Source of the DNA: Polyangium fumosum
Lineage (GTDB): Bacteria > Myxococcota_A > Polyangia > Polyangiales > Polyangiaceae
Direction: 5' to 3'
NCBI RefSeq assembly: GCF_005144585.1
Contig: NZ_SSMQ01000057.1
Span: 1-64,000, forward strand
DNA: 64,000 nt
Shown: in pieces, positions 1-64,000 of the stretch
How positions within the stretch are numbered: position 1 is the stretch's first letter
Layout of the letters: every line of letters starts with the position of its first letter
Notes under the pieces: generated by a model
The model's database searches: none
Seen by the model: the letters and a program-made list of their open reading frames with translations, nothing else
What the model was told of the DNA's origin: nothing
Translations under genes and position numbers: made by a program

Positions 1-584
1 TCCCCCGACCCCGCATTCGCCCCCACCGCCTCCACCGAGATCAAAGCCACCCGCTCCCCGCTCACCGCAATCGCTTTCACGTCCCCGACCCGCTCACACC
101 CGCGGATCTCCGCCACCTCCGACGCCTTCTCGAACACCGACAAACACAGCCGATCCCCGCCCGCCGACGTCACCAGCGCCCGCTTCCCGTCGCTCCGCGC
201 AAACGCAAGCACCACGTTTTCATTCACGAGCCGCACGATCGGCCCCATCCGACCGGATTCCTCCACCCACCGCACATACCCCTCGGGCTCGCCCGCCGCC
301 TGCGACACGAGCAGCGCTGCCGCCTCCCCGAACACCGGCTCCACCGACATCGGCAGGCCCGCCTCCTCCGCTGCGCCCAGCGGCAAACGCGTCACCTGCG
401 CGCCCGCGGCCGAGCTCGGCGTCCCCCCTGCCGGCGCACGTTGCTCGCTTGGTTGCTTTCCCCCGCTCGGCTGCTGCCTGTCACGTACGCTCGCGCCCGA
501 GCAGGCAGAGCTTCCGACGAGCAGCCAGAGCAGCAGAAAACTCGGGCCTTTTTGCACACGACGAGAGAGGGGGAGGCGCGCCAC
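1..584 (-). CDS. Putative lipoprotein, C-terminus cut by the window edge
   Basis: A frame runs on the minus strand from GTG 584 off the left edge, giving 194 visible codons. The N-terminus reads MARLPLSRRVQKGPSF, then a Leu/Trp-rich hydrophobic core, then VGSSAC. This is a typical bacterial lipoprotein signal, with the Cys near residue 28 as the lipidated residue. A Ser/Gly/Gln-rich linker follows, then a folded-looking region (for example RLVNENVVLAFARSDGKR). The start is chosen because AAGGTGG lies 8 nt upstream. An in-frame GTG at 596 has no such site. GC-rich third positions support this frame over the other minus-strand frames. I do not recognise the domain. The protein is probably envelope anchored. 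Confidence 0.7.
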   Translation of the reverse strand, partial: MARLPLSRRVQKGPSFLLLWLLVGSSACSGASVRDRQQPSGGKQPSEQRAPAGGTPSSAAGAQVTRLPLGAAEEAGLPMSVEPVFGEAAALLVSQAAGEPEGYVRWVEESGRMGPIVRLVNENVVLAFARSDGKRALVTSAGGDRLCLSVFEKASEVAEIRGCERVGDVKAIAVSGERVALISVEAVGANAGSG

Positions 585-832
585 GATCGCGCCCACCTTA
601 ACGCGGACTTTGCCGGGCGTGCAGGAAGAGCAGCACGAGCGCGTCGTGTCCCTGGACGGTGGCCGCGTGCACGCCGTGCCGCTCGTGGAGTGTCCGCGCC
701 GTACGTGCTCGAGGGCACGTCGGCTGCAATGTCCGACGAACGGCAGGGGGGTTTTCCGGATCGCGAGGGGCTTTCTTTCGAGTGCCTCCCCGCGTTCGGA
801 GGCGATGCCTCTACCTCTCAGGAGGACTTTCG

Positions 833-1492
833 ATGACGAAGACCATGCAGCTCACGATGCTCGGTGCCGCGGCCCTCATGACCCTCGGCGTGGGATGCGG
901 GCGCGGCGAGAAACCCGCGCAGAGTGCGCAGCAGCGCCCGACGCCGGCCTTCGAGGCCGCTGCTCCCGCGGAGCAGGGGCAACCGAGCCCGTACTACGGT
1001 CAGGGCCAGGCGGGGCAGTATGGCCAGGGCCAGGCGGGGCAGTGGGGCCAGGGCCAGGCGGGGCAGGGCCAGGGCGGACAAGCGGGCATGGGCATGATGA
1101 GCGAGCAGGAGATGTGCTCCTCGCTCGTCCAGCACTCGAACCTTCGCGTCGAGGACATCGAGGGGGGCGTCGCGATCATCGCGAGCCCCAAGGCGGGCGT
1201 GGACCTCTCCACCTTGCGCGGCGATGCGATCCACATCGCGTACACGATGAGCCCGCCTTCCGGCGAGCAGCACGCGGCGCGGCCCACCAGCGCGGCGGAG
1301 CGTTGCGCGCTCTTCGATCTCGGCCAGATGGCGGGCCGCTCGGGCCTGATCGAGCAGGGCAACGAGATTCGTATCCTCCTGCTCGCCCAGGACGCGAGTG
1401 GTGTGCCCAACCTGCGTAACCAGACGCGCGCCTTCGTGCGCCAGTGGGGCCAGGAGGGGGTGCAGAGCGGCCAGCAGAAGCGCCAGGACTAG
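833..1492 (+). CDS. Small lipoprotein with Gly-Gln-Ala repeats
   Basis: 219 residues. The signal region MTKTMQLTMLGAAALMTLGVGC has a lipobox ending GVGC, so the mature protein should be lipidated at Cys22. A low-complexity stretch of YGQGQAGQ-type repeats (about residues 54-85) precedes a C-terminal domain of about 130 residues with an alternating pattern (EDIEGGVAIIASPK, then IRILLLAQDASG). I do not recognise that domain. The start is ATG 833 with a strong GGAGG at 821-825. Longer in-frame starts upstream would put the signal peptide inside the protein. It diverges from the lipoprotein gene at the left edge, across 248 bp that hold no other gene. A stem-loop terminator follows. Confidence 0.85.
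   Translation: MTKTMQLTMLGAAALMTLGVGCGRGEKPAQSAQQRPTPAFEAAAPAEQGQPSPYYGQGQAGQYGQGQAGQWGQGQAGQGQGGQAGMGMMSEQEMCSSLVQHSNLRVEDIEGGVAIIASPKAGVDLSTLRGDAIHIAYTMSPPSGEQHAARPTSAAERCALFDLGQMAGRSGLIEQGNEIRILLLAQDASGVPNLRNQTRAFVRQWGQEGVQSGQQKRQD
995..1081 (+). repeat. 24-bp in-frame tandem repeat
   Basis: Three near-identical 24-bp units (995-1018, 1019-1042, 1043-1066) and a partial fourth encode [YW]GQGQAGQ. Only the first codon of each unit changes (Tyr, Tyr, Trp). The unit is a multiple of 3, so copy-number change would keep the frame of the lipoprotein. Confidence 0.9.
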
Positions 1493-1523
1493 AAGCAGCC
1501 GGGGCTCGGCTCCACATCCGAGA

Positions 1524-1562
1524 AGCAGGGCGGAGGTACCTACCCCCGCCCTGCTTTCCTTT
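1524..1562 (+). terminator. Rho-independent terminator
   Basis: Perfect 10-bp inverted repeat AGCAGGGCGG / CCGCCCTGCT (1524-1533 and 1546-1555) with a 12-nt loop, followed by TTCCTTT. It lies 31 bp after the lipoprotein stop codon and before the ccmE-like gene. Confidence 0.75.
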
Positions 1563-1608
1563 CCTGCCCCTCGACCTGCCCGGAAAGGTTCGCTACCCTG
1601 AGCTTGTC

Positions 1609-2178
1609 ATGAGCAAGAAGCTGGACGAGGAGCTCGCGCAGGCTGCGGGGATTGGACGGGACGACGACGGGCCGGCGGTGATGCCGCCCCTCACCGTGCC
1701 CCAGCCGGCCGAGAAGGCGCGGCCGAAGAACAGCAGCATGGGCCTCTTGGTCACGCTGCTCGTCATGGGCGGCGCGCTGGTCGGCCTCTTCATGTTCGGC
1801 TTCAAGGAAGCGGCCATTTACGCGACGCCCGTCGATCAGCTCCTCTCGCAGCAGGACAAACTGATGGGCCGCAAGGTCCGCGTCGAGGGGGAGCTCGTGC
1901 CGGGCACCCTCGAAAAGCGCGACAAGCCTTGCGAGTATCGCTTCACCATTCATGGCAAGGACGGCAAGCAGACCTTGCCCGTTCGATATCCGCAGTGCGT
2001 CATTCCCGACACGTTCCGCGACGTACCGACCGGCGGCGTGCAGGTCACCGTCGAGGGTTCGCTCAAGTCGGCGGCCGAATTCGAGGCCACGCTCGTCATG
2101 GCGAAGTGCACCTCGAAGTACGACCCCAAGACCCACGAGATGCAGCAAGGTGAGGCGAAGGGCATGCCGATCAACTGA
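1609..2178 (+). CDS. CcmE-like heme chaperone, variant CXXXY type
   Basis: 189 residues. There is a cytoplasmic N-terminus of about 44 residues, one membrane anchor (about 45-65), then a periplasmic OB-fold domain. GRKVRVEGELVPGTL, the DTFRD segment and VQVTVEGSL...EATLVMAKC follow the CcmE pattern (GxxVRVxG, PDxFR, VxVEGxL, xxVLAKHDExY). CcmE carries heme to apocytochrome c during maturation. In classical CcmE a His in HXXXY binds heme covalently. Here the matching segment is AKCTSKY, with Cys167 and Tyr171, so it is a CXXXY protein. Such variants are known from archaea and Desulfovibrio (Allen and co-workers). No other ccm gene is nearby. ATG 1609 is chosen because the longer frame runs through the upstream terminator. 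The fold assignment is by eye. Confidence 0.7.
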   Translation: MSKKLDEELAQAAGIGRDDDGPAVMPPLTVPQPAEKARPKNSSMGLLVTLLVMGGALVGLFMFGFKEAAIYATPVDQLLSQQDKLMGRKVRVEGELVPGTLEKRDKPCEYRFTIHGKDGKQTLPVRYPQCVIPDTFRDVPTGGVQVTVEGSLKSAAEFEATLVMAKCTSKYDPKTHEMQQGEAKGMPIN

Positions 2179-2197
2179 TCGGATCGGCTCCAAAGAG

Positions 2198-2236
2198 AAA
2201 CGCCGGGCGCCCTGGAGAAGGGGCCCGGCGTTTTCG
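2198..2236. terminator. Bidirectional stem-loop terminator between convergent genes
   Basis: Perfect 11-bp stem AAACGCCGGGC / GCCCGGCGTTT (2198-2208 and 2223-2233) with a 14-nt loop. It has a T-run on the plus side and, by symmetry, on the minus side. It separates the ccmE-like gene (+) from the end of the type II secretion operon (-). Confidence 0.8.
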
Positions 2237-2246
2237 CTTCAATCGT

Positions 2247-3551
2247 TCATTCGGGCTCGGCTTGGCCCCGGTTTCGCGGGGCGGGGGCCGGGGGCAGCTC
2301 TTCGGGTGGCATCGCGGGCGCGGGCTCGCCCGCCGGGGCGGGTTTGTCCGCGGGCTCCGGCGGCGGGGGTGCCTCGCGCGGCGGCTCCACGGGCTTCGGC
2401 TCCGGGGCGGCGGGCGCGCGCGCGGGCTCTTCGTCGCCCTTGTCCTTCACCGTCGACGTGCCCAGGGGCAAACCGGACTTCTTCGACGGGAACGGTGAGT
2501 CGCCCTTGCCGCGGCCACGACCTGCGGCCGGCCCGTCGGTCGAGTGCGGATCGAACTTCATCCGCGACAGCGCGCCGTGCGCGTGCCAGCCGTAGAATCC
2601 GTCCTGCCGCTTGGCCTTCTTGATCTTCGGATCGGCCAGCTCGAAGAGCGACGGCGCGCTCGAGCCCGGCGCGCCGAGCAGCGACTTCGTCAGGTCGCTC
2701 TTGTTGCGGTAGGCGTCGGTGAACTTGAAGCGCACGTAGAGGTCGGCGGCCGAGCTGTTCCACGGCTCGCGCACGTTCACCTTCCCGTCGCCCGCGAGCT
2801 CGATGTCGGTGCCGTTGGCTTCGAGCTTCGTGACCTTGAGGACGCCTTCCTTCGCCTCGGCCGCGATGACGAGGTCCCCGAGCTTCGCCTCGGGCAGCGC
2901 GATCTGGCCTTTGATCTTCGACTTCCCGTCGCCGACGACCATCTCGGCGATCGTCAGGTCGAGCGCGCCGTTTGCCTTGCTGAACTTCCCGCCCTCGGCC
3001 GTGAGCTCGAACGTCCCCTTCGCGACGCCTTTCACCGGCACGCCGAGGAAGTCCTTGATCACGTCGACCTTCGCGAGGTTCACGCCTTCGAGCTCGACCT
3101 CCACGGGCCCGCTCGAACCGCCCACGGGCACCGTGCCTTTGACCTCGCCGTCGAAGGCCTTCGCCCAGAACTTGATGCGCACGCGGCCGAGGAAGAGCGG
3201 CAGGATCTGCAGCCGCGCCTCCACCTCTTCGACCTCGATCACGCTCTCCTTCGGGGCGGGTTTGTCCTTGTCGGCGCTGCTGCTGAAGGAGCTCGACGAC
3301 GTGTCGTCGCTCGGGGGCAGGTAGAGCCGGACGCCCGTCGCCTCGACGCCCGTGAACCAGTACGAATCGAGCTCGTCGATCTCCAGCCGTTGCCCCGCGC
3401 TCTTGCCTTTTTGCGCGGCCTGGAACTCGGCGACGAGGCGGTCCTTCAAGCGATCCCAGGGGAAGGCCAGATAAAAGAAGAGCCCGAGGCACAAGCAATA
3501 AAGCGCCGGGTAGGCGAGGAATTTTGCGATACGCAGGAGACGGGCCTTCAC
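2247..3551 (-). CDS. gspN: Type II secretion system protein GspN
   Basis: 434 residues and the last gene of the type II secretion operon. The N-terminus holds one membrane segment (about 14-30, YPALYCLCLGLFFYLAFPW), followed by a periplasmic region of amphipathic beta pattern like GspN/AsmA-type proteins (VEVEEVEARLQILPLFLGRVRIKF cut to its key shape: long alternating strands). The last ~100 residues are Pro/Ala/Glu-rich and look disordered. GspN is an accessory inner-membrane part of the secretion platform, absent from many systems. Its ATG overlaps the gspM stop codon (3548-3551), so translation is probably coupled. The identity rests on position and shape. Sequence conservation in this family is low. 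Confidence 0.8.
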   Translation of the reverse strand: MKARLLRIAKFLAYPALYCLCLGLFFYLAFPWDRLKDRLVAEFQAAQKGKSAGQRLEIDELDSYWFTGVEATGVRLYLPPSDDTSSSSFSSSADKDKPAPKESVIEVEEVEARLQILPLFLGRVRIKFWAKAFDGEVKGTVPVGGSSGPVEVELEGVNLAKVDVIKDFLGVPVKGVAKGTFELTAEGGKFSKANGALDLTIAEMVVGDGKSKIKGQIALPEAKLGDLVIAAEAKEGVLKVTKLEANGTDIELAGDGKVNVREPWNSSAADLYVRFKFTDAYRNKSDLTKSLLGAPGSSAPSLFELADPKIKKAKRQDGFYGWHAHGALSRMKFDPHSTDGPAAGRGRGKGDSPFPSKKSGLPLGTSTVKDKGDEEPARAPAAPEPKPVEPPREAPPPPEPADKPAPAGEPAPAMPPEELPPAPAPRNRGQAEPE

Positions 3552-4147
3552 GGGGTCTTTTCCTCCTCGGCCGTATCCTTCGGCTCGCCCTTGTCCTTGT
3601 CTTTTTCTTTCGCGTCCGGCTTGCGGTCGTAGGCGCTCACGCCGAGCTCCACCTCGTACGAGTCCGGCTCGCCGGCGCGCGGGCGGATGTTGAGGCGCGT
3701 CACCGCGACGGCGTGGCCCGATTGCTCGATCCGCTCGATCGTCTTCACCAGCGCCAGCATACCCACCTTGTGCATCTTCACCACGGTGAGCCGCTCAGAG
3801 TACTTCTTCCCGTGCGGGACCTCGGGTTTGTCCTGCGCGTCCGCGATCGTGATCCCGTTCTGCTTCGCGGCGTCCTCGATGAAGCCGGCGAGCGCGGGGG
3901 CGGGGCGGCCGTAACGCGCGAGCAGCGCGTCTTGCTTCGCCTTGCGCTCGGCGACCGAGAGGCGCGCTTTGTAGACCTCGTCGATGAGGGCGCGGATCTC
4001 GTCGTTCTCGGTGCGCGACGAGCTCACGGCGCTCCAGGCGTAGATCGGCATCGCGAGCACGAGCAGCGCCGCCACGACGCCGGCGAGGACGCCGAGCAGC
4101 TTGCGCTCGCGCGGCTCAAGTTTGTCCAGGCGCTCCGCGAACGTCAC
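3548..4147 (-). CDS. gspM: Type II secretion system protein GspM
   Basis: 199 residues. A short cytoplasmic N-terminus ending in EPRERKLLGVLAG leads to one membrane helix (about 17-38). A periplasmic coiled-coil-like segment and a ferredoxin-like alpha/beta domain follow (about 85-170, containing VVKMHKVGMLALVKTIERIE). The C-terminal tail is highly charged (Lys/Asp/Glu). The short anchor followed by NERE/EPRE-type residues is typical of GspM. This inner-membrane component partners GspL and stabilises GspE at the membrane. It overlaps gspL by 4 nt upstream and gspN by 4 nt downstream, which indicates translational coupling. Confidence 0.88.
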   Translation of the reverse strand: MTFAERLDKLEPRERKLLGVLAGVVAALLVLAMPIYAWSAVSSSRTENDEIRALIDEVYKARLSVAERKAKQDALLARYGRPAPALAGFIEDAAKQNGITIADAQDKPEVPHGKKYSERLTVVKMHKVGMLALVKTIERIEQSGHAVAVTRLNIRPRAGEPDSYEVELGVSAYDRKPDAKEKDKDKGEPKDTAEEEKTP

Positions 4148-5673
4148 TTGCCTTCCTCCTTGCCGGCCGCGGGCGAGGACGAGTCCGCCGTGTCAGCGGC
4201 GCCCGAGGATTTCGTCGTCGTCTTTTTCTTCTTATCGTCGCACTTCACGTCGAGCTCGAGCACGTATTTCTGTTTGCCCTCGCTGAACTGGGCCGTGCGG
4301 CTGATCTTTACTTCCTTGAAGCACTTGTGCTCCTTCATCTTGTCCGCGATCGCCTGCGCGTCGGGGATCGAAGGGACCGTGCCTTGAATCGAGACGTGGC
4401 CGCGGTTCACGTCGAACTCGAGGACGTCGTGCGTGATCTCCTTGGGCACGACCTCCGAGAGCTTCACCATGACGTCGAATGCGTCCGCGCGCGGCAGCGG
4501 GTCCTCGTCGGCGCTGCCGGGGCCCTTGTCGAGCATGCTGCGCGCTTTCTCCGGCTCCTTCGTCTCCTCGTCGAACACGTCGCCCGTCGCCGTTTCGAGC
4601 CGCGAGAGGAGCATCTCCTTCTCGGCCGAGAGGCTCCGGTGCTGGGCGAGCAGGCTGAAGCCGAAGCTCACGACGACCGCGGCGGCGAGGCCCGCGAGGA
4701 GCGGGATTTTTTCGCGGAGGAAAGGATAACTGCGCGCGGCCGCGAGGTCGCCCTGGCGCAGGTTGAGGCCGCGCGCCTTGCCGGCGAGGCCCATCGCGAG
4801 GCCAATGGCCTTCGCGAAGCGCGGGAGCATCGATTCTTGCTCGGCCGTGACGCCTTCGAGGCGTGGCTTCGGCAAGGGCAGGATCGTGATGCCGAGCTCG
4901 GTCGCGAGATACGCCTCCGCGCCCTGCGCGCTCGCCCCGCCGCCGACGAGGTACATGCCCGCGAGCGGGCTGCCGCCCGAGGCGCGCCAGGCCGCCAGGG
5001 TTTGTCGCAATTCACGCGAGAGCGCGGGCGCGCTCCCGGGCAAACCGAGCGTGCCGCGCGAGAGCGTGCGCGCGAAGACGGGGTCGCCGCCGCGCAGGAT
5101 CACGATGTCGCTCGTGGCCTCGCCGAGATCGAGGATCGCGACGGGCAGCGCCGCCTCGCCCGCGGCGGCCTCTTTGCCGAACGGTTTTTCAATTTCAGGC
5201 ATCACGCCCGCGAGGTTCGCGAGCGGCAGCGCGCCCGTGCCGACGCGCTCGGGCTCCATGCCGAGGGCCTCGCGCACGGCGTCGATGCGCTGCTTCACGT
5301 CCTCGATGCGCGCGATGGCCGCGAAGATCGGCACGGTGTCGCCGCCCGGGTTCTTGTCCATGCGGTAATCGAACACCGCGTCCGTGATCTCGAACGGGAT
5401 CAGGGATTCGAGCTCGAACGGCAGGACGTTGTCGATCTCCTTCAGCGCCGAGGTCGGCATGTCGATCGACCGGAAGAACGTCCGCTCGCCCGAGATCGCG
5501 ATCGAGATCGCGTCGGCCTTGTGGCTGCCCACGGCGGCGCGGACGGCGTCGATTTCGAGGCCGGTGACGGGCGCCTCGCCGAGGGCCTCGAGCGTGATCT
5601 TGCGGTACGAGAGGCGCAGGAGCGCCACCCTCACCACCGCTTTGCCGACGTCGATACCGAGAATTTTGGACAT
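4144..5673 (-). CDS. gspL: Type II secretion system protein GspL (PilM-like actin fold)
   Basis: 509 residues. The cytoplasmic part (about 1-330) starts KILGIDVGKAVVRVALL and contains LPFELESLIPFEI and VAILDLGEATSDIVILRGG. These are the phosphate-binding loops of the actin-like ASKHA fold shared by GspL and PilM. One membrane helix follows (about 340-360), then a periplasmic ferredoxin-like domain and a Lys/Thr/Ser-rich tail. GspL ties the ATPase GspE to the inner-membrane platform. The stop overlaps the gspM start (4144-4147), and 22 nt separate it from gspK. The close likeness to PilM is common in deltaproteobacterial systems, but operon context makes GspL the better name. Confidence 0.88.
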   Translation of the reverse strand: MSKILGIDVGKAVVRVALLRLSYRKITLEALGEAPVTGLEIDAVRAAVGSHKADAISIAISGERTFFRSIDMPTSALKEIDNVLPFELESLIPFEITDAVFDYRMDKNPGGDTVPIFAAIARIEDVKQRIDAVREALGMEPERVGTGALPLANLAGVMPEIEKPFGKEAAAGEAALPVAILDLGEATSDIVILRGGDPVFARTLSRGTLGLPGSAPALSRELRQTLAAWRASGGSPLAGMYLVGGGASAQGAEAYLATELGITILPLPKPRLEGVTAEQESMLPRFAKAIGLAMGLAGKARGLNLRQGDLAAARSYPFLREKIPLLAGLAAAVVVSFGFSLLAQHRSLSAEKEMLLSRLETATGDVFDEETKEPEKARSMLDKGPGSADEDPLPRADAFDVMVKLSEVVPKEITHDVLEFDVNRGHVSIQGTVPSIPDAQAIADKMKEHKCFKEVKISRTAQFSEGKQKYVLELDVKCDDKKKKTTTKSSGAADTADSSSPAAGKEEGK

Positions 5674-5695
5674 CGTGATGCTCTCTCGAGGAAAC

Positions 5696-7153
5696 CTAAT
5701 CGATGCGATAATAGACGATCTTGCCGAGCGGGTTCGTGGCGAGCGCGGTCAGCGGATCGACGACGCTGCCCGTGGCCGTGCCGCCGGCCGAGGTCGAGCC
5801 TCCCGCGGCCGCCCCCTGCGTGAGTCCCTGCGCGGACGTCGAGCCGGTCGCCGTGCCGCCCGTGAGCGGATCGACGCCGCGCGTGTCCACGACGGCGTGG
5901 ACGCGCACGCGCGTCGTGCGCTTGCGGCCGGGGACGACGCCCTCGGCGTAAATGCTGAAGACCTTGCTCGTGACGGTGAATTGCTTGGTCGCGCCCGCGT
6001 TGAGCCCGCACGGCAGGCCCGCCTGCGTGAGCAGCGGCGTGAGCATCGGCCCGAGCATCGCGCCGAGCGGCCCGGGGACGGTGCCCGTCTTGAGGAGATT
6101 GGGGAAATCGGCGGGCTTGGAGAAAATGGGGATCGGGAACGTCTTGAGGACGCCGAGGAGGCCGAGGAACTGTGCCTGGATCGTCGGGTCGGTGCAAAGG
6201 GGAATGCCCTGCGTTGCGTTCGATTGTGTCGCGCCCGCGCCGCCCGAGCAGACGGAGCAAGCCGCGGCGAGCAGGGTCTGCGGGTTCGCCGTGTTCACGT
6301 TGACCGCTTTTTGGCCCCAGACCGTGAGCGTGCGTGATTTCGGATCGTCCGGGTTCGGCTCGACGAACGTCGCCCAGAAGTCGTCGCCGACGCCGCGGAT
6401 GAGGCGCAGCTCTTCGAGCGAGTCGTACGCGGCGTTCTTGCGGCGATATTCGAGGCCGATCGTCTGGTAATAGTTGTCCTCGGCGCCCGTGGAGCCTTGG
6501 GCCTGCGAGCCGACGTAACACGTCGAGAGGTTCTCGTCCTGATCGGCCCAATCGGTCAGGGCGCCGCAGATCGTCTGCATCGTCGAATACTGGCCGTCGG
6601 GGTCCGTGCCATCGAACATCGGCGCGTATTGCGGGCCCTGCATGTGGCTGACGAGCAATCGTTCGAGATCGATGTCCGGGATCGGCGCGGCCCGGTTGAC
6701 GTTGATCTTCGAATCCTCGTCGACGATCTTGACCGTGAACGAGCCGCCCGTGATGCCGAGGCCCTTGCCCTGCGTGGTATCGACGCCGAGCATTCCCCCG
6801 AACGTGGCCATTCCGGTCTCGTCATTGAAGGGGCCGAGCGCGATGTCGGTGAACTCCCAGACGGGGAGTTGCTTGAAGGGCAACGGAAGAGGGACGCTCG
6901 TGCGGATCGTCGGCTCGGAGGCGATGAGCAGGCGCGAGAGGTTCACGGCGCTCTTCGCCAGGTATTCGGCCTTGAGCGCGTCGCGGTCCGCGAGCGCGGC
7001 GGCGAGCTCGGAGGTCGTCTCCTGCTGCAATTCGGTGAGAAACACCGTCAGCACGGTGATCGCGCCGAGCACCATGAGCAGCGCGACGCCGCGGCGCTCT
7101 CGTTTTCGCCGGCGGAGCTTCCTGGCCTCCTTTTCGCGGTTCGGCTCGTTCAT
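5696..7153 (-). CDS. gspK: Type II secretion minor pseudopilin GspK
   Basis: 485 residues. A long basic leader ends RRG and is followed by VALLMVLGAITVLTVFLTEL, a prepilin-type signal with cleavage after Gly22. As usual for GspK, the +5 Glu is absent (Met). The large globular domain is characteristic of GspK, which caps the pseudopilus tip with GspI and GspJ. It includes EDSKINVNRA and NVNTANPQTLLAAAC, a helix-hairpin-helix-like segment. The last ~80 residues are Gly/Thr/Ser-rich. The gene lies 3 nt after gspJ. Two Cys-rich spots (residues near CSVCSGG) may form disulfides outside the cytoplasm. Confidence 0.9.
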   Translation of the reverse strand: MNEPNREKEARKLRRRKRERRGVALLMVLGAITVLTVFLTELQQETTSELAAALADRDALKAEYLAKSAVNLSRLLIASEPTIRTSVPLPLPFKQLPVWEFTDIALGPFNDETGMATFGGMLGVDTTQGKGLGITGGSFTVKIVDEDSKINVNRAAPIPDIDLERLLVSHMQGPQYAPMFDGTDPDGQYSTMQTICGALTDWADQDENLSTCYVGSQAQGSTGAEDNYYQTIGLEYRRKNAAYDSLEELRLIRGVGDDFWATFVEPNPDDPKSRTLTVWGQKAVNVNTANPQTLLAAACSVCSGGAGATQSNATQGIPLCTDPTIQAQFLGLLGVLKTFPIPIFSKPADFPNLLKTGTVPGPLGAMLGPMLTPLLTQAGLPCGLNAGATKQFTVTSKVFSIYAEGVVPGRKRTTRVRVHAVVDTRGVDPLTGGTATGSTSAQGLTQGAAAGGSTSAGGTATGSVVDPLTALATNPLGKIVYYRID

Positions 7154-7156
7154 GGC

Positions 7157-7858
7157 TCAGTTCGCGAAATCGAGGGCGAGCTGCATCGCGGGGGAGACGC
7201 GCGAGCGAAGGACGATCGGCTTGCCGCCGGGGCCGCCATTCAGCACGAGCGTGATGAGGACCTGCTGGGGCAGGCGCCACGGCTGGCCCGTGACCTGCGT
7301 CGTGTCCCAGGTGTCGACCCATTCGGAGATGGTGGCGTCGAAATACTGGATGTCGAAGCTCTGCACGTCCTCGACGAGGACATTCACGACGCCGCCCTTT
7401 TGCGGCTCCATGTCGAGGTATTTGTCCTCGCGCCGGACGAGGTCCATCGTGCCGGCGTCGTTCCGCGCGCCGAAATAGCCGATCTCGCATTGATCGGACT
7501 CGTGCGCGTCGCGGGCGAGGCGGCGGTGCGCGAAGGAGGTGAAATCGAGGCGATCGAACGTGCCCTCGTCCTGGCCGATGAACCCGGTCTTGCGGACCTG
7601 CTGCGAGATCATCGTGGAGCTGTTCGTGTAATCGCCGTGCTTCGAGACGAACGCCGCCTGGATCTCGCGAGACATGCGTTGAATGGCCGCGCGGCCCTGG
7701 TGGTATCGGTCGTTCATCCCCGTGATGCCCTTGCGCGAGCGGGACATGCCGTCGAACGCGCCATAAATGAGCGAGCCGATGAGGGCGAGGACGCCGATCG
7801 AGACCATCGCTTCGAGCAGCGTGAGGCCACGAATCGATGCACGACGACGCGTCTTCAT
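7157..7858 (-). CDS. gspJ: Type II secretion minor pseudopilin GspJ
   Basis: 233 residues. The prepilin signal IRG|LTLLEAMVSIGVLAL has Gly at -1 and Glu at +5, followed by a long hydrophobic helix. The C-terminal region is a mixed beta domain containing RMSREIQAAF, the usual helix of GspJ. GspJ sits at the pseudopilus tip with GspI and GspK. Its start overlaps the gspI stop (7855-7858), so the two are likely translated together. Length and gene order fit the family. Confidence 0.9.
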   Translation of the reverse strand: MKTRRRASIRGLTLLEAMVSIGVLALIGSLIYGAFDGMSRSRKGITGMNDRYHQGRAAIQRMSREIQAAFVSKHGDYTNSSTMISQQVRKTGFIGQDEGTFDRLDFTSFAHRRLARDAHESDQCEIGYFGARNDAGTMDLVRREDKYLDMEPQKGGVVNVLVEDVQSFDIQYFDATISEWVDTWDTTQVTGQPWRLPQQVLITLVLNGGPGGKPIVLRSRVSPAMQLALDFAN

Positions 7859-8733
7859 CGGCCCATGCCTCCCCCGGGCATGCCCGGGAACGTGGGACGG
7901 CCACCGCCGCCGAAAGGATTGCCGCCCCCGAACGGATTGCCTCCGCCCGTGGGATTGCCTCCGCCCGTGGGATTACCGCCGCCCGTGGGATTGCCGCCGC
8001 CCGTCGGGTTCATCTGGGCCTCGACGGCGTCGAGCGCGTCGTTCGTGATGAGCGTCGGCTTCGGGTTCGTCACCCATTGCACGATATCGAACGAATGTTC
8101 GCGGGAGCCCTCGGTCCACGTGACCGTGACCGTGACGCGGCGGGTGTTCGTCTCGAAGATCGATTTGAGCGCCGGATACACGAACGTGCCGACGAGCTGG
8201 AGCATGCCGCCGAGCGCATCCGCGCCCGTGGCGCCGCCAAGCGCGCCCGCGACGTCGCCGAGGCCGCCGCCCGCGAGGTCGCCCGTCGCCGGGGGCGTCG
8301 CGCCGCCGGCGAGGCCGAGCAGGCCGCCCATCGCGCCGAGCCCGCCCGCGGCGCCCGAGGCGCCCGAGGGATTCGCGCCGCCATTTTGCGTCGAGCTGAA
8401 ATCGAGGCCGGTGTCGAGCTCCATTTCGCCGGGCTTCGGCTCGGGGAACTGCGGCTTTTCGATCTTCCACGTGCACTTGAGGTTCGGCGTCTCGTCGCCC
8501 TCGCAACAAGGGCCGCTCTCGATTTCTTCGAGCTCCTGAAAGCCTTCGCGAAAGAGGTGCTCTTCGACCTCGCCCATCTTGCAGCGGGCGAGGGAGGTGG
8601 CGACGCTCAGGTTCCGCGCGTGGGACGAGGCCGAGAACGCGCCCGCCTGCGCCGAGAGGATCGCGGTCAGACCGAGGCCCAGGATCGCGACGGCGACCAT
8701 GACCTCGAGCAGCGTGAATCCTCTCCGTTTCAT
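7855..8733 (-). CDS. gspI: Type II secretion minor pseudopilin GspI with a Gly/Asn/Pro repeat tail
   Basis: 292 residues. The prepilin signal MKRRG|FTLLEVMVAVAILGL has Glu at +5. SLARCKMGEVEEHL and the following strands match GspI. Most GspI proteins are about 120-150 residues. Here a long Gly/Ala-rich insert (about 135-195) and a C-terminal tail of six GGGNP-type hexapeptides are added. GspI nucleates the tip complex with GspJ and GspK. The ATG has GGGGAG 8 nt upstream, and the gene overlaps gspJ by 4 nt. The tail is encoded by an exact-period 18-bp repeat and is probably flexible and exposed. Confidence 0.88.
   Translation of the reverse strand: MKRRGFTLLEVMVAVAILGLGLTAILSAQAGAFSASSHARNLSVATSLARCKMGEVEEHLFREGFQELEEIESGPCCEGDETPNLKCTWKIEKPQFPEPKPGEMELDTGLDFSSTQNGGANPSGASGAAGGLGAMGGLLGLAGGATPPATGDLAGGGLGDVAGALGGATGADALGGMLQLVGTFVYPALKSIFETNTRRVTVTVTWTEGSREHSFDIVQWVTNPKPTLITNDALDAVEAQMNPTGGGNPTGGGNPTGGGNPTGGGNPFGGGNPFGGGGRPTFPGMPGGGMGR
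7903..8010 (-). repeat. 18-bp tandem repeat, six units, in gspI
   Basis: Six consecutive 18-bp units (7903-7920 through 7993-8010), of the plus-strand form GCCTCCGCCCGTGGGATT. Two units are identical and the others differ at a few positions. They encode NPTGGG or NPFGGG hexapeptides at the C-terminus of GspI. The period keeps the frame. Confidence 0.92.
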
Positions 8734-8752
8734 ATCGATCTCCCCGAACCCC

Positions 8753-9502
8753 TCAGAAACCGGAATCGCTGGCCTCCGATTCCTCGGATTCGTCGCGCGG
8801 CCTCTGCATTTCGACGCGACCCTTCTGGAGCGAGGTCTTGCCCGTGAGCGGAGAGACGAGCACCGTCATGATGTCGCGCTCCGGATCCGCCTCCGCGGGA
8901 TTGCCGAGCACGACCTGGATCGCCGCCCGCTCCGTCTGCCCCCCGGGCCAGAAATAAAGATACGCGCGGTCCTCCTCGATCGGCTCCTCCTGATGCGAGG
9001 TGTCGATCGAGAGGAATCGCACGCCGTCGGCGAGGTCCTTGCCCGGCTTTTCGCCCTGCGGCTCGAATCCAAACGCCTTCGTGGGCGTGAACGAGGGGCG
9101 CGGCGCGCGAGGACCCTTCACGATCCGCTCCGCCTCCTCCATCGCCTTCTGCTCGATGTCCGTGGCGGCCGCCGCGCCGCCCGTCTTGTCCTTCTTGTCG
9201 ACCGAGAGCTGGCCTGCGCCCTCTTCCAGGATCACCATCCGCTGCTCGAAATCGAACACGAGCCGCACGGGCTTGCCAATCGCATTGGCGTGCCCATACG
9301 CGACCCGCACCGCGCTGGCGATCATCACCGACGATTGCCTGAGCCGCGCGCGCCGAAGCGTCCCGAGCCCGACCACCGCCGTCCCCGTCACGAGGGTCAT
9401 GATCGCCAGGGTGATGAGGACCTCCACCAGCGTCATGCCACGCCGACCGCGCGATCGCGCGGAGGCGTGGCAAGTCACGAGAGAGGCGGAGGCGCGCGGC
9501 AT
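8753..9502 (-). CDS. gspH: Type II secretion pseudopilin GspH
   Basis: 249 residues. The leader ends GRRG and is followed by MTLVEVLITLAIMTLVTG, a prepilin N-terminus with Glu at +5. RLVFDFEQRMVILEE matches the strand pattern of GspH/FimT minor pseudopilins. A charged insert (about 95-145) and an acidic tail (DESEESEASD) enlarge it beyond the usual ~170 residues. The start is ATG 9502 with GAGGA about 8 nt upstream. The leader is long (22 residues), but an in-frame GTG nine codons in is possible. It lies 14 nt after gspG. Confidence 0.87.
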   Translation of the reverse strand: MPRASASLVTCHASARSRGRRGMTLVEVLITLAIMTLVTGTAVVGLGTLRRARLRQSSVMIASAVRVAYGHANAIGKPVRLVFDFEQRMVILEEGAGQLSVDKKDKTGGAAAATDIEQKAMEEAERIVKGPRAPRPSFTPTKAFGFEPQGEKPGKDLADGVRFLSIDTSHQEEPIEEDRAYLYFWPGGQTERAAIQVVLGNPAEADPERDIMTVLVSPLTGKTSLQKGRVEMQRPRDESEESEASDSGF

Positions 9503-9516
9503 CGATAGGGTCCTCG

Positions 9517-9951
9517 TCAGAGCGCCGCGACGCGCTTGATGTCGGCGTCCTTGAAAACGTCCTTGACGTCGTCGGGCGTGTTTTCTTTGCGATCACGGCC
9601 CGCCGAGATCACCGTGATCTCGTCGCCGTCGCATTGAATCTTGAAGGGCGTGCCCCACGGGTCTTCCGTCTTCGTCGCGTCGATGTGCTTGCCGTCGACG
9701 AGCTCTTTGATCGTCGGGCAGCCGCCACCGATGCTGTCGAGGTGCATGTACTGCTGCGCCGCGGTCTTGATGACGCCCGCGCTGAGCACGGCGCCGCGGA
9801 TCTGGCTCTCCTTGTACCGCGGGAACACGAGCGCCGTCGCGCCGCCCGCGATGATCGCCATGATCGCGAGCACGATCAGGACCTCGACCAGCGTCACGCC
9901 CCGCGACGCCGCACGCTTCCACTTCCGGATTCGATTCGCTTTCACCTTCAT
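9517..9951 (-). CDS. gspG: Type II secretion major pseudopilin GspG
   Basis: 144 residues from ATG 9951. The prepilin signal AASRG|VTLVEVLIVLAIMAII has Gly -1 and Glu +5. The conserved major-pseudopilin C-terminus follows: TKTEDPWGTPFKI, then ISAGRDRKENTPDD, where Asp residues form the calcium site of GspG. It polymerises into the periplasmic pseudopilus piston. An upstream in-frame start at 9993 would overlap the preceding gene. ATG 9951 has GGAG 12 nt upstream and clears it by 7 nt. Cys residues (GGGC, IQCDG) could form a disulfide. Confidence 0.92.
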   Translation of the reverse strand: MKVKANRIRKWKRAASRGVTLVEVLIVLAIMAIIAGGATALVFPRYKESQIRGAVLSAGVIKTAAQQYMHLDSIGGGCPTIKELVDGKHIDATKTEDPWGTPFKIQCDGDEITVISAGRDRKENTPDDVKDVFKDADIKRVAAL

Positions 9952-9958
9952 GGTCCGT

Positions 9959-10372
9959 TCACTCCACGCGGTCGAGACCGCCGATTTCACCATCCGGCCC
10001 GTCGCTCGTGAGATCGTACCCCTCCGGGTCCTTCTGACCAGGGCAAACCAGCCGGAGCGGCCTGCCCCACGCGTCGATGGGGTCGATCCCGATATAGCTC
10101 TCCGCTTTTAGCGCATCGAGCGACGGGGGGCACTTTCGCTCGTGGTCCGCCCGGTACGCGTCGAGGCCCGTCCGGACGACGCTGATCGTGGCCATCGTGG
10201 ATCGCACGCCCGTCTTGCGCCGCTCCCGCGCGCCGAGGAGAAGCAAGAGCGTGGCCATCCCGAGCGCGAGCCCCACGAGCTTCGCCCGCGCCATGCCGCG
10301 GCCGCGCAGGATCCCGCCGCCCCGCTCCCACGGGAACCAGATCGTCGTCTCCCTCTGCCTGCGACGCGCCAC
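9959..10372 (-). CDS. GspG-like protein without prepilin cleavage motif
   Basis: 137 residues from GTG 10372, with AAGGGG upstream and coding-type third positions from the start. A basic N-terminus (1-29) precedes a membrane helix (about 30-47, KLVGLALGMATLLLLLG). The C-terminal half copies the GspG domain: a helix with RTGLDAYRADHE, then PIDAWGRPLRLVCPG, then DLTSDGPDGEIGG at the position of the GspG calcium loop. The Gly-[FMV]-T-L-x-E prepilin site is missing, so it should not be processed or polymerised like a pseudopilin. It sits between gspF and gspG, 7 nt before gspG. It may be a membrane-anchored assembly partner or decoy. That role is inference. Confidence 0.75.
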   Translation of the reverse strand: MARRRQRETTIWFPWERGGGILRGRGMARAKLVGLALGMATLLLLLGARERRKTGVRSTMATISVVRTGLDAYRADHERKCPPSLDALKAESYIGIDPIDAWGRPLRLVCPGQKDPEGYDLTSDGPDGEIGGLDRVE

Positions 10373-10387
10373 GCCCCGATTCCCCTT

Positions 10388-11614
10388 CTATCCTGCGAAG
10401 CTCGACATCTGGATGAGCGGCATGAGGATCGAGAACGCGATGAACCCGACCGCGCCGCCCATGAAGACGATCATGAGCGGTTCGAGCAGGCTCGTGAGCA
10501 CGGTGACGCGCATCTCGACCTCCAGATCGTACGCGTTCGAAACGTTCTCCAGCATCTCTTCGAGCTGACCACTCTTCTCGCCGATCGTGATCATGTGCGT
10601 GACGATCGGCGGGAACTGGCCGCTGCGCTTCAAGGGCTCGGCGATGCTCTGGCCTTCGCGGATCGAGCTGATTGCGTCGGCGATGACCTTCTCCAGGACG
10701 GCGTTGCCGAGGACGTTCTTCACGATGTCCATCGCGCCGAGCAGCGCGACGCCGGCGCTGAGCAGCGTGGCGAGCGTGCGCGAGAAGCGCGCGATCGCGA
10801 TCATCTGCACGAGCTTGCCGACGATGGGCGCCTTCAGCAAAAAGCCGTGCCATTTCAGGCGGCCCGCCGGCGTGCGCTTCCAGCGACGGAAGCCCCAGAT
10901 GCCGCCCGCGAGCAGGCCGAGGACGAGCCACCAGTAGTTGCTGAGGAAATCGGACGTGCCGATGAGCGTCGCCGTGTACCAGGGCAATGCCTGATCCATC
11001 GACGCGAAGATCGAGGTCACGTTCGGCACGACCGCGACCATGAGGACCGAGACGAGCGAGACGCCGAGGATCGCCATCAGGATGGGATACGCCATCGCCG
11101 AGCTGACCTTCGATGTGAGCTTCGCCTGGGACTCGAGGAACGCGGTGACGCGCTCGAGGACCTGCTGGAGCATGCCCGACGCTTCGCCGGCGCGGACCAT
11201 GTTCACGTAGAGCGGCGGGAAGATCGAAGGGTGCTGTTCGAGCGCCTTCGCGAAGCTCGTACCCTCGCGGATCTGCTCGCGGACCTGGGTGAGCGCGCGC
11301 TTGAGCGCCTCTTTTTCGACCTGATCGATGAGGGCCGTCAACGATTCGAAGAGCGGAATGCCCGCCTTGAGCAGGGTGGCGAGCTGGCGCGTGACGACGG
11401 CGACGTCGTTCGTCGAGGGGCGCTGCGTGAAGGCGAGGAGGTTGATCGATTTCTTGGTCTTCGCCGCAGCGGCCTTCTCCTCCGCGGCCGTCGTGAGAAG
11501 GATGCCGTCCTTGCGCAGAAGGACGCGGAGCGCCTTCGCGTTCTCCGCGTCGCGCACGCCCTTCACCGGCTTTCCGGTGGCGACGAGGATGCCTCTGTAT
11601 TCGAAGACGGCCAC
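10388..11614 (-). CDS. gspF: Type II secretion inner-membrane platform protein GspF
   Basis: 408 residues, the usual GspF length. It starts MAVFEYRGILVATGKPVKG, the standard family opening. Two copies of the T2SSF domain follow: LATLLKAGIPLFESL...VREGTSFAKALEQHPSIFPPLYVNMVRAGE in the first half, and FSRTLATLLSAGVALL...KRSGQFPPIVTHMITIGEKSG in the second. Three membrane helices lie at about 170-195, 225-240 and near the C-terminus. GspF is the integral core of the platform that works with the GspE ATPase. It lies 13 nt after gspE. Confidence 0.95.
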   Translation of the reverse strand: MAVFEYRGILVATGKPVKGVRDAENAKALRVLLRKDGILLTTAAEEKAAAAKTKKSINLLAFTQRPSTNDVAVVTRQLATLLKAGIPLFESLTALIDQVEKEALKRALTQVREQIREGTSFAKALEQHPSIFPPLYVNMVRAGEASGMLQQVLERVTAFLESQAKLTSKVSSAMAYPILMAILGVSLVSVLMVAVVPNVTSIFASMDQALPWYTATLIGTSDFLSNYWWLVLGLLAGGIWGFRRWKRTPAGRLKWHGFLLKAPIVGKLVQMIAIARFSRTLATLLSAGVALLGAMDIVKNVLGNAVLEKVIADAISSIREGQSIAEPLKRSGQFPPIVTHMITIGEKSGQLEEMLENVSNAYDLEVEMRVTVLTSLLEPLMIVFMGGAVGFIAFSILMPLIQMSSFAG

Positions 11615-11627
11615 GGCTCGCTCCTCC

Positions 11628-13412
11628 CTATTCGTCTACGATGATATCCTCTTGGGTCGCGGCGAGGACCTCCTCGACCGTCGTCATACCCCTGAGGACC
11701 TTGCGCGCGCCGTCGTCGCGCATGGTGTCCATCCCCTGCGAGATCGCGACGCGCTTGACCGTCTGCGCGTCGGCGTTCTTGAGGATGAGCGGGCCGATCG
11801 CGTCGTCGATGACGAGCAACTCGTAGATCCCGCGCCGCCCCACGAATCCCTTCTGCAAGCAGGCGTCGCAGCCGCCCGGCTTGAAGAAAACCGGCGAGCC
11901 GCCCATTTTCTGCCCGACGTATTCGTATTCGAGCCCGTGCACCGAATACCGCTGCGACGGGATCCGCTTCGCCTTCCAGGCGAGGCGCTCGGGGTCGAGG
12001 CCGAGCTGCTTGAGCTCGTACGCCGTCGGTTGATACGGGACCTTGCATTGCTGGCAGAGCATGCGCACGAGGCGCTGCGCGAGGATGCCGATGACGCTGG
12101 AGCGCACGAGGAACGGCTCGATCTCCATCTCGACGAGGCGCGTGACGGCCGCGGCCGAGTCGTTCGTGTGGAGCGTCGAGAGCACGAGGTGACCCGTGAG
12201 CGAGGCGTGAATGGCGATCTCGGCGGTCTCCTTGTCGCGGATTTCGCCGACCATGATGACGTCCGGATCCTGGCGCAAGAAGGCGCGGAGCGCGCTCGCG
12301 AACGTGAGGCCGATCGAGGGGTGGACGTGGACCTGGTGAATGCCGCCGATCTCGTACTCGACCGGATCCTCGGCCGTGAGGATGTTGCGGCTCGGATCGT
12401 TGATGCGGTTCAGGCACGCATAAAGTGTGGTCGTCTTGCCGCTGCCGGTCGGGCCCGTGACGAGGATGATGCCGTCGGGCCGATTGATGAGGTGATCCAT
12501 GATCCCGTACTCGCGCGGAGCGAAGCCGAGATCGTCGAGGCCGAGGAGGATGCTCGTCTTGTGCAAGAGGCGCATGACGATGCGCTCGAAGCCGCGGCTC
12601 GTCGGGACCGTGGAGACGCGGATGTCGACGCTCTTGCCCGCGATCTTCAGCGTGATGCGGCCGTCCTGCGGGAGGCGCTTCTCGGCGATGTTGAGGCTCG
12701 CCATGATCTTCACGCGGGCGACGATCGGCGCCATGAACTGCTTCGAGGCGCGGCGCGCGACGTAGAGCTCGCCGTCGATGCGATACCGAACGACGACGTC
12801 GCGCTCCTCGGGCTCGATGTGGATATCGCTCGCGCGCTCGCGGACGGCCTGCGCGAAGAGGCTGTTCACCCAGGCGATGATCGGCGCGTCGTCGTCCGAG
12901 TCGATGATGTCGACGAGGTTGTCTTCTTCCTCGTGCTTGTCGCCTTCGAGGTTCGACTGGCCCGCGTCGCTTTTTTCCCAGACGCGGTTGATCGCGTCGA
13001 GGACGTGTTTGCTCGTCGCGACCGAGATCTCCACGGGCTTCGCGAAGATCGCGCGGACGTCGTCGACCGCGAGCGTGTCGAGCGGATCGGCGACGACCGC
13101 GTGTACGGTCTGCTCATCCTCGAAAATGGGGAGGATGAAGCGCTGCTTCGCATACATGATGGGCAGGCGCGAGGCGACGTCGAACTTGACCTGATCGACG
13201 TCGATCTTCGGCACGAAATCGAGGCCCATCTCGGTCGCGAGGGCGCGTGCAATCTTCTCCTCGCCCGCGAGGTTCGAGGAGACGAGGAGCTCCGTGAGCG
13301 TCTGGCCGCGCTCGCGCACGGTCTCGAAGAGCGGCGCGAGCTTCTGCGCGTCGACCACGCCGTGGCGGACCAGGATCTCGCCAACGTATTCTTCTCGGGC
13401 GACCGGGTTCAT
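11628..13412 (-). CDS. gspE: Type II secretion ATPase GspE
   Basis: 594 residues. The N-terminal GspE_N domains (about 10-135) dock to GspL. An acidic linker (about 150-175) leads to the ATPase core. Walker A is GPTGSGKTTTLYA (about 320-332), followed by AEDPVEYEI (Asp box), a Walker B region MVGEIRDKETAEIA and the His box LVLSTLHTNDS. The metal-binding C-M domain has Cys pairs LCQQCKVPY and CDACLQKGF, the four-Cys zinc motif of GspE. This hexameric cytoplasmic ATPase powers pseudopilus assembly. It lies 2 nt after gspD. Confidence 0.96.
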   Translation of the reverse strand: MNPVAREEYVGEILVRHGVVDAQKLAPLFETVRERGQTLTELLVSSNLAGEEKIARALATEMGLDFVPKIDVDQVKFDVASRLPIMYAKQRFILPIFEDEQTVHAVVADPLDTLAVDDVRAIFAKPVEISVATSKHVLDAINRVWEKSDAGQSNLEGDKHEEEDNLVDIIDSDDDAPIIAWVNSLFAQAVRERASDIHIEPEERDVVVRYRIDGELYVARRASKQFMAPIVARVKIMASLNIAEKRLPQDGRITLKIAGKSVDIRVSTVPTSRGFERIVMRLLHKTSILLGLDDLGFAPREYGIMDHLINRPDGIILVTGPTGSGKTTTLYACLNRINDPSRNILTAEDPVEYEIGGIHQVHVHPSIGLTFASALRAFLRQDPDVIMVGEIRDKETAEIAIHASLTGHLVLSTLHTNDSAAAVTRLVEMEIEPFLVRSSVIGILAQRLVRMLCQQCKVPYQPTAYELKQLGLDPERLAWKAKRIPSQRYSVHGLEYEYVGQKMGGSPVFFKPGGCDACLQKGFVGRRGIYELLVIDDAIGPLILKNADAQTVKRVAISQGMDTMRDDGARKVLRGMTTVEEVLAATQEDIIVDE

Positions 13413-13414
13413 AT

Positions 13415-16045
13415 TTATTCCACGCGCTCCACGGGCCTCGGGGTGGTGCCGCCGGCCGGGCGGCGTCGCGGGGTGGGCGCAGCCGGGGCATTGCCGCCCG
13501 CTGCCGCCGGCGGCGTCGCGGTCTGCACGGCCCCGCCGCCGTCGTCGCCGCCGCGGACGGCGATGCTCGGCACCGCAATGGGTTGTCCGGGCTCATGCGA
13601 GCGCGGGCCCTTGGGTTTGGCCTCCTCTTCGAGCCGCGCCCGCTCCGCCATTTTGAGCTGCGATTGCCGGATGTCCTCGACGAGGCCATTGGCGCGCGCG
13701 TAATCCTTCGGGGGCTCCCACTCCGAGTCGCCGAAGACGAAGTACCGATCGAGAAACTCCTGCCGCTCCTGCATCTTGCGCTCGAAGATCGCCCGGAGGT
13801 CCTCCTGATCACGAATGATGTACGGGGTCAGGACGAGCAGGAGGTTCGTCTTCTGCGTGGTCTTTTTCGTGGTGCGGAAGAGCGCGCCGAGGACGGGGAT
13901 GTCGCCGAGGATCGGGATCTTCGTGCGCGAATTCGTGACGGCGTCGCGCATGAGGCCGCCGATGACCACGGTCTGCTGGTCGCGGACGACGAGCGTGGTC
14001 TTCGCCTGGCGCTTGATGATCGGAATGGCGCCGAGCTGGCCTTGCGGCGCGCCGGCCTCGGAGATGCCCTCCGTGATTTCGAGGCGGACCTGATCGGAGT
14101 CGTTGACGTGCGGCGTGACCTCGATTTTCGTGCCGACGTCCTGGCGAGGCGCCGCGAAACCGCCGAGGCCGCCGAGCAGGCCGAGGCCGCCGAGGCCACC
14201 CGCCGCGCCCGCCGCGCCGCCCGCCGCGCTCGCGAGCCCGCCGAGGCTGCCGCCGACGTTCGTCTGGAGGGGGATGTTCTGGCCAATCTCGATCGTGGCG
14301 GGGATGTTGTCCGTCGCGAGGATGTGCGGCGTGGCGAGGACGTTCGAATCGGAGTCGGTCGCCATCGCGTGCATGATGACGCCGAACGCCGGGATCGTAA
14401 CGCCCGTGCCGAGGAGGCCCGCCGCATTGTTGATGGTCGGCCCGCGGACGCCGAGCGCGAAGGCGCCGAGCTGGGTCGCGACCGATTGCGGTGCGAGTAT
14501 GGAGTTGAGCGCGTCGTTGCCGCCGTACACGAAGCCGGGGCCGGTTGTCTGGTCGATGCTGGTGGGCACGGGCGCGCCCATGTGCCAGCGGACGCCGACG
14601 TCGTTCGTGCGGTCGACGTTCACGTCCATGATGACGGCCTCGATGAAGACCTGGCGGCGCGGCTGATCGAGCTCGTCGATGACGCTGCGAAGCGCGGCGT
14701 AATCGCGGAGCGAGGAGGTGACGACGAGCTTGTTCGAGCCCTCGTCGCAGGTGATCTTGACCTGGCCCTCGAAAATGTCCTCGGTCGAGCCGGGGACGGG
14801 CGGGGCCGCCTGCGCGCCGCGGCGACCGCCGGCCGCGGCACCACCACCGGCGCCGGCCGAGCCGCCGAGGAGCTGATTGAGGGTGCCCGAGAGGTCCTTG
14901 CAACCGGCGTGCTGGAGCGGCAAGACGTGCATTTGCCCGTCGCCGGATTGCGGGACGTCCATGCGCTTGATGAGCTCGAGGAGGCGCATGTAATCGGGCT
15001 GATTGGCCGTGATGACGAGCGAGTTCGTGCGGTCGTCCGCGAGGATCCGCGCGCCGCCTGCGCCGCCGCCGCCGCCCGCCGCGCCGGCCTTGCCCCCGGC
15101 CTTGCTGCCGCCCGGCTTGAGATCGAGGATCTCGTTCAATTTCATGGCGACGTCGTTCGCGCCGGCATAATGAATCGGCTCGAACCAGATCTGATCACCC
15201 GCGCCGCCGACGTCGATGTCCTCGAGGATGCGGATCATGCGCTGCACGTTCGAGCCCGTGTCCGTCATGATGATGAGATTGCCGGACGGGTGGACCGTGA
15301 TGTCGCCTTCCTTCGATTTGAACTTCCCGAGGACGTTCGCGGCCTCGTTCGGATCGACGTTGGCGACGCGATACATGCGCGTGAGGAAACGATCCTCGGC
15401 GGGGACGGCGGTGCCGGCGCCGTAAATGGGCGTCGTCTGCGAGACGACGCCGGGCGTCTCGACGATCTTGAGGAAGCGGCCGTGCGGAATGACGGTGAGG
15501 CCGTTCGTCTCGAGGATCGAGAGGAACGCGCTGTACGCCTCCTGCACCGTGACCTTGTCCGGCGAATACACGGTGGCCTTGATCTGGCGGAGCTTGCCGC
15601 CATAGATGAAGCGCCGGCCCGTGATGTTGCTGATGGCCTTGACGAGCTCGTTGAGGTCGGCCTCCTCCAGGTTGAAGGAGACCATGAAATTGCCATTCCG
15701 CGGCTTGAAATCGATTTCCTTCGGCCCCTGCTTGACGCCGGCCATGGGATCTTCGCCGACGACGGGCGCGGGGCCGAAGGGCGAGGCCGCGCGCGGCGGC
15801 GGGCCGGGCGGGAAGCCGGGAGGAGCACCCGTATTCGGGCCGCCCGCAGCGCCGGCGGGCGCCGCCGCGGCGGGCGCGCCGGCATTCGGGGCAGGCTGGG
15901 GACGCGCGCCGGGCGTCTTGAGGACGGGGGCGCCGCGCGGCGGACCATTCTGCGCGGACACGATCGCAGGCGCGGAGGCGCAAAGCAGCGCCGCGAAGCC
16001 GAAGCCAAACCTTCCCAGCCGGGAGTTTCTGTAAGGCGTGTTCAT
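13415..16045 (-). CDS. gspD: Type II secretion outer-membrane secretin GspD
   Basis: 876 residues from ATG 16045. The signal peptide is about residues 1-31 (GRFGFGFAALLCASAPAIVSAQ), followed by a Pro/Ala/Gly-rich linker of about 60 residues. Domain N0 opens with FNLEEADLNELVKAISNITG. N1-N3 follow, each with an NLIIMTD- or NSLVITA-type strand, with Gly/Ala-rich inserts inside N2/N3. The secretin C-domain holds VTIEGGL-like QQTVVIGGLMRD and DIPVLGALFRTT. GspD forms the outer-membrane channel. An in-frame ATG at 16069 is possible but lacks a ribosome site. ATG 16045 has GAGG nearby and gives a normal signal peptide. Confidence 0.94.
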   Translation of the reverse strand: MNTPYRNSRLGRFGFGFAALLCASAPAIVSAQNGPPRGAPVLKTPGARPQPAPNAGAPAAAAPAGAAGGPNTGAPPGFPPGPPPRAASPFGPAPVVGEDPMAGVKQGPKEIDFKPRNGNFMVSFNLEEADLNELVKAISNITGRRFIYGGKLRQIKATVYSPDKVTVQEAYSAFLSILETNGLTVIPHGRFLKIVETPGVVSQTTPIYGAGTAVPAEDRFLTRMYRVANVDPNEAANVLGKFKSKEGDITVHPSGNLIIMTDTGSNVQRMIRILEDIDVGGAGDQIWFEPIHYAGANDVAMKLNEILDLKPGGSKAGGKAGAAGGGGGAGGARILADDRTNSLVITANQPDYMRLLELIKRMDVPQSGDGQMHVLPLQHAGCKDLSGTLNQLLGGSAGAGGGAAAGGRRGAQAAPPVPGSTEDIFEGQVKITCDEGSNKLVVTSSLRDYAALRSVIDELDQPRRQVFIEAVIMDVNVDRTNDVGVRWHMGAPVPTSIDQTTGPGFVYGGNDALNSILAPQSVATQLGAFALGVRGPTINNAAGLLGTGVTIPAFGVIMHAMATDSDSNVLATPHILATDNIPATIEIGQNIPLQTNVGGSLGGLASAAGGAAGAAGGLGGLGLLGGLGGFAAPRQDVGTKIEVTPHVNDSDQVRLEITEGISEAGAPQGQLGAIPIIKRQAKTTLVVRDQQTVVIGGLMRDAVTNSRTKIPILGDIPVLGALFRTTKKTTQKTNLLLVLTPYIIRDQEDLRAIFERKMQERQEFLDRYFVFGDSEWEPPKDYARANGLVEDIRQSQLKMAERARLEEEAKPKGPRSHEPGQPIAVPSIAVRGGDDGGGAVQTATPPAAAGGNAPAAPTPRRRPAGGTTPRPVERVE

Positions 16046-16085
16046 GATCCTCGAATTCGATTCGGTCATTCGCTACGGAAAGACG

Positions 16086-16388
16086 TCAGGGCGTGGCTTC
16101 GGCGGGCGGTTCGGCCGGGGCGGCCGATTTGCTCCGCTTCGGGCGCGGGATCTTGCTGGTGGGCTTCCCCGGCGTGGCCGCGGCGACCTCGGCCGGTTTG
16201 TCCGAGCTCGATTCGCTCGCCTCGCTCGTTTCACCCCGGGCGGGCAGGACCGATTTCGCGATCGTCACGACGAGCAGGCTCGCGAGGGCGACGAAGCCGA
16301 TCGAGCCCACGACGAACGTGCCCACGTAGAGCAGCGTTCGCTGGAGCAGGCTCCCCTCGTTGAATGCAGGCAGCTTGAGCTTGGCCAT
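16086..16388 (-). CDS. Small bitopic membrane protein between gspC and gspD
   Basis: 100 residues from ATG 16388. The N-terminus is short (AKLKLPAFNEGSLLQRT). One long hydrophobic helix runs at about 20-47, and a Ser/Glu/Pro/Ala/Lys-rich tail (50-100) looks unstructured. I know of no family for it. It lies 50 nt after gspC and 40 nt before gspD in the same orientation, so it is almost certainly co-transcribed. Its single-anchor layout with a periplasmic Pro-rich tail recalls the linker of GspC. It could be an accessory of the GspC-GspD contact (inference). A longer in-frame reading upstream would run antiparallel through gspC and is rejected. Confidence 0.72.
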   Translation of the reverse strand: MAKLKLPAFNEGSLLQRTLLYVGTFVVGSIGFVALASLLVVTIAKSVLPARGETSEASESSSDKPAEVAAATPGKPTSKIPRPKRSKSAAPAEPPAEATP

Positions 16389-16438
16389 CCCTCGGTCTCC
16401 CGTCTCGATGCCGTTCGTCGCGGAACCGTTCGTCCTGG

Positions 16439-17410
16439 TCACTTGATGTTGAAGTCGATGTTCATCGGCTTGCCACGCCGATTGACGCTCACCTGGAGCT
16501 TGTCCGCGGTGCGGAGCCTCGCGTATGCCTCGAGCGCTTTTTGCGGGTCGCTCATCTCGAAGCCATTGATGGACTGGAGGCGGTCGCCATTCTCGAGGCC
16601 GAGTGTACCGAGCAGCGATTCCGGGCGCACGCCGAAGAGCCGGATCCCGACGACCTTGTCGCCCTCCTTTTCGGGTACGATGCGCGCCGACCGCATGAGC
16701 TCCGCTTGGTTCTCCAGGATCTGGTCGACGACCGAGCGCTCGATGTCGAACTGGTTCTCGCTGACCTTGTGAATCTTGTCCGCGATCTCCTTGGGGACGC
16801 CTTTCCCTTTGCCTTTCGGCTTCGGCGCGTCCGGCGTGGTCGTCGCGCTCGGCGCGGCGGCGATCTTCTTCGGCGGCTCGCCGTGCACCTGCATCTGGCA
16901 CCGCGAGCTGCCGCTCATGAGCCACACGCGATCCCAGCCGATCCAGTAAATCTGGTGCCCCGAGACGTCGTCGCCGCGCCGACGGAGCGTCGCTTTGCCG
17001 TCCGAGCCCGCGATGGCCGCGAACGACCAATCGGGATCCTCCGATTGCGTGATCAAAAGGACCTTGCCGACGTCGCAGACGGGATCGTTATAGGGATCGC
17101 TGTTGTCGGGCGGCGGCGCCTCGGACGCGCTCGGGAGCTCGACGGGCTTGCCGTCGAGTGGGCCCGTGATCGAGTCGAACGGATTGCGGCCCAGGATCGG
17201 CGCGGCGTTGACCGAACGCTCCTGTCCGGAGCTCGTGTGCGGCGCGCCACTCTTGGGCGGCGGCGGAGGCGGCGGCATCGACGACGGATCGAGCAGCACG
17301 CTGCCGGCGACGAGCTCGCCCATTCCGGACGCCTGGAAATAGGCGGCGGAGGCGATCAAGAGGCAGATGACCGCGGGAAAGTAGCGCTTCAGGATCGCGT
17401 CGAGTCCCAT
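16439..17410 (-). CDS. gspC: Type II secretion protein GspC with PDZ domain
   Basis: 323 residues and the first gene of the secretion operon. One N-terminal membrane helix (about 11-28, FPAVICLLIASAAYFQAS) is followed by a Pro-rich linker, then the homology region (about 60-160, starting APILGRNPFDS, a hallmark of GspC). The C-terminal PDZ domain (about 225-320) contains IVPEKEGDKVVGIRLFGV and LGLENGDRLQSINGFE. GspC links the inner platform to the secretin and may recruit substrates. GGAG lies 8 nt before the ATG. A sigma54-like element overlaps this site (see the separate entry). Confidence 0.92.
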   Translation of the reverse strand: MGLDAILKRYFPAVICLLIASAAYFQASGMGELVAGSVLLDPSSMPPPPPPPKSGAPHTSSGQERSVNAAPILGRNPFDSITGPLDGKPVELPSASEAPPPDNSDPYNDPVCDVGKVLLITQSEDPDWSFAAIAGSDGKATLRRRGDDVSGHQIYWIGWDRVWLMSGSSRCQMQVHGEPPKKIAAAPSATTTPDAPKPKGKGKGVPKEIADKIHKVSENQFDIERSVVDQILENQAELMRSARIVPEKEGDKVVGIRLFGVRPESLLGTLGLENGDRLQSINGFEMSDPQKALEAYARLRTADKLQVSVNRRGKPMNIDFNIK

Positions 17411-17427
17411 GAGCCCAGCTCCGTACT

Positions 17428-17444
17428 AGCGAGAGACGTGCCAG
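17428..17444 (-). promoter_or_regulatory. Sigma54-like -24/-12 element before gspC
   Basis: The minus strand reads CTGGCACGTCTCTCGCT, which is the TGGCACG-N4-TTGC consensus with one mismatch (TCGC). The GG and GC spacing is exactly 10 nt. The gene immediately upstream encodes a sigma54 activator. Against it, the predicted start of transcription (near 17417) would leave only about 7 nt before the gspC ATG and would exclude the Shine-Dalgarno sequence. Confidence 0.4.
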
Positions 17445-17591
17445 CCCCGATCCTAGCGCTTCCCGCCCCTTTTTTCGCGCGGGAAGGCCACGATCGACAA
17501 CGTGGCGAAGGGGGGAGGGTGGGGGCGGCGAGGATTGCCAAAGTGACAATCGGATTTTCAAGCGCCGGGGGAGCGCCGGTCTTCCCGGTGA

Positions 17592-18995
17592 TCAACCCTC
17601 GATCTCTCCGAGCTTGCGATAGATCGTGCGGGTGGAGATCCCGAGGAGCTGGGCGGCGACGGATTTGTCGCCATGGGCGTACCGCAAGGTCTCCCGGATG
17701 AGCCGGCGTTCGACCTCGTCGAGCGGCGTGCCGACCGAGAACGTGATCGTCTCGGGCGCGGCCGCGAGGCTCTCGCGGATCGACTCGGGGAGGTCCTCGA
17801 CGGACAATTTCTCGCCGCGGCAGAGCACGGCGGCGCGCTCGATCACATTCTCCAGCTCGCGGACGTTTCCCGGGAACGAGTAGTCGAGCAGGCGCGCGAT
17901 GACCTCGCGTGGGGCTTCAAGGCGGCCGCGATTGTTCTTCGCGCAGTAGACGCCGAGGAAATGGTCGACGAGCAGGGGGATGTCCTCGCGGCGCGCCCGA
18001 AGCGGAGGAACCGTGATGGCGATGACGTTCAGACGATAAAAGAGGTCCTCGCGGAAGCGGCCCGCTGCGATCTCGGCGCGAAGATCTTTGTTCGTGGCAG
18101 CGACGATTCGAACGTCGGCGCGGACGGTATCGCCGCCGATGGGCTCGTATTCGTTTTCCTGCAGGACGCGCAGGAGCTTGACCTGAACGGAGGGGCTGAG
18201 CTCGCCGATCTCGTCGAGGAAGAGGGTGCCGCCCGCGGCCTTGGCGAATCGGCCTTCGCGGCGTGCGAATGCGCCGGTGAAGGCGCCGCGCTCGTGGCCA
18301 AAAAGCTCGGCTTCGAGGATGGTCTCGGGGATCGCGGAGCAGTTGACCGCGACGAAAGGCCCGTGGCGGCGCGCGCTGTGGTCGTGGATGTAACGAGCGA
18401 CGAGCTCCTTGCCGGTGCCACTTTCGCCGAGGACGAGCACGGTGGCCGAGGAGGGCGCGGCCTGCGTGGCGACGTCGAGGACACGCCGAAGCGCGGGGCT
18501 GGATCCGATGATCTCGCGTTTCGTCAGGAGCTTGAGCTCCTGGCGGAGGGAGCGGTTTTCGGCGACGAGGGAGCGGCGCTCCGCGGCTTTGCGGACGCTC
18601 TTGATGATCGTCATCCGCTTGAGGGGCTTTTCGACGAAGTCGTAGGCGCCCTCGCGCATGGCCTGGACGGCCGTCTCGACGGTGCCGTAGGCCGTCATGA
18701 GGACGACTTCGGTATCGGGGGCGAGCTGCTTGATCGCGCGGAGCAGCTCGATGCCGCTGGTGCCGGGCATCATCAGGTCGGTCAGGACGACCTCGACGCG
18801 GTGGCCCCGAAGGAGGTCGAGCGCCGCGCGGGCCGACGGCGCGGTGAGGACGCGCATGCCGTCGCGCTGAAAAATCTTCTCGATGGAAGCAAGATTGCTG
18901 GGCTCGTCGTCCACCACGAGCACGGTGGGCGCGTCGGCCCCCGCCTTCGCCTCGGGAGGCGCGGGCGTCGAAGATCCTGACAGCTCGTCAACCAT
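17592..18995 (-). CDS. NtrC-family sigma54-dependent response regulator
   Basis: 467 residues with three domains. The receiver (about 22-140) has VLVVDDEP, the phospho-acceptor Asp in [12 protein letters not shown], and the conserved Lys in FVEKPLK. The AAA+ domain (about 160-400) has Walker A GESGTGKE, the sigma54-contacting GAFTGA loop in ERGAFTGAF, and DEIGELS. The C-terminal Fis-type helix-turn-helix is [19 protein letters not shown]. The protein would activate sigma54 promoters on phosphorylation. It lies 181 bp upstream of gspC in the same orientation, and that gap contains a sigma54-like element. No kinase is adjacent. The nearest is the orphan kinase at 24.9-26.6 kb. Confidence 0.92.
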
Positions 18996-19129
18996 GGCGA
19001 CAACATGTCACGCCGTGAGGCACGGTGTCCACGTGGTCTGACGGTTCGTCAACTTGGCAAAGGCGAGGTAGCTGGGATCACGAAAATCGACGGGATGAGC
19101 TGGTGCCAGGATGTCCGATTGCCAGGGTG

Positions 19130-19690
19130 TCAGCGGATCAGCTTCGAGAGCTTTTTGAAGGCGTCCGTCCCTGCGCGTCCGAGCCAGTCGAAGACGACGG
19201 TCTCCATCGTGGTGATCGTGGCGCCGGCGTTGCGGCAGAGATCGAGGCCGATGGCGCGGTGATCGTCGCGGCGCGAGGCGACGCCGTCGGCGACGACGTG
19301 CACGCTGGTGCCACGCGTGGCGAGCTCGCGCACGGTCTGCATGACGCAGACGTGCGTCTCCATGCCGAGGACGATCGCGGTGCGCGGCGCGCCGATCGAC
19401 GCCCACGCGCGCTCGAAGCCACGCTCGTCACAGGCGGAGAAGTCGATCTTCTCGACGACGGGCGCGTTCATGGCGCGGAGCTTGTCGCCGATCGGGGCGA
19501 TCGTGCGGCCGAGGCCCGCGGGATACTGCTCGGTGGCGAGCACGCGCGCGCCGAGCAAGTCGGCCGCTTCGAGCAGCACCGTGGCGGCGCGGACGAGGTC
19601 CTTCATGCGGTCCTCGGGCATCGCCGCGGCGAGTTTGTCCTGCACGTCGACGACGAGCACCACGCTCGCCTTGGGATCGAGCCGTCGCAT
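19130..19690 (-). CDS. Isochorismatase-family cysteine hydrolase
   Basis: 186 residues, normal for the family. The catalytic triad is visible: Asp in VLVVDVQDKL, Lys in VVEKIDFSA, and the nucleophilic Cys in METHVCVMQT, together with the cis-peptide segment LGMETH. Members hydrolyse isochorismate, nicotinamide or other amides. This sequence is of the general YcaC/hydrolase type, and the substrate cannot be read from it. It lies 18 nt after the unknown gene at 19709-20152 and is the last gene of that minus-strand group. Confidence 0.87.
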   Translation of the reverse strand: MRRLDPKASVVLVVDVQDKLAAAMPEDRMKDLVRAATVLLEAADLLGARVLATEQYPAGLGRTIAPIGDKLRAMNAPVVEKIDFSACDERGFERAWASIGAPRTAIVLGMETHVCVMQTVRELATRGTSVHVVADGVASRRDDHRAIGLDLCRNAGATITTMETVVFDWLGRAGTDAFKKLSKLIR

Positions 19691-19708
19691 CGTTTGTCCT
19701 CCAATGGG

Positions 19709-20152
19709 TCAGCGAGAGAGCCGGAAGCTCCTCAAGAATTTGACGAGGTCGCTGCGCGCGTCGAAGCGCAGGAGCGCGCGGGCGATGAGGGCGCCTTCTT
19801 CGGTCTTGATGGCGCCGGGCAAGACGGTCATCGATTCGAGCAGCTCTTTGAGGGAGACGTCTTTCTGGCCCTCGAAGACGTAGGGTTTGTCGTCGTCGCC
19901 CTGGAAGTGGAACGCGTAGGGGAGCGTGCCCGTGCGGAGGAGATCCATGCCGAGGGTGCCGCGAAGGTAGCGGTGACCCGCGAGGCCCGGGGCGTCGATC
20001 GCGCCCTCGATCTCGACCTCGGGGCGGCGAAGGAACCGGAGGAGCGGCGCGCTGCGGGCGCGGATCGTGAACGAGAGAGGTCGCTCGACGTGCGGCTCGT
20101 CCACGCGGTGGTAGCTGCCCGCCATCGTCTCGCGAAACTCGAAGCCGCTCAC
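19709..20152 (-). CDS. Conserved hypothetical protein, GMC-oxidoreductase-associated-like domain
   Basis: 147 residues with no signal peptide or membrane helix. The sequence opens FRETMAGSYHRVDEPH and continues with a beta-rich pattern including AIDAPGLAGHRYLRGTLGMDLL and YVFEGQKDVSLKELLESM. This resembles, by my reading, the small beta domain attached to some cholesterol-oxidase-like GMC proteins (a G...G.L...Y...F...GxK layout). The likeness is weak and the function is unknown. It overlaps the upstream ferredoxin gene by 4 nt (20149-20152), so the two are probably made together. Confidence 0.7.
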   Translation of the reverse strand: MSGFEFRETMAGSYHRVDEPHVERPLSFTIRARSAPLLRFLRRPEVEIEGAIDAPGLAGHRYLRGTLGMDLLRTGTLPYAFHFQGDDDKPYVFEGQKDVSLKELLESMTVLPGAIKTEEGALIARALLRFDARSDLVKFLRSFRLSR

Positions 20153-20538
20153 GGCTCCTGGCCCTCCGCCGGCTTGGACTTCGGCGCGGGGAGGGGAGGC
20201 GCAGCGGTCTTCTCGTCAAAATCGTTGGAGGGCAAAACGAGTCGCTCGACGCGGGTGCCGTTCGCGAGCGATTCGAGCAGCTCGGGGACGTCCTCCAGGG
20301 TGACGCGGCCGTAGAAGTAGCCGTCGGGCTCGACGGCGATGACCGGGCCGGCCCAGCAGACGTCGAGGCAACTCGACGTGCAGGCGCGCACCTCGGTCTT
20401 CGCGAGGCCCCGGTCCTTGAGACCGTCCTTGAGGGCCGCGTGGATCTCGACGGCGCTGCGCTGCGCGCACGAGCCCTTGGGGGTGCCGTCGGGGCGGCGG
20501 TTCACGCAGACGAAGAGGTAACGCTGGCGCTGAGGCAC
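20149..20538 (-). CDS. Thioredoxin-like [2Fe-2S] ferredoxin
   Basis: 129 residues. Cys11 and Cys24 (LFVCVNRRP and GSCAQR, a C-x12-C spacing), then Cys57 and Cys61 in CLDVC, match the four cluster ligands of thioredoxin-fold [2Fe-2S] ferredoxins (Shethna-type, also the NuoE C-domain). An extra Cys53 is present. The WAGPVIAVEPDGYFYG segment is the usual strand after the second Cys pair. It would carry single electrons in the cytoplasm, and its partner is unknown. The C-terminal 25 residues are Pro/Lys-rich. It starts 36 nt after the lipoprotein gene upstream, so read-through is possible despite a weak hairpin there. Confidence 0.85.
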   Translation of the reverse strand: MPQRQRYLFVCVNRRPDGTPKGSCAQRSAVEIHAALKDGLKDRGLAKTEVRACTSSCLDVCWAGPVIAVEPDGYFYGRVTLEDVPELLESLANGTRVERLVLPSNDFDEKTAAPPLPAPKSKPAEGQEP

Positions 20539-20551
20539 GACGCGAGCCTTA

Positions 20552-20568
20552 CGCCGGGGCTTCCGGCG
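20552..20568 (-). terminator. Weak stem-loop in the gap after the PPC lipoprotein gene
   Basis: CGCCGG / CCGGCG, a 6-bp stem with a 5-nt loop (20552-20557 and 20563-20568), in the 36-bp gap between the lipoprotein gene and the ferredoxin gene. No T-run follows, so it may only attenuate. Confidence 0.3.
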
Positions 20569-20574
20569 GTCAAG

Positions 20575-21747
20575 TCAGGGGGTCGTGACGAGGACGGAGA
20601 GGCCGTAGTAGCTCGGATCCGAGGCGCGGCCGCCCGCCGTGACGCGCACGAAGTACGTGCCGGCCGCGACGTTCTCCGCCTTGGCGAGCGAGCAGTAGCC
20701 GAGCGCGTCGTCGTTCGTGACGAGCGTGTTGCCCATGGCGTTGAAGATCGTGACGACCGTGTCGAGCGTGCTCATCGCGCAGCCGCCGAGGCCGGCGTCG
20801 TGGGTCTGCGCGGTGATCGTGGCGCCGTTCGTCGCGACCTGGACAGACACGTAGTCGGCGTCCGCGACGGGCGAGAGGATCGCCTGCCAGCCGCTCGTGA
20901 AGACGTCTGCCTGGGCGATCGTGTCGTTTGGTTCGCTCTCGTGGATCTCGAGCATGCAGGTCGGGCTGCATCCATCCCCCGCGGTCGTGCCGCCGTCGTC
21001 GCACTGCTCGCCGGGCGTGCGCACGCCGTCGCCGCAGGTGTTGGTGAACGTGTCGATCACGAGGCGGTAGGGGAAGGTCGCGTTCGGGAAGGCGGGCGCG
21101 GCCGTGACACGCGCGTAGTACAGGCCCGCGTCGGCGAAGGAGAGCGTGGCGCGCGCGCAGTAGCCCTCGCCCGCGTCGTCGTCACTCGCGAGCACGGTGG
21201 CGCCGTTCGAGCCGAGGATCTCGACGAACGTATCGAGCTCGGACTTCGCGCACGCGCCGTCGCCGGTGTCGCGGGTCTCGACGACGAGGCTCGCCGCCGC
21301 GGGGAGGTTGAACGAGACGACGTCGACGTCGCCGGCCGGCGTGATCTGCGCGCCCCACGGCGAACTCCACGTGTTCGCCTGGGCGGCCGTGTTGTTCGGC
21401 TCGATCTCGCTCGTGACGAGCTTGCAGTTCGCGTCGCAGAGGTCGGCGCCGCCGGGGTTTCCGTCGTCGCACTCCTCGCCGATCTCGGGGTTCAAGTTCC
21501 CGTCGCCGCAGACGGGCGCGGGAGGGCTGCCGCCCGCGCCACCCTGTCCGCCCTGTCCGCCGACGCCGCCCGTACCGCCTTGCCCGCCGATGCCGCCCGT
21601 GCCGCCTTGCCCGCCGTCGCCGCCTTGTCCGCCGCTGCCGGAGGAGCTCGACGTGGTCGTGGTGGGGCGCGGCGGGAGCTTGTCGTCGCCGCACGCGACG
21701 AGCGTGAGGCCGAAGAGCACGGCGAGAGGCCCGAGGCGCGAGGTCAT
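20575..21747 (-). CDS. Lipoprotein with Cys-rich CGDG repeats and PPC-type domains
   Basis: 390 residues from ATG 21747. The lipoprotein signal is MTSRLGPLAVLFGLTLVAC. A long Gly-rich GGQGGTGG stretch (about 35-75) follows. Then come two modules, each a Cys-rich myxobacterial repeat (CGDGNLNPEIGEECDDGNPG, then CGDGVRTPGEQCDDGG) followed by a bacterial pre-peptidase C-terminal-like beta domain (IEPNNTAAQANT and SEPNDTIAQADV). Both domain types are extracellular adhesion or protein-interaction modules. The ATG overlaps the stop of the VWA gene (21744-21747), so the two surface proteins are probably made as a pair. Confidence 0.85.
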   Translation of the reverse strand: MTSRLGPLAVLFGLTLVACGDDKLPPRPTTTTSSSSGSGGQGGDGGQGGTGGIGGQGGTGGVGGQGGQGGAGGSPPAPVCGDGNLNPEIGEECDDGNPGGADLCDANCKLVTSEIEPNNTAAQANTWSSPWGAQITPAGDVDVVSFNLPAAASLVVETRDTGDGACAKSELDTFVEILGSNGATVLASDDDAGEGYCARATLSFADAGLYYARVTAAPAFPNATFPYRLVIDTFTNTCGDGVRTPGEQCDDGGTTAGDGCSPTCMLEIHESEPNDTIAQADVFTSGWQAILSPVADADYVSVQVATNGATITAQTHDAGLGGCAMSTLDTVVTIFNAMGNTLVTNDDALGYCSLAKAENVAAGTYFVRVTAGGRASDPSYYGLSVLVTTP

Positions 21748-24632
21748 TCGCTGTCGACGCACGAGTACGTGATCTCCCAGCCGTTGAGGGTCGGCGCGGC
21801 GCCCTTGTTGGTCGTCGGGTTGAACGTGACGGAGAACTCGAGGAACGACTGCCGCGCGCCGGGCGTGCCGAGCGTCTTGTACATGTCGATCGGGCACGGC
21901 GAGGGGCCGGCCATGGTGCAGAGCTGCGTGTCGACGGGCGAGGCCTTCGCCGTCGCGAGTGAGGTGAACGCGCCCGTGAGGCCCGCCGCCGTGTCCGCGG
22001 TGCGCGCGGCGAAGGCGAGGTTCGCGTCGCCGGGCGTGACGCTGTCGTAGGCGAAGTAGCCCCACTGCACCTGGGACCCCGTGGGGCACTTGGCTTCGTA
22101 GACGTGCGTGAACGTCGTGGAGGTGTACGCGCCCGGGCAGCCGAGCTCGACGTCGATCGTCGCGCCGGCCGAGTTCAGCACCGTCTGGCACGTGGTCGGG
22201 CAGAGGAAGATCTTCTTCGGGTTCTGCGGGGTGTCGTAGTACCAGCCCGTGCCGCACGCGGCCTGGTTCAGGACCTTGGGGAAGGCCACGGCCGCGCCCG
22301 CTGCGGGCATGAACGTGACCGTCGCGGCCGTCGGATCGAAGAGGCCCGCGTTCGGGAGATCGAACTCGCACGCGACGACGTCGCCTTTGATCTCGAGCAG
22401 CGCGGAGAGCATCTGCTGCTGCGCGTCGCCCTGGTCGGTGACGAAGAACGCGGTCGACGTGCCGCCCTTCTGCGCGATGAGGTTCATCAGCGACACGTTC
22501 GCGTCCTGGATGCCGATCGCGTAGGTGAGCACGCCGGCGTTCGTGAACGCGTCCTCGGCGTAGGCCGCGATCGTCGTCGCGTCGCTGCCGCAGGAGTTCG
22601 GGTAGCCGTCGGTGACGAAGACGACGACGGTCTGCTGGTTCGGGTTCGCGAGCTGGTAGGCCTTGGCCCACTTCTCGGCGCCGGCGAGCGCGGGCAGGAG
22701 CGGCGTGTCGGCGGCCGGCGTGGTGTTGTTGATCTCGGTGACGAGCTTCTGCTCTTGCGTGTCGGTGGGCGCCGACGCGGTCGTGAGCTTGCCGAGCGTG
22801 ACGAGCGGGACCGCGCACGCGTCGATGCTGCAGTTCGTGTCGTCGCAGCCGGTGACCGGCTTGAAGTGCTCCCAGAAGCGCAACGCGACGCCGATGCCGG
22901 CCGAGGCCGGGTCCTGGAAGAACGCCTTCAGCGCGCCCGTGGTCTTGCCCCAGCGGTCGTTCGTCGTCATCGAGCCGGAGCGGTCGAACTGGACGAACAT
23001 GTTCACGGGGCGGATGGTCCGGCTCGTGACGGAGGAGCAATCGGGCGCCTCGCAGGCGTTGCCGCCGCTCGAGAGCGACCAGTTGTTCTCGCAGAAGCAC
23101 TCGGTGACGTAGGGGCTCGCCGCCGTCTTCTTCGGCGGGTTGATCATGATCTCGCGGTTGCCGTTGCCGAGGCCGCAGGCGTTCGCGTCGACGTTGATGC
23201 ACTTGCCGGGCGGGATGGGCTCCTGCGTGAGGCACTCCATCATGTTGGGCTGCGTCTGGTCGGGCGCGCACTTCGGGTACTGCTGCGAGTTCGCCGGGAA
23301 GTGCACGAGGCGGATGCCCGTGGGGGCCGCGGTCTTCCCGTGGTTGCAGACGGGCACGACGCCGTTGCACGGGACGCCGACGGCGAGGTCGACGCCCGCG
23401 CAGTTCGGGTCGGTCTCGCCGGGCAGCCACGGCGTGCACACGCCCTTCGCGGGGCAGGTCTCGTTGCAGAGCGTCTTGACCTTGTCGACGCAGAGGTTGT
23501 CCCACTTCGTCGTGCAGCAGGAGGGGCTCGCCTGGCAGATCGTCGCGACGCACGGATCACAAGCGGCGCTCAGCGCGGCGCCCGAGTAGCACTTGTTGTG
23601 CGTGCAGGGCGGGTCGGTTTTGCACTCGGCGCCGCAGAGGCTGTAGACCTTGTCGACGCAGCTCGGCGTCCAGTTCCCTTGCACCCCGGCGCAGCTCTTC
23701 GGGCAAGCGACGGCGAAGGCGTCCACGCAAGCCTGCGTCCACGTGCCGGTGCAGCAGCTCGGGTTCGCCGTGCAGACCGTGTTCACGCAGGTGCTGCACG
23801 TCTTCTTCAAGCCGACGCCCGTCACGCACGGGTCGTGCGCGCACGTGCCGGCGTACGGGATGAGGCAGCAGGTCGGATCCGCGGTGCAGATCGACTTCAC
23901 GCACGGATCACAATCGGGGTAGAGCCCCTCGCCGATGGAGCACTTGTGGTGCGAGCACGTGTTCGAGCTCGGGCTCTCGCACTGCATGTTGAACTGGCAG
24001 TCGCTCGCCTGCGAGCACGGCTCCTTCAGGCCCTTGTTCACGAGGCCGTTCGGGAAATCGCTGAGGTCGCCGTTCTGCCAGTCGTAGATGCTGGCCCCCG
24101 CCTCGGGCGTGAGGCCAGCGTCGGGCTGCTCGTCGAAGACCTGGCACGAAGGATCGCAGGGGTTGTTGATGCAAGCGCTCGCGACGTGGTTGAGGATGAC
24201 GATGTCGCCGTCGTCGGGGCGCGCCGAGGTCTCGTGGATCTTCGCCTTCGGCGGCGCGATGCGCGAGGAGATGGTGCCCTCGGCGCAAGGGGCCCACGTG
24301 CCCTCGACGCACGCTTGCGTGCCGTCGAGGCAGGTGAGGATCCCGTTTTGCTCGCCGATCGTGAGGTGACAGTCGCGCTCTTGGCCATCCACGCAGGGGC
24401 CCACGATCGGGCCGGCGCCGCTGCCGCCAGTGCCGCCGCTGCCGCCGCTGCCCCCTTCCCCAGGCCGCGCCCCGAGCGGTGCTTCGGCCGAGCACGCGGC
24501 GAAGACCACGGCAAAAGGCGCGAGCACGAGCATCGCGAGGGCCAAGGTCGCTCGGAAGGCCGCGCGTGATCCCGCGCCGGTCGAGCCGTTTTTCTCGAGC
24601 ATCCCTGTCGATCTGCCCGACGCACGCGCCAT
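21744..24632 (-). CDS. Large Cys-rich lipoprotein with von Willebrand factor A domain
   Basis: 962 residues from ATG 24632, with GGAGG 9 nt upstream. The signal (LALAMLVLAPFAVVFAAC) has a Phe-Ala-Ala-Cys lipobox, followed by a Gly/Ser linker. The first half carries repeats of the kind CxxCVxxICxAxPSCCxxxWxxxCVDxV (at least four copies, about 230-410), a Cys pattern seen in myxobacterial surface proteins. A VWA domain follows (about 545-760), with the MIDAS motif DRSGS in FVQFDRSGSM and Asp in FVTDGYPNS, so it can bind a divalent metal and protein ligands. The likely location is the cell surface. It has a sigma54-type promoter and a leader hairpin. Confidence 0.87.
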   Translation of the reverse strand: MARASGRSTGMLEKNGSTGAGSRAAFRATLALAMLVLAPFAVVFAACSAEAPLGARPGEGGSGGSGGTGGSGAGPIVGPCVDGQERDCHLTIGEQNGILTCLDGTQACVEGTWAPCAEGTISSRIAPPKAKIHETSARPDDGDIVILNHVASACINNPCDPSCQVFDEQPDAGLTPEAGASIYDWQNGDLSDFPNGLVNKGLKEPCSQASDCQFNMQCESPSSNTCSHHKCSIGEGLYPDCDPCVKSICTADPTCCLIPYAGTCAHDPCVTGVGLKKTCSTCVNTVCTANPSCCTGTWTQACVDAFAVACPKSCAGVQGNWTPSCVDKVYSLCGAECKTDPPCTHNKCYSGAALSAACDPCVATICQASPSCCTTKWDNLCVDKVKTLCNETCPAKGVCTPWLPGETDPNCAGVDLAVGVPCNGVVPVCNHGKTAAPTGIRLVHFPANSQQYPKCAPDQTQPNMMECLTQEPIPPGKCINVDANACGLGNGNREIMINPPKKTAASPYVTECFCENNWSLSSGGNACEAPDCSSVTSRTIRPVNMFVQFDRSGSMTTNDRWGKTTGALKAFFQDPASAGIGVALRFWEHFKPVTGCDDTNCSIDACAVPLVTLGKLTTASAPTDTQEQKLVTEINNTTPAADTPLLPALAGAEKWAKAYQLANPNQQTVVVFVTDGYPNSCGSDATTIAAYAEDAFTNAGVLTYAIGIQDANVSLMNLIAQKGGTSTAFFVTDQGDAQQQMLSALLEIKGDVVACEFDLPNAGLFDPTAATVTFMPAAGAAVAFPKVLNQAACGTGWYYDTPQNPKKIFLCPTTCQTVLNSAGATIDVELGCPGAYTSTTFTHVYEAKCPTGSQVQWGYFAYDSVTPGDANLAFAARTADTAAGLTGAFTSLATAKASPVDTQLCTMAGPSPCPIDMYKTLGTPGARQSFLEFSVTFNPTTNKGAAPTLNGWEITYSCVDSE

Positions 24633-24641
24633 GGGTCGAAA

Positions 24642-24687
24642 CCTCCGGTGGATCCTTCGTAGCGGAGAAAGACTGAAGGATCCGGAG
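24642..24687 (-). promoter_or_regulatory. Leader hairpin covering the Shine-Dalgarno of the VWA gene
   Basis: In the minus-strand leader, GGATCCTTC (24683-24675) pairs perfectly with GAAGGATCC (24658-24650) around a 16-nt loop. CTCC (24687-24684) can pair with GGAG of the GGAGG ribosome site (24646-24643) across a 3-nt bulge. The site sits 9 nt before the ATG at 24632. The predicted sigma54 start near 24684 would trim most of the outer CTCC arm. Confidence 0.5.
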
Positions 24688-24693
24688 CGAAAG

Positions 24694-24711
24694 AAGCAAG
24701 CAACGTGCCCT
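24694..24711 (-). promoter_or_regulatory. Sigma54 promoter for the VWA/PPC surface-protein operon
   Basis: The minus strand reads AGGGCACGTTGCTTGCTT. Against TGGCACG-N4-TTGCT the only mismatch is the first T, and GG-N10-GC spacing is exact. The -12 GC is at 24697-24696, so transcription should begin near 24684, 52 nt before the ATG. An NtrC-type activator gene is 6 kb away and a histidine kinase gene diverges from this site. Confidence 0.6.
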
Positions 24712-24907
24712 GAACGGTCCACGCCGGTGCACGCGACCGATCCGACACGGAGCCGGATTGCCCGTGGGGGGCTTCGTCATCGAGGACCCTGGTAACGACA
24801 TCTACCGGGGAAAAAGTTGCGCGGGCCGCAACCGTTTCACATCGAGGCGCGGATCCGGGCGTCGCGAGCGTCAAAAAACGGGCTTGTCGGGGCCCGGGTC
24901 CACGCGC

Positions 24908-26575
24908 ATGCTCGCCGCGGGCGAAGGCCCTTCCCGGACCGACGATGAGGCCGCTTCCCGATGGCCCAGGTTCGCCGGATCGGGGAAAGCTCCGAGGACC
25001 GTGCACGCCCACTCCATCGCCGGATTCTTGAGCGCGTGGGTGGTCGCGTACGTCGCGATCGCCACATTCTGCTTCCTCGCGACGCGGAGGGAGCGCCTGC
25101 GCGGGCGCGAGGCCGACTTCGTGCTCTTCGGGGTCTTTTGCCTCGCGCTCTCGGTCCACACCGCGGGCGCGGCGGCGCTGCACCTGATGCGCGACGGGGC
25201 GGTCGTGCGGATGGCGCTGCTCGCTTCGGACGTGGGGCGCGTGCTCGGGGCGGCGCTGCTCGTGCACGTGGTCGCGCAGCTCTCGCAGGTGCGGCTCGCC
25301 CCGCGGGTGCTCGTCGCGATCTACGGCGCGGCGGCGCTGCTCGGGGGCGCGAGCATCGTCGAGCACGTGCGGCAGCTCGACACCGTGGCCGAGGCGCCGG
25401 TGTCGTTGCTCGGGCTCTCGGTCGTGGAGGTCGCGACGCCGGCGCACCCGCTCGCGGCGCTGGTGTCGGTCGGCTCGTTCGCGGCGGCGATCTTCGGCGC
25501 GACGGTGTTCGTGCGGAGCGCGCTGCGCGGCCGGGCGGATCTGCTCCCGTCGTTGTGGGGCTCGATCGCGTTCGTCGTGAGCACGGGCTACGACGCGCTT
25601 TACGGGGTGCTCGGGCAAGGCAAGCCGCTCACGAGCCCGTACGCGTACGCGGCGTTCGTGATGGGCGTCGTGATGTCGCTCCTGTCGCGTTACGTGGCGC
25701 TGCGGCAACGCCTGGAGGAGCGCGCGTCGGAGCTGAAGCAGAGGTCGGCGGAGATCGCGCGGGCGTACGAGGAGCTGCGCGCGGCGCAGGCGGAGCTCGT
25801 GCGCAAGGAGCAACTCGCGGCCGTCGGCGAGCTGTCGGCGGTGATCGCGCATGAGGTGCGGAACCCCTTGGCGATCATCACGACCGCCGTGGCGACGTTG
25901 CGGCGCGAAGGCCTCGGCGAGGACGATCGGCAGACCCTGCTCGGCATCCTCGACGAGGAGGCGTCGCGGCTGAACCGGCTCGTCGGGGATCTCCTGCGCT
26001 ACGCGCGGCCCGTGCGGTGCGAGCGTCAGCTCGTGGCGCCGCGCGAGATCGTGGAGCGCGCGCTCTCGCTCTCGCAGAACCAGACCGCCGTGAAGGTGAC
26101 GCTCGTGGAGCCGGAGCCGCTCGAAAAGATCCACGCGGATCCGATGCTGCTAAGGCAGGTGTTCGAGAACATCGTGACGAACGCGATGCAAGCGATGCCG
26201 ACCGGCGGAGCCTTGACGGTGACGCTCGTGCCGCACGCGGAGAGCGGCGCGTCCGGGGTCGAGGTGCGCGTCGCGGACACGGGCGAGGGGATGGACACGT
26301 CGGTGCGCGACCGCGCGCTTGATCCGTTCTTCACGACGCGCGCGGCGGGGACGGGGCTCGGCCTCGCGATCGTGGCGCGTATCGTGGACGCGCACGGCGG
26401 GCGGCTCTCGATCGAGAGCGACGTGGGCGCAGGGACGGAGGTGCGGATCTTCTTGCCGCAGCAGGGCGAGCCTGCGCCGGGGCGGAGGTCGGTGCCGCCG
26501 GAGATCAGTCGGACGAGCTCGCTGCCGCCGATGCCGGTGGAGGTGCGGCGCGCGTTCGCCGGGAGGAAGGCGTGA
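24908..26575 (+). CDS. Membrane-bound sensor histidine kinase
   Basis: 555 residues from ATG 24908. GC-rich third positions begin only at the in-frame GTG 25001 (524 residues), which may be the true start. About six or seven membrane helices (roughly 35-270) form the sensor. A coiled-coil linker (ELKQRSAEIARAYEELRAAQ) joins it to the DHp domain with the phospho-accepting His in LSAVIAHEVRNPLAIIT. The ATPase domain has an N box (VFENIVTNAMQAMP), DTGEGMD, a DPFFTTR F box and GTGLGLAIV. This is NtrB-like, of a type that often partners sigma54 regulators. No regulator is adjacent. Its stop overlaps the bioA start (GTGA, 26572-26575). Confidence 0.9.
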   Translation: MLAAGEGPSRTDDEAASRWPRFAGSGKAPRTVHAHSIAGFLSAWVVAYVAIATFCFLATRRERLRGREADFVLFGVFCLALSVHTAGAAALHLMRDGAVVRMALLASDVGRVLGAALLVHVVAQLSQVRLAPRVLVAIYGAAALLGGASIVEHVRQLDTVAEAPVSLLGLSVVEVATPAHPLAALVSVGSFAAAIFGATVFVRSALRGRADLLPSLWGSIAFVVSTGYDALYGVLGQGKPLTSPYAYAAFVMGVVMSLLSRYVALRQRLEERASELKQRSAEIARAYEELRAAQAELVRKEQLAAVGELSAVIAHEVRNPLAIITTAVATLRREGLGEDDRQTLLGILDEEASRLNRLVGDLLRYARPVRCERQLVAPREIVERALSLSQNQTAVKVTLVEPEPLEKIHADPMLLRQVFENIVTNAMQAMPTGGALTVTLVPHAESGASGVEVRVADTGEGMDTSVRDRALDPFFTTRAAGTGLGLAIVARIVDAHGGRLSIESDVGAGTEVRIFLPQQGEPAPGRRSVPPEISRTSSLPPMPVEVRRAFAGRKA

Positions 26576-27909
26576 CGAAGGTCGACGACAAGAGGGCCGC
26601 GCGGCGCGCGGAGATCGTGCGCGCGGACAAGCAGTACGTGTGGCACCCGTACACGCCGATGCAGCGGTACATCGACGAGGTCGATCCGCTGGTCGTCGAC
26701 CGCGCCGCGGGCGCGCGCTTCTTCGATGTCGACGGGCGGAGCTACCTCGACGCGAATTCGAGCTGGTGGGTCTCGACGCTCGGTCACAACCACCCGCGGC
26801 TCGTGGCGGCGCTCGCGCGGCAGGCGGAAAGGCTCTGCCATGTGTCGCTCGCGGGCGTGACGCACGAGGGCGCGGCGAAGCTCGGCGAGGAGCTCGTGGC
26901 GGTCGCGCCGCCGGGGCTCACGAAGGTGTTCTTCAGCGACGACGGGTCGACGGCGGTCGAGGTCGCGCTGAAGCTCGCGCTGCAGATGTGGCACAACGAG
27001 GGGCGGCCCGCGCGGCGCAGGTTCGTGGCGCTCGACGGCGCGTTCCACGGCGAGACGATCGGCGCGGCGAGCCTCGGGGGCGTGGAGGTGTTCCGCAAGC
27101 CCTTCGCAGGCGTGCTCCTCGAGTGCATCCATGTGCCGACGCCCGAGGGCGACGCGCCTTCCGACGCGGGCTACGCGCGGGCGTTCGCGGCCCTGGAGAA
27201 GCTGCTCGCCGAGGGGAGCGACACGATCGCGGCGGTCGTGCTGGAGCCGCTCGTGCAAGGCGCGACGGGGATGCGGATGTACGACGCGGCGTACCTGCGG
27301 CATGCGCGCGCGCTCTGCGATCGGTACGACGTGCTGCTCGTGATCGACGAGGTGTTCACGGGCTACGGGCGCACGGGGACGATGTGGGCGAGCGAGCGCG
27401 CGGGCATCACGCCCGATCTGATGTGCTGCGCGAAAGGCTTCTCCGGCGGCATGTTCCCGATGGCGGCGACGCTCGCGACGCGGCGGGTCTTCGACGCGTT
27501 CCTCGGGGCGCCGGAGCGAGCCTTTTATTACGGCCATTCCTTCTGCGGAAACCCGCTCGGCGCGGCCATCGCGCGCGAGGTGCTCGCGATCTTCCGCGAA
27601 GAGGAGATCCTCGTGAAGGCCCAGCCGAAGGCCGCGCGGATCACGAAGACGTTCGCTTCGATGGGGGAGATCCCGGGCGTGTCGCGGGCGCGATCGCTCG
27701 GGATGATCGGAGCGCTCGATCTGTCGAAGGGCGCGGGGTACCTCGGTGAGCTCGGCTGGCGGGTGTATGCCGAGGCGCGGCGGCGCGGCGCGTATCTGCG
27801 GCCGCTCGGAGACGTGGTGTACGTGGCGCCGCCGCTCACGATCACGGACGATGACCTCGACGCGCTCCTCGGGATCGTCGAGGAGAGCGTGCGGGCGGCG
27901 CTGCGTTAG
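26572..27909 (+). CDS. bioA: Adenosylmethionine-8-amino-7-oxononanoate aminotransferase
   Basis: 445 residues. PLP-dependent class III aminotransferase that makes 7,8-diaminononanoate in biotin synthesis, using SAM as amino donor. Visible features are YVWHPYTPM (substrate Tyr and Trp region), SSWWVSTLGHNHP, the PLP-phosphate loop SDDGSTAVEVALK, DGAFHGETIGA, the VIDEVFTGYGRTG Asp, the PLP Lys in CCAKGFSGG, and GHSFCGNPLGAA. The start is GTG 26572 with GGAGGAAGG just upstream, overlapping the kinase stop. The pairing of bioA with a sensor kinase is unusual, and no other bio gene is present. It converges with the gene at 27906, their ends overlapping by 4 nt. Confidence 0.93.
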   Translation: MTKVDDKRAARRAEIVRADKQYVWHPYTPMQRYIDEVDPLVVDRAAGARFFDVDGRSYLDANSSWWVSTLGHNHPRLVAALARQAERLCHVSLAGVTHEGAAKLGEELVAVAPPGLTKVFFSDDGSTAVEVALKLALQMWHNEGRPARRRFVALDGAFHGETIGAASLGGVEVFRKPFAGVLLECIHVPTPEGDAPSDAGYARAFAALEKLLAEGSDTIAAVVLEPLVQGATGMRMYDAAYLRHARALCDRYDVLLVIDEVFTGYGRTGTMWASERAGITPDLMCCAKGFSGGMFPMAATLATRRVFDAFLGAPERAFYYGHSFCGNPLGAAIAREVLAIFREEEILVKAQPKAARITKTFASMGEIPGVSRARSLGMIGALDLSKGAGYLGELGWRVYAEARRRGAYLRPLGDVVYVAPPLTITDDDLDALLGIVEESVRAALR

Positions 27910-29249
27910 CGCGTCTTCGTGGCGGGCGCGCGGCGATCCTTCCGGCGGCGCAAGCGCAAGACGAGCGCCGCGAGACCGCCGAGGGCCGCGGCGCCGGACG
28001 CGCCCGACGCGCTCCCCAGGCCGCAATCACACCCGCCGGCTGCTTCCAGCTCGCGCGGCCCACTGCCGCCGCTGCCGCTGCCCGATCCGCTGCCCGCGCC
28101 GATGCCGCCGCACGCGCTCGGATCGATCCCGAGCGTGGCCGCGATGCCGGGCCAGCTCATCAAGCACGCCGTCGGCGTCGTCGCGCCCTCGCCGCATTCG
28201 AGCGGGCAGATCTCGGGCAGGTTGTAGATGTTCTCGAACGTCTTGCCCTCGTCCTTCGAGAAGCCGACCGTGAAGTGGTCGACGAACTGGTTGCCGCACG
28301 CGTACATGCCCGCGGTCGTCCACGTGAGGCACCGCGTATAGATGCTGCTGACCTTCTGGAACGCGAGGTCGGCCGTGTTCGCGATCTGGATGCCGTCCTT
28401 GGGGCCGCCGATCGCGACACGCGTGCCGTCGGGTGAGAGCGCGAAGCCGAGCAGATCGTCCGTACCCGTGAAGGCCTCGGTGAACGTCGCGCCGGCGTCG
28501 TCGCTGACGAGGAGCTTGTCGACCGGATCGCCGCTCAGGCGCAGGTAGACGCGGTCGGGGTTTTGCGGGTCGATCGCGGCGAGGAAGGGGACGAACTTCG
28601 CGTAGGCCGCGTCGAGGTAGGTGCGCGTCCACGTCTCGCCGCGATCGTCGGAGCGCTCGATCGCAGGCGCGAACGATTTGCCGACGATGCCGCTCGCGTA
28701 GAGGCGCTGCGGGTTCGAGGGCGTGACGTCGACCGTCAGGGCGATGAAGTCGCTGAGGAGCGGCTTTCCGGCTTGCGTCCAGGTGGCGCCGCTGTCGGCC
28801 GTCTCGGCGATGATCACGTGGAAGCCGTCGGTGCCCTTGCCGGTGGAGGTGATGGCGACGGCGCGCGTGGGGTCGTCGCGGTGCACGGAGACGTCGATGA
28901 CGTACTCGTCCTTCAAGGGGGCCTCGACGAAGCCCCAGGCGCAGCCGCGATCGTGGCTCACGCTGAGGCCTTCGAAGACGCCGGCGAGGATCGTTCCGTC
29001 CGCGAGCACGCCGATCGCTGGATCTTGCGTGCCGCCGTAGCCGACCGCGCCTTCGCAGATCCACGACCACGAGCTGCCCGTGTTCGAGGTCTCGAGGATG
29101 CCGTACGTGGTGCGGAGGACGATGTGCGCAGGATCCTTGGGATCCACGACGAGCTGGTCGGCGATGGGGAAACGGCCGTTCGCGTGGGCCGCGGCGGGGG
29201 CGAGGAGTGATACGGCCGCGATCGCCGCGGCAAAGGGGGAGAAGCGCAT
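27906..29249 (-). CDS. Exported BNR/HCF136-like beta-propeller protein with MYXO-CTERM-like tail
   Basis: 447 residues from ATG 29249. The signal peptide is MRFSPFAAAIAAVSLLAPAAAHA. The body has propeller-type repeats with Asp-box-like segments (SNTGSSWSW, SDDRGETWTRT, SDDAGATFTEA, SKDEGKTFENI), as in sialidase/sortilin/HCF136-like folds. A Ser/Gly linker then leads to CDCGLGSASG, a hydrophobic helix and RLRRRKDRR. This is the layout of the MYXO-CTERM sorting signal: a Cys, a membrane helix and a basic tail, recognised by myxosortase. The protein is thus probably surface anchored. It starts 8 nt after the dnaX stop and has no clear ribosome site, so it probably depends on dnaX translation. 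Confidence 0.85.
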   Translation of the reverse strand: MRFSPFAAAIAAVSLLAPAAAHANGRFPIADQLVVDPKDPAHIVLRTTYGILETSNTGSSWSWICEGAVGYGGTQDPAIGVLADGTILAGVFEGLSVSHDRGCAWGFVEAPLKDEYVIDVSVHRDDPTRAVAITSTGKGTDGFHVIIAETADSGATWTQAGKPLLSDFIALTVDVTPSNPQRLYASGIVGKSFAPAIERSDDRGETWTRTYLDAAYAKFVPFLAAIDPQNPDRVYLRLSGDPVDKLLVSDDAGATFTEAFTGTDDLLGFALSPDGTRVAIGGPKDGIQIANTADLAFQKVSSIYTRCLTWTTAGMYACGNQFVDHFTVGFSKDEGKTFENIYNLPEICPLECGEGATTPTACLMSWPGIAATLGIDPSACGGIGAGSGSGSGSGGSGPRELEAAGGCDCGLGSASGASGAAALGGLAALVLRLRRRKDRRAPATKTR

Positions 29250-29257
29250 GGCGAAGG

Positions 29258-31303
29258 TTAGCGCGTGCTCATGCGCTCGGCGGCGGCGGCGTCTTCGTGT
29301 CCGAGGCGTACGTCGCGCAGCTCCGCGCCGAGCAGCTCGATCGCGGCCGTGACGAGGGGATGATCGGCGATGGCGCGGCGCGCGTTGTCGAGGCGGGCGC
29401 GTCGGTCGGCGCCGTCGATCTGCGCGACGGTGACGGTGCCGCTTTGCGGGCGGAGCGTCTCGAACGTGACCTCGGGCGTGCCGCCGAAATGCGCGGCGAG
29501 GGCGGCGCGGATGGCCTCCTTGGCGAGGGGGTCTTGCGCTTGCTTGCCGAGGAACGAGTTGTCCTCGAAGCCGAGGGCGAGGCCGTCGGGGCCGATGCGG
29601 AGCAACGCGGCGTGTTCGAGCACGGAGGCGAGCGGCGCGCGCTTGGCGCGGACGAGCTCGATCACGGCGCGAAACGTGGCGAGGTCGGGGGCGCTCGGGG
29701 CCGAAGATCCTCGGGATGCGCCCTCGGCGGGAGGCGGAACGGTCGAAGGCCGTGCCGCGGCGCCGTTCGTGGGAGCCGAGAAGGTCGGACGGCCGTTCGC
29801 GGCGCCGTTCGTGGGAGCCGAAACGGTCGAACGCTCGTGCGCGGCGCCGTTCGTGGGAGCCGAAACGGTCGAACGCTCGTGCGCGGCGCCGTTCACGGGA
29901 GCCGAGAAGGTCGGACGCTCGTGCGCGGCGACGTTCGCGGGAGCCGAGAAGGTCGGACGGCCGTTCGTGGCGCCGTTCGCGGGAGCTGAAACGGACGAAA
30001 TTGTGTTGGAGGTTGCATTCGTGCTTGGTGGAGCGGTCGACGAATCGGCGGAGGCGCCTCGGCGCGGGCCCGGTGGCGTTCCGCCGCCTTGCATGGGCCT
30101 GCCGTGCCCGGCGCCGCCCGAGGGGCCCGGCGTGCCGCCGCCTCCCCCGAGCAGGCGGCGCTCCATGTCCCCGATCCGCCGCAAGAGCTCGTCCACCGGC
30201 AGGAGCGGCGGCCGGCGCGAGAGGCGCACGAGCGTCATCTCCAGCGCCGCGCGAGGCTGGCCGCTCCGCGTGATGTCGTCGTAGGAGCGCGAGAACCCCT
30301 GATGCAAGCGCGCGAGGTCGTCCGCGTCCGCGCGCGCCGCCAGGGTCTTGACGTCGGCGAGCTCGCTGTCGGCGAGGTCGAGCAGGCCCGTCGGATCCGC
30401 GGAGACCTTGGCGACCACGAGGTCCCGCAAATGCGCGAGGAAGTCCCGCGCGACGTGGGGGAGATCGTAGCCCTGGTGCGCGAGGTCGGAGACCGTGCGC
30501 AGGCACGTCTCGGCGTCACCGTCGACGAGCGCGGCCGCGAGGCCGTGAAGGACCGAGCGATCCGCGACGCCGAGGACCCGCGCGACGCCCTCGGCCGTGA
30601 GCTTGTCGCCGTCGACGCCGACCCACGCGAGGACCTGATCGAGCAGGCTCATCGCGTCGCGCATGCTGCCCGCCGCCTCGCGGGCGATGATGGAGAGCGC
30701 GGCGTCCTCGAACGCGACGCCCTCCTGATCGAGGACGAAGCGCAGGCGCGCGGTGATCGAGAGCGCGCTGATGAGCTTGAAGTCGTAGCGCTGGCAGCGG
30801 CTCAGGATCGTGACCGGGATCTTGTGGACCTCGGTCGTCGCGAAGATGAACTTCACGTGCGGCGGCGGCTCCTCGAGCGTCTTGAGGAACGCGTTCCACG
30901 CGTTGTTCGAGAGCATGTGGACCTCGTCCACGATGAAGATCTTGAACCGGTCGCGCGAAGGCCGGTACGGCAAGCTCTCCTGGAGCTTGCGGACGTCGTC
31001 GACGCCCGTGTAGCTCGCGCCGTCGATCTCCTGGACGTCGACGTCGCTGCCGACGGTGATCTCCTTGCAAGGAGCACACGCCTGGCAGGGTTTCGACGTC
31101 GGACCCTTCACGCAGTTGAGCGATTTCGCGAGGATACGCGCGCTCGTTGTCTTGCCGACGCCGCGGACGCCCGTGAACAAGAAGGCGTGCGCGACGCGGT
31201 TCTTGGCGATCGCGTTCTCGAGCGTGGTCGAGACGTGCCCCTGACCGACGAGGTCCTCGAACGACTGCGGTCGGTACTTGCGCGCGAGGACGACGTAGCT
31301 CAT
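29258..31303 (-). CDS. dnaX: DNA polymerase III subunit gamma/tau
   Basis: 681 residues from ATG 31303 (SYVVLARKYRPQSFEDLVGQ, the family opening). It is the clamp-loader motor of replication. Walker A is GVRGVGKTTSARILAK, the zinc Cys cluster is NCVKG...CQACAPC, Walker B is IFIVDEVHML, and sensor 1 and the Arg finger region are ILSRCQRYDF. After domain III (about residue 360) there is a Gly/Pro-rich linker with a 14-residue tandem repeat, then a tau-type C-terminal domain (about 575-665, ATFRAVIELVRAKRAPLASV). I saw no A-rich slippery heptamer for a gamma frameshift. It diverges from ybaB-recR, the usual neighbours. Confidence 0.95.
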   Translation of the reverse strand: MSYVVLARKYRPQSFEDLVGQGHVSTTLENAIAKNRVAHAFLFTGVRGVGKTTSARILAKSLNCVKGPTSKPCQACAPCKEITVGSDVDVQEIDGASYTGVDDVRKLQESLPYRPSRDRFKIFIVDEVHMLSNNAWNAFLKTLEEPPPHVKFIFATTEVHKIPVTILSRCQRYDFKLISALSITARLRFVLDQEGVAFEDAALSIIAREAAGSMRDAMSLLDQVLAWVGVDGDKLTAEGVARVLGVADRSVLHGLAAALVDGDAETCLRTVSDLAHQGYDLPHVARDFLAHLRDLVVAKVSADPTGLLDLADSELADVKTLAARADADDLARLHQGFSRSYDDITRSGQPRAALEMTLVRLSRRPPLLPVDELLRRIGDMERRLLGGGGGTPGPSGGAGHGRPMQGGGTPPGPRRGASADSSTAPPSTNATSNTISSVSAPANGATNGRPTFSAPANVAAHERPTFSAPVNGAAHERSTVSAPTNGAAHERSTVSAPTNGAANGRPTFSAPTNGAAARPSTVPPPAEGASRGSSAPSAPDLATFRAVIELVRAKRAPLASVLEHAALLRIGPDGLALGFEDNSFLGKQAQDPLAKEAIRAALAAHFGGTPEVTFETLRPQSGTVTVAQIDGADRRARLDNARRAIADHPLVTAAIELLGAELRDVRLGHEDAAAAERMSTR
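29759..29995 (-). repeat. 42-bp tandem repeat in the dnaX linker
   Basis: About six units of 42 bp encode 14-residue repeats of the form SAPxNGAAxERxTx. On the plus strand each unit starts near GCGCCGTTCGTGGGAGCCGA. Units differ by a few substitutions, and the period preserves the frame. There are no unique spacers, so this is not a CRISPR array. Confidence 0.88.
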
Positions 31304-31451
31304 CGCCGCCTCGGCGTAGCAGAAAGGCGCGCTGGCGTCTTGCGACGCAGCCGGACCGCCACGGCGGGCGCGCCGCGTGAGCAAAGAGGCGCGCGCGGGC
31401 GTTCGTCCGGCCTTGCGGCCCAGCCGACTTCACGGCATACACCCGCCTCCC

Positions 31452-31775
31452 ATGCAATTTCGCGGTGGAATGAACGAGCTGGTCCGCCAAGCGGCCCGGA
31501 TGCAGCGCAAAATCGACGAGGCGAAAGCCAAGATCAAGGACCACGAGATCTCGGCGACCGCCGCGTCGGACAAGGTCACGGTCACCGTGACGTGCGAAGG
31601 CAAGGTCCGGAAGATCGCGATCGATCCGGACTTCCTCGCCGCCGAAGGCCTGGAGATGGCCCTCGACGCCGTGGCGGTCGCAGCGAACTCCGCGCTCGAG
31701 CAGGCCGACAAGTACGTCGAAGCCGAGATCGCCAAGGTCACGGGCGGCGTGAAGATCCCGGGAATGCACACGTAG
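31452..31775 (+). CDS. ybaB: YbaB/EbfC family nucleoid-associated protein
   Basis: 107 residues. It opens MQFRGGMNELVRQAARMQRKIDEAK, the helix typical of YbaB. The central beta hairpin follows (KVTVTVTCEGKVRKIAIDPDFL), then the C-terminal helix (AANSALEQADKYVEAEI) and the short tail VTGGVKIPGM. YbaB binds DNA as a dimer and is encoded between dnaX and recR in many bacteria, as here. ATG 31452 matches the family N-terminus. ATG 31470, with GGTGGA next to it, is a shorter option. Its stop overlaps the recR start by 1 nt. Confidence 0.93.
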   Translation: MQFRGGMNELVRQAARMQRKIDEAKAKIKDHEISATAASDKVTVTVTCEGKVRKIAIDPDFLAAEGLEMALDAVAVAANSALEQADKYVEAEIAKVTGGVKIPGMHT

Positions 31776-32446
31776 TGGCCACGCGGAGCCCCACCTCCTA
31801 CGTCACGCGCACCTCTTCTCTGCCGGAACGCCTCACGCGCGTCGCGCACCTGTTCGCGCGGCTGCCGGGCGTCGGCGAGAAGACCGCGCAACGCTTCGCG
31901 CTGTTCCTGGCGACGGCGGACGAGGAGGTCGCGCACGATCTCGGCACCGAGCTCGCCGTGTTGCGCGACCACGTGAGGCCCTGCGATCGCTGCGGAAACA
32001 TCGGCGAGATCGCCGAAGGCGCGCAGCCGGGCGAGCCCGTGTGTTGCGCGATCTGCCGGGACGAGCGGCGCGACAAAGCGCTGCTCTGCGTGGTCGCGCG
32101 GGTGCAAGACCTGCTCGCGATCGAGCGGAGCGGGGTGATGCGCGGGAAGTATTTCGTGCTCGGGAGGCTGCTCTCGCCGCTCGACGGGATCTCCGCCGAG
32201 GATCTGCCGCTCGAGCAGCTCAAGCGCATCGTGACGGACGCCGAGGCGCCGGTGAACGAGGTGCTCGTGGCGACGCCGCCGTCGGTGGACGGCGAGGCGA
32301 CGGCGCTGCTCGTGGCGCGCGAGATGGCCGCGCTCGGCGCGCGCGTGACCCGCATCGCGAGCGGCGTGCCCCACGGCGGCGACCTCGAGTTCGCCGATCA
32401 AGTCACGCTCGGCCGCGCCATCGAAGGCCGGAAGAGCTTCGGCTGA
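31775..32446 (+). CDS. recR: Recombination mediator protein RecR
   Basis: 223 residues from GTG 31775, sharing one base with the ybaB stop. The helix-hairpin-helix is LFARLPGVGEKTAQRFALFL. The C4 zinc finger is CDRCGNIGEI and CCAICRDE. The Toprim domain (about 95-190) opens LCVVARVQDLLAIERSG and includes GRLLSPLDGISAED, all highly conserved in RecR. It works with RecO and RecF to load RecA at gaps. The N-terminus is about 15 residues longer than in most RecR proteins, but no later ATG or GTG fits the conserved helix. Confidence 0.95.
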   Translation: MATRSPTSYVTRTSSLPERLTRVAHLFARLPGVGEKTAQRFALFLATADEEVAHDLGTELAVLRDHVRPCDRCGNIGEIAEGAQPGEPVCCAICRDERRDKALLCVVARVQDLLAIERSGVMRGKYFVLGRLLSPLDGISAEDLPLEQLKRIVTDAEAPVNEVLVATPPSVDGEATALLVAREMAALGARVTRIASGVPHGGDLEFADQVTLGRAIEGRKSFG

Positions 32447-32462
32447 ACGGAGGGTACGAGAG

Positions 32463-32843
32463 ATGCCGAAAACCATCATTTCCACGACCGAAGCCCCCGC
32501 CGCGATCGGCCCCTATTCGCAGGCCACGCGCGCCGGGAACCTCGTCTTTTGCAGCGGCCAGATCCCGATCGATCCGAAGACGGGGGAGCTCGTCGCAGGC
32601 GGGATCGAGGCGCAGACGAAGCAAGCGCTCGCGAACCTCGGCGAGGTGCTCCGCGCCGCCGGCGCGTCCTGGGCCGATGTCGCGCGGACGACGATCTGGC
32701 TCGTCGATCTCGGCGATTTCGCGGTCGTCAACCGGATTTACGGAGAAGTCGTGGGCGCCGAGCCGCCCGCACGCGTGACCATCCAAGTGTCGGCGCTGCC
32801 GAAGGGCGCCGCCGTCGAAATCGATGCGATTGCCCATGTTTGA
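32463..32843 (+). CDS. ridA: RidA family reactive enamine/imine deaminase
   Basis: 126 residues, the usual RidA size. The family opening PAAIGPYSQATRAGNLVFCSGQ is visible in its key residues IGPYSQA and VFCSGQIP, then GGIEAQTKQALANLGEVL and the catalytic Arg in PARVTIQVSALPKGAAVEIDAIA. RidA trimers hydrolyse 2-aminoacrylate and related imines, so they protect PLP enzymes. It lies 16 nt after recR in the same direction and may be co-transcribed. Confidence 0.94.
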   Translation: MPKTIISTTEAPAAIGPYSQATRAGNLVFCSGQIPIDPKTGELVAGGIEAQTKQALANLGEVLRAAGASWADVARTTIWLVDLGDFAVVNRIYGEVVGAEPPARVTIQVSALPKGAAVEIDAIAHV

Positions 32844-32879
32844 CGCCTGGGCAAAGTCAATCCCCAGGGGAGCCTCGAA

Positions 32880-34982
32880 ATGACCACCAAGGACGATAGC
32901 GACAACCCGGAAAAGAAGACGCGCAGGATCGTCCGCTCGGCGAGCACGCGGCGCGAGGGCGAGCCCGGGGGCGAGAACCCGGCAGAAGGAAAGCCCGCGC
33001 AAGAGGCCGGGGAGGCGAAGACGGAGCCGGCCGCAGGTGAAGGCGCCGCCGCGCCCGCGCCGAAGCCCGCCGCGAGCGGCCCCGGCGGGAGGCCGGAAGG
33101 CGTGCGCCGGATCGACATGCGTGGGCCCCGCCCGCCGGCCGGTACGCCGAGGCCGAGCAGCGGCAGGCCGCCGCCCCGCGGTCCCCGCAGGGACCACGGC
33201 GGCGACTTCGTTCCGCGTCAGGAAGAAGGGATGCGCCCGCGCCCCGGCCCGGGTGCCGCGCGCTCGGCGATGGGCCCGGGCCCGGGTCCCCGCCCGCCCC
33301 GCCCGGCCGGTCCGCCCGGAGAAGGTCAAGCCCGCGCCGAAGGCGGCGAGAGGCCGCCGCGCTTCGATCGAGGCCCGCGCCCGGACCGTGGGCCGAGGCC
33401 GGACCGGGGTCCGCGTCCGGATCGTGGACCGAGGCCGGACCGAGGCCCGAGGCCGGAGCGTGGGCCGCGTCCCGAGGGCGCAGGTCCGCGTCGGGATCGT
33501 CCGCAAGCCGGCGCGCCGAGCGCCGCCGCGCCGGCCGCCGCGGGGGAGGCCCAGGCAAAGCCGGCCGTCGCCGCGAAGCCCGTCGCGAAGCCGGCCGCGC
33601 CCGCGCCCGCGCCCGTCGCGAAGCCGGCCGCGCCGAAGCCGAACATCGTGACGATCATCGCGCCGCCCCCGAAGGCGAGCGGAGGCCCGAAGGCCGCCGC
33701 GCCGAAGCCGGCCCTGACGGCGAAGGAAGCCCTCGCCGCGAAGGCGAAGGCCGCGCAGGCGAAGGGCAAGGCGCCGGCGCAGCCCGCGAAGGCGGAAGGC
33801 GCCGCCGCGGAGGCCCCGGCAGCCGCCGCAGCCCCGGCATTCGAGGCGGCCGATCTGTCGGCCGGCTGGGACACGGCCGTGGAGGCCGCGCGCAAGGCGG
33901 GCGACCACAGCGCGGCGCTCGTGGACGCGTGGCTCGCGGGCTCGAACGTGGAGGCGATCGCAGCGGTGGCCGACGCGGAGGAAGCGCCGGGCACCGCGCG
34001 CAAGGCCGCGCGTCGAGCGCTCAACATCTTGAAGTCGCGTGGGACGGCGATCCCGACGAAGCCGCGGGTGGCGCGCGTGGACACGCGGGCCGAGGCAACG
34101 CTCGAAGCGACGTTCCTGCCGCCCGATGGAAGCGGGACGTCGGCCATCTCGATCACGAGCCGCGACGCGAGCGGCCGGTACCACCTGGCCGAGGTGATCG
34201 TGAGGGATCCGATCGGCATCTTGAACGCGGGCAGCGCGTGGATGAGCGGCTCGCAGCTCAAGGAAGGCCGCAACCGCGCGCTCGAAGGGCTCGGCGTGTC
34301 GCCGGCGCCCGTGCCGCTGGAGTGGGCGCGTCATCGGATCGCCACGGCCCGCAAGCAAAACGCGACGTCGGGGCAGATCGTGCCGCTCGGGTTCGAAGGC
34401 TGCCGCGAGCTCGTGGAGCCCTGTCCCGAGGCCGAGCCGCCGCACCCGCTGGCCGATCTCGAAGCCGAGGTGACGAGCGACATCGGCTGGGCGCGCGCGC
34501 CCGGGTCGGCGTCGCTGCACGAGGAGCCGGAGTTCCGGTCGTGGCTGCCCGATCGCGGGAGCCTGGAGGACCTGCTCCAGCGGCTCGGCCAGCGGCTCGG
34601 GCCGGAGGGCGTGCGGGATCCGCAAGCGGTGAACCTGGCGCTGACCGAGGAGATCGCGGCCGCGACGGATCGCTTCTTCTCGCCGGAGGCGCGCGCGATC
34701 GTCGCGACGCGGATGAAGGACGCGGCGATCTCGGTGCGCGCGCGGAAGGGCAACGAGCGCGCGACGGACGTGCTCGCGGTGGCGCGCGCGGTGAAGGAGG
34801 CGGGGCTCATCACGTCGCCGCCGAACGAGATCCCGTTCCTGGTGGGCTTCTTCCAGAAGGGGATCAGCGTGCTCGCGCATCAGGGCGGCGGTTCGCTCCG
34901 CATCCCGGTGGCGCCGCTCGGGCCGCAGGCGGCGCCGCAGGCTCCCGCTCCGGCGGAGGAGTCGGCGGACGCGTCGACCTGA
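32880..34982 (+). CDS. Large Pro/Arg/Ala-rich protein with a conserved C-terminal region, function unknown
   Basis: 700 residues with no signal peptide. Residues 1-320 are low complexity: acidic/basic N-terminus, Pro/Arg/Gly-rich segment with six RGPRPD hexapeptides (about 163-198), then Ala/Lys/Pro-rich runs. The C-terminal part (about 320-680) looks folded and mostly helical, with ALVDAWLAGSNVEAIAAVADAE and AARRALNILKSRGTAIP, a beta segment (AISITSRDASGRYHLAEVIV) and a Trp/Arg motif (LEWARHRIATARKQ). I do not recognise the domain. The Arg/Gly/Pro half suggests nucleic-acid or ribosome binding, but that is inference. It lies 36 nt after ridA and ends at a strong hairpin shared with the convergent gene. 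Confidence 0.78.
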   Translation: MTTKDDSDNPEKKTRRIVRSASTRREGEPGGENPAEGKPAQEAGEAKTEPAAGEGAAAPAPKPAASGPGGRPEGVRRIDMRGPRPPAGTPRPSSGRPPPRGPRRDHGGDFVPRQEEGMRPRPGPGAARSAMGPGPGPRPPRPAGPPGEGQARAEGGERPPRFDRGPRPDRGPRPDRGPRPDRGPRPDRGPRPERGPRPEGAGPRRDRPQAGAPSAAAPAAAGEAQAKPAVAAKPVAKPAAPAPAPVAKPAAPKPNIVTIIAPPPKASGGPKAAAPKPALTAKEALAAKAKAAQAKGKAPAQPAKAEGAAAEAPAAAAAPAFEAADLSAGWDTAVEAARKAGDHSAALVDAWLAGSNVEAIAAVADAEEAPGTARKAARRALNILKSRGTAIPTKPRVARVDTRAEATLEATFLPPDGSGTSAISITSRDASGRYHLAEVIVRDPIGILNAGSAWMSGSQLKEGRNRALEGLGVSPAPVPLEWARHRIATARKQNATSGQIVPLGFEGCRELVEPCPEAEPPHPLADLEAEVTSDIGWARAPGSASLHEEPEFRSWLPDRGSLEDLLQRLGQRLGPEGVRDPQAVNLALTEEIAAATDRFFSPEARAIVATRMKDAAISVRARKGNERATDVLAVARAVKEAGLITSPPNEIPFLVGFFQKGISVLAHQGGGSLRIPVAPLGPQAAPQAPAPAEESADAST
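33366..33473 (+). repeat. 18-bp tandem repeat, six units
   Basis: Six 18-bp units encode DRGPRP (the last with Glu in place of Asp). Synonymous differences between units show that the peptide rather than the DNA has been kept. In frame in the large Pro/Arg-rich protein. Confidence 0.9.
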
Positions 34983-35010
34983 CCTCATTCCCCTGACCTC
35001 ACCCCCCTGA

Positions 35011-35037
35011 CCCCCTCTCCACGCCGTGGAGAGGGGG
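35011..35037. terminator. Stem-loop between convergent genes
   Basis: Perfect 12-bp inverted repeat CCCCCTCTCCAC / GTGGAGAGGGGG (35011-35022 and 35026-35037) with a 3-nt GCC loop, between the ends of two convergent genes. There is no clear T-run on either side. Short CCTGACC-like direct repeats precede it. Confidence 0.6.
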
Positions 35038-35047
35038 GAATCTCCGC

Positions 35048-35926
35048 TCAGCCTTCCCAGGGCGCTTTTGCGTCGCCCATTCCGACATGCCGCCGAAAGG
35101 CGAGGTGCAGCGCCTGCGTATGCGCGCCTGGTTTGCCGCTGCCGATCGGCGCGCCGTCGACCACGACGACGGGCAGGATCTCGCGCAGGCTCGACGACAG
35201 GAAGACCTCGTCCGCCGTGTGTACGTCCTCCGGGACGAGCGGGCGTAACGTGACGGAGAGACCTGCCTCGCCCGCGATCGCGAGGATGTGCGCGCGCGTG
35301 ATGCCCGCGAGGATCCCCGCCTCTTCGGGCGGCGTGATCAGGGTTCGTCCTTGCACGACAAACACGTTGGAGGTCGTACCTTCGACGATCTGTCCCGCCG
35401 TGTTGAGGATGAGCGCCTCGTGCGCGCCGACGTCACACGCCTTGCGGATCGCGAGCACGCTGGCGAGGTAGTTGCCGACCTTGGCGCCATGCGCGGCGTC
35501 GCAAGCGCGCTCGGTGCGATGCGTGATGACGGAGACGCCGTCGCGGTACATCGCCGCCGGGAGGAGCTTGAGCGGCTCGACGAGGATCACGCGCAGCGGA
35601 TGCGTCGCGAGGCGCGGATCGAGGCCGGGCGGGCCGGAGCCACGTGTCAGCGTGGCGCGTACGTAACTCTCGGGGTTCGCCGCGGCCGCGAGGGCACGTT
35701 CGATCTCGGCGGCAAACGCAGGCGGATCGATCGGCATGGGGATGGCGACCTGCGCGGCCGATCGTTCGAGGCGCCGGACGTGTTCGTCGAGCGCGAAGGG
35801 GCGGCCGCCGTAGGTGCGGATGGTTTCGAAGACGCTGTCGCCGTAGAGGAAGCCGCGGTCGTAGACCGAGACCTTGGCGTCCTCGGGCGCGTGGAGCCTT
35901 CCGTCGATGCAGGCGATGCGGCGCAT
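35048..35926 (-). CDS. Class IV PLP aminotransferase (BCAT / aminodeoxychorismate lyase type)
   Basis: 292 residues from ATG 35926. The fold-type IV signature is present: VYDRGFLYGDSVFETIRTY near the N-terminus, the PLP Lys in AAHGAKVGNYLASVLA, and the PLP-binding loop EALILNTAGQIVEGTTSNVFVV. ADEVFLSSSLREILPVV is the typical last strand. Family members include branched-chain aminotransferase, D-amino-acid aminotransferase and aminodeoxychorismate lyase. The sequence does not decide between them. It lies 20 nt after the DUF374 gene as the last gene of the TPR operon. Confidence 0.87.
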   Translation of the reverse strand: MRRIACIDGRLHAPEDAKVSVYDRGFLYGDSVFETIRTYGGRPFALDEHVRRLERSAAQVAIPMPIDPPAFAAEIERALAAAANPESYVRATLTRGSGPPGLDPRLATHPLRVILVEPLKLLPAAMYRDGVSVITHRTERACDAAHGAKVGNYLASVLAIRKACDVGAHEALILNTAGQIVEGTTSNVFVVQGRTLITPPEEAGILAGITRAHILAIAGEAGLSVTLRPLVPEDVHTADEVFLSSSLREILPVVVVDGAPIGSGKPGAHTQALHLAFRRHVGMGDAKAPWEG

Positions 35927-35946
35927 GGTCGTCGCCCGAGAGCGTG

Positions 35947-36642
35947 TCACGGATCGGCGTCGAGCGCGCGCAGGGCGGCCTCGCGAGACGCATCGATCGC
36001 GCGCGCGAGGGTGGTTCCGTCGAGGCCGCGTGGATCGAGCGGCGCGCCGAGCGCGACGGCGACACGCGAGAAGGGGCGGGGGATCTCGAACTTGTCCCAC
36101 GTGCGCGCGAGGACCCACGCAGAGGAGCAAGCCGAGGCGAGCGGCACGACGAGGCCACCGGCGAGGCGAGCCGCGAGGATCGCGCCGACGCGATCACCGT
36201 CCCCGCGCACGACGCCACGCGGGCCGCGGGGTCCGTCGACCGCGAAGGCCGCGTCATGACCCTGTCGCATGCGGCGGACGATGCCCTTGAGGCCCATCGC
36301 GCCGCCGCGCGTGGACGAACCTCGCTCGACGACGAGCCCGAGCGAGCCGAGCGCGCCCGTCTGGATCTCGCCGTCGTCGGAGAGGCTGACGAGCACGGCG
36401 GTGCGGCGTCGCTTGCGCCAGCGATGCAGGGCGAACTGCTGGCCGTGCCAGAAGGAGAGCACCCAGGGGGTGCCGTCGGTTCCGTCGAGGTCGGGGTGGG
36501 TGAGGAGGGAGAAGCGGACAGAGCGGAGGAAGGCGCGAGCGACGAGCCCTGCTGCGTAGCCGAGGGCTCGTCGCCGCGTATTCGGCGCTTGGGGGCTACG
36601 CCCGAGCAAGTCGGGCTTTGCCCCCAAGCCCCCGGCGGTCAC
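35947..36642 (-). CDS. DUF374 / lysophospholipid acyltransferase-like protein
   Basis: 231 residues from GTG 36642, whose GTGA overlaps the stop of the giant TPR gene. Conserved DUF374 features are WVLSFWHGQQFALHRW, with the HGQ motif of acyltransferases of the LpxL/PlsC superfamily, VSLSDDGEI, RGSSTRGGAMGLKGIVR, and AVDGPRGPRGV. Family members are proposed to acylate a lipid at the inner membrane. Between GTG 36642 and the conserved region there are no ATG or GTG codons (only TTG 36627 and 36609), so the N-terminal ~35 codons must be read through two perfect hairpins. That is odd, and the true start is uncertain. Confidence 0.78.
   Translation of the reverse strand: MTAGGLGAKPDLLGRSPQAPNTRRRALGYAAGLVARAFLRSVRFSLLTHPDLDGTDGTPWVLSFWHGQQFALHRWRKRRRTAVLVSLSDDGEIQTGALGSLGLVVERGSSTRGGAMGLKGIVRRMRQGHDAAFAVDGPRGPRGVVRGDGDRVGAILAARLAGGLVVPLASACSSAWVLARTWDKFEIPRPFSRVAVALGAPLDPRGLDGTTLARAIDASREAALRALDADP
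36539..36629. repeat. Two tandem palindromes at the start of the DUF374 gene
   Basis: First palindrome: a perfect 12-bp inverted repeat GCGACGAGCCCT / AGGGCTCGTCGC (36539-36550 and 36563-36574) with a 12-nt loop. Second: GCTTGGGGGC / GCCCCCAAGC (36587-36596 and 36620-36629), enclosing CCCGA / TCGGG (36601-36605 and 36611-36615). They lie 10-100 nt downstream of the giant TPR gene and look like mobile REP-type hairpins or an intra-operon attenuator. Confidence 0.75.
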
Positions 36643-39600
36643 TTCTTCAGCTTGGCGAGCAGCTCCTTCGCGGGCGCGAAGTTCTTGTCGGCGTCGATCG
36701 CGCGATCGAGCTGCTGGATCGCCTTCTTGTCGTCGCCCTGCGCGTGGAGGATCCGGCCGATGTAGTAGAAGGCCGCGGCCTTCGAGATCGGCGAATTCTC
36801 GTCGAGCTTCTGCAGGAGCAGGGCGCGGAAGGTCTTCTGCGCGCGCTCGAAGTGCGCGTCGCGCGCCGCCTTCTCCTCCGTGGCCTCGCCGAGCTCCATC
36901 GAGAGCACGCCGAGGTCGCGCAGGATCGCGATCGAGCCCGGATCGATCTTGAACGCGATGTCGAGGTCCGCGAGCGCCTTCTCCTTGTCGCCTTCGGCGA
37001 GGTACGCCTTGGCGAGCCGGTGATGGATCGTCGCGAGCTCCTTCGAGCGACGGCCGCCGTACGACTCCACGATCTTCTGCAGCACCTCCGCGGCCTGCTT
37101 GCCGCGGCCCGAGGCGCTGTAGGCGTCGCAGAGCACGAGGAGCAGCTCCCGATCGCCGGGGGCGAGCTCCGAGGCCTTCACGAGCAGGTCCGCCGCGGCG
37201 CCCGGATCGCTCCGCTTGCCGAGGTGGATGTCCGCGGCCTTGCGGTAGAGCTGCACCTTCTGGCCCGCCTCGGTCGCGGCGTTGGCGTCGCCCTTCACGA
37301 GGTCGGCAAGCTCGGCCCACGCCTGCTGCTTCTCGTAGAGCGCGTGCAGCTTCTTGCGGATGTCCGCGGCGCGCTCGTCGGCCTTGAGGCCGGCTTCGAG
37401 GACACGACGGACCGCCGCCTCGTCCTTGAGCGCCGTGTACAGATCCGCGAGGCGGAGCGACGTCTTGACGGCCTCTTCGCCGGTGGCGGAGGAGAGGACC
37501 GTCTCGAGCGCCTTGGCCGCCTCGGCCTTGTCGCCCTTCTTCTCGTAGAGGCGCGCGAGCGAGAGCAGCGCGCCCTTGTGGTTGCCGTCGCGCTCGAGCA
37601 CCGCCTTGTACGTCTCGATCGCCTTCGGGACGTTGTTCAGCCGGTTCTCGAAGACCTCCCCGAGGCGCACGCTGTAGACGAGCTCCGCGGAGAGATCGCC
37701 GCGCTCCTTGGCGAGGTCGATCTGCGTGTTGAGCAGCTCCGCCAGCTCGTCGTCGCGGCCCGACTTTTCGAGGAGCTGCGAGAGGAGCAGCGTGGCCTGC
37801 TCGTGGGTGCGCTCCTCGTCGAGGATCGCGCGCAGGTGCTCCATGGCCTCGCTCGTCGCGTCGAGCTTCTCGATGCAGATCCGCGCGCTCTCCAGGCGGA
37901 GCGTGGCGCGGGACGCAGGCGTCTCCGCGAGGTCCACGAGGCGCGAGAGGACGTTCAAGAGCTCCTTGTGCTTGCCGCCCTTCGCATAGAGCTCGCGGAG
38001 CGCGTCGGAGGCCTTCGCGTCGTTCGGCTCGTCCTCGAAGATCTGGCTGTAGAGGTCGAGGGCCTTCTTGTCGTCCGAGAGCTTCTCCCGGGCGACCAAG
38101 GCCGCGCGGTGCTTGAGCTCCCGGATTTTCTCGCCCTCGGCCGCGAGCTCGGCCTGGCGCACGAGGAGATCAAAGACCTCCTTCGAATCGCCCGCCTTGT
38201 CGCGCACCTTCGTGAGCTCCGCGAGGGCCCACGCGTCGCTGTCGTCGGCCTTGATCATGTCGCGGAGGATCGCCTCGGTGAGCGCGTCGTCCGCGAGCAC
38301 GCCCTCGGCCAGGCCCTTCGCCTCGCGGCGCAGGTCGGAGGCGAGGTGGCCGAGGCCGTCGAGCGCGGCGAGGCGGCGCAGCGTGCCGACGAGGTCACGC
38401 TCGCGGCCCGCCGCGCGCTGCAGGCCCTCGATGTTGCGCAGGATCGTCTCGCTCGTCGGGTCGTGCTTGAGCGCCTGTTCGAGCGCGCGTTCGGCAGCGG
38501 CGTTGTCGGCGAGCTTGTCCTTGCGCCACTCGGCGATGCGCATCCACAGGTCGCGCGCCGCGTCCGTCGAGAGGTCGCTCTTCTCGGACACGGCCTTCTC
38601 CAGCGCGTCCGCGGCGCTCGCCCACCCGCCCGTGATCGGGGAGAGGCGCTCGAGCTCGGCGAGCACGTCGACGTCGGCCGGGTCGTCCTTGAGCGCGGCT
38701 TCGAGCGCGCCCTGGGCCGCCTTCGGATCGCCGGAGCGATCTTCGAGGACCTTGGCGAGATCGAGCCGGAGCCGCACGCGCTCGGCGGGCGTCCCGACGA
38801 ACCCGATGCGCTTCTCGTAGAGCTTCGCGAGCGCCGCGTGATCGCCCTGCGACTTGTAGACGCTCTCCAGGGCCTCGGCGGCCTCCTCGAAGAGCGACCG
38901 CTCGTCGGTGAGCTTCTCCAGCGCCTCGCGCGAGGGCGCGTGATCGGGCGCCCGCTCGAGGGCCTGCTTCAGCGTCGCGAGGCCCTGCGACTTCTCCCCG
39001 AACGCCTCGATCTGGATCGTGGCGAGCCGATGGTGGAAGTTCGCCTGCTCGCGCTCGTCGGAGATCGCGGCGACGCGACGTTCGAGGACGTCGGCGAGCG
39101 CCTTGTTGTCCCCGAGCCGCGAGTAGAGACGGTCGAGGGCTTCGAGCAGCGCCGGCTCGTCGCCGGCTTGCTCGACCGCCTTCGCGTACGCCTCGACGCT
39201 GCGCCGATCGTCCTTGAGCTTGTCCTCGGCGATGCGACCGACGCGCAGCCACAGGTCCTTCGCGATGACCGCGTCGAACGTCGCCGCCGCGCGCTGCGAG
39301 AGGGCGTCGCAGTAACGACCGAAGCCCTCGGAGCGCTCGGCGAGCCGCTCGATCTCGGCGTGGAGCTCGGGATCGTCCGGCGTGTCTTCGAGCGCGCGGA
39401 GCAGCGCGCCCTCGGCGGCGAGCGGCTTGCCGAGCTTCTCGTCTTCGACGATCGCGATCGCGCGGAGCGTGCGGGCGCGGTCGATGCCCTCGGTCTGCGC
39501 CTTGAGGCGCATTTCGAGGACGCCGACGAGCTCCTCCCAGCGCGAGGCCGCGCGGAGGACGGGCTCGAGGGCGTCGGCCGCGTCGAGGCGCAGCTCCTCG

Positions 39601-42600
39601 CGACCCTCGCCGATCGCGCGGATCGCCTTGATCGCGTGATCGTTCGTGGCGTCGTCGTCGAGCACGAGGCGGTAGTGTTCGAGCGCGTCCTGCGGGCTCG
39701 CGAGTTCGGCGGCGTAGAGATCGCCGATCGCGGTCCGGAGCTTGACGCGCGTCTCACGCGTGTCCGCCGTGCTCGCCTGGAGCTTCAGGTTGTCGAGCAG
39801 CTCGTCCCACATCTTCTCGGCGCGGTAGAGCCGTTCGAGCGAGGCGAGGACCGTCGCGTCCGAGGGCCGCGCATCGAGCGCCGCGTTGAGCGCGTTGATC
39901 GCCTCCCGACGGTTGTCGAGGGACTTCTCGTAACGCTCGGCCGCGCGGACGTTGAGGTCGTACCGGAGGTCGGCCTCGCCCGAGCCCGCGAGTTCCACGC
40001 GACGCGCGTAGAGCTCGACGAGGCGCTGGGCAGCGTCGCGCGGTTCGTAGAGCGGGATGAGCGCGTCGACCGTGACCGTGCTCTCCGGATCAAGTTCGAG
40101 AGCGCGCTCGTACGCCTTGATGGCGCCCTCCTCGTCGTCGAGCATCTGCAGCTTCGTCTCGGCGATCCGGCGCCAGATGGCGGCGTTCTCGTCGTCCGAA
40201 GCAAGCTCGCTCTTCTTTTCGAGGACCGCGATCAACGTCTGCCAGTCGGAGAGCAGCATCGACAGCATGTCGATCGCTTCGAGCGGATCACGCTCGGTCG
40301 GATCGAGCTCGCTGAGCCTCCGGTAGGCGCCGAGGGCGCGCCGCGGATCGTCGACCTTCTCGTCGTAGACCTTGGCCACGGCGAGCAGGAGCTCGCGCTT
40401 GACCACGTCGTCGGTCGTCTTCTCGATGCCCTGCTCGTAGCTCTCGCTGAGCCGCTCCCAGGCGCCCAGCATCGTCGCGAGGCGCTCGAGCTCGGCGCGC
40501 GTCTCTCCGTCCTCGGGGTCGAGGGCGAAGGCCGCGCGCATCGAGCGGAAGGCGAGGCTTCGATCGTTGCCGCGCGTCTCCCAAAGCTGCGCGGTCTCGC
40601 GCAGCACGGCGACCTTCTCGTGCACCTCGCTCGCGAGGTGGTAGCGCTCCTCGTTCAGCTTCACGAGCAGGCGCCAGTCGTCGCTGCGCTCGTAGAGCGG
40701 GCGGAGGATCTCCACCACGCGCGCCTTGTGCTCCTCGTCGCGCGTGAGGGCTTCGAGTTCCTTGATCGCCTCCTGATGCCAGGGCACGTCGGTGACGATC
40801 GCTTCGAGCTGATCGATCGCGGACGACGTGTCCTTGATCTTGTCGCGGAGCAGCCGCGCGAGCGCGAGGCGGTACGGCGCGCCAGCCTCGCCGTTCGCCG
40901 CGGCCTCGGCGCGCCGCAGGTAGAGATCGGCGAGGTCCTGATCACGGCCGAGCTCCGCGTAGAGCTCGGTCAGCGCGTCGAGCGCGCGCGCGTCGGACTC
41001 GTCGACATCGAGGGCCGCCCGGTACGTCTCGATCGACTTCTCGGGCTGCTTGAGTTCGATCCGTTCGAGCCGCGCGATCGTGTGCAGCGCGTCGAGCCGC
41101 TCCTTGTCGTAGCGGTAGTCGAGCGACGAGCGGTAGAGCTCGACGCGCTCCTCGTGGCGGCGCTCCCGCACGAGCAGGCCGTCGATCGCGGAGAAGAGCT
41201 CGCGCGACTCGGGCTCGAACTCGTGCGCGCGCCGGTACCACTTGAGCGCGCTCGTGACGTCGTTCAGGTCCGCGTAGATCTCGCCCGTCCGGCGGCAAAG
41301 CTTGGCGCTCTGGCCGTCGTCGACCGTGATCTCGGTAAGCTCGGCCGAGTAGATCTCGGCGAGCCTCCGCTCCGCGCTCGCCACCTTCGCGAGGCGCTCG
41401 AGCTCGTGCCACACGCCCTCGTCGCCGAGGTCCTCGTGCAGGAGCTTCGCCACCGTCTCGAGGGCGGCCTTGTAGTCTTCGAGTTGCTCCTCGTGCAGCG
41501 TCGCCAAGCGCGTGAGCAGGTCGCGACGCTCCGACGGGTCCTCGCTCGCGGTGAGCCGCGCATCGAGGGCCATCTTCACGCGCGCCCAGTCGGCGCGACG
41601 GAGGTAGACCGGCTCCAGCATCTCGCCCGCGCGCGCTCGGTGCGCCGGGTTCTCCGACGCTTCGAGCAGCGCTTCGAGTTCGCCCACCGCGCCCACGTGC
41701 GCCGCGTCGATCACGAGCGCCTCGGCGAGCTCGTCGAACGCGCGGGACACGTCTTCGAGCCGCTCGTGCGCGACCTTCGCGATCTTCACGCGGAGCTCGG
41801 CCGGCGCGCCCACCGCTCCATCGAGCTGACGCTCGTAGAGCTTGATGAGGTCCTCCCAGCGCGTCGACTCCTTGTAGAGCGTCTCCAGGGCGTCGATCGC
41901 CTTCGGGTTGAGCTCGACGTCGAGCAGCGCCTCGTACGTCTCGATCGCGCCGCTCGGATCCTTCAGCGCGTCGCGCTGCAGCTCCGCCTGGCGGAAGAGG
42001 AGGCGCTTCTTCTCGACGTCGTCCGCAGCGTTGTCGACGCGCTGCCGGAGGATCTCGAGGAGGTTCGGCGCGTCGTTCGCCTCGCCGTAGAGCTCTTCGA
42101 GCGCCACCATCGCGCGGCGATCGTCGCTCCTCGCATCGAGCGCGTTCTTGTACCACTCGACCGCGAGCGCCTTGTCGTCGAGCTTCGTCCGGGCGAGCTC
42201 GCCGACGCGCAGCCGCACGTCCTGCTGCACGTCGCCGTCGAGGATCGAGTCCACGACCGAGCGGTAGAGCTCCGACAGCTCCGCCCACCGGCCCGTCGCC
42301 TTCGCGAGGCGCTCGACGGTCTCGATCCACTGCGCGACCTCGGGCTCGCCCGCGGCCTCGCGCACGCCGCGCACCGCGTACCCGAAGGCACGGCCGGTGT
42401 CGGTGAGCGGACCCTCCGCCGTGCGGAGCGCGCTCTGCAAGTTCGAGAGACGCTCGCCCGTGCTGTCCGCCGTCTCCACCTCGATCTCGAGGACGCGCAG
42501 GAGCTTCTCGCTGTCGCCGTCGGCCTCGTAGAGCGGGTGCAGGGTCTCGGCCGCGTCGCGCCGCGCCTCGGGATCCTCGAGCAAGGCTTCGAGCGCGTTC

Positions 42601-45600
42601 CTGCAGCGCGCGTTCGCCGGATCGAGGACGAGCGCCTGGCGGTACGCGTCGAGCGCGCCCGGCAGATCACTCTGGTGCAGGCGCCGCACGTCGCCGAGCC
42701 GCGCGAACAGATCGAGCCGCTCCTCGAGCTCGTTCGCGAGCGAGAGATGCACGTCGAGGGTGTCGGCGAGATCCGACCACCGCTCGGCCTTCTCGTAGAG
42801 CGCTTCGAGCGCCGAGAGCGTGGCCGGCTCGGGGCCGAACTCGTCGGAGACGTTGCGCCAACCGCTGATGGCGCCGGACACGTCGTCGAGCTTGCTCGCG
42901 AGCGTCTCGGCCGCGCGCACCATCGTCCGCTTGCGCTCGTTCGCGTCGTTCGAGAGCGTCTGCCGCGCCTCCAGGATGGAGACGAGCTCGCGCCACTCGC
43001 CCGTGCGCTCGTAGAGGCGTTCGAGCGCGGAGAGCGCTTCGAGGTCCTCCGGATCGTCCGACATGCGCGCGCGCCAGGCCCCGATCGCCTTGTCGGGCGC
43101 TTCGAGGACCGACTCGTACACTTCGCCGATGCGGCGGTAGAGGTTCTGGCGCCGTTCGAGGTCCTCTTCGAGGCGCACCTCGATGCCGAGCACCTCGGCG
43201 AGCGCCTCGTGCTTGCCCTTGCCCGTGTAAATCTCGGCGAGCGCCTGCGCCGCCGGGATCACCAGGTTCGGATCCGTCTCGTCGATCGAGAGGACACGCC
43301 TGTAGACCTTCTCGGCCCGATCCAGGTCGCCCAGCATGTCCGCGCAGATCTGCGCGACGACCATAAGGATCTCGCCCTGGGTCGGCGGCGTGCTGCACGC
43401 GTCGGCGGCCGCCGTGAGGACCGTCGCCATCTTCTCGTGCTCGGCGAGCCTGCGGCCGATGTCCACGAAGCGCTCGCGGACAATCGCGTCGTCGGGCTCG
43501 AGCGGGACGAGCTCGCTCAACGTGGCGAACGCGCCCGGGTCGTCGCGCAACCGGTCGTCACGCAGCGTGCTCACGCGGCGCAGAAGCTCGCGACGCTCGT
43601 GCTCCTCCGTCGCGCCTTCGCGCCGGATTTCGAGCACCCGCACGAGCTGACGCACCTCATCGCGCGCCTCGTACACGACCTCCAGCACGCGCGCGGCGCG
43701 CAGGCGCAGGCTGCCCACTTCGAGCAGACGCTCGACGAGCTGGCGCGCCTCCGCGTCACCCGGCCGTTGCTCCAGCACGCGCTCGAGGTGTTCGAGCGAG
43801 AGCGCCGGCTCGTGCAGGCGATCGAGGTAGATCCGACCGAGGCTCAGCTTGATGTCGGCCGCTTCCTCGTCGGTCGAGGTCTCCAGCCGCCGCTCCAGGA
43901 GCGCCGCGAGGTCCTTCCACCGCCCCTCGCGCTCGTAGAGCCTCTGCAGCGCGTCGAGCGCCGGCTCGTAGAACGCGTCGAGCGTGAGGATGCGCTCGTA
44001 GTAGCGGATGGCCTTCGCCGCATCGCTCATGATCTCCTCGGCGATCACGGCGACGTCGTTGAGCAGCGAGATCCGCGTCGTTTGATCCGGCGTGCCCTGC
44101 GCGGCCTTGTCGTAGAGCGCTTCGAGTTCGCTCCACCGCTCCGCGTTGGTGAGGATCTGCTTCAGGCGCGAGAACGCCCGCTCGTTCGTCGGGTCCACCG
44201 CGAGCACGCGATCGAGGTAGGGCATCGCGCCCTCCGGATCGCCGAGCTGATCGTCATGGAGCATCGCCGCGCGCTCGCAGAGTTCGATCTCCACGTCGTC
44301 GGGCAGCTTCTTGTCGCTCTCGACGTTGCGCGCCGCGACGAGGTGCGTCCGGTACGCCTCGGCGAGGTCCGTCGGGCGACCGGCCCGCGCGGCGAGCTCG
44401 GAGGCCCGATCCCAGACCGTGAGCTCGCTCGAGAACTCGTTCAGCGCGCCGAGCACGACATCGAGCGCCGTGCCCACTGCGCGGAGCTTCTCCTCGTTGA
44501 CGTCCGCGAGCTTGAGGAAGAGCGCGAGGCGCGTCGACGTGTCGGTCTCGGTCTCGAGCAACACCCGGAGCGCGTGCGCCTCGCGGCGCGCGTCACCCGT
44601 CTCGGCGTACTCGCTCGACAGCACCTGCGCCGCCTGCGCGCGCGTCTCCGGTTTGTCGAGCAAGCGCGCGAGGATGCTCACCGCATCCGCTTCGTGCGGG
44701 AGGATCTCCAGCGCGCGCACCGCCGCGTCGAACGCATCCACCGGCCGTTCGAGTTTCTCCAGGTACAACGTGGCGAGCTCGACCTCGCAGCGGCCGCGCT
44801 GCTCGCCGTCGGACACGTCGCGGTGACGTGCCACGACCTCGGCGCCCGCCGCCGCCTCGCCCGCCGCGATGAGCAGGCGCGAGAGAGCACGCAGCGCTTC
44901 CCCACGCGCGGGCGTCACCTCGACGACCTTGCGCAGGAGCAGGATCGCCTGCGCGTTGTCGCCGAAGACCTCCTCTTCGAGCGTCGCCCACTCCTCGAGG
45001 ATCTCGGCGCGGGCCTCGCCCTCGACTTGATCGGCGCGGAGCTGGAAGAGCCAGCGCAGGTCGTCCTTCTTCTCGTTCGCGCGGAGCAGCGCGTCGAGCT
45101 CGCGGATCGTCTCCTCATCGGTCGGATCCGCCTCGACGAGCTCGCGGTACGTCGCCGCGGCCTCGTCCACCTTGCCGAGCTCGCGCGCGTACACCTCCGC
45201 GAGCCGGAGCTTCAGCGCGCGCCGCGTCGCGCCGTCGATCTCCTCGTCGCGCTTCAGCCGCGCCTCGACGGCCTCGACGAACGGACCCCACGAACTCGCC
45301 GCGCGCGACCACGCTTCGAGCAGCGACAGACCGTCCTCGCTCGCGTCGAGCTCGTAGGCGCGCCGCGCGTAGCCGAGCGCCTTCTGCTTATCTGCGAGCG
45401 GCCCGCCCGTCACTGCGGCGAGCTTGCGCAGCATCGAGACCTGCTCCTCCACGTCCGACGTGGCGCCGAGCAGGATCTCGTAGAGCGCGGGCAGACGCGC
45501 CCACTTCTCTTCCTTCTCGTAGATCGGCACGAGCGCCGCCGCCGCGCGCGCGTCGGTCGGCGACACGCTGAGGACACGCTCGTACGAGCGCACGGCCCGC

Positions 45601-47879
45601 TCGGGCGCGCCGAGCTGCTCCTCGTAGATCCGCGCCGCGCGGAACGAGATGTCGAGCTTGACGTTCGGCTCGGTTGTCTTGTCGGCCGCGCCCGAGAGGA
45701 ACTCGACGAGCCCCTCCCAGTCGTTCTGCGACGCGTAGAGCTCTTCGAGCCCGTCCCAGTCGCCCGACGCCACGTACGACTCGCGCAGCACGCGGAGAGC
45801 GCGCGCGTGCCCCGGCGAGAGCACGAGCACGCGACGCCACGTGCGCGCCGCCGCCACCGGATCCTTGAGCCGCTCCGCGTACACCGCGCCGAGCTTCTGC
45901 AGCGCGTTGAGCCTGCCGGCGTCGTCCGTCGCCGCATCCACGCGGCGCTCGAGCACCTCGGCGACCGTCGCGAAATCCTTGTCGCGCTCGGCTTGCTTCT
46001 CCAGCGCATCGAGCACGCCCGGCGCCGACGCGTCGAGCTCCAAGATCTGCTTGTAGTGCGCGATCGCGTCCGCGCCGCGATCGAGGCGCTCGGCCGCGAG
46101 CTTCGCCATCTCGCCGAGCAGCTCGATGCGCGCCGCGTCCTCCGTCCTCGGGAGCTGCGCCTCGTAGAGCGCGTAGAGCTGCGCCCACGAGCGCCGCTTC
46201 AGGTAGAGCTCCTTCAGCCGCGACTCGGCCTCGTCGTCGCCCGGCGCCACCGCGAGGAGCGACTCGTAGGCCGACACCGCGTTCTGGACGTTCGAGAACT
46301 GGTCGACCCAGCGCCGCGCCACCGCGCGGTAGAGGTTCGCCTTCTCCGCGTCGCTCGTGGACAGCTCCGCGAGCCTCTGCTGATACGAGAGCAGGTCACG
46401 CCAGCGACCGAGCGTCTCGTAGACCCGCGTCAGCTCACGCACCGCGTCGATGTCCCGCTCGTCGAGCTGTGCGATCTGCGTGAGCACCGTGACGAGCGCC
46501 GCGTCGTTCTTCGCGCGGTCGCGGTAGACCGAGGCGATGTCGCGCAGCACCTGGATGCGACCTTGCACGTCGGTCTGCGGCGTGCGCTCGAGCTCCTGCC
46601 GGTAGAGCTCGACGAGGGCGTTGTAGCCCTCCGTCTGCATGTAGAGCCGCTTCAGCGCGTCGCGCGCGTCGCGGTTGTCCGGGTCGGTGCGCAGGATGTT
46701 CTTGTACTGATCGATCGCCTTGTGCGCGTTCTCGGTCGACTCGGCGAGCTTGGCGAGCTCCGAGGCGATCGCGCGTTTGTCGGCCCCGTCGGGCAGCGCG
46801 CGCTGGGCGTCGGTGAGGATCGCGTAGAGCCGCGCCTTGTCGCCCTTGGCGAGCAGGTGCTCCCGGAAAAACGCGAGCATGCCGGCGTGCGTCGGATCGG
46901 CGCGACGCACGCGGTCGAAGTACGCCTCCGCCGCTTGCGGCTGGCCGCGCATCCGCCAGTGCACCATGCCGATCTGGACGAGCACGCCGAGCTCCTCGCC
47001 CGGCTTCACGCCGCCGCCCTTGAGCTGATCCTCGTAGAGCGCGACGAGCTCGTCCCATTGCTCGTTCGAGGTGAAATGTTCGGCGAGGAACGCGAGCGCG
47101 TCCGCCTGACCGGGCTGCAGGTCGAGCACCTGCGCGAAGGCGTCGCGGGCGCGGCCCTTGTCGCCGAGCTTCTCCGCCGCGACGCGTCCGAGCCGGAGCC
47201 CCGCCGCGATCCGATCTTCCTTCGACGCGCCTTCGCGCAGCGTGAACGAGAGCGCCCGCGTCACGCCGTCCCAGTCGGCGACCTTCACGCTCGCGCGTTC
47301 GAGCAGCCGCGTCGCGCGGCTGTTCTTCGGATCGAGCGCCAGCGCGAGTCCGATGAGCTCGTCGATCCGATCACGCGCCTCCGCGTGCCCGTACCGGAGC
47401 GCCACGTCCGCCGCGCTCGCCAGGAGCGAGCTCTTGAAGGCGGGGCCGTCTGCGTTCTCGGACTCGGCCACGTAGCGGTCGACGATCTCGCTCCACCGCT
47501 CGCGCTTCGTCGCGTCGCTCTCCAGCGCCTCGGCTGCGGCGTCGTCGTTCGGCCGAAGCTCGAGCAAGCGCTCGTAGGCGGCTCGCGCCTTGTCGGCGTC
47601 GACGAGCTCCTCGTTGTAGATGCGCGCGAGCTCCGCCTGCATCGGCGGCTCGACGGGCGTCCCTCCGGCAAAGGAGATCTCCAGCTCGAGGAGCTTGGCG
47701 ACCGCGCCCCATTCTTTCCGCTCCTCTTGCTTGGCCCGCGCGAGCCCCAGGAGACGCTCCACGTCGTTCGTCGACGTGTCGGGGGCCGTCACTGCCTCCG
47801 CGAGATCGTTCCAGGCCGCCTCGTTCTCGGGATCGGACTGCAGGACCCCGAGGGCCACGCGAATTTTCTCAACGCTCAT
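36639..47879 (-). CDS. Giant tetratricopeptide-repeat protein (3746 residues)
   Basis: One uninterrupted frame of 11.2 kb. It consists of degenerate helical repeats throughout. The recurring unit is about 35-70 residues, of the form W..L...YE..L........R......LA.LY...L.D...A...Y..VL..DP....A...L..LY (for example RWKDLAALLERRLE, then IKLSLGRIYLDRLHEP, then LEHLERVLEQRPGDAEA). This is the TPR pattern, with dozens of copies. There is no signal peptide or membrane helix, so it is probably a cytoplasmic scaffold. The C-terminus ends with plain TPRs (FYYIGRILHAQGDDKKAIQQLDRAID). It is first in an operon with the DUF374 and aminotransferase genes. A good -35/-10 pair lies about 150 nt upstream. Confidence 0.9.
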   Translation of the reverse strand: MSVEKIRVALGVLQSDPENEAAWNDLAEAVTAPDTSTNDVERLLGLARAKQEERKEWGAVAKLLELEISFAGGTPVEPPMQAELARIYNEELVDADKARAAYERLLELRPNDDAAAEALESDATKRERWSEIVDRYVAESENADGPAFKSSLLASAADVALRYGHAEARDRIDELIGLALALDPKNSRATRLLERASVKVADWDGVTRALSFTLREGASKEDRIAAGLRLGRVAAEKLGDKGRARDAFAQVLDLQPGQADALAFLAEHFTSNEQWDELVALYEDQLKGGGVKPGEELGVLVQIGMVHWRMRGQPQAAEAYFDRVRRADPTHAGMLAFFREHLLAKGDKARLYAILTDAQRALPDGADKRAIASELAKLAESTENAHKAIDQYKNILRTDPDNRDARDALKRLYMQTEGYNALVELYRQELERTPQTDVQGRIQVLRDIASVYRDRAKNDAALVTVLTQIAQLDERDIDAVRELTRVYETLGRWRDLLSYQQRLAELSTSDAEKANLYRAVARRWVDQFSNVQNAVSAYESLLAVAPGDDEAESRLKELYLKRRSWAQLYALYEAQLPRTEDAARIELLGEMAKLAAERLDRGADAIAHYKQILELDASAPGVLDALEKQAERDKDFATVAEVLERRVDAATDDAGRLNALQKLGAVYAERLKDPVAAARTWRRVLVLSPGHARALRVLRESYVASGDWDGLEELYASQNDWEGLVEFLSGAADKTTEPNVKLDISFRAARIYEEQLGAPERAVRSYERVLSVSPTDARAAAALVPIYEKEEKWARLPALYEILLGATSDVEEQVSMLRKLAAVTGGPLADKQKALGYARRAYELDASEDGLSLLEAWSRAASSWGPFVEAVEARLKRDEEIDGATRRALKLRLAEVYARELGKVDEAAATYRELVEADPTDEETIRELDALLRANEKKDDLRWLFQLRADQVEGEARAEILEEWATLEEEVFGDNAQAILLLRKVVEVTPARGEALRALSRLLIAAGEAAAGAEVVARHRDVSDGEQRGRCEVELATLYLEKLERPVDAFDAAVRALEILPHEADAVSILARLLDKPETRAQAAQVLSSEYAETGDARREAHALRVLLETETDTSTRLALFLKLADVNEEKLRAVGTALDVVLGALNEFSSELTVWDRASELAARAGRPTDLAEAYRTHLVAARNVESDKKLPDDVEIELCERAAMLHDDQLGDPEGAMPYLDRVLAVDPTNERAFSRLKQILTNAERWSELEALYDKAAQGTPDQTTRISLLNDVAVIAEEIMSDAAKAIRYYERILTLDAFYEPALDALQRLYEREGRWKDLAALLERRLETSTDEEAADIKLSLGRIYLDRLHEPALSLEHLERVLEQRPGDAEARQLVERLLEVGSLRLRAARVLEVVYEARDEVRQLVRVLEIRREGATEEHERRELLRRVSTLRDDRLRDDPGAFATLSELVPLEPDDAIVRERFVDIGRRLAEHEKMATVLTAAADACSTPPTQGEILMVVAQICADMLGDLDRAEKVYRRVLSIDETDPNLVIPAAQALAEIYTGKGKHEALAEVLGIEVRLEEDLERRQNLYRRIGEVYESVLEAPDKAIGAWRARMSDDPEDLEALSALERLYERTGEWRELVSILEARQTLSNDANERKRTMVRAAETLASKLDDVSGAISGWRNVSDEFGPEPATLSALEALYEKAERWSDLADTLDVHLSLANELEERLDLFARLGDVRRLHQSDLPGALDAYRQALVLDPANARCRNALEALLEDPEARRDAAETLHPLYEADGDSEKLLRVLEIEVETADSTGERLSNLQSALRTAEGPLTDTGRAFGYAVRGVREAAGEPEVAQWIETVERLAKATGRWAELSELYRSVVDSILDGDVQQDVRLRVGELARTKLDDKALAVEWYKNALDARSDDRRAMVALEELYGEANDAPNLLEILRQRVDNAADDVEKKRLLFRQAELQRDALKDPSGAIETYEALLDVELNPKAIDALETLYKESTRWEDLIKLYERQLDGAVGAPAELRVKIAKVAHERLEDVSRAFDELAEALVIDAAHVGAVGELEALLEASENPAHRARAGEMLEPVYLRRADWARVKMALDARLTASEDPSERRDLLTRLATLHEEQLEDYKAALETVAKLLHEDLGDEGVWHELERLAKVASAERRLAEIYSAELTEITVDDGQSAKLCRRTGEIYADLNDVTSALKWYRRAHEFEPESRELFSAIDGLLVRERRHEERVELYRSSLDYRYDKERLDALHTIARLERIELKQPEKSIETYRAALDVDESDARALDALTELYAELGRDQDLADLYLRRAEAAANGEAGAPYRLALARLLRDKIKDTSSAIDQLEAIVTDVPWHQEAIKELEALTRDEEHKARVVEILRPLYERSDDWRLLVKLNEERYHLASEVHEKVAVLRETAQLWETRGNDRSLAFRSMRAAFALDPEDGETRAELERLATMLGAWERLSESYEQGIEKTTDDVVKRELLLAVAKVYDEKVDDPRRALGAYRRLSELDPTERDPLEAIDMLSMLLSDWQTLIAVLEKKSELASDDENAAIWRRIAETKLQMLDDEEGAIKAYERALELDPESTVTVDALIPLYEPRDAAQRLVELYARRVELAGSGEADLRYDLNVRAAERYEKSLDNRREAINALNAALDARPSDATVLASLERLYRAEKMWDELLDNLKLQASTADTRETRVKLRTAIGDLYAAELASPQDALEHYRLVLDDDATNDHAIKAIRAIGEGREELRLDAADALEPVLRAASRWEELVGVLEMRLKAQTEGIDRARTLRAIAIVEDEKLGKPLAAEGALLRALEDTPDDPELHAEIERLAERSEGFGRYCDALSQRAAATFDAVIAKDLWLRVGRIAEDKLKDDRRSVEAYAKAVEQAGDEPALLEALDRLYSRLGDNKALADVLERRVAAISDEREQANFHHRLATIQIEAFGEKSQGLATLKQALERAPDHAPSREALEKLTDERSLFEEAAEALESVYKSQGDHAALAKLYEKRIGFVGTPAERVRLRLDLAKVLEDRSGDPKAAQGALEAALKDDPADVDVLAELERLSPITGGWASAADALEKAVSEKSDLSTDAARDLWMRIAEWRKDKLADNAAAERALEQALKHDPTSETILRNIEGLQRAAGRERDLVGTLRRLAALDGLGHLASDLRREAKGLAEGVLADDALTEAILRDMIKADDSDAWALAELTKVRDKAGDSKEVFDLLVRQAELAAEGEKIRELKHRAALVAREKLSDDKKALDLYSQIFEDEPNDAKASDALRELYAKGGKHKELLNVLSRLVDLAETPASRATLRLESARICIEKLDATSEAMEHLRAILDEERTHEQATLLLSQLLEKSGRDDELAELLNTQIDLAKERGDLSAELVYSVRLGEVFENRLNNVPKAIETYKAVLERDGNHKGALLSLARLYEKKGDKAEAAKALETVLSSATGEEAVKTSLRLADLYTALKDEAAVRRVLEAGLKADERAADIRKKLHALYEKQQAWAELADLVKGDANAATEAGQKVQLYRKAADIHLGKRSDPGAAADLLVKASELAPGDRELLLVLCDAYSASGRGKQAAEVLQKIVESYGGRRSKELATIHHRLAKAYLAEGDKEKALADLDIAFKIDPGSIAILRDLGVLSMELGEATEEKAARDAHFERAQKTFRALLLQKLDENSPISKAAAFYYIGRILHAQGDDKKAIQQLDRAIDADKNFAPAKELLAKLKK

Positions 47880-48192
47880 CGTTACCCCGGTCGGCGAAGC
47901 ACAACGACACGATCATCCGGTCACCCATACGCTGCACCTCGACGTGCAGCGAAAGGCTCCTTGGACCAGACAGCTCGTCCTTCTCCCGCCATGCGTCGTC
48001 GAGAGAAGGATCCTCGGATTTATTTGACGCGAGCCGACTCTACGCTGCATTCGACCGGCGTTTCAAGGCGCCGTTTCCATCCCGGCCCGGCCGTCCGCTC
48101 GTGGCGCGGCAAACGCGCGGGAAAGCCCGTGTCCTCCCGTCGCGCGCCCTCGGCCGTTCCACGCGGCCGCACCTTGGGTTATCAAGCGGCCC
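47880..48192. other. Divergent intergenic region between the giant TPR gene and hbd
   Basis: 313 bp with no gene. It holds a promoter-like pair for the TPR gene (48037-48066) and a 7-bp inverted repeat GCTGCAC / GTGCAGC (47931-47937 and 47944-47950) inside the TPR leader, a possible protein-binding or RNA hairpin site. On the hbd side I see GGGTTATCAAG about 10 nt before the ATG but no clear ribosome site. Confidence 0.6.
48037..48066 (-). promoter_or_regulatory. Sigma70-like promoter for the giant TPR operon
   Basis: The minus strand has TTGAAA (48066-48061), an 18-nt spacer, then TAGAGT (48042-48037). The -35 matches TTGACA at 5 of 6 and the -10 matches TATAAT at 4 of 6. The predicted leader is about 150 nt. 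Confidence 0.5.
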
Positions 48193-49080
48193 ATGAACGC
48201 TTCCTCCGTGAAACGGATTGGTGTCATCGGCGCAGGCCAGATGGGTCGCGGCATCGCGCAGGTCGCCGCCGCGGCCGGGATCGAGGTCGTCCTCTGCGAC
48301 GCATCCCTGGAGATCGCGGACAAGGGCAAGTCGCTGATCGGCAGTATCCTCGGAAAGCAGGTAGAGAAAGGGAAGTTGTCGGCCGACGAGCATCGCGCAT
48401 TGCTCGAGCGCATCGTCCCTGCCGGCAGCATGACCGCCTTCTCTTCCGTCGAGCTCGCCGTCGAGGCTGCGACGGAGAACGTCGACCTCAAGATCGACCT
48501 CTTCCGCAAGGCCGACGCCGCGCTCGCGCCGGGCGCGATCCTCGCCTCGAACACCTCGTCGATCTCGATCACGCGCCTCGCCGCCGCGACCTCGCGCCCC
48601 GAGCGGGTCATCGGCATGCACTTCATGAACCCCGTTCCGCTCATGAAGCTCGTGGAGATCGTGCGCGGCGTGCAGACCTCGCCCGAGACCTACTCGCTCG
48701 TGCACGAGCTCTCGGTTCGTCTCGGCAAGACCGTGATCACGTCCGAGGATCGACCGGGCTTTTTGGTCAACCGGATGTTGATTCCGTTCCTCAACGAGGC
48801 TTGCTTCACCCTGCAAGAGGGCGTGGGCAGCCCCGAGGACATCGACACGGGCGCGAAGCTCGGCCTGAACCACCCGATGGGCCCGCTCGAGCTCGCCGAC
48901 CTCATCGGCCTCGACACGGTGCTCGCCATCGCCGAGGTGCTCCACAAGGACCTCGGCGAGGACAAGTACCGCCCCGCGGCGTTGCTCCGGAACCTCGTCG
49001 CGGCCGGCTGGCTCGGCAAGAAGAGCGGCCGCGGCTTCTACGTGTATGACGAGAAGGGCCAGAAGACGAAGAGCAGTTAG
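48193..49080 (+). CDS. hbd: 3-hydroxybutyryl-CoA dehydrogenase
   Basis: 295 residues. The N-terminal Rossmann domain has GVIGAGQMGRGIAQVAA and an acidic residue ending strand 2 (VVLCDAS), so it uses NAD(P). ATENVDLKIDLF and SNTSSISIT follow, then the catalytic His in GMHFMNPVPLMKLVEI. The C-terminal helical domain has RPGFLVNRMLIPFLNEA and LGLNHPMGPLELADLIGLD. It oxidises 3-hydroxyacyl-CoA to 3-oxoacyl-CoA, or the reverse in butanoyl-CoA or PHB formation. The converging gene encodes the enzyme for the neighbouring step, enoyl-CoA hydratase. A hairpin follows the stop. Confidence 0.94.
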   Translation: MNASSVKRIGVIGAGQMGRGIAQVAAAAGIEVVLCDASLEIADKGKSLIGSILGKQVEKGKLSADEHRALLERIVPAGSMTAFSSVELAVEAATENVDLKIDLFRKADAALAPGAILASNTSSISITRLAAATSRPERVIGMHFMNPVPLMKLVEIVRGVQTSPETYSLVHELSVRLGKTVITSEDRPGFLVNRMLIPFLNEACFTLQEGVGSPEDIDTGAKLGLNHPMGPLELADLIGLDTVLAIAEVLHKDLGEDKYRPAALLRNLVAAGWLGKKSGRGFYVYDEKGQKTKSS

Positions 49081-49086
49081 TCCCGA

Positions 49087-49105
49087 GGGGACGCCTCGCG
49101 TCCCC
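49087..49105 (+). terminator. Stem-loop after hbd
   Basis: GGGGACGC / GCGTCCCC, an 8-bp perfect stem with a CTC loop (49087-49094 and 49098-49105), 6 nt after the hbd stop. There is no strong T-run, so a Rho-aided or processing role is possible. Confidence 0.5.
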
Positions 49106-49145
49106 CTCTCGGCCAGGCAAAGCCCGGCCGATTCACCCCCTCGAG

Positions 49146-49185
49146 GCGAGTTCGCTACGCGACCTCGCAGAGCGACGCGTCGCTC
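49146..49185. repeat. Dispersed palindromic element, copy 1
   Basis: GCGAGTTCGC-TAC-GCGACCTCGC (49146-49168), a hairpin with one mismatch, followed by the perfect 16-bp palindrome GAGCGACGCGTCGCTC (49170-49185). A second copy of the first hairpin, with flanks CGAGGCGAGTTCGC and CCTCGCAGAGC conserved, is at 52906-52928. Confidence 0.65.
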
Positions 49186-49190
49186 GCGTG

Positions 49191-49985
49191 CTAACGCCCG
49201 AGGAACGAAGGCTTCGTCTTCCCCAAGAACGCCTTCATCCCCTCCCGCTGATCCTCCGACCCGAACAGCCCCGCGAACGACTGCGCCTCGTGCTCGCACG
49301 CCGACGCGAGGTCGACCCCCTCGCCGTGCAGCATCACGCGCTTCGCCGCCGCCACCGCGAGCGGCCCCCGCGACGCGATCTTCTGCGCCGTCTCCTTCGC
49401 CTTGAGGACGAGCTCCGCCGCCGGGTGCACCGCGTTCACGAGCCCCATCACGAGCGCTTGCTCCGCGCTCACCATGTCGCCCGTGTACACGAGCTCCCGC
49501 GCCCGCGCCGCGCCCACCCGCCGGAGCAGCCGCTGCGTCCCGCCGAAGCCCGGCATCACGCCGAGCGTCACCTCGGGCAGCCCGAGCTTCGCGCCCTCGG
49601 CCGCGTAGATGAAGTCACACGCCAGCGCGAGCTCGCAGCCCCCGCCGAGCGCGAATCCGTTCACCGCGGCGATCACCGGGAACGGCAGCGCCTCGATCCG
49701 ATGGCACAGCCGCTGCCCCGCGTCGGCGAACCGCTTCGCGGCCACCGGCGTCATCTCCGACATCTCCCCGATGTCCGCGCCTGCCACGAAGGCCTTGCCT
49801 GCGCCCGTGAGGATCGCCGCGCGCACGGCGTCCTCCCCGTCGGCCGCAGCCGCGAGCGCCTCGAACGCCCGCGCGAGCTCTGTCACGAGGTGCGCGTTCA
49901 GCGCGTTCATCTTGGTCGGCCGGTTGATCGTGAGCGTCGCGATCGCGCCGGTCCGCTCCACGAGGACGAGGTCGGTATCCGTCAT
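49191..49985 (-). CDS. Enoyl-CoA hydratase (crotonase family)
   Basis: 264 residues, standard length. The crotonase oxyanion hole is AGADIGEMSEM and NGFALGGGCELALACD. Both catalytic Glu residues of true hydratases are present: the one in GGGCELALACD and the one in LGLPEVTLGVMPGFGGTQRL. It should hydrate 2-enoyl-CoA to 3-hydroxyacyl-CoA. It converges with hbd, which acts on that product. The start is ATG 49985 (MTDTDLVLVERTGAIATLTIN). It diverges from the STAND gene across a 434-bp gap. Confidence 0.94.
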   Translation of the reverse strand: MTDTDLVLVERTGAIATLTINRPTKMNALNAHLVTELARAFEALAAAADGEDAVRAAILTGAGKAFVAGADIGEMSEMTPVAAKRFADAGQRLCHRIEALPFPVIAAVNGFALGGGCELALACDFIYAAEGAKLGLPEVTLGVMPGFGGTQRLLRRVGAARARELVYTGDMVSAEQALVMGLVNAVHPAAELVLKAKETAQKIASRGPLAVAAAKRVMLHGEGVDLASACEHEAQSFAGLFGSEDQREGMKAFLGKTKPSFLGR

Positions 49986-50419
49986 GGCGCCGCGTTACCA
50001 GGGCGCGGCCTCGATGGGAAGTCGGGACGATGCGCCGGCGCGGCTTGCCGTGAGGGCAAAAAAAAGTCGCGCAGCGCACCGGTTGGGGGGGGCGGACCGG
50101 CACGCGCGCGACGAGTTGGAGTGTGACACCCGCGCGCTCCTTGTCGAGCGCAAGTGCGCGACTCGTGCACGGAAACGACGATCGACCGGGCCGATCCGAC
50201 AGGTCTGCACGGTCACCTCGCCGCCGGGGTGGCTCCGTCATGCGCAGTCGTTGTGCTCAGGACTACGTGACGACGGAAGAGGGCGGAGCGGGCAGAACCG
50301 AGCCTTTCGCAACGTGATGCGTGGTCGCTCCGCGGGCCGGCCTCCAAACGGCGTTCGAGGCTCGACCGGAACGCAACCGATCTTGTCCCCGCGTGCGTCT
50401 CGGGGTGAAACTGCCGGGT
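49986..50419. other. Divergent intergenic region, enoyl-CoA hydratase and STAND gene
   Basis: 434 bp with no supported gene. Codon positions in the frame continuing upstream from the STAND gene lose GC bias before 50420 (about one third of third positions are A or T), so it is not coding. It contains an A8 run (50058-50065), a G-rich tract (50084-50092) and an imperfect palindrome around GAGCGCAAGTGCGCGAC (50148-50164). No convincing -35/-10 pair was found. Confidence 0.5.
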
Positions 50420-52897
50420 ATGGTCCTTACCAAGGCCGGTCTGAACCGGCTGCTCGCGGAAGTCCTGCCTCAAGACGCAGACGTCGAAGCGTTCGTCGCA
50501 CAGAACTTCGGCACCATCGCCCGGCGCGTCGCGCGCGGAGCCGATCGGGCCGGCAAGATCGCGCTCCTCGTGGACAACGCCGATCTCAAGGTTCTGCTCG
50601 ACAAGATCTCCGGCGCGCACCCGGTCGCCGTCGCTCGGAACGAGCACCTGCTCGCCGAGGACAAACGGGTCGCCGGAACGCCGGTGCCCGACGCAGGACC
50701 CTGCGTAGGTCGGGACGCGCTCCTCGCCGAGCTCGCGGCGCACGTCCATCGCGACGCGCCCGGGCCCGTGCTCCTCGTCGGCGACGCGGGCCTCGGCAAG
50801 ACGACGCTCGCGCTCGCGCTCCTCCACGCGGACGCGTCCGTCCGTCGCTTCGGCGGCCGCAGGTACGTCGCGCACCTCGACACGGCGGCCGACACCGAAG
50901 CGGCAGTCGTCGAGGTCAGCCGCGCCCTCGGCGTCACGCCCGAGGCGCCGCTCCTCAACCGCATCGCGGAGGCGCTGCGCCGCGCGCCGGCCTTGATCGT
51001 CCTCGACGATCTCGACGTGCCCCTCGCGAAGGACCCCGCGAACGTGCGTGACCTTCTCCAGAGGCTCACGGCCATCCCCGGCGTCGCCGTCATCGCCACC
51101 TCGCGATCGAGCGTGGCGCCGCCCGACGGCTTCCACGTCGCCGCGGTCAAACCCTTCGACGAGGCCTCCGCGCGGGCCGCGTTCCTCGCGATCGCCGGCG
51201 ACGCACGCCGCTCTGATCCGGGCCTCTCGTTCGCGCTCACCGAGGCCGCGGGCAATCCCCTCGCGCTCGCCTTGCTCGCGCGCGCGGCTGGTGACGGTCC
51301 GCTCGACCTCGCGGTCCGCGCCTGGCACCAGAAGCAGAACGAACTGCTCATGCGCGAGGACGGCCCCGAGTCGGCGAGCGCCATCGAGATCGCCGTCGCG
51401 CTCGCGCTCGCGAGCGGCCGCCTCTCGGACGAAGCGCGCCGCCTCGCGCCGCTCTTTGCTGCGCTGCCGAACGGCGTCCGCGCCGAGGACCTCGCGGCCT
51501 TCGCGTCCTCGGGCACCGCCGACGCGGGCGTCGCGCTCGTCGCCCTCGGCCTCGCGCAGGATGCGTCGGGGCGCTCCCGCTTGCGCCGCGCCGTGCGTGA
51601 GGTCGTCGCCTTGCAGCGTCCTGGCGCTGAGGAGTCGGCGAAGGCGACGCAGAGGTACACTGGCCTCGCGCTCTCGAACGGCCCGAACGTCGGATGGCCG
51701 GCGGGGGACGAGAGCGCGGTGCGCCTCGCGGCGGACAGCGACAACATCGAGGCGATGATCCTGCGTGGCATCGACGGCCCGCACCGCATCGCGTGCATCG
51801 ACGCGTCCGTCGCGCTCGCCACGTTCATCGGCTCCTCGGGCCACTGCACGCCGCGCGTCGTCGAGCGCGCGCGCGACGCGGCGCGAGAAGGCGGCGACAA
51901 GCTCGGCGAGGCCGACTGCACGCAGGCACTCGGCGACATCGCGCTCGCGCGTGGGGAGGTCGACGAGGCGCGCGCGCGGTACCTCGACGCACTCCCGCTC
52001 TTCCACCAGGCGCGCGCGGGCCTCAGCATCGCGGCGTGCCTCATGCGCCTCGGCGACATCGCGAGCGAGCGCGACGAGTACGACGAGGCGAAGCTCCGCT
52101 ACACCGACGCCGCGCCGTACTACCGGCACATCGGCGACAAGCTCGGCGAGGCCAACTGCCTGCGCAACCTCGCCGAGATCGCGGCCCTGAGCGACAACTA
52201 CGAGGAGTCGCGCGCGCGGTACAAGGAAGCGCTGCCGATCTACAACGAGCTCGGCGACAAGGTGGCGAGCGCGACCTGCATGAAGGGCATCGCGGACATC
52301 GCCTTCCAGGGCACGCAGTACGACGAGGCGCGTGCGCTCTACCAGGAGGTCGGCCCGCTCCTCGAAGAGCTCGGCGATCGCCTCTCGATGGCGCAGTGCC
52401 TGCAGAACCTCGGCGACATCGCGTTCGCGCTCGGCGAGCACTCCGTGGCCGAGAAGCATTACCAGAAGGCCCTGCCCATCCTGAAGGAGCTCGGCGACAA
52501 ACTCGCCGAGGGCACGTGCTTGTCGACCCTCGGCGACGTCGCGCTCGCGTGCACGGAGATCGAGGACGCGCATGCGTACTACCTCGCGGCGCTCCCGCTG
52601 CTCCGCGAGGTCGGCGAGAAGATGGGCGAGGCGAACTGCATCCAGAGCCTCGGCGACATCGCGCTCACGCAGTTCGAGCACGACGCGGCACGGTCGCATT
52701 ACGAGAACGCCCTCAGCCTCTTCTCGGCCCTCAAGGACGATTACTCGATCGGCTGGACGCATTACCGACTGGCCCAGGTCGCCGCGGACCCAGACATCTT
52801 CAAGAACCACCTCTACGCGGCGCGCGACGCCTGGCTGCGCATCGGTCGTCAGGACCTCATCGACGACGTCAACACCGAATTCCCCGGGATTCTCTAG
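50420..52897 (+). CDS. STAND NTPase with death-like adaptor domain and C-terminal TPRs
   Basis: 825 residues from ATG 50420. An N-terminal helical domain (about 2-65, LNRLLAEVLPQDADVEAFVAQ, then RVARGADRAGKIALLV) resembles the bacterial effector-associated/death-like domains described by Aravind and co-workers. A short linker with VGRDALLAEL leads to the NB-ARC-type ATPase: Walker A GDAGLGKTT (about 121-129), Walker B ALIVLDDLD, and sensor VIATSRSS. About 500-800 are roughly eight TPRs of 40 residues with the repeated LGDKLGEAxC and LGDIAL motifs. Such proteins are signal-activated switches in defence, cell death or regulation. No effector (TIR, nuclease, protease) is fused or adjacent. Longer starts upstream lack coding bias. 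Confidence 0.85.
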   Translation: MVLTKAGLNRLLAEVLPQDADVEAFVAQNFGTIARRVARGADRAGKIALLVDNADLKVLLDKISGAHPVAVARNEHLLAEDKRVAGTPVPDAGPCVGRDALLAELAAHVHRDAPGPVLLVGDAGLGKTTLALALLHADASVRRFGGRRYVAHLDTAADTEAAVVEVSRALGVTPEAPLLNRIAEALRRAPALIVLDDLDVPLAKDPANVRDLLQRLTAIPGVAVIATSRSSVAPPDGFHVAAVKPFDEASARAAFLAIAGDARRSDPGLSFALTEAAGNPLALALLARAAGDGPLDLAVRAWHQKQNELLMREDGPESASAIEIAVALALASGRLSDEARRLAPLFAALPNGVRAEDLAAFASSGTADAGVALVALGLAQDASGRSRLRRAVREVVALQRPGAEESAKATQRYTGLALSNGPNVGWPAGDESAVRLAADSDNIEAMILRGIDGPHRIACIDASVALATFIGSSGHCTPRVVERARDAAREGGDKLGEADCTQALGDIALARGEVDEARARYLDALPLFHQARAGLSIAACLMRLGDIASERDEYDEAKLRYTDAAPYYRHIGDKLGEANCLRNLAEIAALSDNYEESRARYKEALPIYNELGDKVASATCMKGIADIAFQGTQYDEARALYQEVGPLLEELGDRLSMAQCLQNLGDIAFALGEHSVAEKHYQKALPILKELGDKLAEGTCLSTLGDVALACTEIEDAHAYYLAALPLLREVGEKMGEANCIQSLGDIALTQFEHDAARSHYENALSLFSALKDDYSIGWTHYRLAQVAADPDIFKNHLYAARDAWLRIGRQDLIDDVNTEFPGIL

Positions 52898-52905
52898 CTC
52901 CCGAG

Positions 52906-52928
52906 GCGAGTTCGCCGCGCGGCCTCGC
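52906..52928. repeat. Dispersed palindromic element, copy 2
   Basis: GCGAGTTCGC-CGC-GCGGCCTCGC, a 10-bp hairpin with one mismatch and one G-T pair, 9 bp after the STAND stop codon. It shares CGAGGCGAGTTCGC and CCTCGCAGAGC with copy 1 at 49146. In both cases the element directly follows a plus-strand gene. Confidence 0.65.
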
Positions 52929-52980
52929 AGAGCAGCTTCGCGGCTCCCAAATCGGAAAAAACGGATGGCGTGTCCTCCGC

Positions 52981-52999
52981 GCCCGGTATAGTGCCGGGC
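52981..52999 (+). promoter_or_regulatory. Palindrome with TATAGT core before the SDR gene
   Basis: GCCCGG-TATAGTG-CCGGGC (52981-52986 and 52994-52999). The loop contains a possible -10 hexamer TATAGT, with no good -35 at 17 nt. It is 21 nt before the ATG and just before the GGAGG ribosome site. It could be an operator over the promoter or a 5' hairpin. Confidence 0.35.
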
Positions 53000-53019
53000 G
53001 CACGGAGGACCGATCAGCC

Positions 53020-54000
53020 ATGAATGTCGTCGTTACCGGGGCCACGGGGCACGTGGGCGCGAACCTCACGCGCGCGCTCGTCGAGCGCGGCCATCGCGTG
53101 CATGTGCTTTATCGACATGGGCCACGCGCGCTCGACGGCGTCGATTGCGAGCGAACCACGGGCGACGTCCGCGACGCCGACACGGTCGATCGTGTCATCC
53201 GCGGCGCCGAGCTCGTCTACCACTGCGCCGCCAAGATATCGCTCGAATCCGTCGACCCCGAGGTCGAGCCCATCAACGTCGAAGGCGTCCGCAACATCAC
53301 GAACGCGTGCATGCGCCACGGCGTCCGAAGGCTCGTGCATTTCAGCTCGATCCACGCCTTCGCCACCGAACCTGCGTCCGAGGTCCTCGACGAGAAGCGC
53401 CCGCTCATCACCGACCCGCGCCAGCCTCCCTATGACCGCTCCAAGGCCGCGGGCCAGCGCGTCGTCCTCTCCGCCGTCGAAAAGGGCCTCGACGCTGTCG
53501 TCTTGCATCCCGCGGCCGTCCTCGGCCCGCACGATTACATGCCCTCGCGCATGGGCCGCGTCCTCTTATCGCTCGCCCGTGGCCGCATGCCGGGGCTCGT
53601 CGAGGGCGGGTTCTCCTGGGTCGACGTCCGTGACATCGTGGCAGCGGCCCTCGCAGCCGACACCCGCGGCCGCCGTGGGGAAAACTACCTCCTCTCCGGC
53701 CATTGGCTCAGCTTTGCCGAACTCGCGACGGTCGCGGGTGAGGTCACGGGCCGCCGCCCGCCGCGCCTCACCACGCCCATGTGGCTCGCGCGTGCCGTCG
53801 CGCCGCTTGCGGGGGGCCTTGCGAAGCTCCGCCGCACCGACCCGCTCTTCAACAGCGTCTCTTTGCACGCGCTCCGCATTCATCGCCATACGAGCCATCA
53901 AAAGGCCCAGGCCGAGCTGGGATTCACGCCGCGCCCCACGAAAGAGACCTTGGAGGCGACCTATGCGTGGTTCCGCGAGAACGGCTTGCTTCCCCGCTGA
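53020..54000 (+). CDS. NAD(P)-dependent extended SDR, 3-beta-HSD / dihydroflavonol-reductase-like
   Basis: 326 residues from ATG 53020, with GGAGG upstream. The cofactor motif is VVVTGATGHVGANLTRAL, followed by TGDVRDADTV and ELVYHCAAKISL. The catalytic Tyr and Lys are in PPYDRSKAAGQRV, with Ser in LVHFSSIHAF. HPAAVLGPHDYMPSRMG and FSWVDVRDIVAAAL are typical of the 3-beta-hydroxysteroid dehydrogenase/DFR/HpnA group. A hydroxysteroid or a related 3-hydroxy substrate is suggested only by the neighbour, a steroid 5-alpha-reductase homologue whose ATG is 3 nt after this stop. Confidence 0.88.
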   Translation: MNVVVTGATGHVGANLTRALVERGHRVHVLYRHGPRALDGVDCERTTGDVRDADTVDRVIRGAELVYHCAAKISLESVDPEVEPINVEGVRNITNACMRHGVRRLVHFSSIHAFATEPASEVLDEKRPLITDPRQPPYDRSKAAGQRVVLSAVEKGLDAVVLHPAAVLGPHDYMPSRMGRVLLSLARGRMPGLVEGGFSWVDVRDIVAAALAADTRGRRGENYLLSGHWLSFAELATVAGEVTGRRPPRLTTPMWLARAVAPLAGGLAKLRRTDPLFNSVSLHALRIHRHTSHQKAQAELGFTPRPTKETLEATYAWFRENGLLPR

Positions 54001-54003
54001 TCC

Positions 54004-54771
54004 ATGGACGAGCCCACGTTCTATCGATACCTCCTTTGGGGCTCCCTCGTCGTCGCGGCCCTGATCTTCCCGGCTCTGTTTTTCATCACCGCGCCGTACG
54101 GCCGCCACGAGGCGAAATCCTGGGGCCCCACGGTTGACAACCGCACAGGCTGGCTCCTCATGGAGTCGCCGTCGGTCCTCGTCTTTTTCGCCTGCTTCTA
54201 CGTCGGCGGCTGCCCCACGGACCCGGCTTCGCTCGCGTTCCTTTTCCTCTGGCAGCTCCACTACGTCCACCGCGCCTACATCTTCCCGTTCCGTATCAAG
54301 AGCGGCCCCAAGCGAATGCCGATCGCCATTGCCGGAGCCGGGTTCGCGTTCACCTCGCTCAACGCCTACCTCAATGGCCGCTGGCTCTTCGGCCTCGCCG
54401 GCCCTGATCGATATGCCGCGGCCTGGCTCTCGGATCCTCGCTTCTTCCTCGGCGCGGCCATCTTCCTCGCGGGATTCGCCATCAACCAGCAGGCGGACTG
54501 GATCCTCCTGCACCTGCGAAAACCTGGCGAGACCGGCTACAAGATCCCCCGTGGCGGCTTTTACCGCTGGGTGAGCTGCCCGAATTATTTCGGCGAGATC
54601 ATCGAATGGATCGGCTTTGCGATCTGCACCTGGTCGCTGCCGGGCCTCGCGTTCGCGCTCTGGACGATCGCGAACCTCTTGCCGCGCGCGCTCTCCCACC
54701 ACCGCTGGTACCGCGAAAAATTCCCGGATTACCCCACCGAGCGCAAGGCCCTCGTCCCGGGCTTACTCTGA
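54004..54771 (+). CDS. Steroid 5-alpha-reductase (SRD5A) family membrane protein
   Basis: 255 residues with about six or seven membrane helices. The C-terminal region (GYKIPRGGFYRWVSCPNYFGEIIEW, key parts YKIPRGG, NYFGEI and EW, then SHHRWYREKFPDYP) is very close to what I recall of animal SRD5A1/2 (YKIPRGG, NYFGEI, EW, HHEWY, KF..YP). LHYVHRAYIFPF matches the animal HYxHRxxxxPF segment. The two residues that contact the 3-keto group in SRD5A2 (Glu57 and Tyr91) appear as Glu54 in LLMESPS and Tyr87. The enzyme should reduce the 4,5 double bond of a 3-oxo-4-ene steroid or a similar enone with NADPH. It is in an operon with the SDR. The true substrate is unknown. Confidence 0.9.
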   Translation: MDEPTFYRYLLWGSLVVAALIFPALFFITAPYGRHEAKSWGPTVDNRTGWLLMESPSVLVFFACFYVGGCPTDPASLAFLFLWQLHYVHRAYIFPFRIKSGPKRMPIAIAGAGFAFTSLNAYLNGRWLFGLAGPDRYAAAWLSDPRFFLGAAIFLAGFAINQQADWILLHLRKPGETGYKIPRGGFYRWVSCPNYFGEIIEWIGFAICTWSLPGLAFALWTIANLLPRALSHHRWYREKFPDYPTERKALVPGLL

Positions 54772-55731
54772 GCCGTACAGCCTCTTCGCATTCCCCCCGA
54801 CGAGCGCCGCGAGCGCTTCCTCTCGCATGCCGAGCGCCGCGAGCCGCTTGATCTCCCGGTCCCACGCATACGGCACATTCGGGAAATCCGACCCGTAAAG
54901 CACCCGCTCCGGCCGGCAATGCAGGAGCCGCAACGGCGCCGGGCCCGTGAAGTATTCGGCCATCGCCATCGTCGTGTCGAGCCAGAGATTGTCGTACCGT
55001 TCGAGCAGCCGCTCGTACGCGTCGAACTCGTCGGCACCGAGGTGCGGCACGCAGAGCTTCAATCCCGGATACTCCGCGAGCACCCGCTCCACCCGCTCGG
55101 CTGAGCAGAGCACGTACGGATCACACTTGTACGCCGGGCTCTTCGGCTCCCGGCCCGCGTGCACCACGAGCGGACGGTTTGCTCGGACGCACGCCTCGTA
55201 CACATCGTGCAGCGACTCCTCGTCCGGCGAGAAGCATTGCACGTGGCAATGGAGCTTTACGCCCCGCAGCCCCATCCCGAACGCCTCCGCGAGGATCTCC
55301 TTGGCGCCCGGCTCCCCGGGCAGCACCGTCGCGAGCCCGAGGATGCGCGGCTCCTCCTGGCAAAGCCCCGCCACGAATTGATTCAGCGCCCGCGCCATCC
55401 CCGGCTTGTGCGCATAATGCAGCGCCACGATCCGCGACACCCCGCGCGACAGCAGGAAGCGCACCACGTCCCGCGCCATCAACTTGTACCGGATTGGCCA
55501 TCCATACTGTTCGAACCATCGCCACAGCGCCACGAACACCGGGTCCGGGAACAGGTGCACGTGCGCGTCGATCACCTCGGGCAACGACGACGACAAGCGC
55601 TCGCCTTCCTCGTCATTCGCAGCGGGCAGCGGGGCCCGATCCGCCGAAAGCCACCCACCGAAGGCTTCCTTGGGCGGCGCGTGATCGGCGAGGCAGGGCA
55701 GGGGACAATCGTGCATGGCGGCGCCGAGCAT
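54763..55731 (-). CDS. Amidohydrolase (PF04909-like TIM barrel)
   Basis: 322 residues. Metal-ligand motifs are in order: IDAHVHLFPD (HxH) near residue 55, VKLHCHVQCF, LVVHAGREPKS, CVPHLGADEF, and the catalytic Asp in VLYGSDFPNVPYAWD. This is the set of the amidohydrolase-related family that includes decarboxylases such as ACMSD. The substrate cannot be assigned. The first ~50 residues before the barrel are extra, and a start at the sixth codon (55716) is also possible. Its end overlaps the SRD5A gene by 9 bp, tail to tail. Confidence 0.87.
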   Translation of the reverse strand: MLGAAMHDCPLPCLADHAPPKEAFGGWLSADRAPLPAANDEEGERLSSSLPEVIDAHVHLFPDPVFVALWRWFEQYGWPIRYKLMARDVVRFLLSRGVSRIVALHYAHKPGMARALNQFVAGLCQEEPRILGLATVLPGEPGAKEILAEAFGMGLRGVKLHCHVQCFSPDEESLHDVYEACVRANRPLVVHAGREPKSPAYKCDPYVLCSAERVERVLAEYPGLKLCVPHLGADEFDAYERLLERYDNLWLDTTMAMAEYFTGPAPLRLLHCRPERVLYGSDFPNVPYAWDREIKRLAALGMREEALAALVGGNAKRLYGSE

Positions 55732-55981
55732 GCCTCAAGCGGGCCCCGCGCGACAGACCCTCCCCGCGCCCGTGGTGTCCTCGCCCTCATGACGCCTCGA
55801 GATCGGTCCTGCGCTGGGCCGGCGCCGAGCCACAAGCTCCACCTCGCCCCGCGTGGCCTCGACGCGCTTGCCCGCGTGGACAACCTCGACCTTCAGCGAG
55901 CCATCGCGCGAATCGGTCGCGCTTCATCTTGACCCCGCTCCGCCGCGGCCACACGATCGGGCCACCGTCGAGGCGCGCCCC

Positions 55982-56818
55982 TTGGACTTCCTCCAATCCC
56001 TCTTCGTCTGGGCGAACCTCCCCTACGCCATCGTATTCACGGTCGCGATCCTCTTCGCGCTCCTGCAAATGACGGGCGTCCTCGGCCTGCTCGTCGGCGG
56101 CTCCGATCACGATGCCGACGCGGACGCCGACCACGACGCGGACGTCGACGCCGACGCTGATCACGACCTCGACGCGGACGCCGATCACGACCACGACCAC
56201 GACGCCGACCACGACCACGACGCGAGCCTCGGCGGCAAGATCCTCGTCGACCTCGGCGCCGGCCGCGTCCCGTTTTCGGTCCTCTGGCAGACCTTCGCCG
56301 TCACCTTCGGCATCACCGGCCTCGCGCTCAACACCCTGTATTTCGGCCGCGCCGGCGTCCTCGCGCCCTCGACCCTCGTGTTCAGCCTGCCCGCTTCACT
56401 CCTCGTCGCTTACCTCGTTACGCGCACGGCCTCGCGCGTCCTCGGCAAGGTCGTCGCGCCGGCTGGCGAGGAAGCCACGAGCCGCAGGAACCTCGTGGGC
56501 TGCTCGGGTGTCGTCATCTCGACCCGCGTCACCAGCGAATTCGGCGAGATTCGTGCCAAGGACCGGGCGGGGCATTTCGTGCACGTCATCTGCCGCATTC
56601 GTGAGGGGGAACCCGTCCTCGGCGCCGGCCGCGAGGTGGTCATCGTCGATTACGACAGCAAGGACGGTCGCATCTTCGTCGCGCCGCTCGACGACGACGA
56701 CGCGCCGCCCGCGCCCGCGCTTCGCATCGCGGGCGATACGCGGGCCGAAAGCGAAGCAGAGGTTGAAGCGGAGGCCTCGGAAACAAAAGATACCACCCAC
56801 GTACGTCGCGCGCCCTGA
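55982..56818 (+). CDS. YqiJ/NfeD-like OB-fold membrane protein with Asp/His-rich loop
   Basis: 278 residues from TTG 55982, with GAGG 8 nt upstream. Longer frames lack coding bias. Helix 1 is about 12-38. Residues 41-80 are almost entirely Asp, His and Ala (HDADADADHDAD-type), likely a metal-binding loop. Helices follow at about 100-125 and 130-150. The C-terminal domain (about 165-240) has LVGCSGVVISTRV and GAGREVVIVDYDSKDGRIFV, an OB-fold like NfeD/YqiJ. YqiJ-type proteins are encoded beside the flotillin YqiK, as here (99 nt upstream of it), and are thought to act with it at membrane microdomains. The tail is acidic. Confidence 0.82.
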   Translation: MDFLQSLFVWANLPYAIVFTVAILFALLQMTGVLGLLVGGSDHDADADADHDADVDADADHDLDADADHDHDHDADHDHDASLGGKILVDLGAGRVPFSVLWQTFAVTFGITGLALNTLYFGRAGVLAPSTLVFSLPASLLVAYLVTRTASRVLGKVVAPAGEEATSRRNLVGCSGVVISTRVTSEFGEIRAKDRAGHFVHVICRIREGEPVLGAGREVVIVDYDSKDGRIFVAPLDDDDAPPAPALRIAGDTRAESEAEVEAEASETKDTTHVRRAP

Positions 56819-56917
56819 GCGGGCGAGCGCGTTCTCTCTTGCCATGGCCCCCTGCGAGGCGGTCTCATCGACCGGCCGCGTTTGCGGTGGCGTATTCTTG
56901 ATCGGAGCATCCGAGCC

Positions 56918-59092
56918 ATGCCTCAGCTCTTCCAGAAACCCGAGTTTCAGTTATTCGCCCTCGGGACGGTCGGCTTCCTGGTCCTCCTCGTCGCCTTCTT
57001 CGTCACCCTGGCGAAGTTTTATCGACGTTGTGGCGCGGACGAGGCCCTCGTCCGCACCGGCGCCGGCGGCAACAAGGTCGTGATCGGCGGTGGTATCACC
57101 GTCTATCCGATCCTCCACCAGCTCCTGCGCGTCTCGCTCCACTCGATCAAGCTCTCCGTCGAGCGCTCGGGCAAGAACGCCCTCGTCACGCGGGACAAGA
57201 TCAAGGCCAACGTCACGACCGAGCTCTACATCAAGGTCGAGCCCATCGCCGAGGACGTCCTCGCCGCCGCGCGTTCGTTCGGCGAGCGAAACTTCGACGA
57301 GCAGGCCATCGGCGACCTCATCGAGGGCAAGCTGACCGACGCCCTCCGCTCCGTCTCGGCGAACCAGACCTTCATGGAGCTGCACGGCCAGCGCAAGCAG
57401 TTCGCCGAGCACATCCAGAGCACGCTCTCCGACGAGCTCAAGAAAAACGGCCTCACGCTGGAGAACGTCTCGATCACCGCGCTCGCGATGGTCCCCGTGA
57501 AAGAACTCGACCCGCAGGACGTCTTCGACGCCGAGGGCCTTCGCGCCATCACGGACAGCGTCCAGTCGAACGCCGAGCAGACCACGAAGATCCAGCGCGA
57601 AAAAGAGCTCGCCATCCAGCTCACGAACGCCGAGGCGAAAAAACGCGCCCTCACGATCGAGCAGGATCAGAAGCAAGCCGAGGCCGACCAGGCCCGCCGC
57701 GTCTCCGAATACGCCGCCACGCAGAAGGCCGAGACCGCGAAGGCCGTCTACGTCCAGGAGCAGGCCCAGGAGCTCGCCGCGCTCGAAAAACGAAAGGCCA
57801 CGGAGACCGCGCGCATCCAGCAAGAGCAGGCGATCGCCGTCGCCGAGGCCGCGCGCCAGCGGGGCCAGCGCGAGGCGCAGATCGCCGCCGAGAAGGCGCA
57901 GCAGGCCGCCGAAATCGCTAAGCAGCGCGAGATCGAGGCCTCGATGATCGAGAAGGAAAAGGTCGTCCAGGCCGCCGAGGTCGATCGGCAAAAGGCCCTC
58001 GAAACGGCCTCGATCGACAAGCAAAAGGCCGTCGAGAGCGCCGAGATCGTCAAGCAGCAGGCCGTCGAGACCGCGCGCATCGCCAAGCAGATCGCGGTCA
58101 CGCAGAGCGAAGAGCAGGCCGCGCGCGCCGCCGCCTTGAAGGCCCAGGCCGAGGCCGAGCAGCAGCAAGCGATGCAGGGCATCATCACGGTCGAGGAGAC
58201 CGCGAAGGCGAACCGCGAAAAGGCCATCGCCGTCATCAAGAGCGAAGAGGACGCGCAACGCTCGCGCATCGCCGCCGAACGTGAGGCCTTCAAGCTCAAG
58301 CTCGAAGCCGAGACGCAGGCCGCCGCGCTCAAGGCGCACGCCGAAGGTGAAGCCGCGGTCAAACGCGCCGCGGCCGAAGGCGAGATCGCCCGCGCGCAAG
58401 GTCTCGCCCAGGCCCGCGAGCTCGAAGCGCAGGCGAACGCCAACGTCATGCGCAAGGGCGCCGAGGCCGACGGCGACCGCGTCCGCATCTCCGCCGAGGC
58501 CAAGGCCCAGGCCGCTTCGCAGGAAGCGCAGGCCTTGATCGCCCTCGCCGAGGCCACGCGCAAGAAGGGCGAGGCCGAGGCCGACGCCAAGCGCAAGCTC
58601 GTCGAGGCCGAGAACGCCGTCGCCACGAAGTTCCTCCTCCGCGACGTCGCCGTCAAAGCGCTCGACGTCCTGCCCGCCGTCACCCGCGAGCTCATGACCC
58701 CGGCCCGAGCCATCAGTGAGATCAAGGTCCTCCAGCTCCAGGGCACGGGCGGCGGCGCCGCGACGAACGGCGAGGGCGCCCCGAGCGCGCCCTTCGGCAA
58801 CGTCGCCTCGCCCGTCCTCAAGACCATCCTCGAAGCGGGCGCCGCCTACCCGCTCCTTCGCGAGATGCTCGCCTTCTCGCAGGTCGACGAGCGCGGCCTC
58901 GCGGACAAGGCCCGCTCCTTCCTCGCCACGCTCCCGACCGAGCTCCGCGCCGTGATCGACAAAGACCCCGAGCTCGCGAAAAAGCTCGACGATCTCGGCG
59001 TCGCCCGCGCCGCGTCCTCGGGCGCCGGCATCCAGGTCCACGAAGTCGCCCCCCCGACCATCCCGCCTGCGGCCCCGCTCCCGGGCGAGTGA
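56918..59092 (+). CDS. Flotillin family protein (YqiK-like)
   Basis: 724 residues from ATG 56918. An N-terminal membrane helix (about 12-33) precedes the SPFH/band 7 domain (about 35-215: GADEALVRTGAGGNKVVIGGG, NALVTRDKIKANVTTELYIKV, and LENVSITALAMVP). A coiled coil of about 380 residues, rich in Ala/Glu/Lys/Gln with regular EKEKVVQAAEVDRQKALE-type heptads, follows. A flotillin C-terminal region (about 590-700) with LLREMLAFSQ and Pro-rich tail ends it. Flotillins form large oligomers that organise lipid microdomains. The gene is followed after 4 nt by a channel-like gene and preceded by the OB-fold partner. Confidence 0.92.
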   Translation: MPQLFQKPEFQLFALGTVGFLVLLVAFFVTLAKFYRRCGADEALVRTGAGGNKVVIGGGITVYPILHQLLRVSLHSIKLSVERSGKNALVTRDKIKANVTTELYIKVEPIAEDVLAAARSFGERNFDEQAIGDLIEGKLTDALRSVSANQTFMELHGQRKQFAEHIQSTLSDELKKNGLTLENVSITALAMVPVKELDPQDVFDAEGLRAITDSVQSNAEQTTKIQREKELAIQLTNAEAKKRALTIEQDQKQAEADQARRVSEYAATQKAETAKAVYVQEQAQELAALEKRKATETARIQQEQAIAVAEAARQRGQREAQIAAEKAQQAAEIAKQREIEASMIEKEKVVQAAEVDRQKALETASIDKQKAVESAEIVKQQAVETARIAKQIAVTQSEEQAARAAALKAQAEAEQQQAMQGIITVEETAKANREKAIAVIKSEEDAQRSRIAAEREAFKLKLEAETQAAALKAHAEGEAAVKRAAAEGEIARAQGLAQARELEAQANANVMRKGAEADGDRVRISAEAKAQAASQEAQALIALAEATRKKGEAEADAKRKLVEAENAVATKFLLRDVAVKALDVLPAVTRELMTPARAISEIKVLQLQGTGGGAATNGEGAPSAPFGNVASPVLKTILEAGAAYPLLREMLAFSQVDERGLADKARSFLATLPTELRAVIDKDPELAKKLDDLGVARAASSGAGIQVHEVAPPTIPPAAPLPGE

Positions 59093-59096
59093 ATCG

Positions 59097-59651
59097 ATGA
59101 CCCCGCCTCGCCGAGATCCGGACGAAGTCGCGCTTTCTGCGCTCGCGCAGATCGCGCGTGGCCTCGTCTCGACCCCGGGCGCGCAGGGCGGCGCGCTCGG
59201 GTATGGCACGTGGAAGCAAGGTTTTCGCGAGCTCGTCCAGCGGGATGCGCTGGACACGCTTCTCGTCTCCGTGCTTGGCGGCGCCTACCTCTTTTGGCTC
59301 GCCGAGAAAGACAAGAACCCGCGGTGCCGCACGTTCTGGGACGCCGCGGTGTTCGTCTCGACCTGCCTCTCTGTGGGGTACGACAACAAATTCGCGCAAA
59401 CCGAATCGGGCAAGGCCCTCGCGACCTTCCTCATGACGTTTGGCCCGAGCGTCGCGGCGAACGCGTTCGCCCCGCCCGCCGCCGCGCAGCAAAATTCCGT
59501 CGGTTCGCCCACCAATGGGCCCAACGCGCAGGTTTCCGTCGACACGGCGGAGTCGATCGCCCTGCAAAAGGCCATTCTCGCGCGCCTCGACGCGATCCTC
59601 GCCGAGCTCCAGTCCGCCCGTCCACCGTCCGAGAGAAACGTGCGGGGCTGA
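59097..59651 (+). CDS. Two-TM potassium-channel-like membrane protein
   Basis: 184 residues. Helix 1 is about 52-69 (LDTLLVSVLGGAYLFWLAE). A pore helix and filter-like loop (FWDAAVFVSTCLSVGYDNKF, 80-99) and helix 2 (about 104-124) follow. The TM-pore-TM layout and S-V-G-Y-D match the ion-channel signature TVGYGD, but the second filter Gly is missing (SVGYDN), so selectivity is doubtful. The C-terminus (about 148-176) is predicted amphipathic helix, a possible tetramer coil. The start is 4 nt after the flotillin stop, so the two are surely co-expressed. It could be a divergent cation channel or a non-conducting relative. Confidence 0.75.
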   Translation: MTPPRRDPDEVALSALAQIARGLVSTPGAQGGALGYGTWKQGFRELVQRDALDTLLVSVLGGAYLFWLAEKDKNPRCRTFWDAAVFVSTCLSVGYDNKFAQTESGKALATFLMTFGPSVAANAFAPPAAAQQNSVGSPTNGPNAQVSVDTAESIALQKAILARLDAILAELQSARPPSERNVRG

Positions 59652-59746
59652 CAGGAAATTCCGTTTCGACTACCATGAGCGGCCGCTCCCGGACCACGGG
59701 CCCTTGCCTGACCGCCGCCCGGTCCGGTTTGTCGAGGAGGACCGCC

Positions 59747-61156
59747 ATGACGTTTACTGCGACGCACGGATCCGGAAGGCATGCCATCGTCATTGGGGGT
59801 GGTATCGCGGGCCTCTCCGCCGCGCGTGTGCTCACCGAGCATTTCGACCGCGTCACCGTGCTCGAGCGCGACAAACCGCAGAGCGGCGCCGAGCACCGCG
59901 CCGGCGTCCCCCAGGCCCGGCACGTCCACATTCTCCTCGCGGGCGGTGAGCAAGGATTGGAAGCGCTCTTCCCGGGGCTCCGCGAAGAGCTCACGGCGGC
60001 CGGGGCGCCGTGGGGCGACTATGCCGGCACATCGCTCATCAATTTTCCGATATTCCGCCTGCCGCATTCGACGAGCGGCGTCGAGGTGAGCTTCGCGAGC
60101 CGCCCGTTTCGGGAGTACACGATGCGGTGTCGGCTCGAGCGTGGCGGCCGGGTCGAGTTTCGTCATGGCGTCCAGGTGAAGGGCCTCGTCGGCGAGGGTC
60201 ACGGGGTCTCGGGCGTCAAGATCCGCGACAGCCGTGGCGAGGACGTCTTGCGGGCAGACTTCGTGGTCGCGGCGTGCGGCCGCGAGGGCCGGGTGGACGA
60301 GTGGCTCGCGGAGCTCGGCTACTCGACGCCGCGCGAGGAGACGGTCGACGCGGCCCTGTCTTATTCGACCCGCTGGTATCGTGGTCCTCGTAGCCTCTCG
60401 CGGTACAACCTCGTCGTGGACCTCCCGACCCCCCCGGATCTGCCGCGGGGCGGAGGCTTCATGTCGTGCGAGGACGGCAAGTGGTTCGTCACGCTGATGG
60501 GCATCGCGGGCGAACGCGCGCCGCTCGACGAAGAGGGATTCAACGCCTGGGTCCGCAACCTGCGATTCCCCGAGGTATGGGATCTCGTGCAGAAAGCCGA
60601 GCCGGCCTCTCCGATCTATGGCTCGGCGAAGACGGAGAACCGGCACCGCCATTTCGAGGAGCTGAAGCGCTTCCCGGACCGCTTCGTGGCGCTCGGCGAC
60701 GCGGTCGCCTCGTTCAACCCGATGTATGGCCAGGGCATGACGATGGCGGTGCTCGGCGCGATGGAGCTCGCGGCCTGCCTTGCGGAGCAACGCGAGCGCA
60801 TTGGCGGCCCGAGCCTCGTGGGGTTGTCGCGCCGATTCCAGCGGCGCCTCGCGCGGGTCCTGCAATCGGTGTGGGGAATGGCGATCACCGAGGATTTTCG
60901 CTGGTCGGCGACGCGGGGCGAGCGCCCCGGGGGGATCAGCCGGGTGGTGGGGAAGTACATGGACGAGCTCATGAATACAGTCCCGGACGACGAGCTCGTG
61001 TTCCAGAAGTTCGTCCGCGTGCAACATTTGCTGGACCCGGTTTCGGCGCTGCTCGCGCCGGACGTGGCAGGACGGGTCATCGAGAGGGCGACGCGGCCCG
61101 TGCGGGCGGGGGTGCGTGAGGTGGTGGGAGGGCTCGTGCAGCAGGTGGGCGGGTAG
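59747..61156 (+). CDS. FAD-dependent monooxygenase / oxidoreductase
   Basis: 469 residues from ATG 59747, with a strong GAGGAGG 8-9 nt upstream. The FAD dinucleotide motif is AIVIGGGIAGLSAARVL with the acidic end of strand 2 (VTVLERDK). VPQARHVHILLAGGE carries the Arg-His region of the 2-polyprenyl-phenol/PHBH-like group. The second FAD motif is FVALGDAVASFNPMYGQGM. Members hydroxylate or epoxidise aromatic or isoprenoid substrates. The GVPQxRHxH signature is common in geranylgeranyl-reductase-like and squalene-epoxidase-like enzymes. The substrate is not evident. It is 95 nt after the channel-like gene and could be separately transcribed. Confidence 0.87.
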   Translation: MTFTATHGSGRHAIVIGGGIAGLSAARVLTEHFDRVTVLERDKPQSGAEHRAGVPQARHVHILLAGGEQGLEALFPGLREELTAAGAPWGDYAGTSLINFPIFRLPHSTSGVEVSFASRPFREYTMRCRLERGGRVEFRHGVQVKGLVGEGHGVSGVKIRDSRGEDVLRADFVVAACGREGRVDEWLAELGYSTPREETVDAALSYSTRWYRGPRSLSRYNLVVDLPTPPDLPRGGGFMSCEDGKWFVTLMGIAGERAPLDEEGFNAWVRNLRFPEVWDLVQKAEPASPIYGSAKTENRHRHFEELKRFPDRFVALGDAVASFNPMYGQGMTMAVLGAMELAACLAEQRERIGGPSLVGLSRRFQRRLARVLQSVWGMAITEDFRWSATRGERPGGISRVVGKYMDELMNTVPDDELVFQKFVRVQHLLDPVSALLAPDVAGRVIERATRPVRAGVREVVGGLVQQVGG

Positions 61157-61204
61157 GGGGCTCTCGTCCGCCTCTCGCGGCCTACCCCTGAACCGCGCCG
61201 CCCG

Positions 61205-62554
61205 TCATTCCTTCCGGACCAAAAACGCCGCCACGAAATACCCATCCGTCCCCTGCACGTGTGGCAGGAGCCGGAAGCTCGTCGCTCCCTCGCTCAGGAT
61301 CTCCCGCGGAAGCTCCGCCTCGATCGGCTGTTTTTCCAGCCGCACCCCTGTGCCCGACGGCTCCCCCGCGAGCCGCTCGACCACCTCCTCGGCCTCCTCC
61401 CGCAGCACGCTGCACACCGCGAAGACCAGCCGCCCCCCGTCCTTCACCCGCGTCGCCGCGCTCCGCACGATCGCAATCTGCAGCTCCGACAAACGTTTCA
61501 CGTCCTCCGCCGTCCGCCGCAGCGCGATCTCCGGCCGCCGCCGCAGCGTCCCCACCCCCGAGCACGGCGCGTCCACGAGCACCCGGTCATAATCGCGCGG
61601 CACCTCCTCGAACGACCCCGTCCGCGCCGCCCAGTCGACCGCGTACGCAGCCCGTGCCCCGCGCCCCGCTGGCCCTTCCTTCAACCGTTCGAGCTTCGCC
61701 GCATAGAGATCCGCCGCATCGACCGCGCCCTCGGGGCCCACCTCGTCCGCGAGCAGCCACGTCTTGTTTCCTCGCCCCGCGCAGGCGTCGAGCACCCGCT
61801 CGCCCCGCCGCGCCCCGAGCGCGAGCGCCACCACCTGCGCCCCTTCCTCCTGCACGATCCAAGCCGTCCCCGCGCCCGGCAACCGCCGCACGTCCCCGGC
61901 CCCGCGCACGAGGATCGCCCGCGGCGAGGCGTGCCCCTCCTCGAATGTGCCTTCTGGACAAACCTCCCGCAATCGCGCGACCCACGCCGCCCGATCCTCC
62001 GAAAGCGCGAGCGACAACCCCAGCGGCGGCGGCACCGGCCCGGCCGCGAGGTAAGCCTCCGCCGCGCTCCGCCCGAGCGATCGACGCAGCGATCCTCGGA
62101 GCCACCCCGGCGCCGACGCGCTCGCCGCCTCCATCAGCGACGGCCGCCCCTTCGCCTCGACCTCCGCCGCGAGCTTGCGCAAAATCGCATTCGCGAACGA
62201 CCCCGTCCGCACGTCCCCCTCCGCGCGGATCGCCCCCACCGCCTCGTTCACCGCGGCGAACGCCGGCACCCGATCCAGAAAGCAGATCGCATACGCGGCC
62301 ATGAGCACCTGCGCCCGCGCGATCGGCGACGGCAGGTCGAGCCTGTTCTTCGGCGTCAATGCCGAAAGCCTGACGACAAGCGCGGCTTCCGTCCGCAAGA
62401 CCCCGTACACGAGCTCGGTCGCGAGCCCCGCGTCGCGTGGGTCCATTCCGGACCGCCGTCCGAGCTCGGCGTCGAGCGCCGCGGCCGCGAACGCCTCCGC
62501 GCTCCACACCCGCGCGAGCACCCGCGCCGCGATGAGCCTTGCTTCGCTAATCAA
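61205..62554 (-). CDS. rsmB: 16S rRNA (cytosine-967-C5)-methyltransferase RsmB
   Basis: 449 residues. The N-terminal NusB-like domain (about 1-140) has RDAGLATELVYGVLR and RVPAFAAVNEAV. The RsmB/NOP2 methyltransferase domain follows, with the SAM-binding VLDACAGRGNKTWLLAD and two catalytic Cys motifs, VLVDAPCSGVGTLRRRPE and LVFAVCSVLREEAEEVV. The second is usually TCS and is VCS here, with the Cys kept. The C-terminal DGYFVAAF is typical. It methylates C967 of 16S rRNA. Its ATG overlaps the end of the upstream rseP by 8 nt, so the two are translationally linked. Confidence 0.94.
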   Translation of the reverse strand: MISEARLIAARVLARVWSAEAFAAAALDAELGRRSGMDPRDAGLATELVYGVLRTEAALVVRLSALTPKNRLDLPSPIARAQVLMAAYAICFLDRVPAFAAVNEAVGAIRAEGDVRTGSFANAILRKLAAEVEAKGRPSLMEAASASAPGWLRGSLRRSLGRSAAEAYLAAGPVPPPLGLSLALSEDRAAWVARLREVCPEGTFEEGHASPRAILVRGAGDVRRLPGAGTAWIVQEEGAQVVALALGARRGERVLDACAGRGNKTWLLADEVGPEGAVDAADLYAAKLERLKEGPAGRGARAAYAVDWAARTGSFEEVPRDYDRVLVDAPCSGVGTLRRRPEIALRRTAEDVKRLSELQIAIVRSAATRVKDGGRLVFAVCSVLREEAEEVVERLAGEPSGTGVRLEKQPIEAELPREILSEGATSFRLLPHVQGTDGYFVAAFLVRKE

Positions 62555-64000
62555 CGAGCTCCCTCAACTGCCCTTGGATCACGTCCCACCGTCGCTCCAC
62601 GTCATTCTTGAACGCCACCCCCATCAATGCAAAGAGCACGAGCAGGCCCACGAGGCTCGCGATCTCCCGCACCCGCAGCGGCAGAGGCCGCCTCGACACG
62701 GCCTCGAACAGGAAAAACAGGAGATGACCGCCATCGAGCACCGGGATCGGGAGCAGGTTCACGAGCCCGAGGTTGATGGAAATCACAGCCATCGCCCACA
62801 CGAAATACGAGACGCCCTTCGAGCCCTCCTCGCCGACCACGTCGTAGACCGTGATCGGCCCGCCCAGCGTCGAGATGCTCACCTTGCCCTCGACGATCCG
62901 CACGATCCCCACCACGATGAACCGGATCACGTCGTACGTCTCGTCGAGCGCGCTCCTGAGCGCGAATGGCAAGAGCGACGCGTGCTCCACGTACGCCTCC
63001 GGCACCACCGGCGACCAGTTCGACGCCCGCACGAAATAGCGCGGCCGGTGCTGGCCGTATTCGTCGATCCAGTCCTCGCGCCGCAGCAGGATCGTCCCGC
63101 TCTTCTTCACCCCGCCCCGCAGCCACGTCACCATGTGCGGCCGATCCGGCGCCACGAGCAGCCGTTCGAGGAACGTCGCCCACGCCGTCACCACCGCCTG
63201 GTCCACCTCCACGATTCGATCGCCGGGCCGCATATCGGCGTTCCATTCCGCCGAACCCTCCGCCACGTCGAATACATAAAGGTCCGCCGATTCGAGCCCC
63301 GTCCGCGACTCCAGATCGCCGTGCCCGCTCGCCTCCGGCGTCAGCGCCGCCACGCCCGACTCGTACACGGCCATGTCCGCGAGCCCGCCGAACGCGCGTG
63401 GCACCTTCACCGGCCGCAAATACGTCACCGGCACCGTCTCGCCGTGGTTCTCCGACAGCGCCGTTTCGAGGTCCGCGAACGTCTTCACCGGCCGCCCGCG
63501 CACCTCCGTCACGAGGTCGAACGTCCGGAGCCCTGCGCGGTAGGCCGGCGAATCGGGCCGCGAAATCCCCACGACGGCCGCGGGCCGGCTCGGCTTGATG
63601 CCGATTTCGCCGACCTTCTCCACGATGTCGAGCGGCTTCCGGACGACCTTCTCCTCCGGCACCACCACGACTTCGACGTGCTCGTTGTTGCGAAACACCT
63701 TGAGCCGCAGCTCTTTGCCGGGGCTCTCCCCGATGATCCGCGCGAGCTCGGCGAACGTCGAGATTCGCTCGCCGTCCACCTCGAGCACCCGATCGCCCGG
63801 CGTGAGTTTTCCCTCGGCCGGATGTCCGGGCAAAACGAAGCCGACCGTGGGGGGCGAAAAACGCGTCTCCCCCACGAAAACGGAGAAATAAAGGAGAACC
63901 GGGAACAGGATGTTCATCGCCGGGCCCGCGATGACGATGATCACGCGTTTCCAGAGCGCCTGCGCCTCGAACGTACGCTTGCGATCCTCGGGCAGCACCG
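62547..64000 (-). CDS. rseP: RIP metalloprotease RseP, N-terminus beyond the window
   Basis: 484 codons are visible. The first ~60-100 residues, including the HExxH zinc site, lie past position 64000. The visible part starts within the family segment LPEDRKRTFEAQALWKRVIIVIAGPAMNILF (shown by FEAQ, WKR and the GP.MN.LF motif). Two PDZ domains follow (about 55-130, PGDRVLEVDGERI, and about 140-265, with MRPGDRIVEVDQ). The last part holds membrane helices with LGLVNLLPIPVLDGGHLLFF, the second zinc-ligand Asp motif. It would cut an anti-sigma factor within the membrane. The central PDZ part is longer than in E. coli. Confidence 0.92.
   Translation of the reverse strand, partial: VLPEDRKRTFEAQALWKRVIIVIAGPAMNILFPVLLYFSVFVGETRFSPPTVGFVLPGHPAEGKLTPGDRVLEVDGERISTFAELARIIGESPGKELRLKVFRNNEHVEVVVVPEEKVVRKPLDIVEKVGEIGIKPSRPAAVVGISRPDSPAYRAGLRTFDLVTEVRGRPVKTFADLETALSENHGETVPVTYLRPVKVPRAFGGLADMAVYESGVAALTPEASGHGDLESRTGLESADLYVFDVAEGSAEWNADMRPGDRIVEVDQAVVTAWATFLERLLVAPDRPHMVTWLRGGVKKSGTILLRREDWIDEYGQHRPRYFVRASNWSPVVPEAYVEHASLLPFALRSALDETYDVIRFIVVGIVRIVEGKVSISTLGGPITVYDVVGEEGSKGVSYFVWAMAVISINLGLVNLLPIPVLDGGHLLFFLFEAVSRRPLPLRVREIASLVGLLVLFALMGVAFKNDVERRWDVIQGQLRELVD

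Follow-up and report, generated by a model that had tools for sequence, protein, structure and literature searches.

A channel-like protein family associated with yqiJ and flotillin genes in Polyangium fumosum and its relatives

The window that we analysed is a stretch of 64,000 nucleotides of the Polyangium fumosum genome. It contains, in this order and all on the forward strand, genes encoding a YqiJ-like protein, a flotillin and a channel-like protein, with spacers of 99 nt and then 4 nt. This tight order had been given in a preliminary description, and a re-reading of the coordinates at 55982-59651 reproduced it exactly. The features are listed below by position in the window and strand, with the basis of each assignment between brackets:

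55982..56818, +: YqiJ-like (NfeD/YuaF-type) membrane protein, 278 aa, TTG start (YqiJ_N, match to YuaF 2k14, conserved 5' of flotillin)
56105..56224, +: Asp/His loop of 40 residues, residues 42-81 of the YqiJ-like protein (direct reading; compared across relatives)
56918..59092, +: flotillin, 724 aa (Pfam Flot, NCBIfam FloT, match to human flotillin-1)
59097..59651, +: channel-like protein of the flotillin-associated family, 184 aa (Ion_trans_2, KvAP match, fold, neighbourhood)
59247..59306, +: predicted outer helix TM1, residues 51-70 (AlphaFold2 model, DSSP)
59334..59372, +: predicted pore helix, residues 80-92 (AlphaFold2 model and spacing counts)
59370..59384, +: filter S92-V-G-Y-D96, T-V-G-Y-G in K+ channels (sequence comparison)
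59403..59471, +: predicted inner helix TM2, residues 103-123 in the model (to 125 here), then Pro-Pro (model)
59442..59447, +: invariant Gly116-Pro117 at the place of the gating-hinge glycine (68 of 68 distinct sequences)
59532..59618, +: predicted C-terminal helix, residues 146-174, possible coiled coil (AlphaFold2 model)

The three genes are best explained as one operon-like module. A gene for an FAD-dependent oxidoreductase, 95 nt 3' of the channel gene, and two genes upstream of the module are shared by the five Polyangium loci that were compared, and were not found at the six other loci compared of type 1 (yqiJ-flotillin-channel, as in the window). A fourth conserved module gene was rejected: in the cluster table of the neighbouring frames only a DUF3686 ATPase recurs widely as a further partner, at loci of type 2 (channel gene 5' of yqiJ) and at channel-less loci. 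Two other candidates were also discarded: an anti-phage defence system, as none of the three proteins matched a PADLOC model at E ≤ 0.01 (0 families), and plasmid spread, as a tblastn comparison of the channel protein with 72,556 plasmid records gave no match.

The first protein is a partner of the YqiJ/YuaF (NfeD) type. It combines a YqiJ_N membrane part (Pfam; 1.2e-10, 42.1 bits with a cut-off of 23) with a C-terminal OB-type domain, the corresponding part of the profile matching the solved YuaF domain 2k14 (profile comparison, 1.9e-4), and it is encoded 99 nt 5' of the flotillin. The second protein is a flotillin (SPFH2 type) with an SPFH domain and the flotillin C-terminal region: Pfam Flot was found at residues 532-651 (6.7e-21) and the NCBIfam FloT model at residues 23-286 (3.4e-15; far under its 700-bit equivalog cut-off), Pfam Band_7_1 scored below its cut-off, and the flotillin profile matched human flotillin-1 (1.4e-6).

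Both the sequence and the predicted fold of the third protein show homology to the pores of K+ channels. Ion_trans_2 (Pfam) was found in the window protein (2.3e-5; 24.6 bits, cut-off 22.5) and in 27 of the 28 family members scanned (E ≤ 0.01), and the family profile matched KvAP (5.6e-9) and KCNQ2 (1.2e-8). The AlphaFold2 model of the monomer (69 sequences; mean pLDDT 77.8, ten-residue block means of 81-94 over residues 61-120) has two helices and a pore loop, was matched to KcsA by Foldseek (8.3e-4) and superimposed on KCNQ4 over 71 residues (1.5 A, Z 11.8). The P-loop fold of the model also matches the pores of glutamate receptors, and the fold alone therefore cannot name the ion.

The TM1, pore helix, filter and TM2 of the classical K+ channel pore module are all present, and the family shares them with the KcsA, KvAP and KCNQ pore domains (E-values down to 5.6e-9, and the fold); it differs from these in the lack of TVGYG and of a voltage sensor, and in a shorter pore helix, a Gly-Pro hinge and a short inner helix. 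At the place of TVGYGD the window protein reads SVGYDN, in agreement with the altered filter of the preliminary description. Among the 68 distinct sequences of the family the first filter Gly is found in 68, Ser (for Thr) in 66, Val in 66 and Tyr in 61; the second filter Gly is absent in 67, and the T-V-G-Y/F-G signature with both glycines is not that of the family. The pore helix lacks one residue: 11 residues separate Asp and filter Gly in 72 of 72 family frames, against 12 in 5 of 5 ordinary channels. The Gly-Pro pair occurs in all 68 sequences and, judged by its same distance to the filter, would be the hinge equivalent. The inner helix stops soon past it, with Pro in most members, and profile searches (Pfam and NCBIfam included) recognised no gating domain in the protein. 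Considered as sequences, the channel-like proteins form a distinct family, of which the pore helix and the remaining filter letters are the most conserved part. Five Polyangium comparisons gave a dN/dS of 0.22-0.31 for the channel gene overall and of 0.06-0.13 for residues 39-127, i.e. the pore is under purifying selection; the low dN/dS and the recurrent pairing with yqiJ and flotillin indicate that the channel gene is more than a chance frame.

The missing second glycine of the filter could mean that K+ selectivity or conduction is lost. A protein that has kept the channel fold and no longer conducts, its tetramer acting as a membrane anchor, a lipid organiser or a sensor of voltage or membrane state for the flotillin scaffold, is a serious possibility, albeit one that we would not favour: the missing glycine, the shortened pore helix, the early end of the inner helix with its frequent Pro and the lack of a recognised gating domain are consistent with it, but the conservation is highest in precisely the pore helix and the remaining filter letters, with the low dN/dS of the core, and the K+ uptake pores KtrB/TrkH pass K+ with one conserved glycine per pore loop (PMC5449183). 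The latter are single chains with four repeats, whereas the family has one repeat per chain, and there was no KtrB/TrkH sequence match among the matches listed for the family.

The family counts 78 members in 76 of the 317 genomes of the class. The dedicated channel-like third partner that had been proposed in the preliminary description was upheld by a survey of flotillin operons: 61 of the 78 members adjoin yqiJ and/or flotillin (8 of these 61 by coordinates alone), in three gene orders and two architectures (types 1 and 2), so the third gene is indeed conserved next to flotillins. The same holds for 23 of the 27 family members in a phylum survey of 377 genomes. The profile searches covered the phylum of the window, and a single scan of genome contigs with short peptides of the window's channel protein recovered three Polyangium loci only. 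A flotillin match was found in all 76 channel genomes (a weak one in G523, 2.0e-28) versus 67 of the 241 other genomes of the class, in a comparison with a pooled null that ignores descent. Flotillin, on the other hand, does not need the channel, since 67 of the 143 class genomes with a flotillin match are without a family member. As a control, none of 90 weaker, ordinary channel-like matches lay within 30 kb of a flotillin match and 34 of the 90 were in flotillin-bearing genomes, a control weakened by fragmented assemblies to three measurable contig-sharing pairs, all more than 1 Mb apart. Conservation and this control (three measurable pairs) led us to reject chance neighbours, and the link between the family and flotillin is strong.

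In type-2 loci the flotillin is mostly followed by the DUF3686 AAA+ ATPase (DUF3686 at 5.3e-195, plus AAA). This ATPase was found in 0 of the 28 type-1 loci fetched; 25 of 30 type-1 genomes have no DUF3686 match anywhere, and the remaining five carry DUF3686 beside a second flotillin. The genome of the window gave no DUF3686 match in a search that was positive in 16 of 41 genomes, and no such ATPase adjoins the window flotillin. Gene order differs between lineages and, on the tree, changed several times without the genes moving apart; the number of about 14 changes is rough, as L161 (yqiJ-flotillin-channel) is labelled B there, and the tree group orph includes five loci with the module partly in view (L039, L053, L054, L131 and L144). 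A generic small K+ channel that travels with the operon, with no functional contact with flotillin, would fit these differences in order as well as the sixteen of 78 members that, within what was in view, sit away from both flotillin and yqiJ; we nevertheless consider it unlikely, given the closeness kept through the rearrangements, the flotillin match in every channel genome and the 0 of 90 ordinary matches near flotillin.

The Asp/His loop lies between hydrophobic stretches 1 and 2 of the YqiJ-like protein and contains 21 Asp and 8 His in the window. Across 24 order-A loci its His count ranges from 0 (L059 and L167) to 8 and its length and letters vary as well, other members having mostly Asp/Gly/Ala; no conserved metal-ligand pattern was found across these relatives. 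Weak matches of the loop to Sdr/Clf adhesins, metal transporters and ZnT7 were ascribed to composition. Because the loop varies, and because an Asp/His-rich loop occurs at L203 with no channel-family gene beside it, it belongs to the YqiJ family as such rather than to the three-gene module; on comparison of the relatives it is a variable low-complexity spacer. The metal sensing ascribed to it earlier thus found no support as a conserved feature, and a device in which metal binding by the loop would control the channel by way of flotillin is highly improbable, the Asp and His of the window loop notwithstanding, in view of the drifting letters and length, the His-free loci and L203.

Several known systems resemble the module in part. 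The NfeD-flotillin operons YqiJ-YqiK and YuaF-YuaG likewise have an NfeD/YuaF/YqiJ-type partner directly 5' of flotillin (Hinderhofer and others 2009, PMC2636767), but the Polyangium module has a third, channel-like gene, and the word "channel" is absent from the consulted portion of that text. The PspA-linked operons of flotillin, YqiJ and an AAA+ ATPase (PMC11237479) resemble type 2 in their YqiJ/YuaF, Band-7/flotillin and large AAA+ ATPase, and the DUF3686 protein is probably the ATPase of these operons; the consulted sections, however, describe no small pore gene beside yqiJ-flotillin and mention a potassium channel with ligand sensing solely for a different group of PspA-linked operons, and type 1 is without the ATPase. 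The flotillin-associated rhodopsin (FArhodopsin; PMC10308929) likewise belongs to an ion-transport family of membrane proteins, has altered key residues and shares one transcript with flotillin, but it is a rhodopsin rather than a P-loop channel, from marine lineages and another gene cluster. Finally, SPFH scaffolds bind or tune ion channels, as described in PMC12344292, PMC3390797 and PMC7900159 for stomatin/MEC-2/STOML3 with DEG/ENaC, ASIC or Piezo and for flotillin-1 with TRPV2; these pairs are eukaryotic, involve unrelated channel families and do not form an operon. Our searches of the PMC open-access literature brought up no description of the yqiJ-flotillin-channel triad and 0 papers that mention DUF3686.

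Our best reading, in which belief and doubt are about equally balanced, is a cation pore derived from K+ channels, altered in its selectivity and scaffolded by flotillin. As the solved SPFH cages suggest by analogy, the flotillin would form a membrane scaffold, with YqiJ as its usual NfeD-type partner. The channel-like protein would be a K+-channel-derived pore subunit, probably forming tetramers within the flotillin microdomain or against it, and the pore may pass monovalent cations with another selectivity than classical K+ channels have. It would be kept in place, and its activity set, by flotillin together with the flotillin lipids, comparable to eukaryotic stomatins with other channels; tetramer, conduction, physical contact with flotillin and control by flotillin are what we infer here. 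A bolder version, which we put forward tentatively and think rather doubtful, is that of a dedicated flotillin channel: single-glycine P-loop pores with their own selectivity, held and gated by flotillin cages, and joined to the yqiJ-flotillin operon at either of two positions (in the 3' slot otherwise occupied by the DUF3686 AAA+ ATPase, or before yqiJ), so that in some lineages the scaffold would work through the pore instead of the ATPase.

About half of the flotillin-bearing genomes in the class carry the channel family, usually beside flotillin, and the family appears never to occur without flotillin. The clients of bacterial flotillin scaffolds are little understood, and an adjacent partner with a channel fold would be a direct, testable one; its altered filter suggests that flotillins may organise an ion pore of their own. 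If true, this would connect the flotillins of bacteria with ion flux, in parallel to the stomatins and channels of animals, and studies of ion selectivity would gain a natural family of single-glycine, one-repeat pores.

The three genes under study follow each other in the window:

55982-56818, forward strand, gene of the YqiJ-like protein (YqiJ_N, 1.2e-10; YuaF-type C-terminal domain)
56918-59092, forward strand, flotillin gene (Flot, 6.7e-21)
59097-59651, forward strand, channel gene (Ion_trans_2, 2.3e-5, over the cut-off)

The shared strand and the gaps of 99 nt (yqiJ/flotillin) and 4 nt (flotillin/channel) agree with the tight order claimed in the preliminary description. The window channel protein is matched by three Polyangium records (84-88% identity), and the assembly that contains the window (12.98 Mb, 201 contigs) holds one flotillin copy and one channel copy at the limits searched. 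A putative FAD-dependent oxidoreductase (59747-61156, GGGIAGLS start) lies 95 nt 3' of the channel gene; it is kept in five compared Polyangium loci and was not found in six other compared loci with the same gene order. The window further contains an 858-aa protein (50321-52897) in which, by eye, TPR-like repeats come after an ATP-binding motif and which may be a signalling ATPase of the STAND type, and two reverse-strand frames (61205-62554 and 62547-63998) that overlap by 8 bases, the first being a NusB/RsmB-type rRNA methyltransferase and the second resembling, by eye, a PDZ site-2 protease.

The window channel protein matched KCNQ2 at 0.0012 (phmmer) and KcsA more weakly; a profile of 28 relatives, 27 of which individually match Ion_trans_2, reached KvAP at 5.6e-9. 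The mean pLDDT of the AlphaFold2 model rose from 70.6 (28 sequences) to 77.8 (69 sequences), and in the latter model the ten-residue block means over residues 61-120 were 81-94 (filter block 81), with helices at residues 51-70, 80-92, 103-123 and 146-174. Foldseek ranked KcsA first (8.3e-4), and VIA-align gave Z 12.5 with Kv4.2 (77 residues, 2.1 A) and 11.8 with KCNQ4 (71 residues, 1.5 A), where Z below about 13 for helical models can reflect a common arrangement. Since glutamate-receptor pores were also among the structure matches, the predicted fold indicates a P-loop pore, and it is the sequence comparison that marks the protein as kin of the K+ channels.

The filter (SVGYDN in the window, as against TVGYGD) was compared over 68 distinct sequences, and has Ser in 66, Val in 66, Gly in 68 and Tyr in 61. 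The position after the Tyr, that of the second filter glycine, is Gly in only one sequence and otherwise Ala (20), Asp (19), Ser (17), Cys (5), His (3), Thr (2) or Asn (1). An invariant Gly-Pro lies 20 residues beyond it, which by spacing (KcsA numbering) we take to be the place of the K+-channel hinge glycine. Between the conserved pore-helix Asp and the filter glycine there are 11 residues in all 72 family frames and 12 in 5/5 ordinary channels. Decay of the gene is ruled out by strong purifying selection on the pore core (dN/dS 0.06-0.13; 0.15-0.57 in the N-terminal 38 residues and 0.34-0.58 in the C-terminal part), and the altered pore is therefore maintained. Single-glycine pore loops pass K+ in KtrB/TrkH (PMC5449183).

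Profile searches recovered 78 members in 76 of the 317 class genomes, all at 114 bits or more (next match 55), and, in the phylum (377 genomes), members at 137 bits or more in 27 genomes, followed by genome G204 at 67 bits and ordinary channels at 55 bits or less. By these scores, the channel proteins form a family apart from ordinary channels. The outlying relative in G204 (L061:5044-5739) has a filter that is changed further (TLTVG, then a gap), and the flotillin of that genome is on a different contig.

In the survey the channel is conserved as a neighbour of yqiJ/flotillin: 23 of the 27 phylum members and 61 of the 78 class members adjoin yqiJ and/or flotillin. The latter comprise 48 with a flotillin match within 3.5 kb by coordinates, five further members from fetched loci (G565, G566, G567, G435, G418), and eight in fetched loci beside yqiJ with flotillin farther away or on another contig (G523, G524, G061, G556, G561, G543, G545, G546); coordinates are the sole basis for eight of the 61 (G481, G539, G548, G573, G420, G479, G551, G549). 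In G066 the channel lies on the far side of the ATPase that belongs to the flotillin operon, and 16 members lie apart from yqiJ/flotillin within the region seen (G576, G577, G578, G580, G482, G483, G484, G485, G139, G513, the C35 copy of G583, G584, G520, G521, G099, G333). A flotillin-profile match (E<=1e-20) was present in 76/76 channel genomes (weak in G523, 2.0e-28) versus 67/241 channel-less genomes (Fisher 1.6e-33, genomes pooled without correction for descent). None of 90 weaker channel-like matches from the phylum search, used as control, was within 30 kb of a flotillin match; 34 fall in flotillin-bearing genomes and only three pairs share a contig.

Two architectures were found. The window's order (type 1) occurs in 29 class members and in G265 of the wider phylum; in type 2 the channel is 5' of yqiJ (15 same-strand, 17 divergent). 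A large DUF3686-AAA+ ATPase lies 3' of flotillin in 18/26 fetched type-2 loci (the remaining eight showed none, partly because flotillin or the contig ended outside the view) and in 0/28 fetched type-1 loci. Genome-wide, DUF3686 was not found in 25/30 type-1 genomes, is by coordinates beside a second flotillin in the other five (G539, G515, G583, G586, G328), and was found in 11/11 other genomes tested (nine type-2, G066 and channel-less G582). The channel tree requires several gene-order changes, and one genome (G515; L159, L160) has both types, with channels in different parts of the tree. In 38 flotillin loci, hand-chosen from genomes or contigs without channel, yqiJ was present in 35, the ATPase in 26 and a channel-family frame (E<0.01) in none; the channel is therefore an optional addition to the yqiJ-flotillin module, not a fixed part.

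The ATPase (~1,900 aa) is regularly 3' of flotillin in the phylum (L179:9066-14999 and 44 further loci); its Pfam label, ATPase involved in DNA repair, is not suggested by its position in a membrane operon. In one genus an additional frame occurs between yqiJ and flotillin or nearby (L058:8263-10038; relatives in L157, L158, L190), and two loci (L169 of G355, L170 of G177) have a high-scoring flotillin and yqiJ with neither channel nor ATPase in view.

The Asp/His loop (residues 42-81) of the YqiJ-like protein, for which metal sensing had been proposed, would be cytoplasmic if the protein has three membrane crossings and its OB-type domain is, as usual, on the cytoplasmic side. Its composition varies (Asp 10 to 24, His 0 to 8 in the 24 order-A loci; Gly/Ala/Asp repeats in many others) and L203, a locus without adjoining channel, has a loop closely like the window's, so by this evidence it is a spacer.

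YqiJ-flotillin pairs (PMC2636767) and YqiJ-flotillin-AAA+ ATPase operons (PMC11237479) are already in print; for a channel-like third gene we found no report in our searches of open-access papers. A parallel is the flotillin-associated rhodopsin (PMC10308929). Flotillins and HflK/C form cages, HflK/C surrounding a membrane protease (PMC11260169), stomatins regulate ion channels (PMC12344292), and in Bacillus channel-mediated K+ efflux feeds a membrane kinase (PMC3667857, a paper in which the terms flotillin and lipid raft are absent). The likeliest reading, to which we give an even chance, is that the channel protein is a tetrameric cation pore in a flotillin microdomain, with a selectivity unlike that of K+ channels: the microdomain would hold the predicted pore, possibly caged by the flotillin of this module, and the tetramer would pass cations with that differing selectivity. 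The module is real and conserved; its scaffold is ordinary, and its channel partner is new and unusual.
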